DNA of 34,537 nt. Origin: Verrucomicrobiota bacterium. Its GTDB lineage: Bacteria; Verrucomicrobiota; Verrucomicrobiia; Opitutales; Opitutaceae. The notes beneath the pieces were generated by a model, which was not told where the DNA came from, searched no databases, and was given only the letters and a program-made list of their open reading frames with translations. Location of the stretch: assembly GCA_026398135.1 (NCBI GenBank), contig JAPLTN010000041.1, positions 1 to 34,537 of the forward strand. Reading direction: 5' to 3'. A program made the position numbers and the translations under genes. Positions 1-34,537 of this stretch are shown here, piece by piece (position 1 is the stretch's first letter; every line of letters begins with the position of its first letter).

Positions 1-75
1 CTTTCCTACCAAGCCTTTTCTCTCCTTCTCTTTTACCGGCCCAATTCTGCCCATCCTATCGCTTCCGCACCTCCC

Positions 76-1200
76 ATGAAATTCAAGATCAACCGCGACC
101 ATTTCAGCAACGGCCTCGCCCAGGTGCTTAACGTCGTCGGCTCCAAAGCCACGATGCCTATCCTCAGCAATGTGCTGATCGAAGCTGAAAAAGACTGCAT
201 TACGCTGACCACGACAAATTTAGATCTTGGTATCCGTGCCAAAATCAAAGCCGAAGTCAAAGAGACCGGCTCGGTAACGCTCCCGGTTAAACGCTTGGCC
301 GGCATCGTGCGCGAACTGCCGCAGATCGATGTTTCCTTTGATGCCGCGCCTAATCATCAGGTTAAACTTTCCTCCGGTGGTTCCATCTTCCGGATCATGG
401 GCATTGGCAAAGAAGAGTTTCCGCCCCTTCCTGACTTCGGCGACGACAAGACTTTCACTTTGGAGCAAGCTGAACTTATCGGAATGTTGAAAAGCGTTTC
501 TTACGCCCAATCCACCGATGAAACCCGCTACATTTTGAACGGGGTTTACTTCAATTTCCGCGACGGAAAACTCTCCTTGGTCGCCACCGACGGACGCCGG
601 CTCGCCTTGGTTAGCAAGGAATTGGAAGTTCCGGCAGAAAAAGCCGGTTCTATCATTCTTCCCGCTAAAACGGTAAACGAACTGCTTCGCATGTTGGATA
701 AGGGCGAGAAGCTCAAAGTTTCCTTCAACGATCGTCGGGCGGCTTTTCAAATCAACGCCGACAACCCCGAGTCAGGTTTAGTGGACGCCATTTATCTCTA
801 CAGCAAAGTGGTTGAGGGTAACTATCCTAATTACCAACAAGTTATACCGAAAGAGACTCATCAACGGATCAAGCTTGAGCGCGAATTATTCGTCGAGTGC
901 GTTCACCGTGCCGCTCTGGTTTGTTCGGATAAGAGCAACTCGGTTAAGCTCAAGCTCACCAGCAATCACTTGGAGGTCATCGCCAGCAGCCCGGATTTCG
1001 GCGAGGCGCATGAGACGATGGCGATCGCTTACAGCGGTCCGGATCTTCAGGTCGCCTTTAATCCTCAGTTTATCATCGATCCCTTGCGCGCCCTGACAAA
1101 GGACGAGATTTACTTTGAAATTAAGGACGAAGTCAGCCCCGGCGTGCTAAAAACCGATGCCAATTTTCTCTGCGTCGTGATGCCCGTGCGCATTAACTAA
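76..1200 (+). CDS. dnaN: DNA polymerase III sliding clamp, beta subunit
   Basis: This gene encodes the ring-shaped clamp that tethers DNA polymerase III to DNA during replication and also docks repair polymerases and the initiation regulator. The 374-residue product has the usual family length and aligns along its whole length with the three-domain clamp. Recognisable parts are the N-terminal start [10 protein letters not shown], the first-domain segment [12 protein letters not shown], the middle-domain segment [10 protein letters not shown] followed by [10 protein letters not shown], and the C-terminal VVMPVRIN that ends most clamps. The ATG at 76 is preceded by a pyrimidine-rich leader with no Shine-Dalgarno sequence. 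A strong terminator follows at 1245-1282, so the unit ends here. No dnaA or recF is seen within the window. I am very sure of the identity. Confidence 0.98.
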
Positions 1201-1244
1201 CCTGTATTTTACCGAAGATTTTAAGATCAAAGTAATCTTACCTG

Positions 1245-1282
1245 GCCGGGCCAAAACATCGGTTTTGGTCCGGCATTTTTTT
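1245..1282 (+). terminator. Rho-independent terminator after dnaN
   Basis: A 13-bp stem has arms at 1245-1257 and 1262-1274, with one G-U pair and a four-base loop. A run of seven T residues follows at 1276-1282. It sits 44 bases after the dnaN stop and just before the next start at 1297, so it separates dnaN from the downstream gene. Confidence 0.88.
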
Positions 1283-1296
1283 CTAAACTCACCGTC

Positions 1297-2178
1297 ATGC
1301 AGCCCGTCTTTATTTTAGTCCCAGCCATGCTGCTTTCGTTGCTGCTGCTGAAACTCAATCAACACTTTGCTGCTCCCTGGCTGGCGATTTTTAACCGATG
1401 GCTGCGCGCTTTGGTTATGGCGGGAAGTCTGGCCATACTTTCGCAGCATTTTGGCTGGGATGGCGGACGCCCTTACGCGGCTCTGTTTGTCGTGTTTTTG
1501 GTTCTCTGGATTTTACTCGACGGGGTTTATCGGTGGATGGCCATTCATGCGATGAGCGTGAGTCCTTTGCCGCTGTTTCCACGCTTTGTCGAAAATACCG
1601 CCGGGGATGAATGGCCGGTGCAGCGTCGGTTCCTGACTTTGCGGGATCACTTGCGCGCAGCCGGTTTTAAACAAGTGCAGGCCTTGCGTTCCGAGGTCGC
1701 GCCCGGGATTTATGTGCGGGTTTCGATTTATCATGATGCGGATCAGCGCACGCGTTTGCAGGTCACTTTTTTGCTTCAGCCGGGCGCGGGGATTTTGTCC
1801 TGTTTGCATTTTTCGACCTGCACGGCGTCAGGCCTGCGTTTGGTGACCGACAATCACCACCTCCCCTTTGCCGGATTTTACCCGGAAAACTGGCGCGTCG
1901 AGCGTCGGCCCCGGACTCGTGGATTCAAGACCCTCTGGGCCCGGCACCGCGCCCGTGTGCTGGCTACCCGCGAGACGTTTACCCCTTGGGCAACGGTGCC
2001 GCTGGCGGATTTGAACGCGCAACAAAGCGAGCTGGAACGACTCAATACCGACCTGGGGTTTCTCTTGCCCGCGTCCTTGCACGAGGAATACGGCCGGATC
2101 AGCCACGAGGGTCGTTATCGTGTGTGGAAAGAAATGCTGACCCTGGATTATCTCGGTCGAGCGGCGCGCTACGAGTGA
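1297..2178 (+). CDS. Hypothetical membrane protein with cytosolic C-terminal domain
   Basis: I do not recognise this 293-residue protein. The first third holds three likely membrane helices at about residues 3-20, 36-52 and 60-78. About 210 mostly hydrophilic residues follow. This soluble part is rich in Arg and Trp and contains HDADQRTRLQVTF and FAGFYPENWRVERRPR, but no catalytic motif that I can name. The start at 1297 comes just 15 bases after the T-run of the dnaN terminator and has no Shine-Dalgarno sequence. The gene converges with the minus-strand kinase-like gene that ends at 2240. Coding character and the hydrophobic pattern support a real gene. The function is unknown, and an envelope role is only a guess from the helices. 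Confidence 0.75.
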   Translation: MQPVFILVPAMLLSLLLLKLNQHFAAPWLAIFNRWLRALVMAGSLAILSQHFGWDGGRPYAALFVVFLVLWILLDGVYRWMAIHAMSVSPLPLFPRFVENTAGDEWPVQRRFLTLRDHLRAAGFKQVQALRSEVAPGIYVRVSIYHDADQRTRLQVTFLLQPGAGILSCLHFSTCTASGLRLVTDNHHLPFAGFYPENWRVERRPRTRGFKTLWARHRARVLATRETFTPWATVPLADLNAQQSELERLNTDLGFLLPASLHEEYGRISHEGRYRVWKEMLTLDYLGRAARYE

Positions 2179-2239
2179 CGCTTCACGCGAAAAAGAGCAC
2201 AGAGACCGCCTTTAGCCAGGGATGGGAACCAACTCTGGC

Positions 2240-3328
2240 CTAATGCCCGAGTGGAGCCCGGGCGTGGCTGGAGTTTCCAACCGCAAGGCGAATGCTAAGG
2301 ATATTTTCGTGAACGAGAGCCCCCATGGATTCGCAGGCGAGGTATTCTTTGCGCCGGTAGTGTTCGGCCAGGGCATGGCGCAGCTCATGCACGTTGGCGA
2401 CGGGTGCCAGCGTTTCGGCCGACATGGCGTTGAGCAAGAGAGCGAGGCGATCCTCGATGATGGTCGCGCGTTGGAGCATGAGGACCTGCTCCTCGCGCTG
2501 GTATTGGCGCGCGGTTTCGATCCGCAGATGCTTGGCGCAAAACAGTGCCAGCGGGGCGTTGTCCTTGAAGAACTGCGGACGGTAAAGGTTGAGGCGGCCC
2601 TCGTAGCTTTGCTGGTCAAAATCCATCGCGCGTACCCGGATTTGCGCACCCTCGAAGTCGGGCGTCACCACCACCACGAAGTTGTAGGCGCGCATGTCGC
2701 CGAGCAGGCGCACGAAACAGCGTTCGTTGAATTTGACCAATTCCTTGGCCAGGCGGATTGGGCGGATCTCCGGGCTTTCGAGCCAGCGCTCGATGAACTC
2801 GTTGCCCGGAATACCGGCGATGTGCTCCTCCACCAGCGTGCCGCCGTAGGTCAGGTAGTTGAGGCGATTCGGCGACAGCAGATGTTCCAGTTCCAGACCA
2901 TAAACCCGGGACGCGTCGCAGCGTTTCACGTAAAAATGGTCGGGATTGTCGTTGTAAGCGTTGACCACGCGCACGCGAAACGGAGCCGAGTTTCCAAAGG
3001 CGCAGAAATCGATGCGGTCCACATAGAGATGCTGCATCACCGAGAGGTCGCCATCAACGCGCAGAATGGCGTAAACCCGTTTCAGGTCTTCGTGCAGGGC
3101 CTGCATGTCCAGCCGGTCATAGAAAACGCTTTCCCAAAGGGAGGGGCGGCCTCGCCTATCGGTGAGCGGCACACTGTCGGCGAAACGCCGCAAGCGCTCG
3201 TAAGTCACCGGAAGTTCGCGCTCGCGCCGGGTGCGCAGCAGGTAGGCGTGCAGCGCTTCACCGACCGGAAAGGAGGGCTTTTTCTGCTGCTGGCGCGGGG
3301 CGGTGGGCGATTCGCGTTCTTCGAGCAT
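2240..3328 (-). CDS. Uncharacterised protein with protein-kinase-like motifs
   Basis: This 362-residue protein shows a motif order like the protein kinase / aminoglycoside phosphotransferase fold. A lysine lies in HFYVKRCD (K135), acidic residues follow in YGLELEHLL (E146, E148), and a hinge-like TLVEEHIAGIPG occurs at about 164-175. The sequence LLGDMRAYNF has D211 and N216 at the spacing of the kinase catalytic loop (D-x4-N). MDFDQ (D236) stands where DFG would be. The C-terminal 100 residues are predicted mainly helical. The ATG at 3328 is chosen because an AAGGTG lies about eight bases upstream and the protein becomes well ordered soon after. An in-frame ATG at 3418 would add 30 low-quality residues. 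The neighbour is divergent gnd. The substrate is unknown, and the kinase assignment is inferred from motifs only. Confidence 0.7.
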   Translation of the reverse strand: MLEERESPTAPRQQQKKPSFPVGEALHAYLLRTRRERELPVTYERLRRFADSVPLTDRRGRPSLWESVFYDRLDMQALHEDLKRVYAILRVDGDLSVMQHLYVDRIDFCAFGNSAPFRVRVVNAYNDNPDHFYVKRCDASRVYGLELEHLLSPNRLNYLTYGGTLVEEHIAGIPGNEFIERWLESPEIRPIRLAKELVKFNERCFVRLLGDMRAYNFVVVVTPDFEGAQIRVRAMDFDQQSYEGRLNLYRPQFFKDNAPLALFCAKHLRIETARQYQREEQVLMLQRATIIEDRLALLLNAMSAETLAPVANVHELRHALAEHYRRKEYLACESMGALVHENILSIRLAVGNSSHARAPLGH

Positions 3329-3513
3329 CGGACGTTCACCTTGGCGAAGGGGTGCGTTCGGCGAAAGGCCAAAGGCACGGCATCGATTTCCTAAAAACCC
3401 CGCACAAAACCGCTCCATGAGTTTTCTTTACGGTCCCTATGAGCACGTTTTCGGCAAATAGAGTTGGCCACCGGCGCGCCGCCGCCTAGCGCTTGCGTCT
3501 CTACTTTACCACC

Positions 3514-5022
3514 ATGCCCAAGACGCACTCCGACATCGGACTCATCGGCCTCGCCGTGATGGGTCAAAACCTCGCCCTCAACATCGCCGACCACGGCTTC
3601 CAAATCTCGGTGTACAACCGCACGGTCGAGAAGACCGAAAAGTTCGTCGCCGAAAATCCCTCCACTCCCGGCGGCCTCGTCGGGGCCAAAACCCTGGAGG
3701 AGTTCGTCCAGTCCATCGCCCTCCCCCGCAAGATCGTCATCCTCGTCCAGGCCGGCAAAGCCACCGACGCCGTGATCGACGGCCTCCTGCCTCTCCTCGC
3801 TCCCAACGACATCATCATCGACGGTGGCAACGCGCTCTGGACCGACACCATCCGCCGCGAAAAAGCCCTTAAGGAAAAAGGTTTCCGCTTCATCGGTTCC
3901 GGCGTGTCCGGCGGTGAAGAGGGCGCGCGTTTCGGCCCGTCCCTCATGCCCGGCGGCGACAAAGCCGCCTTCAAGGAGCTCGAACCCATCTGGAAGGCCA
4001 TCGCCGCCAAGGTGGACAAAAAGACCGGCAAGCCCCTCATGGGCGCCAAGCCCGGCAAGCCCGTCAAGGGCGGCGTGCCCTGCACCGTGTACATCGGTGA
4101 AAACGGCGCCGGCCACTACGTGAAGATGGTCCACAACGGCATCGAGTACGGCGACATGCAGATGATCTGTGAGGCCTACTCGCTCATGCAGGGTCTGCTC
4201 GGCCTCAAGCCCGCCGAGATGGGCGATATTTTCTCCGCCTGGAACAAGGGCGCGCTCGACAGCTTCCTGGTCGAAATCACCGCCGACATTCTCAAGCAGA
4301 AGGATCCCGTCACCAAGAAGCCCTTCGTGGACGTCGTCCTCGACACCGCCGGCCAAAAGGGCACCGGCAAATGGACCTCGGTCAACGCCCTCGACATGGG
4401 CGTGCCTGCCCCGACCATCGCCGAGTCCGTCTTCGCCCGCTGCATCTCCGCCATCAAGGAAGAGCGCGTCGCCGCCTCCAAGGTCCTCAAGGGACCCAAG
4501 ATCGCCAAGGTCTCCCCGTCCAAGAAAAAGGCCCTCGTCGAAGCCATCCACGACGCCCTCTACTGCTCCAAGATTTGTTCCTACGCCCAGGGCTTCCAGC
4601 TCATGCGCACCGCTCAGGGCGAATACGGTTGGAAGCTCAACTTCGGCCAGATCGCCCAGATCTTCCGCGGTGGCTGCATCATCCGCGCCGCCTTCCTGCA
4701 AAAGATCACCGAGGCCTACGCCCGCAACCCCAAGCTCGCGAACCTCCTGCTCGACGAGTATTTCAACAAGACCATCCAGAAGGCCCAGGCCAACTGGCGC
4801 AAGGTGGTGAGCCTCGCGGTGGAAAACGGCATCAGCGTGCCCACCTTCGCCTCCGCCCTCAGCTACTACGACGCCTACCGCTCCCCCCGCCTCCCGGCCA
4901 ACTTGCTCCAAGCCCAGCGCGACTACTTCGGCGCCCACACCTACGAGCGCGTGGACCAGCCCCGCGGCAAGTTCTTCCACATCGACTGGCCCGAGGCCAA
5001 TCGCCCGCAAGCCCAGGTCTAA
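3514..5022 (+). CDS. gnd: 6-phosphogluconate dehydrogenase, decarboxylating
   Basis: The enzyme oxidises and decarboxylates 6-phosphogluconate to ribulose 5-phosphate with NADP in the oxidative pentose phosphate pathway. The NADP-binding motif [11 protein letters not shown] lies at residues 9-19. The substrate motif [18 protein letters not shown] and the catalytic stretch [17 protein letters not shown] (Lys, His, Asn) are intact, as is the C-terminal [20 protein letters not shown] chose the ATG at 3514, giving 502 residues, because [12 protein letters not shown] matches the family start. A TTG at 3493 would add seven residues. The protein is longer than the roughly 470-residue enterobacterial form, mainly through a basic Gly/Pro/Lys insertion ([19 protein letters not shown]) before the catalytic segment. 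A terminator follows at 5041-5074. Confidence 0.97.
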
Positions 5023-5040
5023 GCAATCAGCTTTCGCTTC

Positions 5041-5074
5041 AAAGCCGCGCCTCCATCCGGGGCGCGGCTTTTTT
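5041..5074 (+). terminator. Rho-independent terminator after gnd
   Basis: The stem has arms at 5043-5051 and 5061-5069 (AGCCGCGCC with GGCGCGGCT) and a nine-base loop. Five or six T residues follow, ending at 5074. It begins 18 bases after the gnd stop and insulates gnd from the antitoxin gene. Confidence 0.88.
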
Positions 5075-5134
5075 ATGGGGTTCATTATCAACAGCCAGCT
5101 TGACGGAAAGCTGGTTTGCTGGCTTGCTGGTTTT

Positions 5135-5443
5135 GTGAAAACCACCTTGGACTTACCCGATGACTTGGTGCAGCGGATCAAGATCCGCGCTGTGCAGGAG
5201 CGGAAGCCACTCAAGCACTTCGTTGCCGACCTGCTCGTCAAAGGTTTGGCCGCGCCACCCGCGCTGGCGTCGGCCATCAGCGCTCCGTTGCCTGCCGGGC
5301 TGGAAATCAATCAACGCGGTTTCCCTGTATTTCGATGCGGCGCTGATGCCCCAGCCAGCAAAATGACCATCGAAGAATTGCTGGCCCTGGAACAGGAATC
5401 GCAGCTCGAGGAGGATCTGCAACGTGCCGGGATTTCTCGTTGA
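5135..5443 (+). CDS. Ribbon-helix-helix antitoxin (VapB-like)
   Basis: This is the small DNA-binding partner of the PIN-domain protein that follows. With the GTG start at 5135 the product has 102 residues and begins MKTTLDLPDDLVQRIKIRAVQERKPLKHF, the usual beta strand plus two helices of ribbon-helix-helix antitoxins. Upstream in-frame codons from 5075 overlap the gnd terminator region and do not match the family, so I reject that longer start. The C-terminal part (residues about 75-102) has an acidic tail, EELLALEQESQLEEDL, which in such pairs binds the toxin. The gene overlaps the toxin gene by 20 bases, typical of co-translated toxin-antitoxin pairs. Autoregulation by the pair is expected from family knowledge, but I saw no clear operator. 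Confidence 0.85.
   Translation: MKTTLDLPDDLVQRIKIRAVQERKPLKHFVADLLVKGLAAPPALASAISAPLPAGLEINQRGFPVFRCGADAPASKMTIEELLALEQESQLEEDLQRAGISR
5409..5414 (+). promoter_or_regulatory. Ribosome binding site of the PIN-domain gene
   Basis: A perfect AGGAGG lies nine bases before the GTG at 5424, inside the antitoxin coding sequence. It supports that start codon. It also stands out because most other genes in the window have no such site. Confidence 0.75.
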
Positions 5444-5888
5444 TTCGTCGGTCTGGGTCGCGGCGGCATTTCCGCTGCATCCGCATCACCTCTTGGCTCT
5501 GGATGAGTTGGAGCGGGCGACACCCGGCGTGCCAGCGGTTTTTTGCCGCGCCACTCAGCAGAGTTTCCTGCGCCTCATTTCCACCCCTCAGGTCTTTCGA
5601 GCTTACCAACCCGAAATGGTCACGAACCGTGCGGCGCGGGTCGCCTTTGAGCGACTGTGCGCCCGTCCCGGCATTGTCATCTTGGACGAGGAGCCGTCCG
5701 GTACCGTCGCGCTTTGGCACCAATTCGCCGCCCGCGACACCGCCTCGCCCAAGGTTTGGATGGACGCCTACCTCGCCGCCTTCGCCATCGCGGGCAGCCT
5801 GGATTTTGTGACCCTGGATCGAGACTTCCTAACCTACCGGCAGCACGGCCTCCGCCTCCGTCTCCTCGCTCAACTGCTCACTCCTTGA
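5424..5888 (+). CDS. PIN-domain ribonuclease toxin (VapC-like)
   Basis: This is the probable toxin of a VapBC-type pair: a PIN-fold, metal-dependent RNase that in the family cleaves tRNA or other RNA. The 154-residue protein begins FLVDSSVWVAAAF with the first acidic residue D7. It carries RATQQSFLRLIS at 43-53, WMDAYLAAFA with D114, and FVTLDRDFLTYR with D132 and D134. The second PIN position, usually Glu, is Gln (Q45). The subgroup reading TQxxFLRL is common among these proteins and many are thought to be active, but activity here is not certain. The gene uses a GTG start with a perfect AGGAGG and overlaps the antitoxin by 20 bases. The pair sits alone behind the gnd terminator, a typical place for a small acquired module. 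Confidence 0.86.
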   Translation: MPGFLVDSSVWVAAAFPLHPHHLLALDELERATPGVPAVFCRATQQSFLRLISTPQVFRAYQPEMVTNRAARVAFERLCARPGIVILDEEPSGTVALWHQFAARDTASPKVWMDAYLAAFAIAGSLDFVTLDRDFLTYRQHGLRLRLLAQLLTP

Positions 5889-5934
5889 GCAACGCCGATT
5901 GGATCGTTGAAAAACACCCTCGGCTCCTGCGGAC

Positions 5935-6303
5935 TCACTCAAGCTCCAGCTTGCAGCGCACCAAGATCGCCGGCGGGGTGGTCGCGGTGGGCAGGGTGTC
6001 GAAGGTGGTCGGGCGGGAGGTGCCGCCTTCGGGGTAATAGCAGAACTGCATCAACGTGCCGCGTCGGCGCACGATGGCGCGGATGCGACGGACCTCGCCG
6101 CCGCCGTGGTCGCGCCAGATCAGGTCCAGGCTGGCCGGTTCGGCGGAGGAAACGAACTCCACGCCGCCCACCTCGCGCGGCGTGCCGCCGATCTGGATGG
6201 CGAAGCGGGGTGCGATGATTTGCAGGCGTCCGGTCCGGCCGGGCAGCGGTTCGCCGGCGTAGTCCACGCCCAGAATATGCCATTCGCCGTCGAGTCCGTT
6301 CAT
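5935..6303 (-). CDS. TIGR03067-like small domain protein
   Basis: This 122-residue protein resembles the TIGR03067 domain, a small beta-barrel-like domain of unknown function that is frequent in Planctomycetes and Verrucomicrobia. Visible matches are the opening LDGEWHILGVDYAGEPLP, the central ASLDLIWRD, and FCYYPEGGTSRPTTFDT near the end, where family members read similarly to CYxxxGxxRPxxF. I chose the ATG at 6303 because the family begins at LxGxW. An in-frame ATG at 6384 would add 27 Arg-rich residues with no family resemblance. No signal peptide is visible with the shorter start. It lies tail to tail with the PIN-domain gene, 46 bases away. The biological role is unknown. Confidence 0.72.
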   Translation of the reverse strand: MNGLDGEWHILGVDYAGEPLPGRTGRLQIIAPRFAIQIGGTPREVGGVEFVSSAEPASLDLIWRDHGGGEVRRIRAIVRRRGTLMQFCYYPEGGTSRPTTFDTLPTATTPPAILVRCKLELE

Positions 6304-6436
6304 GGGACGATGTGAAAGCGAGGGCAGGGCAGGGGACGCGAGGCTAAACGCCCGGATTCGCCGCCGCATCGCGCCACACCGCAAATAGACGCGAATCTCA
6401 GACGCGAATCTCCCGCGTCCCCGACGTTTTTTACGT

Positions 6437-6491
6437 CCGTAACCTCCAACGCAAAGTAACCCAATAGGTTACTTTGCGTTGGAGGTTACGG
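6437..6491. repeat. Perfect 25-bp inverted repeat in a divergent gap
   Basis: Arms at 6437-6461 and 6467-6491 are exact reverse complements around a five-base loop, caata. A second small hairpin, with arms at 6423-6427 and 6433-6437, touches its left end. The pair lies in the 282-base gap (6304-6585) between the divergent TIGR03067 gene and the AsmA-like gene. Neither flank has the T-run of a terminator. Apart from these hairpins I see nothing definite in the gap. Confidence 0.9.
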
Positions 6492-6585
6492 GGCGGTGGT
6501 GGCGTGATGGAGGTCGGGGGCGTGCAAAGGGCGGGCGTGCAAAAGCGGCGTTGCGCTGTCGGGCGAAACTATTTTCGTCCGACCG

Positions 6586-7347
6586 ATGAAAAAACTTTTT
6601 ACCATTCTGGCGGTGCTGGTGGTCCTGGGCGTGCTGGCGCTGGTTGCAGTCGGCTTTTTCCTTGGGCCCATCGTTACCAAGGCGGTCAACGTGGTCGGGC
6701 CGCGCATCACCGGGACCAAGGTCGAGCTGGCCTCGGCCAGTCTTTCGCCCCTGACCGGCGGCGGCACCTTGAAGGGACTATTGGTGGGCAATCCCGCCGG
6801 CTGGTCCGGCGACAAGGCGATCTACCTCGGAGAGGCGCGGGCGAGCATCCAGCCCGCTTCGTTGCTGGGCAGCCATATCCTGATCAACGAGGTGTTTGTG
6901 GACGGGCCGGAAATCGTCTTTGAGAAACGCCTGCTGGGCGGGAGCAACATCGACGCCCTGCTCAAGCAGATCGAGGCCAACACCCGCTCCGGCTCCGCCG
7001 CCGCTGCGCCAGCTTCTAGCCCCGAGGCCAAACCGGGCGAGCCGCTGAAATTCGCCATCAAATCCTTCCGTATCCAGAATGCCAAGATGTCGCTGGTTAT
7101 CGCCGGCAAGCCAATCACCGTTCCCTTGCCTCCGCTCACCATCACCGACCTCGGCGTGGCCGAGGGCGGCATCACAGTCGATCAAGTCGCGGCGCAGGTT
7201 TTGAAACGCGTGCTGGCCCAGCTCGGGGTCGCCGCCGCAGAAGCCGCCAAACAAGTGGGCGGCGCTTTGCTGGACGGAGGAGCCGATGGGGCCAAGAGCG
7301 CCAAAGAAGCCGCCAAGGGCGCGCTCAACAAACTGCTTGGCAAATAA
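6586..7347 (+). CDS. Membrane-anchored AsmA-like protein
   Basis: The 253-residue product starts with a positive MKK and a strong hydrophobic helix at residues 4-28, so it is anchored in or exported across the inner membrane. The following sequence (TKAVNVVGPRITGTKVELASASLSPLTGGGTLKGLLVGNP in overlapping pieces) has the beta-rich pattern seen at the start of AsmA/TamB-type proteins: a signal anchor, then a segment describing a layered beta structure, then EVFVDGPEIVFEK. A low-complexity Ala/Ser/Pro linker occurs at about 142-155. The C-terminal 60 residues are an Ala/Lys-rich amphipathic helix. Full AsmA proteins are much longer, so this is at most a short relative. The gene converges with ftsK. 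The family assignment is a moderate-confidence inference; the function is unknown. Confidence 0.68.
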   Translation: MKKLFTILAVLVVLGVLALVAVGFFLGPIVTKAVNVVGPRITGTKVELASASLSPLTGGGTLKGLLVGNPAGWSGDKAIYLGEARASIQPASLLGSHILINEVFVDGPEIVFEKRLLGGSNIDALLKQIEANTRSGSAAAAPASSPEAKPGEPLKFAIKSFRIQNAKMSLVIAGKPITVPLPPLTITDLGVAEGGITVDQVAAQVLKRVLAQLGVAAAEAAKQVGGALLDGGADGAKSAKEAAKGALNKLLGK

Positions 7348-7415
7348 CGCATTTGTCCTGCCTGCGGGCATTTTAAACACTTTGTGTCCATGCAGGGCGG
7401 GGCCGCCAAACTCGC

Positions 7416-9926
7416 TTACAGCTTGTCCAGATCGACGAGGATTTCTCGCGGGCTGGAACCGTTTTCCGGGCCCACGATGCCGCGTTCTTCCATGAGGTCC
7501 ACAATGCGGGCGGCGCGGTTGTAACCGATGCGCAGGCGGCGCTGAAGCGTGCTGGTGCTGGCGCGTTTGGTGGCGCGGAGCACGCCCATGGCTTTTTTGT
7601 AGAGCTTTTCGTCGTCCTCCACGTCGCCGTCGTCCTCCACTTCCTCGTCGTTGTCGGAGTTGGCGGCGGCGTCGTCCTCGATCTGGTTTTGCACGTTTTC
7701 CGCGTATTTGGGCGGACCGTTGCGCTTCAGGAATTCGACGAACTCGGCCACTTCCTCGTCCGAGACAAACGCGCCCTGGGCACGCACCAGGCGCGAGGTG
7801 CCGGGGGGCGAAAACAGCATGTCACCGCGGCCGATGAGGGTGTCGGCGCCTTTGCCATCGAGAATGGTGCGGGAGTCCACCTGCGAGGCGACCTGGAAGG
7901 CGATACGCGAGGGCAGGTTGGCTTTGATCACGCCGGTGATGACGTTCACCGAGGGGCGCTGGGTGGCGATGATGAGGTGGATGCCGGCGGCGCGGGCCAG
8001 CTGGGCGAGGCGGGCGATGCTGGTTTCGATCTCGGCCGGGGCGACCATCATGAGGTCGGCCAGCTCGTCGATGATGGCGACGATGTAGGGCAGGCGTTCC
8101 GGGATGGTGAGGCCGTCGTCGGGCGTGGCGGCGGGATCGATGCCGCTTAGGCCGCCCTGGGCGGGAGTCTCGGAAGCATCGGCGGACGAACCGGCTGCGT
8201 TTTTCTTGCGGGTGTTAAAACCCACGATGTTGCGCACCCCGACCTTGGCGAAAATCTGGTAACGTTGCTCCATCTCGCCGAGCAGCCACTTGAGCGCGGA
8301 GGGCACTTTTTTGGGTTCGGTGACGACCGGGATGAGCATGTGCGGCAAGGTGTTGAACACCTTCAGCTCGACTACTTTGGGGTCCACCATGATCAGGCGC
8401 AAATCCTTGGGGCTCTTGCGGTAAACGATGGAGGCGATGATGGAGTTGATACACACCGATTTGCCCGAGCCGGTGGCGCCGGCGATCAGGAGGTGGGGCA
8501 TCTTGGCCAGATCGGAGATGAGGGGTTTGCCGGAAACGTCTTTGCCCAGCGCGATGGGGATTTCTGCTTTGGCCGAGACCCAGTCCTCGGATTCGAGGAT
8601 CTCGCGCATGCCGACCGGAGTGGGGGTGCGGTTGGGGATTTCGATGCCGACGGCGGCTTTGCCCGGAATGGGGGCGAGGATGCGCACCGACTGGGCGCGC
8701 ATGCCGAGGGCGATGTTTTTGTCGAGGTTGGCGATTTTTTCCACCCGCACGCCGGGGGCGGGCACGACTTCGTAGCAGGTGATGACGGGGCCGACGTGGA
8801 TCTCGCCCGGAGTCACGGTCACGCCGAATTCGCCGAGGATGCGGATGAGGTCATCGAGGTTGCGCAGATGCTCGGTATCGGTGTCGGCCGAGGCGGGCTG
8901 CACCTGTTCCTTGAGCAAGGTGAGCGGGGGGAACTGGTAATCCGTCTCGGAAGCGGGTACGGCGGAGGCGCGGGCTTTTTTGGTCTCCTCGGGTTTGACG
9001 ATGGCAACGTGCGGGTTTCCGGCGTTGGAGGGGGGCGTGGCGGTGCTGCGGATGATGCGCGAATCGCTGGTGGCGGGAGCGGTTATCAGTTCGCCGGGAG
9101 CGTTCCCTGCGGGTGACTGCGGGGTGTTGGTGGGCGTCTCTGCGGCGGCGGCGGACTCGGCGGGTTTGGCAAAGGGCGAGCGGGAGGGCGGGCGGAACGG
9201 ATCGCGCGTGATTTCGAGTTTTTTATTGGTCGGGGGCGCGGGCGCGATGGCGATGGTTTTGCCTGCGTCCACCTTGCGTTTTTCGGCGGCGGCGCGGGCT
9301 TCGGCGAGCATTTCGGCTTGGTGCGCTTTGAGTTCTTTTTGCCGGACGCGCCATTCTTGAAAGGCGTGGAAAAGCCGGTCGAATTCCGCTCCTATATCCG
9401 TGGTCAGTATGAAGATAAGGCTGAGGATATAAATGATACCGAGCAGCAAGGCCGATCCGAAGCCGCCCATGAGTTCGGCGAGGAAACCGTTGTAAATCCA
9501 GTGTCCGACCGAGCCGCCCAAATCCTTGGGAAAATAATTGCCGGTGAAGCCACCCACCATGTCCGCCAAGCCCGCTCCGGCCAGCAGGCAGAGAAGAACC
9601 GCCACGCCACGGGTCGCCACCAGTTGGCGCACGTTGCGCAGGGCCACGTAGGTCATCCAGCCGAGGAAAGCGGGCACGAGCCACGCCCCGACACCGAACC
9701 AGTAGAGCAGGTAAAACGTAACATAGGCGCCGAACAACCCGACCGCATTGTGGTCGGTGGGATTGGTGGTGATCAGCGGCACTTGCTCCGGCCGGTAATC
9801 GATAAACGCCACTCCCAGTAAAACCGCCACCACCGCGCAAATGCTTGCCGTTACCCAGCGCGGCCGATGGCGCGGGGCTTGGAAAGAGGGCCCGTTGTTT
9901 GGGTTTGAACTCGCGGCTTTCGACAT
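7416..9926 (-). CDS. ftsK: DNA translocase FtsK
   Basis: The protein pumps chromosome ends across the division septum and helps activate dimer resolution at the terminus. Its 836 residues contain four likely membrane helices within 24-178 and a variable Pro/Ala-rich linker at about 220-330. The alpha/beta motor follows, with Walker A GATGSGKS at 483-490, Walker B IVAIIDELADL at 615-625 and the ATQRPSVNVITGVIKANLPS motif at 654-673. A C-terminal winged-helix gamma domain (about 774-836, with RIGYNRAARIVDLMEERG) binds the polar guide sequences. An acidic stretch, about 750-773, precedes gamma. The motor carries a short insertion at about 573-608, just before Walker B. The start at 9926 has no Shine-Dalgarno sequence. 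It is divergent from manA across 113 bases. Confidence 0.97.
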   Translation of the reverse strand: MSKAASSNPNNGPSFQAPRHRPRWVTASICAVVAVLLGVAFIDYRPEQVPLITTNPTDHNAVGLFGAYVTFYLLYWFGVGAWLVPAFLGWMTYVALRNVRQLVATRGVAVLLCLLAGAGLADMVGGFTGNYFPKDLGGSVGHWIYNGFLAELMGGFGSALLLGIIYILSLIFILTTDIGAEFDRLFHAFQEWRVRQKELKAHQAEMLAEARAAAEKRKVDAGKTIAIAPAPPTNKKLEITRDPFRPPSRSPFAKPAESAAAAETPTNTPQSPAGNAPGELITAPATSDSRIIRSTATPPSNAGNPHVAIVKPEETKKARASAVPASETDYQFPPLTLLKEQVQPASADTDTEHLRNLDDLIRILGEFGVTVTPGEIHVGPVITCYEVVPAPGVRVEKIANLDKNIALGMRAQSVRILAPIPGKAAVGIEIPNRTPTPVGMREILESEDWVSAKAEIPIALGKDVSGKPLISDLAKMPHLLIAGATGSGKSVCINSIIASIVYRKSPKDLRLIMVDPKVVELKVFNTLPHMLIPVVTEPKKVPSALKWLLGEMEQRYQIFAKVGVRNIVGFNTRKKNAAGSSADASETPAQGGLSGIDPAATPDDGLTIPERLPYIVAIIDELADLMMVAPAEIETSIARLAQLARAAGIHLIIATQRPSVNVITGVIKANLPSRIAFQVASQVDSRTILDGKGADTLIGRGDMLFSPPGTSRLVRAQGAFVSDEEVAEFVEFLKRNGPPKYAENVQNQIEDDAAANSDNDEEVEDDGDVEDDEKLYKKAMGVLRATKRASTSTLQRRLRIGYNRAARIVDLMEERGIVGPENGSSPREILVDLDKL

Positions 9927-10039
9927 GTGGCGTGGGGACGGGCTTTAGGCTCGGTTTTTACATGTCAACCAATGCGCCATCCGGTCAAAGGCAATAATGC
10001 CCTTCATACCAATTCCACGGCGTTTCACGTATTTTTATT

Positions 10040-11014
10040 ATGAACGGACTCCTTCAGTTTGAACCGCTCTATCAAGAGCGCGTCTGGGGCGGCCAGGCGA
10101 TGGCGGGGGCCTTGGGCCGGACTTTGCCCGGCACCAAACCCATCGGCGAGGCCTGGGAAATCGTGGATCGCCCCGAAGCCCAGTCGGTCATCAAGGGCGG
10201 CAAATACGCCGGCCAAACCCTGCGCGAAGTCATCAAGGCCCGCCCGACCGAAGTGATGGGACCCGGTTGGCCGAAAACCCGGGCCTTCCCCATTTTGGTC
10301 AAATGGCTCGATTGCCACGAACGCCTGAGCCTCCAGGTCCACCCTCCGGCCGCCATCGCGCCCCAGCTCAAGGGTGAGCCCAAAACCGAGATGTGGTTCA
10401 TCGCCGACACCCACCCCGGCGCAGGCCTGCTCGTCGGCCTCAAAAAAGGCGTTACCCGCGAACAGTTTGAAAACGCCCTCCGCGAAAACGCCCTCGAGCC
10501 CCTCGTGCACCGCTTCAACGTGGCCGAGGGCGACAGCATCCTGGTGCGCAGCGGCCAGATCCACGCGATCGACGCGGGCAACCTGATCCTCGAAATCCAG
10601 CAAAACTCCGACACCACCTACCGCGTTTACGATTGGGGCCGGGTCGGGCTCGACGGCAAACCCCGCCAGCTTCACGTCAAGGAATCGCTCGCCTCGATCA
10701 AGTGGGACGACTTTGAACCCGTGCCCGTCCGCGCCGCACCCACCGGCGGCGTGCTCGCCGAGTGCGCCGAGTTTCGCATCCGACGCATCGTGTTGGACGC
10801 CGGCGAGACCGTGCATTTCGCCGCTGGCGAACAGCCCCGCATCCTCAGTGTGATCACCGGCGAACTCGATCTGGTCGGCAAGACTGCCAAACCGTCCGGC
10901 GGCCTGGCCCGCGGCGAAAACGCCCTTCTACCCTATGCTGGTGAGTTTACCTTCAAGGCGGCCGCCGCCTCCCTCGTTCTTGTCACCGAAAACTTCACCG
11001 GCCAGGTCGATTAA
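10040..11014 (+). CDS. manA: Class I mannose-6-phosphate isomerase
   Basis: This zinc enzyme interconverts fructose 6-phosphate and mannose 6-phosphate, feeding GDP-mannose and related sugar nucleotides. The 324-residue product is the short bacterial form. The zinc ligands are visible: Q99 and H101 in SLQVHPP, E117 in KTEMWF, and H175 in SGQIHAIDAG. NSDTTYRVYDWGR carries the catalytic arginine R195. The N-terminus MNGLLQFEPLYQERVWGG is typical for the family. The ATG at 10040 follows an AT-rich stretch with no Shine-Dalgarno sequence. The next gene may begin inside its 3' end. Precursor supply for the surface polysaccharide locus downstream is a plausible but unproven link. Confidence 0.94.
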   Translation: MNGLLQFEPLYQERVWGGQAMAGALGRTLPGTKPIGEAWEIVDRPEAQSVIKGGKYAGQTLREVIKARPTEVMGPGWPKTRAFPILVKWLDCHERLSLQVHPPAAIAPQLKGEPKTEMWFIADTHPGAGLLVGLKKGVTREQFENALRENALEPLVHRFNVAEGDSILVRSGQIHAIDAGNLILEIQQNSDTTYRVYDWGRVGLDGKPRQLHVKESLASIKWDDFEPVPVRAAPTGGVLAECAEFRIRRIVLDAGETVHFAAGEQPRILSVITGELDLVGKTAKPSGGLARGENALLPYAGEFTFKAAAASLVLVTENFTGQVD

Positions 11015-11666
11015 CTCCTGCCGGCAGCAGGCCTCTCGCCGCCAGCGTGGCGGCGTCCTGGCTTGGCTGACCGCCGGGCTGATGTTTTCCGGCGCCGTCC
11101 TCGCGCTGGGCTGGATGCTGCTCCTGCCCTTGGTCGCCCAAGAACGCTTCGCCGCCACCACCGGGGCACAGCTCCAAGTCCAGGGCCTGATGGGCGACCC
11201 CTTTAGCGGCACCGCCACCGTCACCGCTTGGACCCTGCGGGCCGGCGAGAGCGCCACCGCGCCGGTTCTCGCCCGAGGCGGAGCCGCCCGCGCCGTCGCT
11301 CCAAACTGGAGTGCCGCCTTGGACGCCGCGCCCAGCACCCGCATCGAAATCGAAAAACTGGAGCTCAACGTCACCGAGGCCCGGCTCCTGCCGGATGCCG
11401 CCGGACGCTGGCCCCTGCTCGCGGTCTGCTCCGCCGCCGGCCTGCCCTACGAACGCGGCGGAGCCGTCGGCACCGCCTCTCGCGTACGCATCAGACACCT
11501 TCACCTGCGGGTGGAAACCCTCGTGGTGCGCGACGCCGCCAGCGGGCGCGAGACGCGGGTGCGGGTGGACTGGACCGGCGACTTCGCCGACCTCGATCAC
11601 CTGCGGCCGGTGGTCACCGCCCTGTTGGACGCCTCGCGCACGGCGGGCCGGTCCGTTGCGCGTTGA
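10935..11666 (+). CDS. Single-helix membrane-anchored protein of unknown function
   Basis: The reading frame continues for 243 codons. It has a basic stretch at about 30-38 (RQQASRRQR) followed by a strong hydrophobic helix at about 40-68. A periplasmic-type region follows with FAATTGAQLQVQGLMGDPFSGTATV and IEIEKLELNVTEARLL. This beta-repeat style is reminiscent of AsmA-like proteins such as the product at 6586, but no family is certain. The start is uncertain. The ATG at 10935 lies 80 bases inside manA and gives a sensible basic-then-hydrophobic anchor. The next ATG, at 11082, would cut the helix in half. The true start may be a non-ATG codon between them. The end and frame are secure. The gene is read in the same direction as manA and grpE. 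Confidence 0.6.
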   Translation: MLVSLPSRRPPPPSFLSPKTSPARSINSCRQQASRRQRGGVLAWLTAGLMFSGAVLALGWMLLLPLVAQERFAATTGAQLQVQGLMGDPFSGTATVTAWTLRAGESATAPVLARGGAARAVAPNWSAALDAAPSTRIEIEKLELNVTEARLLPDAAGRWPLLAVCSAAGLPYERGGAVGTASRVRIRHLHLRVETLVVRDAASGRETRVRVDWTGDFADLDHLRPVVTALLDASRTAGRSVAR

Positions 11667-11760
11667 GCAGCGTTGCCCACCCCGCTTCCGCGCGTTGGCC
11701 GCAGCGCGGGCGCAGGGCTTGCGCCGCTGCGGTTCTTGTTTTTCACTCAAGTCTTTTTCC

Positions 11761-12381
11761 ATGAGCCAGACCGAACCTGCCCACGTTAACCCGACTCCTT
11801 CCACGCCTGAAACCGAGCCCGCCGCCGCGACTACGCCGCCGCCGGTCGAGCCCGGTGTATCCTCCGTGACGGCCGCCGAGTATGAGGCCTTGCTCGCCAC
11901 CGCCAAAAAAGAGGCGGCCGACAACTACGACCGCTACCTCCGCTCCGTCGCCGACCTGGAAAACTACCGCAAACGCGCCGTGCGCGACCGCGAGGACGCC
12001 GCCCACCGCTCCGCCACCCGCATCCTCGAAGACCTCATTCCCGTCCTCGATAATCTCAGCCTCGGCCTCCAGGCCGCCAAAGCGCCCAACGCCGACCTCA
12101 AAACCCTCGTCGGCGGCGTCGAAATGGTCGGCCAGCAGCTCAAGTCCGCCCTCGCCGGCCACGGCCTCGCGGAAGTTTCCCCGCTCGGCCAGCCCTTCGA
12201 CCCGAATCTCCACGAAGCGATTTCGCAGCAGCCCCACCCCGAAATCGCCGCCGACCGCGTCTGCGGCGTCGTGCGCATCGGCTACACGCTCAACAGCCGT
12301 CTCGTGCGCGCCGCCAGCGTGATCGTTTCCACCGGCGCTCCGGAAAAACCCGCCGACCCGTCCGTCGGCGTGGTTGTTTAA
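11761..12381 (+). CDS. grpE: Nucleotide exchange factor GrpE
   Basis: GrpE releases ADP from the DnaK chaperone in the heat-shock folding cycle. The 206-residue product has a disordered Pro/Thr/Glu-rich N-terminus (1-40) and the long helical segment ADNYDRYLRSVADLENYRKRAVRDRE. The C-terminal beta domain includes EVSPLGQPFDPNLHEAI and VVRIGYTLNSRLVRAASVIVS, which are diagnostic. The ATG at 11761 is chosen because MSQTEPAH begins the disordered tail. The frame remains open upstream only as a shadow of the previous gene. dnaJ follows after 63 bases, so the two are probably one transcript. No dnaK, hrcA or CIRCE element is visible in the window. Confidence 0.96.
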   Translation: MSQTEPAHVNPTPSTPETEPAAATTPPPVEPGVSSVTAAEYEALLATAKKEAADNYDRYLRSVADLENYRKRAVRDREDAAHRSATRILEDLIPVLDNLSLGLQAAKAPNADLKTLVGGVEMVGQQLKSALAGHGLAEVSPLGQPFDPNLHEAISQQPHPEIAADRVCGVVRIGYTLNSRLVRAASVIVSTGAPEKPADPSVGVVV

Positions 12382-12444
12382 TCACGCCGCTTCGACCCGC
12401 GTTTTCCCATATAATCGCAACCGCCAACCGACCGCTTCCCGCTC

Positions 12445-13620
12445 ATGGCCGAAGAAAACTACTACACCCTGCTAGGCGTTGAAAAAGGCGTCACGGAGGA
12501 GGAACTCAAGAAGGCCTATCGCAAGAAGGCCGTCCAATTCCACCCCGACAAAAATCCCGGCAACAAAGAGGCCGAGGAGATGTTCAAAAAAGTCTCCGAG
12601 GCCTACGAAGTCCTCAAGGATCCGCAGAAGCGCGCCGCCTATGATCAATACGGCCACCGCGCCTTCACCCAGCAAGGCGGGGCCGGTCCGCGCGGACCCG
12701 GCGGCGCGGGCGGCGGGGCCGGGGGCTTCCATGATCCCTTCGACATCTTCCGCGAGGTCTTCGGCCAGCAGGGCGGAGGTGGCGGGGGTGGCGGAGGCGG
12801 CATATTCGACCAAATGTTCGGCGGCGGCGGTGGCGGCGGCTCCGAACGCGATGGCTCCGACCTGCGCTACGACTTGGAAATCTCGCTCGAAGAGGCGGCC
12901 AAGGGCGTGGAAAAAGAAGTCTCCTTCCGTCGTCTGCACGCTTGCGAACGCTGCGAGGGTTCCGGGGCCGAGCCCGGCTCCAAGAAGGTCGTGTGCCCCA
13001 CCTGTCGCGGCGCCGGCCAGATCCGTCGCAGCGGCGGCATCATCACCTTTGCCCAGACCTGCCCGACCTGCGGCGGAGCCGGTCAAAAGATCGAAAAAGC
13101 CTGCACCGCCTGCCGCGGCGAGGGTCGCGTCGCCAAGACCGCCAAAGTCAACGTGCGCATCCCCCCCGGCGTCGATACCGGTACCCGCCTTCGCTCCAGC
13201 GGCAACGGCGAGGCCGGTCTCGCCGGCGGCCAGAGCGGCGACCTCTACATCGTGCTCAATGTGAAGGCGCACGAGCTCTTCGAGCGCCAGGACGACGATC
13301 TCTTCTGCGAGATTCCCATCAAGTTCACCCTTGCCAGCCTCGGCGGAACGCTCGAAGTGCCCACGCTTTCCGGCAAGGCCTCGCTCAAGGTGCCGGTCGG
13401 CACCCAAAGCGGCACCACCTTCCGCCTGCGCGGCAAGGGCATGCCCTCGCTCCGCCAGCGCGGCGCGCAGGGCGACCAGCTCGTCCGCGTGCACGTCGAG
13501 GTGCCCACAAAACTCACCTCGGAACAGGAAAAGCTGCTCAAGGAATTCGCCCGCGTCTGCGGCGACGCCGAACATCCGACTAGCGAAGGCTGGTTCGAAA
13601 AGGCGAAGAAGTTCTTCTGA
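12445..13620 (+). CDS. dnaJ: Chaperone protein DnaJ
   Basis: This co-chaperone delivers unfolded clients to DnaK and stimulates its ATPase. The 391-residue protein is a full type I DnaJ. The J domain occupies 1-70 with the HPD triad at 33-35. A very glycine-rich G/F region spans about 77-132, including two runs of seven or more Gly. Four zinc-binding repeats follow: [24 protein letters not shown] and CTACRGEG. The C-terminal client-binding domains carry [14 protein letters not shown] and [18 protein letters not shown]. The GGN codon runs at 12770-12840 could slip during replication, but the frame is intact here. The start at 12445 has no Shine-Dalgarno sequence. It lies 63 bases after grpE. 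Confidence 0.98.
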
Positions 13621-13663
13621 GCGCTCCGCCGCGCCCGCCTTGTCGTTTCCAACCCCTGTTCCC

Positions 13664-14245
13664 ATGCGCGTCGTCATCCTCGGTTCCGGTCGCGGCTCCA
13701 ACGCCGAAGCCCTTTGTCTCGCCCAGCAGGCCGGGCAACTTGGCCGCGCCCGGATCGTCGCCATTTTTGCCGATCGCGCCGAGGCCGGCATTCTGGCCCT
13801 CGGGCCGCGCTTCGGGATCGAAGCGCGCTACCTCGATCCCTCGCCTTTCAAAACCAAACTCGAGGGCGAGGGCGAACAACGCTACATCGCCGCCGTCGCC
13901 GCCTGCGCGCCTGACCTCGTGGTGCTGGCCGGGTTCATGCGCGTGGTGAAGCCCGGGTTCCTCGCCGCCTTCGCCGGCAAAGTCATCAACCTGCACCCCA
14001 GCTTGTTGCCCAGTTTCCCCGGGCTCGACGGCATCGGCCAGGCCTTTCGCCACGGCGTCAAAATCACCGGCTGCACCGTCCACCACGTCACGCCCGAGGT
14101 GGACGCCGGCCGCATCATCGACCAGGCCGCCGTGCGTATCGAGGATAACGATACCGTGGACACCCTCGCCACCCGCCTCCACGCCGCCGAACACCGGCTT
14201 CTCGTGGACGTCGTGGCGCGTTTGAGTAATCGCGCGCCGCTTTAG
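13664..14245 (+). CDS. purN: Phosphoribosylglycinamide formyltransferase
   Basis: This enzyme transfers a formyl group from 10-formyltetrahydrofolate to GAR in purine synthesis. The 193-residue product has the family start MRVVILGSGRGSNAEAL. The catalytic trio is N109 and H111 in INLHPSLLPSFPG, and D147 in VTPEVDAGRII. The ATG at 13664 is fixed by the family N-terminus; the frame is open further upstream only as a shadow of dnaJ. It lies 43 bases after dnaJ and may be co-transcribed with it. The segment FPGLDGIGQAF differs a little from the common FPGxxAxxQA but keeps the pattern. The identity is secure. Confidence 0.96.
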   Translation: MRVVILGSGRGSNAEALCLAQQAGQLGRARIVAIFADRAEAGILALGPRFGIEARYLDPSPFKTKLEGEGEQRYIAAVAACAPDLVVLAGFMRVVKPGFLAAFAGKVINLHPSLLPSFPGLDGIGQAFRHGVKITGCTVHHVTPEVDAGRIIDQAAVRIEDNDTVDTLATRLHAAEHRLLVDVVARLSNRAPL

Positions 14246-14258
14246 TTAACCACCTTAC

Positions 14259-14276
14259 CCAACGCCCTGGCGTTGG
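14259..14276. repeat. Short palindrome between purN and argC
   Basis: Arms CCAACGCC (14259-14266) and GGCGTTGG (14269-14276) form an eight-bp stem around two bases. The right side continues as GCGTTGGAGG, ten bases that also occur in the right arm of the 25-bp inverted repeat at 6477-6486. No T-run follows, so it is not a standard terminator. It may be a member of a dispersed palindrome family. Confidence 0.6.
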
Positions 14277-14307
14277 AGGCTCTCCAAACCCCCGTTTACC
14301 TACCGCC

Positions 14308-15255
14308 ATGAAAACCAAAGTCTTTGTTGATGGACAGGAAGGCACCACCGGCCTGCAGATTTTTGAACGTCTCGCCGCGCGCGCCGACATCGAGGTTATC
14401 CAGATCGACTTCGCCCTGCGCAAGGATACCGCCGCCCGCGCCGCCTGCCTCAACGCCGCCGACATCGCGTTTCTCTGCCTGCCCGACGATGCCGCCAAAC
14501 AATCCGCCGCGCTCGTCACCAATCCCCGCACTTGCGTGATCGACGCCTCCACCGCGCACCGCGTCGCCGAAGGCTGGACCTACGGGGTGCCCGAGCTTGG
14601 CGCGAGCTACCGCGAAGCGATACGCAGCAGCAAACGCATCGCCAATCCCGGCTGCCACGCCACCGCCTTCGCCCTCGCGGTTCGCCCGCTGGTCCAGCGC
14701 GGACTGGTGCCGGCCGATTTCGCGCTCTCCTGTTTTTCGCTCACCGGCTATAGCGGTGGCGGAAAAAAGATGATCGCCGACTACGAGCAAAACCCGCCCG
14801 CCAAGCTCCGCAGCCCGCGCCCCTACGCGCTCGCGCTCATGCACAAGCACCTGCCTGAAATGCGCGTGCATACCGGTCTGGAACGCGCCCCGATTTTCAA
14901 CCCCATAGTCGCCGGTTTTTACCAAGGCCTGACCGTGACGGTGCCGCTCGCGCTCTCCGATTTGCCCGCCGCGCCCAGTCCGCAAGCCCTGCACCACGCG
15001 CTGACCGAGACCTATGCCGGCGAGAAATTCGTGCGTGTGCTGCCCTTTGGCGACGAGGGCGTGCTCGATGGCGGTTTTTTTGACGTGCAGGCCTGCAACG
15101 GCACCAACCGCTGCGATCTCGCCGTCTTCGGCCATGCCGAGCAGGCGGTGGTGATGGCCCGCCTCGACAACCTCGGCAAAGGTGCATCCGGCGCGGCGAT
15201 ACAGTGCATGAACCTGCACCTCGGCCTCGCCGAAGACCTCGGTCTCACCGCCTGA
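14308..15255 (+). CDS. argC: N-acetyl-gamma-glutamyl-phosphate reductase, type 2
   Basis: This NADPH-dependent enzyme makes N-acetylglutamate semialdehyde in arginine synthesis. The 315-residue length and the sequence style fit the short type-2 branch rather than the roughly 340-residue type 1. The nucleotide-binding turn is DGQEGTTGLQIFERL at 8-22. The catalytic cysteine is C116 in IANPGCHATAFALA. The substrate-binding stretch is SCFSLTGYSGGGKKMI. PELGASYREAI and HLPEMRVHTGL also match. The start at 14308 has no Shine-Dalgarno sequence. It is the last plus-strand core gene, followed by a palindromic element and convergent prmA. No other arginine genes are in the window. Confidence 0.94.
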   Translation: MKTKVFVDGQEGTTGLQIFERLAARADIEVIQIDFALRKDTAARAACLNAADIAFLCLPDDAAKQSAALVTNPRTCVIDASTAHRVAEGWTYGVPELGASYREAIRSSKRIANPGCHATAFALAVRPLVQRGLVPADFALSCFSLTGYSGGGKKMIADYEQNPPAKLRSPRPYALALMHKHLPEMRVHTGLERAPIFNPIVAGFYQGLTVTVPLALSDLPAAPSPQALHHALTETYAGEKFVRVLPFGDEGVLDGGFFDVQACNGTNRCDLAVFGHAEQAVVMARLDNLGKGASGAAIQCMNLHLGLAEDLGLTA

Positions 15256-15266
15256 GCACGTAAGGT

Positions 15267-15294
15267 GTAGGGCGGGGTCGCCGCACCCCGCCGT
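15267..15294. repeat. 28-base palindromic element, copy 1
   Basis: The sequence can fold with arms GGCGGGGT (15271-15278) and ACCCCGCC (15285-15292). The same 28 bases, with two differences, recur in the same orientation at 16249-16276. The two copies flank prmA. This copy lies in the convergent gap between argC and prmA and may help end transcription, though no T-run is present. Confidence 0.7.
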
Positions 15295-15304
15295 TCCGCC
15301 CCGC

Positions 15305-16180
15305 TCAAGGCCGCGTCAGCGCCACATCGCTCCATTCGCCCATCGGACGATGCTCCATCCGCCAGCCCGCCGTGGCGGGGGCAAACGCGGCGCGCACCTG
15401 CTCGTTTTCGTGGGCGAGGATGCCGCTGAGCACGAGCAACCCGCCGGGAGCGACCGCGCTGGTGAGCTCGGGCACGAAACGCATGAGCACGTCGGCCTGG
15501 ATGTTGGCCAGCACGACCTCGGCCTGTTTACCGCCGCCCAGCCCGCTCACCAGATCGCCGGTGAAAAACCGCACCGCGCCCGCGAGGTCGTTAAGCGCGG
15601 CGTTTTCCTCGCTCACGCGCACCGCCTCGGCGTCGTTGTCAAAACCCTCGACCGCGCCCCAACCCAGCCGCACCGCCGAAAGCGCCAGGATGCCCGAGCC
15701 GCAGCCCGCGTCGATCACGTGCCCGCTCGTGCCGTGCGACTCCGCTCGCGCCACCAGGCGCTCGACGCACAGCCGCGTGGTCTCGTGGTTGCCCGTGCCG
15801 AAGGCCAGCCCGGGGTCGAGCCAGATGGCGCTTTCGCCCTCGCCGAGCACGTGGGTGGCGCGCTCCCAAACCGGCACCCAGTGGAGCCGTCCGCAGCGCC
15901 AGGCCTTGAAGTGGGCCTTGTAGCTATCGCGCCAATCCTGATCGCCCAGCGCCCGCTCCACCGGTTCGGCGGCGGCAGCCTCGGGCGGAAGCAGTCCGAT
16001 GAGTTGGCTCCAATGGGTGCGTGCCTCTTCGGCGGAAGGGAAAATGCCCACGATCCAAGCCCGGGCGACAATGACGTCCTGCAAAAGACTCCAGCCCTCC
16101 ACGCCCAGCTCCAGCAGCACATCGTCGATCGCGTCCACGGCCGCCGGAGCGACCTCCACCTTAAGCTCAAAGAGATTCAT
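15305..16180 (-). CDS. prmA: Ribosomal protein L11 methyltransferase
   Basis: The enzyme methylates ribosomal protein L11 using S-adenosylmethionine. The 291-residue product has an N-terminal L11-binding region ([26 protein letters not shown]). The hinge-like motif [15 protein letters not shown] lies at 121-135; FGTGxHxTT is a strong signature of PrmA. The methyltransferase core has motif [14 protein letters not shown] at 155-167, the acidic ribose-binding region at FDNDAEAV, and [11 protein letters not shown] as the catalytic-site strand. The gene is alone on the minus strand between two copies of a 28-base palindromic element. The start at 16180 has no Shine-Dalgarno sequence. Confidence 0.94.
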
Positions 16181-16248
16181 AGCCCGCCAGCGTCCCCGCC
16201 CGCGCGACCCGCATCAAGATTCAAGCGACGAAGTTCCGCGCGTTAACC

Positions 16249-16276
16249 ATGTAGGGCGGCGTCGCCGCACCCCGCT
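16249..16276. repeat. 28-base palindromic element, copy 2
   Basis: This copy matches 26 of 28 bases of the element at 15267-15294, in the same orientation. It contains GCGGCG and CGCCGC arms around one base. It lies in the 234-base gap (16181-16414) between the 5' end of prmA and the 3' end of the DUF192 gene. I see no gene or clear promoter in the rest of that gap. Confidence 0.7.
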
Positions 16277-16414
16277 GTCAGTAAATAAACAGAATACAGA
16301 TTTGGGCTTTTAAACTGAGGCCATTGGCCGATCCATCGACACCCCTTGTTTCGCTCTGCGAAACCACACCTCCCAGCGACGCTCATTGAGCCGACGCATT
16401 AGCGGTTAAAAACG

Positions 16415-16957
16415 TTACGGTGCGATCACCCCATACCGCTCCGGTTTAAAGCCCCGCGCCCGCAACGCCGCCGCCAACTGTCCGAGATCGAGCTGCGCTC
16501 CCGGCTTTACCCCGTTTTTCGCGAACCAGCCTTGGTTCAACTCCAAGGCGAGCGTGTAATCGGTACCGGTTGATTTCACCGGTGTCTCATCAAACGCATA
16601 CATCTGGTAAACCTCGCCCAGTTTCCCATCCGCCGTGAAGAAACCAATATCGAGCGGGGTGGGCGTATTCCGCATCCAGAAACTCATGCGCGTCGGAGCC
16701 GGATAAACGAAGATCATCGCGTCGTCCGGCCCAAGATCACGCCGCCCCATCAGGCCGTGCTGCATCTCGTCCATCGTGACCGCGAGCTGTACCCGCACGC
16801 CGTGGCCACCCACCGTCAGAGGAAAGAATTCCAAGACGTTTTTAACCGCCGCCCCGGACGCGATTTTTTGTTCCGCCGGTTCACCGCCCTTGGCACACCC
16901 AGCCAGGACGAGCATGGCAACCATTACCCAAGTTCGTGTGATCCTCGAAAAAAGCAT
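16415..16957 (-). CDS. DUF192 family lipoprotein
   Basis: The product has 180 residues with the start at 16957. It begins with a lipoprotein signal: basic residues, a hydrophobic helix and the lipobox LVLAGC with the lipidated cysteine C21. An upstream ATG at 16999 would put 14 extra residues before the signal and is less likely. The mature part is a DUF192 domain. Visible matches are VQLAVTMDEMQHGLMGRR, the diagnostic MSFWMRNTPTPLDIGFF, and LELNQGWFAKNGVKPGAQL near the end. The domain is widespread, its function is unknown, and the protein should face the periplasm. The gene is divergent from the regulator at 17059, with 101 bases between, so the same control region might affect both. Confidence 0.9.
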   Translation of the reverse strand: MLFSRITRTWVMVAMLVLAGCAKGGEPAEQKIASGAAVKNVLEFFPLTVGGHGVRVQLAVTMDEMQHGLMGRRDLGPDDAMIFVYPAPTRMSFWMRNTPTPLDIGFFTADGKLGEVYQMYAFDETPVKSTGTDYTLALELNQGWFAKNGVKPGAQLDLGQLAAALRARGFKPERYGVIAP

Positions 16958-17021
16958 TTCCGTATCAAGTAACGGATTTGCTGAAGCCGTCCACCGCATA
17001 GGACGACCGGAAACAAACGAG

Positions 17022-17050
17022 TTGACAGAATTTACAGAAATTCCTGTAAA
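17022..17050 (+). promoter_or_regulatory. Sigma-70-type promoter of the polysaccharide locus
   Basis: A perfect -35 box TTGACA (17022-17027) is followed after exactly 17 bases by TGTAAA (17045-17050) as the -10 box. Transcription would begin near 17057, only one or two bases before the GTG at 17059. The regulator mRNA would therefore be almost leaderless. The boxes are seen in the sequence; activity is inferred. Confidence 0.72.
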
Positions 17051-17058
17051 AACAGGAA
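17025..17058. promoter_or_regulatory. Predicted operator with four ACAGRAA half-sites
   Basis: Three direct half-sites begin at 17025 (ACAGAA), 17034 (ACAGAAA) and 17052 (ACAGGAA), spaced by 9 and 18 bases. One inverted half-site, TTCCTGT, lies at 17041-17047. They create two overlapping palindromes: TTTACAG/CTGTAAA (17031-17050) and TTCCTGT/ACAGGAA (17041-17058). They cover the promoter spacer, the -10 box and the start site. The regulator encoded directly downstream is the obvious candidate binder. Confidence 0.65.
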
Positions 17059-17547
17059 GTGACGGAAGCGCCTCCTATTGCCAATACGCAGAATCTTGAA
17101 GACGAAACCATCGCCTTCTGGATGGAGATTGCCGTAACCCTTGGATTTCCCCGCTCCGTCGGCGAAGTTTACGGCCTGATTTTTATCAGCGAACTCCCCC
17201 TCAACGCCGACGACATCGTTTCCAAACGAGGCATGAGTCGGAGTGGGGCAGGGCAAACGCTGAAACTTCTGGCCGACATAGGTGCGATTCGAACCACGCT
17301 AAGTTCTCACAGCCGCAAAGAGCACTACGAACTGCAAACCGACCTCGGTGTGTTGGTGCGCCTCTTCCTCAATAGCCGAGTGCTCCCGCGGGTGGAGGAA
17401 CTCGCCCGCCGCCAAACGACCCTCGCCGCCCAAGCCAGTGCGACGGGAAACACCCATTTAATCGCCCGCTTTAATAAAGTGGAGCGCTGGCAGACCAAAA
17501 CCGCGCCCTTGATTGCGTTAGTCAAGTCGCTCGCCACCACCGCCTGA
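17059..17547 (+). CDS. GbsR/MarR-like transcriptional regulator
   Basis: This 162-residue protein looks like a winged-helix regulator of the GbsR group (COG1510). The diagnostic part is LGFPRSVGEVYGLIFISELPLNADDI, then the recognition-helix region KRGMSRSGAGQTLKLLADIGAIRTT and a wing with SSHSRKEHYEL. The C-terminal half is helical and probably dimerises. Relatives often sit first in surface polysaccharide loci of this phylum, as here. The start is a GTG at 17059, one or two bases past the predicted transcription start, so translation may be leaderless. An internal ATG at 17122 would remove part of the first helix. It is followed after six bases by the exporter permease. Autorepression through the ACAGRAA sites is an inference. 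Confidence 0.85.
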   Translation: MTEAPPIANTQNLEDETIAFWMEIAVTLGFPRSVGEVYGLIFISELPLNADDIVSKRGMSRSGAGQTLKLLADIGAIRTTLSSHSRKEHYELQTDLGVLVRLFLNSRVLPRVEELARRQTTLAAQASATGNTHLIARFNKVERWQTKTAPLIALVKSLATTA

Positions 17548-17553
17548 CCCCTG

Positions 17554-18345
17554 ATGCTAAAAGTATTTACCCAGCACCGTTACCTCCTCTGGCAATTCAC
17601 CAAACGCCAGATCGAACAACGTCACCGCGGCAGCGCGCTGGGCATGGTCTGGAGCGTGCTCCAACCGCTCATGATGATGGCGATCTACACCATAGTATTC
17701 GGCCTCATCTTTAAAGGACGCTACTCCGGCATCGAAAACCAAAGCACGATGGACTATGCCTTGGCTGTCTTTTTAAGTATTACCATATTCCAAACCATCG
17801 CCGAAGTCATCGGCAGCTCGGCCGGCGCGATTGTGAGCCAGCCTAATTTAGTAAAGAAAGTTGTCTTCCCCTTGGAGATTCTTCCCCTCGCCAACCTCGG
17901 CGCAGCTTTTTATCAATTTTGCATTAGTTTAGTTCTCGTTCTTATCGGAGTCGCCACTATCGGCCAAGGTTTCACGCTGCATTCGTTATGGTTCTTGGTG
18001 GCCTTCCTGCCCTTGATCCCGATCGCGCTGGGCGTCGCCCTGTTATTGTCCTCCTTGGGCGTGTTTTTACGCGACATTCAACACGCGGTCGGCCCGATCA
18101 GCATGGTTTTAATGTATGCCAGCGCGGTTTTTTATTCCGCGAATATGATCCCGCCCGCGATCTGGACCTGGTTAAAATACAATCCTTTGGTCCACGTCAT
18201 CGAACAGGCACGAGCCGTGCTATTGTGGCACCAACCCCTGCACTGGACCGGCCTAGTTTACAGTTTCGTCGTCGGCCTGCTCCTGCTCGGCCTGGGCCTG
18301 ATCACCTTCAAAAAACTAAAACCGGCCTTCGCCGATGTGATGTAA
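17554..18345 (+). CDS. wzm: ABC-2 type polysaccharide exporter permease
   Basis: This is the membrane half of a two-gene ABC exporter that moves a lipid-linked polysaccharide from cytosol to periplasm. The 263-residue protein has six likely helices at about 36-53, 68-90, 113-136, 145-168, 181-199 and 231-250, the usual layout for Wzm/TagG proteins. The cytosolic motif KRQIEQRHRGSALGMVWSVLQPL and the segment SQPNLVKKVVFPLEILP are characteristic of the family. The matching ATPase is the gene at 21929, separated by sugar-nucleotide genes. The start follows the regulator stop by six bases, so the two are co-transcribed. Presence of this exporter argues for the ABC-dependent rather than the Wzy-dependent route. 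Confidence 0.93.
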   Translation: MLKVFTQHRYLLWQFTKRQIEQRHRGSALGMVWSVLQPLMMMAIYTIVFGLIFKGRYSGIENQSTMDYALAVFLSITIFQTIAEVIGSSAGAIVSQPNLVKKVVFPLEILPLANLGAAFYQFCISLVLVLIGVATIGQGFTLHSLWFLVAFLPLIPIALGVALLLSSLGVFLRDIQHAVGPISMVLMYASAVFYSANMIPPAIWTWLKYNPLVHVIEQARAVLLWHQPLHWTGLVYSFVVGLLLLGLGLITFKKLKPAFADVM

Positions 18346-18375
18346 TCTATTTATAGACGATATACCCGATTAATT

Positions 18376-19272
18376 ATGACCGCAATTAAGTCCTCAGGTA
18401 AACGAAAAGGCATTGTACTCGCCGGAGGTTCTGGCACCCGCCTTTACCCACTAACCATAGCCATCAGCAAACAACTGATGCCGATATATGATAAACCGAT
18501 GATCTATTATCCGATCTCGGTACTCATGCTAGGCGGTATCCGGGATATACTCATCATTTCTACTCCGAACGACTTACCTCTTTTCCGCCGACTGCTCGGC
18601 GATGGCAGTCAATTCGGCGTTACCTTCACTTACGCCGAACAACCCAGCCCCGACGGTCTTGCTCAAGCCTTCACCATCGCCTCAGACGTCGGCTTCCTCA
18701 AAGACGAACCAGCGGCCCTCGTCCTCGGTGATAATCTCTTTTACGGACATGATTTTGCCAAATCAGTCCTCGCTGCCGCCGCCCGCACCTCCGGCGCTAC
18801 CATCTTTGGTTATCACGTTTCCGATGCCAAAGCCTACGGTGTAGTAGAGTTTGCCTCTGATGGGCGCGTATTATCTCTCGAAGAAAAGCCCGCCCAGCCT
18901 AAATCTAACTACGCCGTGCCGGGGCTCTATTTTTACGACAAAGATGTTGTTGCCTTGGCACGCAGTCTTAAACCCAGTCCGCGTGGTGAATTAGAAATCA
19001 CCGATCTAAACCGTCTCTACTTGGAGCGTGGCGATTTACACGTGGAACTGCTCGGACGCGGCACCGCTTGGCTAGATACCGGCACTCACGATAGCCTAAT
19101 CGAGGCTGCGCAGTTCGTCTCCGTGATCGAAAACCGCCAAGGCCTCAAAATTGCCTGTCTTGAAGAGATTGGATACCGCCAAGGTTGGCTGGAACGTGCT
19201 GGCCTCGAATCACAAATCAAGCGACTCGGTAAGTCCAATTACGGTGCTTACCTGCGCACATTGCTTTCGTAA
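18376..19272 (+). CDS. rmlA: Glucose-1-phosphate thymidylyltransferase
   Basis: The enzyme makes dTDP-glucose from dTTP and glucose 1-phosphate, the first step of dTDP-rhamnose and related deoxysugar pathways. The 298-residue product has the family length. The nucleotide-binding signature is [16 protein letters not shown] (12-27). Downstream are [15 protein letters not shown], the metal site VLGDNLFYG, and [19 protein letters not shown]. The C-terminal [16 protein letters not shown] and YRQGWL complete the family pattern. The start at 18376 has no Shine-Dalgarno sequence, and the gene lies 30 bases after the permease. With rmlB at 20776 it supplies dTDP-4-keto-6-deoxyglucose. Confidence 0.97.
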
Positions 19273-19291
19273 TTAACCAAAAAGTAACATC

Positions 19292-20161
19292 ATGATTTAT
19301 CTACTCGGCGGCTCCGGTTACGTCGGCCAGGCGTATCAAGCCCTTCTCACCAGTAAGGGACTATCCTTCAAATCTATTGCCCGCGCTGATCTTGATTATG
19401 CGGATCCTGTGGCACTGACCGCCGCCCTGCGCCACGATAAGGTCACCTTCCTGATCAACGCCGCCGGCTATACCGGCAAACCCAATGTGGATGCCTGCGA
19501 GCTTGATAAAACGAATTGTCTCTTCGGCAACGCCGTCCTCCCTGGACGCATTGCCGTAGCCTGCGCCGCTGCCGGCGTCCCATGGGGCCACGTCTCCTCG
19601 GGTTGCATTTACACTGGAAAACGCCCCGATGGCACCGGTTTTACCGAAGAAGACGCTCCCAATTTCACTTTCCGCCAAAATAATTGTTCCTTCTATTCCG
19701 GCACCAAGGCCCTTGGCGAAGAAATATTGTCCGGTATTTCTAATGTGTACATCTGGCGCTTGCGCATCCCCTACGATCATCGCGAAAGCCCGCGTAATTA
19801 TCTTACCAAGCTGATGCGTTATCAGCGTCTGCTTGAGGCCGAAAACTCCATCTCCCAGCTCCAAGAGTTCGTCGCGTCCACCTTTGCTTGTTGGGAAAAA
19901 CATATCCCTTACGGCATATACAACGTCACCAACCCCGGTTACGTGACCACAAGAGAGGTGGTCGATCTGATTCTAGAAAGTGGCGTGTGTAAAAAAGACT
20001 ATGAGTTCTTCTCCGACGAATCTGAGTTCATGCAAAAGGCCGCCAAGACCCCCCGGAGCAATTGTGTGATGACCTCCGCCAAACTTGCTGCTGCTGGTAT
20101 CACCATGACACCGGTTCGTGAAGCAATTCAGACCGCTCTCCGTAACTGGCAGAAATTATAA
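19292..20161 (+). CDS. Putative bifunctional 3,5-epimerase/4-reductase (NRS/ER-like)
   Basis: This 289-residue SDR protein probably converts dTDP-4-keto-6-deoxyglucose to dTDP-rhamnose. It begins with the NAD(P)-binding motif GGSGYVG at 6-12 and has YxxxK at Y135/K139. It resembles the plant nucleotide-rhamnose synthase/epimerase-reductase and its giant-virus relative more than ordinary RmlD. Matching blocks are NAAGYTGKPNVDACE, SGCIY, FTEEDAPNF, SFYSGTKALGEE, RLRIPYDHRESPRNYLTKLMRY and YNVTNPG. The residues I recall as needed for epimerisation in the plant enzyme, a Cys and a Lys, have equivalents at C105 and K173. No rmlC lies in the window, which fits a bifunctional enzyme. A plain dTDP-4-dehydrorhamnose reductase is the alternative. 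The stop codon lies in the first base triplet of a 104-base repeat. Confidence 0.85.
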   Translation: MIYLLGGSGYVGQAYQALLTSKGLSFKSIARADLDYADPVALTAALRHDKVTFLINAAGYTGKPNVDACELDKTNCLFGNAVLPGRIAVACAAAGVPWGHVSSGCIYTGKRPDGTGFTEEDAPNFTFRQNNCSFYSGTKALGEEILSGISNVYIWRLRIPYDHRESPRNYLTKLMRYQRLLEAENSISQLQEFVASTFACWEKHIPYGIYNVTNPGYVTTREVVDLILESGVCKKDYEFFSDESEFMQKAAKTPRSNCVMTSAKLAAAGITMTPVREAIQTALRNWQKL

Positions 20162-20262
20162 ACCGCGAAGGACACTAAGCCTCGCTAAGCCAATCCAAAT
20201 TCCAATAAACCAGTTTCCGAACTTCGCGCCCCTTCGCGTACTTCGCGTTTAAAAAATTCCGA
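20159..20262. repeat. 104-base repeat, copy 1 (upstream of GxxExxY gene)
   Basis: The element starts with the stop codon of the preceding gene and ends ten bases before the GxxExxY start. Hand alignment with the copy at 20662-20765 gives about 92 identities in 105 columns, with two single-base gaps. Each copy has a left arm with AACCGCGAAG-type words and a right arm with repeated CTTCGCG words, so it can fold into an imperfect hairpin. Confidence 0.88.
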
Positions 20263-20272
20263 TTCCGTCCCA

Positions 20273-20680
20273 ATGTCCGAATCAATTCTATACAAAAACG
20301 AGGTCTTCCAGATCATCGGCGCCTGCATGGCGGTTCATACCGAAAAAGGTAACGGCTTTGTGGAACCGGTCTATCAGGACTGTATGGAGATTGAACTCGC
20401 GCATCTCGGCATCCCCTTCGATCCACAGCGCAATTTCCCTGTTTTTCATCGAGACATTCAACTAAAACACACTTACACACCCGACCTTCTGTGTTTCGAC
20501 AAAATAATCGTTGAGTTTAAAGCGGCCAAAACCCTCACGGACGAACACCGAGCCCAAGTCATCAACTACCTCAAAGTCACCGGCCTTGAACTCGGATTGC
20601 TTGTTAATTTTGGTTCGCATGGTCGCCTCGAATGGGAACGCATAGTAAAAACCAAAGAGATTAACCGCGAAGAACGCTAA
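20273..20680 (+). CDS. GxxExxY family protein
   Basis: The family is small, uncharacterised and predicted to have a PD-(D/E)XK nuclease-like fold. The 135-residue product shows the name-giving motif G28-FVE-PVY34 in [16 protein letters not shown]. The putative catalytic pattern is P70-D71 in [16 protein letters not shown] with E81 and K83. The ending [22 protein letters not shown] is also typical. The last residues, INREER, and the stop are encoded by the left arm of the downstream 104-base repeat. The start follows the upstream copy by ten bases. The gene therefore looks like an insert between rmlD-like and rmlB genes rather than a pathway member. Whether it is active or mobile is not known. 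Confidence 0.88.
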
Positions 20681-20765
20681 GCCTCGCGAAGCCAATCCCA
20701 ATACCAACAAACCAGTTTCCGAACCTTCGCGTAACTTCGCGTCCTTCGCGGTTAAAAAATTCCGA
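20662..20765. repeat. 104-base repeat, copy 2 (overlaps end of GxxExxY gene)
   Basis: This copy begins inside the last seven codons of the GxxExxY gene and ends ten bases before the rmlB start at 20776. It aligns with the copy at 20159-20262 over its full length in the same orientation. Recombination between the two copies would remove the GxxExxY gene cleanly and leave one repeat between the two sugar genes. Confidence 0.88.
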
Positions 20766-20775
20766 CCTAATTCTC

Positions 20776-21828
20776 ATGAAAATTCTAGTCACCGGCGGTG
20801 CCGGCTTCATCGGCTCCAACTTAGTTCGTCTTTTGGTCACTTCACACAGCCACGAAGTGTTAAATGTGGACTTGCTGACCTATGCAGGTAACAAGCATTC
20901 TTTAGCGGATATTCAAACGCACCCCTCCTACCGTTTCGCCCAAGCTGATATCTGCGATTCCTCGGTCATGCAGAAACTTTTCACCGAGTTTCAACCCGAC
21001 TGGGTTATGCACCTCGCCGCTGAGAGTCATGTGGACCGCTCGATCGACGGTCCCGGTGCCTTCATCCAGACCAATATAACGGGAACCTTTACGCTCCTTC
21101 AAGCCGCCCGGGCCCACTATGAAAAATTAAACGGTGCCGCCCGTGACCGATTCCGTTTCCTTCACGTTTCCACCGATGAGGTTTACGGCACTCTCGGTGC
21201 CACTGGCCTCTTCACCGAAGAGACCCCCTACGATCCCCACTCGCCCTATTCCGCATCCAAAGCCGCGAGTGACCACCTCGCCCGTGCTTGGGCCGACACG
21301 TACGGTCTACCCGTATTGGTTACCAACTGCTCAAATAATTACGGGCCCTATCAGTTTCCCGAAAAACTCATCCCTGTCGTTATCCTCAAAGCTCTACGCG
21401 GCGACCCGATTCCTGTTTACGGCAAAGGCGAAAACATCCGCGACTGGCTCTACGTAGGCGATCACGCCGAAGCCTTGCACACCGTCATCGCTAAAGGCCG
21501 CATCGGTCAGACCTATAACATTGGAGGCAACAACGAGCGCCAAAATATCGACCTCGTGCGCCTACTCTGCGGCCTACTTGACGAGCTTCGCCCCCGCACC
21601 GACGGCAAACCCTACTCCGATCAAATTACTTTCGTAAAAGACCGCCCCGGCCACGACCTCCGTTACGCGATTGATGCCACCAAGATCAAAACCGAACTAG
21701 GTTGGACACCAAAACAAGATCACACGTCTGGTTTCCGGAAAACCGTACAATGGTATCTGGATAACGAAGCATGGACCACGAATATCTTGAATGGCTCCTA
21801 CAAACTAGAACGCCTCGGAAAAGCTTAA
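20776..21828 (+). CDS. rmlB: dTDP-glucose 4,6-dehydratase
   Basis: The enzyme converts dTDP-glucose to dTDP-4-keto-6-deoxyglucose, the branch point for rhamnose and 4-amino sugars. The 350-residue product has NAD-binding GGAGFIG at 7-13. The catalytic TDE is at 133-135 in VSTDEVYG, and YSASK gives Y158 and K162. [18 protein letters not shown] and [17 protein letters not shown] are all typical RmlB sequences. Its ATG at 20776 lies ten bases beyond a 104-base repeat. Its stop is embedded in the left arm of another, diverged inverted repeat. The product can feed both the epimerase/reductase at 19292 and the aminotransferase at 23917. Confidence 0.98.
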
Positions 21829-21927
21829 CCACAAAGCACACGAAGTTTCACGAAGACTAATAAAACCTAAAAATCCGAATACAAATCCGACCGAAACTTC
21901 GTGCACCTTAGTGCTCTTCGTAGTTAA
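21825..21927. repeat. Diverged long inverted repeat between rmlB and wzt
   Basis: Arms of 31 bases at 21825-21855 and 21897-21927 pair at about 24 of 31 positions around a 41-base loop. The word pattern (AACCACAAAG, CACGAAG, CTTCGTG) matches the layout of the 104-base repeats at 20159 and 20662, with CACG in place of CGCG. It fills the whole gap from the rmlB stop to the base before the wzt ATG. Confidence 0.78.
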
Positions 21928-21928
21928 A

Positions 21929-23335
21929 ATGTCAGACGACATCGCCATATCCGTTCAAAACGTCAGCAAAGCCTACCGAATCTGGCGGGACCCTTCTGCG
22001 CGTCTGAAAGCTCCGCTCTGGGATGTCATCGGCGGCATTATCCCCGCTACACTTCAACCTGAATTTGTTCGCGATCGCCTCAACCACAAAGCCACTTCAA
22101 AATACTATAGTGATTTCTACGCATTAAGAGACGTCAGCATAGAGGTGCGCAAAGGCGAGACGGTCGCCATCGTTGGTCGAAATGGCTCGGGCAAGAGTAC
22201 TTTGTTACAGATTATAGCAGGTACCCTGTCCCCTACCGAAGGTGCCGTAAAAATCTACGGGCGCGTCGCTGCGATGTTGGAGCTCGGAAGCAGCTTCAAC
22301 CCCGATTTTACCGGTCGGGAAAACGTATACTTGACGGCTGCGCTTCTTGGGAAATCACGATCGGAAATCGACGAACGATTCGACGAAATCGCCGCCTTCG
22401 CCGATATCGGCAGCTTTATAGAGCAACCTACCAAAACCTATTCCAGTGGCATGACGATGAGGCTTGCTTTCGCTGTGAACGCACTCAGCCATCCGGAAAT
22501 TATAATTGTTGACGAAGCCCTTGCGGTCGGCGACATGAACTTTCAGGCAAAATGCATGACGGCCTTGAAACGCAGTCAAGACCGGGGCTGCACCATTCTT
22601 TTTGTCAGTCACGACATTGGCTCGGTTAAAAGTCTATGCAAACGAGCCATTTATCTGGAAAAAGGCCGCCTCTTTTCCCACGGCGCAGCTTCGGAAATCG
22701 CCGATCTTTACGTTAGGAGGATGCGAGAGGAATCCAACCCCGACATGGGCTTGCTAGTAACTAGCCAAGCCCATGCCCCGCTCACCACTAAGACATTATC
22801 GAGCACTGTAATCACTCCAGGTGTCATTCACTTCAAAGAATCCCCCGCGTTTGCTCAGAAATACCGCACCACACGCTATGGCAGCGCCAAGGCAACCTTT
22901 ACTGAGGTCGAGCTGCTAGACCTTGATGACAAACCCATCCAAGCGGTTGCTTTTGATCAGGAAGTTAAAATTCGTCTCCATTGTATTGGTCACGCCGACC
23001 TGATTGTCGCCCCTGTTTACTATATTTGCGACGAAAAGAAAATTTCGGTCCTGGGCGCCTACCCGTCGCTCGCCGGGCAAGATTTGCTGGAAATGCACGC
23101 TGGTAAACGCACCACCGTTACCTACACGACCCGCCTTCCCCTCCAAGAAGGAAATTATAGCATTTGCGCCCAACTCACCTCACCAGCAGTCAGGGACGAA
23201 ACCGCTGAGTTTCTTGATGTTATCGACGATGCGGTCGTTTTTCATGTTACCCGCCGCCCCGAATGGAGAATTTGGTCCAAGGTCTATATCTCCAACCAAC
23301 TGAACGTGGTTACAAGCCATGCGCCATTAAATTAA
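21929..23335 (+). CDS. wzt: Polysaccharide ABC exporter ATPase with C-terminal sugar-binding domain
   Basis: This ATPase pairs with the permease at 17554. The 468-residue protein (ATG at 21929; an in-frame GTG at 21911 lies inside a repeat and is less likely) has Walker A GRNGSGKS at 83-90, signature YSSGM at 171-175, Walker B IIIVDE at 191-196 and the H-loop His228. The region of about 310-468 is a beta-sandwich like the Wzt C-terminal domain. In other systems that domain recognises the finished, end-capped polysaccharide before export (established for E. coli O8/O9a). Here it begins with RYGSAKATFTEVELLD and ends with SNQLNVVT. Its presence suggests that the exported glycan has a specific non-reducing-end mark, though the mark is not identifiable. 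Confidence 0.95.
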   Translation: MSDDIAISVQNVSKAYRIWRDPSARLKAPLWDVIGGIIPATLQPEFVRDRLNHKATSKYYSDFYALRDVSIEVRKGETVAIVGRNGSGKSTLLQIIAGTLSPTEGAVKIYGRVAAMLELGSSFNPDFTGRENVYLTAALLGKSRSEIDERFDEIAAFADIGSFIEQPTKTYSSGMTMRLAFAVNALSHPEIIIVDEALAVGDMNFQAKCMTALKRSQDRGCTILFVSHDIGSVKSLCKRAIYLEKGRLFSHGAASEIADLYVRRMREESNPDMGLLVTSQAHAPLTTKTLSSTVITPGVIHFKESPAFAQKYRTTRYGSAKATFTEVELLDLDDKPIQAVAFDQEVKIRLHCIGHADLIVAPVYYICDEKKISVLGAYPSLAGQDLLEMHAGKRTTVTYTTRLPLQEGNYSICAQLTSPAVRDETAEFLDVIDDAVVFHVTRRPEWRIWSKVYISNQLNVVTSHAPLN

Positions 23336-23338
23336 TCT

Positions 23339-23911
23339 ATGCCTCCCTCGTTTTACACTGAAATCGAACTCGCGGGACTAGGGCTGGCTTCCTTTGGAAA
23401 AGACTGTAAAATAAGCCGTTACGCCCGCCTTTATAATCCGCATAATATTACCTTGGGCAACTGCGTGCGCGTCGATGACTTTTGCGTTTTGTCCGCCGGC
23501 TCGCGCATAAGCCTCGGGAGCCATGTGCATATTGCCGCCCATAGTCTTCTTACTGGAGCCAGCCTAATCGAATTAGATGACTTTTCCGGCCTCTCCAGTC
23601 ACGTTAGCGTGTATAGCAGCTCCGATGACTACTTGGGTCGAGGTCTCACCAACCCAACCGTGCCCATGGTCTACCGTAACGTCACCAATTCCCCTGTCCT
23701 GCTGAAAAAACATGTCATCGTAGGCGCCGGTTCCGTGATTCTCCCCGGCGTCACTCTTGAAGTGGGCTGCGCCGTCGGCGCTCTCTCGCTCGTCAACAAA
23801 AGCATGCCTGAGTTTGTTATTGTCCAAGGCAACCCCGCCTCCGCCATATGCAAACGCAGCCGCCGACTCCTCGCGAAAGAACAGGCCTTTCTTGAATCCG
23901 CTTCTGCCTAA
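23339..23911 (+). CDS. Left-handed beta-helix acyltransferase
   Basis: This 190-residue protein is a hexapeptide-repeat acyltransferase of the WbbJ type. Repeats are visible from about residue 25 onward (NPHNITLGNCVRVDDFCVLS, then ISLGSHVHIAAHSLLTG). The active-site region follows, with the loop YLGRGLTNPTVP and then KKHVIVGAGSVILPGVTLEVG and the ending VIVQGNPASAI. Such enzymes put acetyl groups on sugars or on the amino group of sugar nucleotides. Three bases separate it from wzt, and the next gene, an aminotransferase, starts six bases after it. N-acylation of a 4-amino-6-deoxysugar nucleotide is therefore a reasonable guess. O-acetylation of the polymer is the alternative. Confidence 0.86.
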   Translation: MPPSFYTEIELAGLGLASFGKDCKISRYARLYNPHNITLGNCVRVDDFCVLSAGSRISLGSHVHIAAHSLLTGASLIELDDFSGLSSHVSVYSSSDDYLGRGLTNPTVPMVYRNVTNSPVLLKKHVIVGAGSVILPGVTLEVGCAVGALSLVNKSMPEFVIVQGNPASAICKRSRRLLAKEQAFLESASA

Positions 23912-23916
23912 ATCCC

Positions 23917-25041
23917 ATGTCTACTCGAACCTATTATGTTGGTCGCCCCAATGTGGTGGATCGCGAGTCATTTATTCAACGGGTGCATGACATGCTCGAC
24001 CGCAAGTGGCTTACCAACGACGGCCCCCTCGTCCGCGAATTCGAAGAACGCATTCAGAATTACGTCGGGGCGAAACATGCCATCGCCGTAAACAACGCCA
24101 CCATCGGACTCGAACTCGCCATCCGCGCACTTAATCTCACAGGCGAAGTGATTGTCCCCAGCTATACCTTCATCGCCTCCGCCCATTCGCTACGGCTGCA
24201 GGGCATCACACCAGTCTTCGCCGACATTGATCCCGTCACCCACAACCTGGATCCCCTTAGCGTCGAGGCGCTTATCACGCCTCGCACCACTGCCATAATG
24301 GGTGTCCACCTTTGGGGACGGGCCTGCAACACAGAAAGCGTGCAAGTCCTTGCACGCAAACATTCGCTCCGGGTCATTTATGACGCCGCCCATGCGTTTG
24401 GCTGCTCACGACAAGGCCGAATGATCGGAACCTTCGGCGACTGTGAAGTCTTCAGTTTCCATGCCACCAAATTTCTCAACTCATTCGAAGGCGGCGCCAT
24501 CACCACCGACTCCGATGAACTCGCCGCCCAACTCCGGCTAATTCGCAACTTCGGTTTTATCGGCTTTGATAAAGTCGTCCGTCTTGGAACAAACGCGAAA
24601 ATGCCCGAAATCTGCGCCGCGATGGGCCTCACTTCGCTTGAATCCATCGGTAGTCTAATAGCCACAAATCGCAATCATCACGCACTCTACCAGCAAGAAC
24701 TAGCCTGCCTCCCTGGCCTTAATCTTATCAACTACGACCACGCCGAAAAAAACAATTTTCAATATATTGTAATCGAAATCGACAACGCGCGGTGCCCTGT
24801 CTCGCGCGACGCTCTGATCTCCGTTCTTCATTCTAATAATATTATTGCTCGTAAATACTTCTGGCCGGGATGTCACGCGATGGAACCCTATCGAACCGAG
24901 CAGCCTTGTGCCGCGCAACACCTTCCATGCACCGAGCTCGTGGCTGATCGCGTCATCGTTCTCCCGACCGGCACCGATCTTCAGCCCGCCGACATTCTCT
25001 TCATCACCTCGATCATCAAGGCGGCGTGCGCCTCCGCATAA
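23917..25041 (+). CDS. DegT/DnrJ/EryC1/StrS sugar aminotransferase
   Basis: This is a PLP-dependent enzyme that replaces a sugar keto group by an amino group. The 374-residue product contains the family features: VNNATIGLELAIRAL (phosphate binding), VPSYTFIASAH, YDAAHAFG with D156 contacting the PLP ring, and SFHATKFLNSFEGGAI with the PLP lysine K185. Its closest style is that of enzymes acting on dTDP-4-keto-6-deoxyglucose at C4 (DesI/VioA-like). A 3-keto route would need a 3,4-ketoisomerase, which I do not see. The likely chain is therefore RmlA, RmlB, this enzyme and the acyltransferase upstream. The specificity is an inference. GC content begins to fall shortly after this gene. Confidence 0.9.
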   Translation: MSTRTYYVGRPNVVDRESFIQRVHDMLDRKWLTNDGPLVREFEERIQNYVGAKHAIAVNNATIGLELAIRALNLTGEVIVPSYTFIASAHSLRLQGITPVFADIDPVTHNLDPLSVEALITPRTTAIMGVHLWGRACNTESVQVLARKHSLRVIYDAAHAFGCSRQGRMIGTFGDCEVFSFHATKFLNSFEGGAITTDSDELAAQLRLIRNFGFIGFDKVVRLGTNAKMPEICAAMGLTSLESIGSLIATNRNHHALYQQELACLPGLNLINYDHAEKNNFQYIVIEIDNARCPVSRDALISVLHSNNIIARKYFWPGCHAMEPYRTEQPCAAQHLPCTELVADRVIVLPTGTDLQPADILFITSIIKAACASA

Positions 25042-25056
25042 GATCTTACGCCTCAA

Positions 25057-26496
25057 ATGCCCAAAGTCTCAGTTATTCTCACCTCGTTTAATCACGCCGC
25101 ATACATCAAGGCGGCGATCGAGAGCGTCCTGGCCCAAACTTTTTCTGACTTTGAGCTGATTATTGGAGACGACCATTCCTCAGACGATTCCTGGGAGATC
25201 ATTAATGCGATCCAGGATCCTCGCATCCGTTCATTTAGATGCGAGCACAATACCGGAAATGTGATCAACGTCGCCCTGCGTGACGGATGGATTTCTGGGG
25301 AATACGTGGCCGTTCACCACTCCGACGATCTTTGGGAGCCGGAGAAACTTACACTACAGGTCGCATTTTTGGATCAACATCCGGACATGGCTGCAGTTTT
25401 CACCCGTGTTCGACTGATTGATGAGCACAATAAAATATCGGACGAAATTGCTAGTGAAGAAGGCTCTACTTTACGCGCATACCAAGGCATATTCGATCAG
25501 GAAAACCGCACACGCACTGCCTGGCTAAAACGATTTTTTTATCAAGGGAATTGCCTTTGCCATCCTAGTGTAATGTTGCGAAGAAGCGTTTATGAACATC
25601 TAGGTCATTACAATACCTACTACCGCCAACTTCCAGATTTTGATTATTGGGTCAGATTATGCATGACCTATAAGATACATGTTTTGCAAGAACGGTTGGT
25701 TCGATACAGAGTATTATCAAATAATAAAAACACCAGTGCACAGACCCTTGAAAATGGTCGCAGAGTAAATTGCGAAATGACAAGAGTTCTGCTGCATTAT
25801 TGTAAAATAAAAGATCTTCACGAAATCTTCCCTGAGTCTCAGATTTACACAGAGCAATCCGACGTTGTTCCATCCTACGTCCTTGCACGTATAGCCTTAT
25901 CTACAAAAAATCGAATTCTACAACATTATGGTCTGCAACTTCTCAATAGTGTTCTAATCGATTCGGTTCTTATCGAAAAAACGCGCCTGCTCCACCCGTC
26001 GAGTTTAGCTGACATAGGCAGCATTATGGGCTCTATCAGTTTATTCGATGACAATGAAGAACTACTATTACAGCAAGGTAGATTATTGAATGAATTGAGA
26101 AGCAGCGTGATATTACGTGATGCTTTGATTACTGAATTAAGAAGCAGCGTAACATCAAATGATGCATTAATTACTGAATTAAGAAGCAGCGTAACATCAA
26201 ATGATGCATTAATTACTGAATTAAGAACACGAATTAATAGTAATCAGGACATGCTTTTTAGCTTCCAAAAGGAGATCACTATAAAGGCAGCGTTGATTCT
26301 GGAACTTAATGACGAGATTAATAATTACAAGGAAACGGTTCTGGATTATAAAAAACAACTTGCGGAAAGCAATTCGCGCTGTTTCGAACTAGAAAAGCAA
26401 AATGATATTTACTGTGATAAAATATCACGAATTCAAAAATCCATGAGCTGGAAGGTCACAGCACCTTTACGGGCGGTCCGACGTTTTTTTGAATAA
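25057..26496 (+). CDS. Family 2 glycosyltransferase with repeat-built coiled coil
   Basis: The first 240 or so residues of this 479-residue protein are a GT-A glycosyltransferase. The start is VSVILTSFNHAAYIKAAIESV, the nucleotide-binding DDHSSDD is at 38-44, the metal-binding HSDD is at 88-91, and the acceptor-side motif is LPDFDYWVRL. A helical region follows. From residue 346 the sequence is a coiled coil made of 14-residue units, ELRSSVTSNDALIT, each exactly two heptads with Leu, Val, Asn and Ile in the core. Units 2 and 3 are identical at DNA level. The tail ends SMSWKVTAPLRAVRRFFE, a motif common at the ends of such glycan-assembly proteins. The sequence turns AT-rich within the gene. 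Sugar donor and linkage are unknown. Confidence 0.9.
   Translation: MPKVSVILTSFNHAAYIKAAIESVLAQTFSDFELIIGDDHSSDDSWEIINAIQDPRIRSFRCEHNTGNVINVALRDGWISGEYVAVHHSDDLWEPEKLTLQVAFLDQHPDMAAVFTRVRLIDEHNKISDEIASEEGSTLRAYQGIFDQENRTRTAWLKRFFYQGNCLCHPSVMLRRSVYEHLGHYNTYYRQLPDFDYWVRLCMTYKIHVLQERLVRYRVLSNNKNTSAQTLENGRRVNCEMTRVLLHYCKIKDLHEIFPESQIYTEQSDVVPSYVLARIALSTKNRILQHYGLQLLNSVLIDSVLIEKTRLLHPSSLADIGSIMGSISLFDDNEELLLQQGRLLNELRSSVILRDALITELRSSVTSNDALITELRSSVTSNDALITELRTRINSNQDMLFSFQKEITIKAALILELNDEINNYKETVLDYKKQLAESNSRCFELEKQNDIYCDKISRIQKSMSWKVTAPLRAVRRFFE
26092..26217 (+). repeat. 42-base tandem repeat inside a glycosyltransferase gene
   Basis: Three full units lie at 26092-26133, 26134-26175 and 26176-26217, and a degraded fourth starts at 26218. 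Units 2 and 3 are identical over all 42 bases; unit 1 differs at several positions. The unit length is a multiple of three, so changes in copy number keep the frame. Confidence 0.95.
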
Positions 26497-26526
26497 AAAA
26501 TAGTTAATATCAATTTCTTGCACTTT

Positions 26527-28950
26527 ATGAGGATTTTATTTATATCAAGCAATTATAGAACGCCCAATCATTATCTGGCTCGAGCTGCCTATGATTCGAT
26601 TTCGAAGCATGAACAAATCACGGAGATTCTATGGGGAGAATACCATGATGCCATCGACATCGCGTTAGAAAAGAGGCCACAGGTATTATTTGTTTTTGAT
26701 GGGCAAGGTGCTTGTAATCCAATTATTCATCGATTGATGGATTTATGCCCGGTAAAAGTAATTTGGTTTTGTGAGGACCCTTACGAAATTAGTGTAAATG
26801 TAAGGACTGCCTCCTCTTTTGATCTTGTATTTACAAATGACAAGGCCTCATGTGCCGCCTATGGTAGTAAAGCGACATATCTACCATTAGCAAGTAGTCT
26901 ATCCAATAATCATTTTCCTTTAGTCACGGCTTCTCATCGCTATGATATTTTTTTCGCTGGGACAGCATGGCCAAATAGATTAAAATTCATATTAGAGCTG
27001 AAAAAAAGAAAGCCTAACCTACGCTGGAAATTAATTTTAGTATCCAATCCACAATTGGATCCTTATATACGCGACCTAAAAGGTGATTTGCCTTTCACAA
27101 ATGGGATTTCGATTCGGGACTTTTCGGCCTTAGCTAACCAATCTGCAGTCACATTGGTATTACCTAGGATGTTTTCGACTTCGGGTGATATTAACTTATC
27201 AAGTCAAAGTCCAGGACCAAGATTATTTGAGGCCGCTGTGGCCGGTGCCTGTCAACTTGTTGACATTTCAGCAATGCCAGTAACTCGTCATTTATTAGAG
27301 GAAAATAAGACGTTTATCCCTTTTTCGAGTCTGGATGATTGTGCAGATGCAATTAGCCGGTTGTTAACAAACCCTGAAAAAAGAAATGAAATTGCGTCGA
27401 ACGCACAATCTATAACAATTGCTAAGCACTTATTTGAAGATAGAATAAATACTATAGTTGATAAAATCATTAATATAAATCGTTCAATTTTGCCACTAGA
27501 TAATGGTTTTGAAATAAAAACAAAGCCCTGCATTTTGATGGTATGTCATAATACTGTGGGGCAAGGACGTTTCGGTGGCAGCGAAATTTATCAGGATATT
27601 CTTTGGCGCAGTTTGGCAGATGACTATGAATGCTACGTTTGGTCGCATGATCCAAGGATAAATTTTGGCTGCACTTATCGACTTACAAATCCCAAAGGTG
27701 AAGAGGTTGATGTGCAAAATTTGCAATCTCCCTTTCATGATACCCATTTGATACACCAGGAGCTTGAAGTCTGTTTCCAGCGGCTACTACTTAAGCTTGG
27801 AGTGGATATTGTATTCTTTAATCACTTGATAGGATTTCCTCCTTCATTAGTTAGAATACAGAAATCTCTTGGATGCAGGAGCTTGTTTGTGCTTCATGAC
27901 TATTACATTATTTGTGATAGTTTCAATCTGTTAAATCATCAAAAAGTCTATTGTGGGATTAATACTGCTAACGAAGACATTTGTAATGCTTGCACTTACA
28001 AACGTAGAGGATTACTTCCTGGTAGTCAATTTAGAAGACGTAGGTTCTTCAGGGAAGTTATGACGGATATAAATGTTATTATATCTGGATCACAAAGTAG
28101 CCAAAGTATAGCATTGGATTTATTCCCCCATTTAAAAGATAAATTTCATCAGCATCCGCCAGTTATGAACCGGCCAGTCGTATCGAATGATACAACCGCA
28201 CTTGATTCTGAAAAATTCCATGTCGCGCTGGTTGGTAATTTTTCTGAAAATAAGGGCGCAAAACTTGGACTTCAGTTATTTCAATTAATGAGTGATACGT
28301 CCGTTCATTTTCACATTTTTGGACAAGTTCATCTATCACTAGCTGAACAAAAAGAACTCATGGCATGTTACAACGTAACAATTCATGGAGCGTATCCACA
28401 CGGTAATCCGCATGCGGCACTTAAAAATTGTTCAGTGGGTCTAATTTTATCAAACTGGCCTGAAACTTATTGCATGGTTCTTTCTGAGCTTTGGGAGCTT
28501 GGACTCGTTCCCGTGTCGATCGCCCTAGGTGCACTTGAAGAGCGAATCAACGATGGTGTAGATGGAATTTTAATTAAAAAAACAGATCCACATGAAATTA
28601 AAAAAACACTAATAAACCTTTGTGCTAACAAAAGTTTATTAGATCGTATTAAAAGCAATCGGCCGAAAAACCCATGCGCGGGCGCTGTCGAATATACGTT
28701 GTGGCTTAAGAATATTTTAGCAAATTTACGCCCAACTGTAATTAGACGTCCACTGAATGTAGATAAGGTCGTGGCTATGGATAAATTCGATTTAGGGATA
28801 TTTTTGAACAATGGAAATTGGGGAATAACCCAAAGAATTATTTCAACGCCCTCTCCACCACCAAAAAATGTAGTTTGGCATAAACGAATTTATCGTGCTG
28901 GTGTGGCTTTTAAAAAAGCGATTAAAATCAGGCTAACGACTTTGTCATGA
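26527..28950 (+). CDS. Two-domain glycosyltransferase (CgeB-like plus GT4)
   Basis: This 807-residue protein appears to hold two glycosyltransferase modules. Residues about 1-325 resemble the CgeB family: ILFISSNYRTPNHYLARAAY, VIWFCEDPYEISVNVR, SFDLVFTNDKASC, and the donor-site stretch SSQSPGPRLFEAAVAGACQLV. A second GT-B module of the GT4 type begins near CILMVCHNTVGQGRFGGSEIY. It has FVLHDYYIICDS, a Cys-rich CNACTYKRRG, and VALVGNFSENKGAKLG followed by LSNWPETYCMVLSELWELGLVPV. I chose the ATG at 26527; a TTG at 26518 would add three residues. The gene is AT-rich, unlike the core, and its stop overlaps the next start (ATGA). Donor and acceptor sugars are unknown. Confidence 0.85.
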   Translation: MRILFISSNYRTPNHYLARAAYDSISKHEQITEILWGEYHDAIDIALEKRPQVLFVFDGQGACNPIIHRLMDLCPVKVIWFCEDPYEISVNVRTASSFDLVFTNDKASCAAYGSKATYLPLASSLSNNHFPLVTASHRYDIFFAGTAWPNRLKFILELKKRKPNLRWKLILVSNPQLDPYIRDLKGDLPFTNGISIRDFSALANQSAVTLVLPRMFSTSGDINLSSQSPGPRLFEAAVAGACQLVDISAMPVTRHLLEENKTFIPFSSLDDCADAISRLLTNPEKRNEIASNAQSITIAKHLFEDRINTIVDKIININRSILPLDNGFEIKTKPCILMVCHNTVGQGRFGGSEIYQDILWRSLADDYECYVWSHDPRINFGCTYRLTNPKGEEVDVQNLQSPFHDTHLIHQELEVCFQRLLLKLGVDIVFFNHLIGFPPSLVRIQKSLGCRSLFVLHDYYIICDSFNLLNHQKVYCGINTANEDICNACTYKRRGLLPGSQFRRRRFFREVMTDINVIISGSQSSQSIALDLFPHLKDKFHQHPPVMNRPVVSNDTTALDSEKFHVALVGNFSENKGAKLGLQLFQLMSDTSVHFHIFGQVHLSLAEQKELMACYNVTIHGAYPHGNPHAALKNCSVGLILSNWPETYCMVLSELWELGLVPVSIALGALEERINDGVDGILIKKTDPHEIKKTLINLCANKSLLDRIKSNRPKNPCAGAVEYTLWLKNILANLRPTVIRRPLNVDKVVAMDKFDLGIFLNNGNWGITQRIISTPSPPPKNVVWHKRIYRAGVAFKKAIKIRLTTLS

Positions 28951-29912
28951 GCTCTATTGTAGATCGCATATTGATTGCAGGGACCACGCCGAATTTCTTA
29001 AATTCCAATTGGCAATTAAGAACACACGCGGCTAATGGATTTAGGCAAGCCTATCCGGATTCGGATATTTATGATTGTGCTTGGGATGATGCATTTCATC
29101 TAATTCGGCAGTTAAAGCCCACATTGGTGATTTGGATGGGCGGGGTAATGCTAGAGGAATATGATCTGAGAGTGTTTAGTGATAATGCAAAATCTCATGG
29201 CGGTAAAATCGCATTCTGGATGCATGACGATCCTTATGAATTAGACGCATCACTAAGGGTCGTTGATTTTGCAGACTATATCTTTACAACCGACAGGGCG
29301 TCTGTAATCCACTATCCACCTTCTGTGCCAACGTTTCATTTACCGTTGGCTGCCTGTCCCATTGCCCATTTTCGTCCTGTAACTACCAAGAGTAGCCACG
29401 ATTGGTTCTTTTGTGGAGCGCCTTTCCCTTGCCGTGTAGAATTTTTTCAAAAGATTGAAGCACTAGCTCCTGATCTTAATGGATTACTGGCTGGGCCTGG
29501 CTGGGACCTAAGCAAATTCAAAACCGCAGCAGACATCACTATCAGCCCGGGTCAAATTTCTAATTATTATAGCACCTCAAAATGTGTTATATATTTAGGT
29601 AGAGATTTAAATTTGGCTAATCAAAGATTTGGTGTAAAAGCCTCTACCCCGGGGCCTCGCTTATTTGAAGCCGCAATGGCGGGTGCTCTTCAAATTGTAT
29701 ACACCCCTGGAATTGAAGTCCTGGAATATTTCGCAGATCCCGGTGAAATAATGTTAGTATGTGAACCGGACGAATCAGTTGAATGGATAAGAAAAATTAA
29801 GAAATCTCCCGATTTATCAACGTCAATAGGTTCAACAATGCAAAAATGCGCTCTGCATAATCACACTTATTCTCATAGAGCTAAAGTGATGGTAACTACT
29901 ATCGTTTCTTAA
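28947..29912 (+). CDS. CgeB-family glycosyltransferase
   Basis: The 321-residue product is a single-module relative of the N-terminal domain of the preceding protein. Shared blocks are FWMHDDPYELDASLRVVDFADYIFTTDRAS here and the corresponding WFCEDPYE and FTNDKAS there, followed by STPGPRLFEAAMAGALQIV near the end in both. CgeB-like proteins are GT-B enzymes, and in the genes studied they are linked to surface or spore glycans. The start overlaps the upstream stop in an ATGA, so the two are translated together. The gene shares the AT-rich composition of its neighbours. Substrates are unknown; duplication from the upstream domain, or the reverse, is inferred from the shared blocks. Confidence 0.83.
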   Translation: MSSIVDRILIAGTTPNFLNSNWQLRTHAANGFRQAYPDSDIYDCAWDDAFHLIRQLKPTLVIWMGGVMLEEYDLRVFSDNAKSHGGKIAFWMHDDPYELDASLRVVDFADYIFTTDRASVIHYPPSVPTFHLPLAACPIAHFRPVTTKSSHDWFFCGAPFPCRVEFFQKIEALAPDLNGLLAGPGWDLSKFKTAADITISPGQISNYYSTSKCVIYLGRDLNLANQRFGVKASTPGPRLFEAAMAGALQIVYTPGIEVLEYFADPGEIMLVCEPDESVEWIRKIKKSPDLSTSIGSTMQKCALHNHTYSHRAKVMVTTIVS

Positions 29913-29923
29913 AACCGAATTTT

Positions 29924-31498
29924 ATGCATGTCCTACTGTCGATTTTAGCTACGACCTTATTGATACTCCTTGTAACAATTTGGGGTATTTCGATTTTGTC
30001 ATTTTATCCGAAATTGATTCGGTCTTCATTCAGTTGTGCTGCTGCTGTTGGTGCTGGCATAGGTATTCTGGTTTTAATAGGTCTTATAATCGTAATTAGT
30101 CCGGCGCCTAAGGTTATAAGCGCCTACATATCTTTAATAACCGTAACCATAGCATCCGTTTATTTTATTAGGAGAAATCGAAAGATACTCGTAAGTGACT
30201 GGCCTAAATACTTTATCAAACCCATAGTGCTTTGGATATGCGCTAGTGTGATCGCGACTAGTTTAACTTATATACAACCTCAAAAGCCCAAAGAGCTTTT
30301 TGATGGACCATATGTTTTCAAGACTTGGACATTACCAGTTAAAATTCAAGCCCTCTGCAACGACTTTCCCGCAGACAATGCCATACCGGCAGTTGTAACT
30401 GAATTTTTGGTGCGGCAAATCCCCTTTGATAAAGAGCGACCTATAATGCCGGGGCAGGAAATTTCAAACCGCCCCATTTTATTATCATTGGCAGCCGTCC
30501 CGTTCCGAACGTTATTAGGTGATTCTCCTAAATATTCAGAACCCCTACCCAGATTTCAATATGTTGGACAACAGTGGCCGCAAACATTGCAATTAACCGA
30601 TAATGCTCATTTTAGGGAATTCTTATTTACCGGGATTGCCCTTAACGCCAGTTTGATTATTGCACTATATTCATTGTTGAAGTTAAATGAAATTAAGAAT
30701 GCCTCAATTGTGTGTGTGATATTTTTCCTTTTATCGCCTTATGCTCTACAACACACATTTTTTACTTGGCCAAAAAATTTAGCTGCATTTTTTATATTAA
30801 TTGCAGCCATAATTGTAGTATATAGGAATTTTCCTCTATGGACAGCGGGAGTTTTTACCGGACTTGCCTATTGGTCGCACCCATATACATTGGTTTTCAT
30901 AATTTCTATTTCATTTGTTTTACTTGTGTCAATGAGGGTTAACAGAGAGCCAATAATCAAATCAGCCACATTTTTTATTGCCTTAACAGTCATTATGGCA
31001 ATATGGCCTATTTGGACACATTTATGCTTAAATATACCTTCCGATCTTATCCAGCAAAATTTTAATCTTAATGGAAACTTATTTAAACAGTTGTGGGTAA
31101 GAATTTATAATGCGCAAACTTTATTATTTCCTAATTTTTTGAATTTAAACCCATTTAATGGCGAAAATATAATCAGATCCTATTTTATAAATTTAGCAGC
31201 ACCACTTGGTCTTTGTCTGATGATTTTTACTCCAGCTGCTTTGTTGGACTTTAAAAATATTTTTCGTAAAGTATTAGGTTTGTTCGCAGTGACGTCTGGT
31301 ATCATGGTAATAGCCATATTTAGTGAGCCGGCTGTTCCGCTGCTTCATGGGTGGCAGGCTATCTGGCCTGTGCTCGTAGTATTAACACTTGCTTATTTAC
31401 AGGGCAAATCACTACGTGCAACTAAACTAGTGCTCGTCGCGCAGGCCATACTAAATATTTCTTTTCTTATGCTCTGGATAGTCAATGTAGCAGTATAA
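29924..31498 (+). CDS. Polytopic membrane protein, possible GT-C type enzyme
   Basis: I do not recognise this 524-residue protein. It has roughly ten to twelve hydrophobic helices, starting with residues about 4-27, 37-60 and 65-83. A long soluble loop lies at about 118-225 and is rich in Pro, Asp and Arg ([42 protein letters not shown]). Helices resume at about 226 and run to the end. This plan, with a large loop after the first helices, is common among GT-C glycosyltransferases and polymerases, but I see no decisive motif. The context, between glycosyltransferases and epimerases in an ABC-exported glycan locus, suggests a role in glycan assembly or modification on the membrane. The gene is strongly AT-rich. 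Confidence 0.75.
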
Positions 31499-31514
31499 AA
31501 ACTATAACTTATTT

Positions 31515-32579
31515 ATGAATAAAAAAACTCTGCTCGTAACCGGTTCTTCTGGCCTCATAGGTTCGGAAGTCTGCACCTACTTCTCGCAAGAACTGGGCTA
31601 CACTATTCACGGTGTGGACAATAATCAGCGCGCCGTTTTCTTTGGCCCCCAAGGGGATACTCGTTGGAATCAAGGCCGCCTTGCTGCATCAATTCCTGGT
31701 TTCGTTCATCACGAACTCGATATTCGTGATCGTGCTGGGGTGCTCGCTCTCGTGAAGTCGATTAAGCCTTCCGCCATTGTACACACCGCCGCCCAACCTT
31801 CCCACGACCGCGCTGCTGCGATTCCGTTCGACGACTTCGACACAAACGCAGTAGGCACACTCAACTTGCTCGAAGCGGCACGCCAGGCCTGCCCGGAGTC
31901 CCCTTTTGTGCATATGAGCACGAACAAAGTTTATGGAGACGCACCGAACCGCATCCCGCTTAAGGAACTAGATACCCGCTGGGACTACTCCGATTCCGCC
32001 TACGAACATGGCATTTCCGAGACTTTCACTATCGACCAGTCAAAGCATTCGCTTTTCGGTGCCTCTAAAGTAGCCGCCGATGTGATGGTTCAGGAATACG
32101 GACGCTACTTTAACATGCCTACCTGTGCGCTACGAGGTGGTTGTCTCACGGGGCCCAATCATTCAGGGGTTGAGCTCCATGGCTTCCTATCCTACTTGGT
32201 AAAATGCAATCTTGAGGGGCGCGAATACAAGGTATTTGGTTACAAAGGTAAGCAGGTCCGTGATAATATTCATTCACTGGATGTTGCGCGCTTTATGGCG
32301 GCCTTCGTTGCTACACCACGTTCCGGCGAGGTTTACAATTTAGGTGGTGGTAAGGCTAACAGCACTTCAATTCTAGAGGCGTTTAAACACGTGGAGAAAT
32401 TCTCCAGTAGGCCGCAGATTTATACTTATGTAGATCAAAACCGCGCCGGTGACCACATATGTTATTATTCCGACCTTCGTAAAATGCGCACCCATTATCC
32501 GACCTGGGATATAACGCAGTCACTGGAAGAAACTATTCGTCAGATTGTTGAGGCTTGGAAAACGCGCAACGTATCATGA
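31515..32579 (+). CDS. NAD-dependent sugar epimerase/dehydratase (CDP-paratose 2-epimerase-like)
   Basis: The 354-residue SDR protein has the nucleotide-binding motif GSSGLIG at 10-16 and [18 protein letters not shown]. It continues with [38 protein letters not shown] and [20 protein letters not shown]. This set matches the branch usually named CDP-paratose 2-epimerase (CDP-tyvelose epimerase). The actual sugar nucleotide cannot be told from the sequence. The YxxxK tyrosine is Phe here (F181, K185). I believe this is usual in this branch, but it means the chemistry may differ from classical family members. Base composition is closer to the core than in the preceding genes. Its stop overlaps the next start in an ATGA. 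Confidence 0.86.
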
Positions 32580-33646
32580 AAATTCTTCTTTCAGGTGCAT
32601 GTGGTTTTGTTGGTGCAAACCTAGCTCGTGCTTTTGTCGATGCCGGGCACCAAGTTACCGGCTTCGACAACTTTATACGGCCTGGCAGTGAAACCAATCG
32701 CGCAGAGCTTAAACGTCTAAGCGTGAGCCTCGTCCATGCGGATCTACGGGCCGCAAGTGATATCGATGCGTTACCGGTCGCTGATTGGGTGATCGATGCT
32801 GCGGCAAACCCTAGCGTTCTTGCCGGCGTCGATGGCAAAACCAGTTCTCGGCAGCTCATTGAGCATAATCTATTCGGAACCATTAACTTACTGGAATATT
32901 GCAAGCGTCATCGAGCAGGCTTTACCTTGCTTAGCACAAGCAGGGTATATAGTATTGGACCACTGGCATCGCTAGAGGTCGATGTTGTGAATAGTGCATT
33001 TCGTCCAAGTCTTGAGGCTCAGTCTAAAGTTAAGGGATTAACTTCCGCAGGGATGAACGAATCTTTTGCAACCACTGCTCCTATTTCGCTCTATGGTTCA
33101 ACCAAACTCGCTAGCGAAGCGCTCGCGCTCGAATATGGCGAGACGTTCGATTTCCCCGTATTTATTAACCGTTGCGGCGTTTTGGCTGGTGCCGGACAGT
33201 TTGGTCGGGCAGATCAAGGCATCTTTGCTTATTGGATAAATAGCTATCTTGCGCGTCGGCCTCTCCGCTACATTGGATTTGGTGGGCACGGTTATCAGGT
33301 GCGTGATTGTTTGCATCCAAAAGATTTGTTTATTTTGCTAGAAAAGCAGTTCTCCAGGCCTAAAATTTGTGTGAATGATCGGTTGATCAACGTGAGTGGT
33401 GGCGTAGCTTCCGCGTTTTCGTTAAAGCAATTAAGTGATTGGTGTGCTCAGCGTTTTGGTGAGCACCCTGTGGCATCGGATCCGGCACCGCGTGCATTTG
33501 ACATTCCGTGGATTGTATTGGATTCCACCAAGGCCGCCCGAATTTGGGGATGGCAACCGCAGACGACAGTGCTTGATGTGTTAGAGGAAATCGCAAGTCA
33601 CGCCAAGCAAAACCCTGCATGGCTTGATTTATCTGCTCCACTTTAA
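32576..33646 (+). CDS. NAD-dependent sugar epimerase/dehydratase
   Basis: This is a second SDR enzyme directly coupled to the first through an ATGA overlap. With the ATG at 32576 it has 356 residues; an upstream in-frame start at 32555 would add seven residues inside the previous gene. The nucleotide-binding motif is GACGFVG at 7-13, and the catalytic pair is Y173 and K177 in [25 protein letters not shown] marks the serine/threonine position. Other blocks, [22 protein letters not shown] and [17 protein letters not shown], match epimerases of the same broad group as the previous protein. Such pairs are known to sit beside a DPM1-like glycosyltransferase and GtrA, as here. The substrate is unknown. 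Confidence 0.86.
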
Positions 33647-33651
33647 TTAAC

Positions 33652-34425
33652 ATGTTACACGCTCCAGGCACCTTAAAACTTTATTCTGTTATCATACCTG
33701 CTCGAAATGAGGAGGAGTCGCTACCCGGCACTATTCAGAGCATTTATGATACATTCAACAAAACCGGTGTTCCCCACGAAATTGTGGTAGTGGATGATGG
33801 AAGCACGGATCGCACGTGGGAGGTTCTTCAGGATTTAAAGACTACTATTCCCTCACTTGCTCCTGTGCAGAATCTGGGTTTACATGGATTCGGACGGGCA
33901 ATCATTCATGGTTTGAATAATAGCCAAGGCGACGCGGTTGTGATCATGATGGCCGATGCCTCGGACTCTCCGACACATGCCGTTGCCTATTGGAGGATCC
34001 TGAATGACGAGGGCTATGAGTGTGCCTTTGGTAGCCGTTTTATAAAAGGTGGCCGGGTGGTCGATTACCCACGGATTAAACTGTTGGTAAATCGCATAGC
34101 CAATTTCTTGGTTAAAACCGCTTTTGCGATTCCCCTAAATGACACTACAAACGCCTTTAAAGCATACCGCCGCAGTGTGATAGATGGCTGTCGCCCTTTG
34201 CTCGCTCCCCATTTTAATCTAACAGTTGAGATTCCGTTAAAATCCATTGTGCGTGGGTATTCGTGGAAAGTAATACCGATTTCGTGGGAAAATAGGAAAT
34301 ACGGCGAAGCGAAACTTAAAATAAAGGAAATGGGTAGTCGATATTTCTTTATTTGCGCATACATTTGGCTGGAGAAATATTTTAGCCGCGGAGACTATCG
34401 TCGAATGGATAAATTACAAAAGTAA
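33652..34425 (+). CDS. DPM1/GtrB-like family 2 glycosyltransferase
   Basis: The 257-residue product resembles dolichol-phosphate mannosyltransferase: YSVIIPARNEEESLPGTIQSI, the donor motif VVVDDGSTDRTWEVL at 45-59, MMADASDSP (D102 and D105) for the metal, GSRFIKGG, and a C-terminal basic region with ISWENRKYGEAKLKIKEMGSRY. There are no C-terminal membrane helices, so it is the soluble DPM1 form rather than full GtrB. It would transfer a sugar from its nucleotide to a polyprenyl phosphate on the inner face of the membrane. The GtrA-family gene that starts after ten bases would then flip the product. The two epimerases upstream may make the sugar nucleotide. Specificity is unknown. Confidence 0.92.
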   Translation: MLHAPGTLKLYSVIIPARNEEESLPGTIQSIYDTFNKTGVPHEIVVVDDGSTDRTWEVLQDLKTTIPSLAPVQNLGLHGFGRAIIHGLNNSQGDAVVIMMADASDSPTHAVAYWRILNDEGYECAFGSRFIKGGRVVDYPRIKLLVNRIANFLVKTAFAIPLNDTTNAFKAYRRSVIDGCRPLLAPHFNLTVEIPLKSIVRGYSWKVIPISWENRKYGEAKLKIKEMGSRYFFICAYIWLEKYFSRGDYRRMDKLQK

Positions 34426-34435
34426 CTCCGCATAC

Positions 34436-34537
34436 ATGTTAAATCTTGTGAACCATATCCGCACAATGACTATTGTGCGTTATTTTTTTGTTGGTGGCAT
34501 AGCGGCAATTGTGGACATAGGTATTTTCGTAGGCCTC
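34436..34537 (+). CDS. GtrA-family membrane protein, 5' part only
   Basis: Only the first 34 codons are present, because the window ends. Translation from the ATG at 34436 gives MLNLVNHIRTMTIVRYFFVG, then GIAAIVDIGIFVGL, which is the typical start of GtrA-like proteins: a short cytosolic lead and the first of four membrane helices. An ATG at 34466 would be an alternative start. GtrA proteins are thought to flip polyprenyl-phosphate sugars made by the type of enzyme encoded just upstream. An inverted repeat with arms GCACAAT and ATTGTGC (34461-34478) lies in the coding part, probably by chance. Confidence 0.85.
   Translation, partial: MLNLVNHIRTMTIVRYFFVGGIAAIVDIGIFVGL

Follow-up and report, generated by a model that had tools for sequence, protein, structure and literature searches.

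REPs are thought to be mobilised in trans by TnpA-REP, and STRR repeats are repeats of cyanobacteria. In a REPtron a chromosomal gene is bordered by palindromes whose gene-free copies lie in intergenic DNA; the gene evolves in the manner of a retained host gene, and a given tnpA-REP is mostly single per genome (PMC8266576). A second related arrangement is the intervening sequence (IVS) of Coxiella 23S rRNA, which has a stem of 28 bp that RNase III cuts, with tandem heptamers ahead of an S23p open reading frame (PMC4990558).

The locus analysed here lies in a 34,537-nucleotide stretch of DNA (the window) and carries a GxxExxY gene. It resembles a REPtron in three respects: palindromes border the gene, although the left copy in the window is degenerate; the cognate palindrome can have many gene-free copies (18 of one arm family in two related genomes, G030 and G092); and the GxxExxY gene, too, evolves in the manner of a retained host gene. 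It differs in that the enclosed protein belongs to the PD-(D/E)XK group (PF13366) and is not the HUH (Y1) transposase TnpA-REP, that neither GTAG nor CTAC occurs in the two copies beside the gene, that each arm is built from repeats of a unit of about 9 bp, and that several GxxExxY matches per genome are usual (up to 11), whereas tnpA-REP is mostly single. No link between GxxExxY genes and palindromes, and nothing related to the arm sequences, was found in the open-licence PMC literature, searched mostly at the level of titles and abstract openings.

There is good support for the cassette and for its being mobile. That the window holds one case of a widespread palindrome-plus-nuclease cassette, REPtron-like but built around a PD-(D/E)XK protein instead of an HUH one, is a reading to which we give roughly even chances.

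Architecture of the locus

The features at the junction are as follows.

19292-20161, + strand: RmlD-like host gene, upstream side of the junction
20159-20262, + strand: upstream direct-repeat copy, containing a degenerate palindrome at about 20159-20254 (left arm AAACCGCGAAGGACACTAAG.., right arm ..CTTCGCGTACTTCGCGTTTAA)
20273-20680, + strand: GxxExxY gene, 135 aa (TIGR04256 / PF13366 PDDEXK_3)
20662-20765, + strand: downstream direct-repeat copy, containing a palindrome at 20661-20755 with arms 84% complementary
20776-21828, + strand: RmlB-like host gene (GDP_Man_Dehyd / Epimerase domains), downstream side of the junction
21825-21930, + strand: third palindrome of the same kind, without a gene (TTAACCACAAAGCACACGAAG...CTTAGTGCTCTTCGTAGTTAA), immediately 3' of rmlB

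A preliminary description had proposed that two direct repeats of 104 bases, with about 92 identities in 105 columns, bound the gene as a removable cassette. The two equal-length copies hold: aligned globally, 20159-20262 and 20662-20765 are identical in 92 of 105 columns, and their local score of 144 compares with a shuffle maximum of 26 (n=1000). The repeat search returned the pairs 20158-20222/20660-20724 (89%) and 20222-20262/20725-20765 (88%), and picked up part of the third copy (61% over 41 nt). The proposed boundaries are likewise correct. The upstream copy starts in the stop codon of the RmlD-like gene, the left arm of the downstream copy encodes the final codons and stop of the GxxExxY gene, and an ATG lies ten bases past the end of each copy.

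The direct repeat is nevertheless not the basic unit that it was taken to be. The repeat unit in the window is a palindrome, TTAACCGCGAAG...CTTCGCGGTTAA, visible within the downstream copy as the inverted repeat 20661-20691/20725-20755, and the window gene sits between two whole palindromes, not inside one. Folded as single-stranded DNA, the right copy gives z -7.4 (0 of 200 shuffles as good), the third copy a moderate z -2.5 (2 of 200) and the left copy z -1.2 (31 of 200). Since the left copy barely beats its shuffles, it is regarded as degenerate. A single GTAG lies inside the right end of the third copy, and several relatives have an S23p gene at the position of this copy after rmlB. An Rfam scan of 19900-22100 returned nothing at E up to 1.

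Two other repeats occur in the window. A hairpin at 6439-6489 has perfect 23-base arms (GTAACCTCCAACGCAAAGTAACC) and a 5-base loop and is not an array of the unit described below; three 42-base direct repeats at 26082-26227, within the open reading frame 25057-26496, would encode a 14-residue protein repeat.

The GxxExxY protein

The window protein scores 135.8 bits against each of TIGR04256 and PF13366, above their cut-offs of 35 and 22, and so belongs to the family. Among 63 sequences K83 is invariant, and D71, E81 and Q95 are each present in at least 90%; we take D71, E81-x-K83 and Q95 to occupy the PD-(D/E)XK positions. The structure is predicted confidently (pLDDT 93.6). The best structural match to the model is SSO0001, a Cas4 protein (Z 9.6, rmsd 3.1, 98 residues aligned); other restriction-endonuclease-like folds, among them the Hjc resolvase (Z 6.8), match at Z of 6-8, which may reflect only a common arrangement. 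No PDB sequence matched the GxxExxY family at E up to 0.1. The model thus predicts a nuclease-like fold, which by itself does not imply activity.

Of 13 GxxExxY pairs, nine have finite dS (0.93-2.51) and dN/dS of 0.03-0.11; dS is saturated in the other four, and dN spans 0.05-0.30 over all 13. These ratios indicate that the gene is under purifying selection.

Inverted arms around GxxExxY genes

Arms were scored by aligning the 200 bases upstream of a gene with the reverse complement of the 200 bases downstream, with a threshold of 30. In the window's bacterial family, 121 GxxExxY loci were gathered, of which 116 were distinct and 115 had enough flank; 90 of the 115 have inverted arms at or above the threshold and 25 fall below it. 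A set drawn from many phyla comprised 80 loci, five of which were dropped as too near a contig end; 49 of the remaining 75 reach the threshold and 26 do not. Because the loci are the top scorers of each search together with some picked by genome or site, these fractions are not unbiased estimates. Controls to the 75-locus set reached 30 in 4/167 neighbouring open reading frames (the top three being S23p genes, PF05635), in 15/75 flanks compared in direct orientation and in 37/441 cross-locus pairs. GxxExxY genes are thus usually bracketed by mirror-image arrays of their own short motif.

The same survey qualifies the repeat-gene-repeat layout. Direct similarity of the flanks reaches at least 30 in 23/115 family loci and at least 90, indicating long copies as in the window, in six of them, the window included; most loci have one inverted arm pair instead. 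The preliminary description had also asked whether other copies of the repeat neighbour GxxExxY genes; further copies are present in the window's own genome and in relatives, and many GxxExxY genes have such repeats next to them. The own genome has six GxxExxY matches above cut-off, five of them with arms (scores 31 to 57; the exception, on contig C40, scores 15). Each of these loci has its own unit, for example CACGGAG, CGCTAAA or CGCAAAA as read from the sequence.

Beneath this variation in unit sequence between the arms of different loci lies a common form. GxxExxY arms are arrays of the unit C-R-C-N-R-A, one per 8-10 bases. At least two such units occur in the left arm of 78/90 armed family loci and 44/49 armed many-phyla loci, compared with 0/28 armed S23p loci, whose arms use other units. 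As the motif was chosen after the GxxExxY arms had been viewed, how often it occurs in them is only a description; what informs is that S23p arms lack it. Its density is 6.7-6.8 per 100 bases in arms against 0.83 in background, and adjacent units are 8, 9 or 10 bases apart in 382/449 intervals. The units mostly keep one polarity towards the gene; two or more of opposite polarity occur in 4/90 and 5/49 left arms.

S23p loci and pairing in RNA

The 23S rRNA IVS resembles the GxxExxY locus in placing a short gene in an inverted-repeat loop, and its left arm can carry tandem heptamers (PMC4990558). Outside rRNA, S23p genes of the family lie in similar arms: 33 such loci were gathered, two were too short, and 25 of the 31 usable ones have inverted arms of at least 30 (S23p loci L040-L043, L104-L132, L195:303-677, L209:1167-1580 and L209:5943-6305). 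Their units are of the types AGGAGTC, GTTGAGA, TAAGCGG and CCAATGA. The window's own genome has four S23p genes above the family cut-off, in inverted arms of other units scoring 38 to 46. The differences from the IVS are that the window gene encodes GxxExxY and is not an S23p open reading frame, that its site is a protein operon (RmlD-like/RmlB-like) and not the inside of a 23S rRNA gene, and that GxxExxY arm units are of another class with no sign of selection for RNA pairing. Exact 23S rRNA words had no match in a set of collected loci, a weak test of location in rRNA.

As S23p differs from the GxxExxY nuclease and yet has the same architecture, a nuclease is not required for such arms, and this parallel design is the strongest point against the need for one. 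It also invites an explanation at the level of RNA, in which the arms would pair in the transcript, RNase III would cut the stem, and excision from the message would make the cassette tolerable in operons, with the protein as a passenger or an RNA binder. The geometry is that of the Coxiella IVS (PMC4990558), the S23p genes outside rRNA share the architecture, and the window, rml and gatA-gatB cassettes lie between neighbouring genes of one direction. However, pairing of sense RNA predicts that arm mismatches should favour G-U over A-C, and across 111 loci the reverse was found (G-U 78, A-C 139), as in an earlier, overlapping set of 75 loci (79 against 100); the G-U excess that would mark RNA pairing is thus absent. 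One S23p cassette (G092, contig C129) is antisense to its neighbours, and the window's left palindrome folds poorly, albeit as DNA. On this evidence insulation of the message is unlikely to explain the arms.

Dispersal of arms within and across genomes

One arm end, CCTCCTGTRAAAA, occurs 15 times in G030, twice in G069 and 15 times in G092, with no occurrence in the reversed control. Thirty of the 32 ends found were read. Of these, 22 pair up within 140 nt to give 18 gene-free palindromes, ten in G092 and eight in G030, although several pairings are weak; three belong to two GxxExxY cassettes (L354/L356 and L365), which hold sister genes at different sites; and five, including both of G069, are without a partner. 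In G030, eight gene-free ACAGGAGG palindromes appear on reading to be nested, each lying within the loop of a surrounding palindrome of the CACGGATT type (L343, L346, L348, L352, L358, L360/L362, L366 and L368).

In the window's own genome, 28 near-matches to one arm end (at most two mismatches) contrast with none in the reversed control; gene content was checked for part of the 28. Across 100 family genomes, the pattern CTYYGYGNNCTYYGYGGTT occurs in 59/85 with GxxExxY (648 hits) against 2/15 without (2 hits), counts that ignore kinship and include the arms of the genes themselves; more than two hits per GxxExxY gene are found in only 21/85. Two similar genes of G032 (L089 and L284) share sequence that ends a little beyond the right arm; on the left the likeness extends about 70 bases beyond the arm.

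The gene-free short palindromes share their ends with the gene-bearing form (the CCTCCTGTRAAAA family of G030 and G092), as MITEs do with their insertion sequences. The differences are that there is no known transposase and no established target-site duplication, and that unit sequence varies among the arms of different loci. Carriage by plasmids or phages was considered as a means of spread and rejected: a tblastn search with the window protein had matches in just 8 plasmid records out of 72,556 and in no phage record.

Empty, gene-free and exchanged junctions

The rmlD-rmlB junction was surveyed in 30 family loci, the best 30 of those found. It is empty (gap of at most 50 nt) in 21, holds a GxxExxY gene with arms in two (the window and L051, whose open frame breaks about halfway through the domain), a gene-free palindrome in three (L055 and L056 of one genus, and L059), arms around other DNA in one (L068) and another insert in three. 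The last are L065, L066 and L067 of genus g27, where a different insert of about 490 nt contains small open reading frames and has no such arms. The gene is thus not fixed in all relatives, and the empty sites anticipated by the preliminary description exist. The tree sister of the window protein (L314) also lies, on reading, between an RmlD-like end and an RmlB-like start. Further junctions hold GxxExxY (L139), S23p (L133 and L134) or, as read, gene-free palindromes of the S23p kind (L136, L140 and L143).

Sister species of genus g31 differ at four further junctions. The L078 site holds GxxExxY in G030 and is empty in G069; the empty site is clean but too diverged to fix its exact ends, and no target-site duplication is established. 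On reading, the right arm of L078 may supply the GTG start of the downstream gene in G030, where G069 has an overlapping ATGA. The L249 site holds GxxExxY in G030, a gene-free palindrome in G069 and an antisense S23p cassette in G092. Relative to GxxExxY in G030, the L238 site has a gene-free palindrome in G092 and the L251 site gene-free palindromes in both sisters. At the L246 junction, G069 has just a short gap of other sequence.

Exchange of GxxExxY for S23p at one junction would be expected if the palindromes were moved by an unrelated factor encoded elsewhere, with the two genes as alternative cargoes, perhaps useful to the host. Two unrelated protein families do share the design, GxxExxY is under purifying selection, and copy numbers of the two rise together (Spearman 0.57 over 100 genomes, kinship ignored). 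The two families have different classes of arm unit, however, as would be expected if each protein recognised its own arms more than if one mover served both. The cargo explanation is judged unlikely, and the nuclease as mover would be the most economical reading of the motif specificity.

Residence at a junction and coupling of the arms

Of six site groups placed on the protein tree, four require one change and two (gatA-gatB and one more) require two. The cassette therefore often stays long at one junction, and as most site groups form one clade each, the gene-bearing form moves rarely. The proposal of a removable, mobile element is partly supported: the empty sites and further copies agree with it, the long residence less so, and none of the loci was recognised as having arisen by recombination between direct copies. 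The suggested help of the protein in movement is an inference. GxxExxY cassettes recur at the gatA-gatB junction in 20 family loci from many genera (L006, L083, L084 and others); Pfam identifies the neighbours of L006 as an amidase and GatB.

When arm coupling was tested with arms picked by their own match, within-locus similarity was favoured in 151/165 pairs (2 ties). Because this choice of arms biases the test, it was repeated in fixed 90-base windows. With pairs grouped by protein identity as high, middle and low, similarity was 34.4, 38.1 and 34.7 between the two arms of one locus, 31.4, 28.1 and 22.7 between left and right arms of different species, and 55.6, 36.9 and 28.8 between the same arm of orthologues. 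On average, orthologous arms (37.4) resemble each other as much as the two arms of a locus do (36.4), and the comparison is even, within-locus similarity being higher in 149/273 pairs (6 ties) and, on average, for 30/66 loci. It is higher in 5/45 pairs of high protein identity and in 62/86 pairs below 60% identity. Coupling thus rests on the diverged pairs and on the cross-arm decay, and coupled change of the two arms is supported less firmly than the features above. Where the pairing lasts while each arm drifts, it points to renewal or selection.

The orthologous cassettes L237 and L252, beside an SRP54-type GTPase gene, differ in the units of both arms together. Correction of quasi-palindromes by template switching would change both arms together. 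Mutation could in this way account for the arms entirely, slippage producing the tandem units and template switching perfecting the inverted repeats, with the genes as mere neighbours; the units are indeed short and tandem. Against such an origin, arms are rare at neighbouring open reading frames (and the best of those few surround S23p genes), GxxExxY loci of different phyla have the unit motif in common whereas S23p arms lack it, and a single arm family can be found at many places in one genome. An origin by mutation alone is improbable.

A possible mechanism

If the palindrome-plus-nuclease reading is correct, movement could proceed as follows. The small PD-(D/E)XK protein would bind the arrays at both ends, at several sites about one helical turn apart; alternatively, its target may be a hairpin or cruciform formed by the arrays. 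It would then nick or trim DNA at the arrays or hairpin. Through repair or replication, a palindrome that either contains the gene or lacks it would then be copied to a different intergenic junction, and the same process would keep the two arms alike. Gene-free palindromes would be derivatives mobilised in trans, comparable to REPs and TnpA-REP.

A broader proposal is offered tentatively, as one we consider somewhat improbable. Mobile palindromes found across phyla may form a class of their own that has so far escaped recognition, with GxxExxY as the enzyme devoted to it. This minimal PD-(D/E)XK nuclease would read short unit arrays or hairpins and spread them between genes, through a copying mechanism that differs from transposition by HUH, DDE or site-specific recombinase enzymes. 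S23p would then be a parallel system, and the 23S IVS a special case.

Implications

It thus seems that a family of mobile palindromes, widespread but little noticed, has GxxExxY as its protein partner. Both GxxExxY and S23p are widely annotated, and their settings, each in its own inverted arrays, give a testable clue to what the two proteins bind. The cassette offers an origin for intergenic palindromes of the CACGGAG, CGCAGAG and CACGAAG types, and it is relevant to a long-standing problem, the spread of intervening sequences in 23S rRNA.
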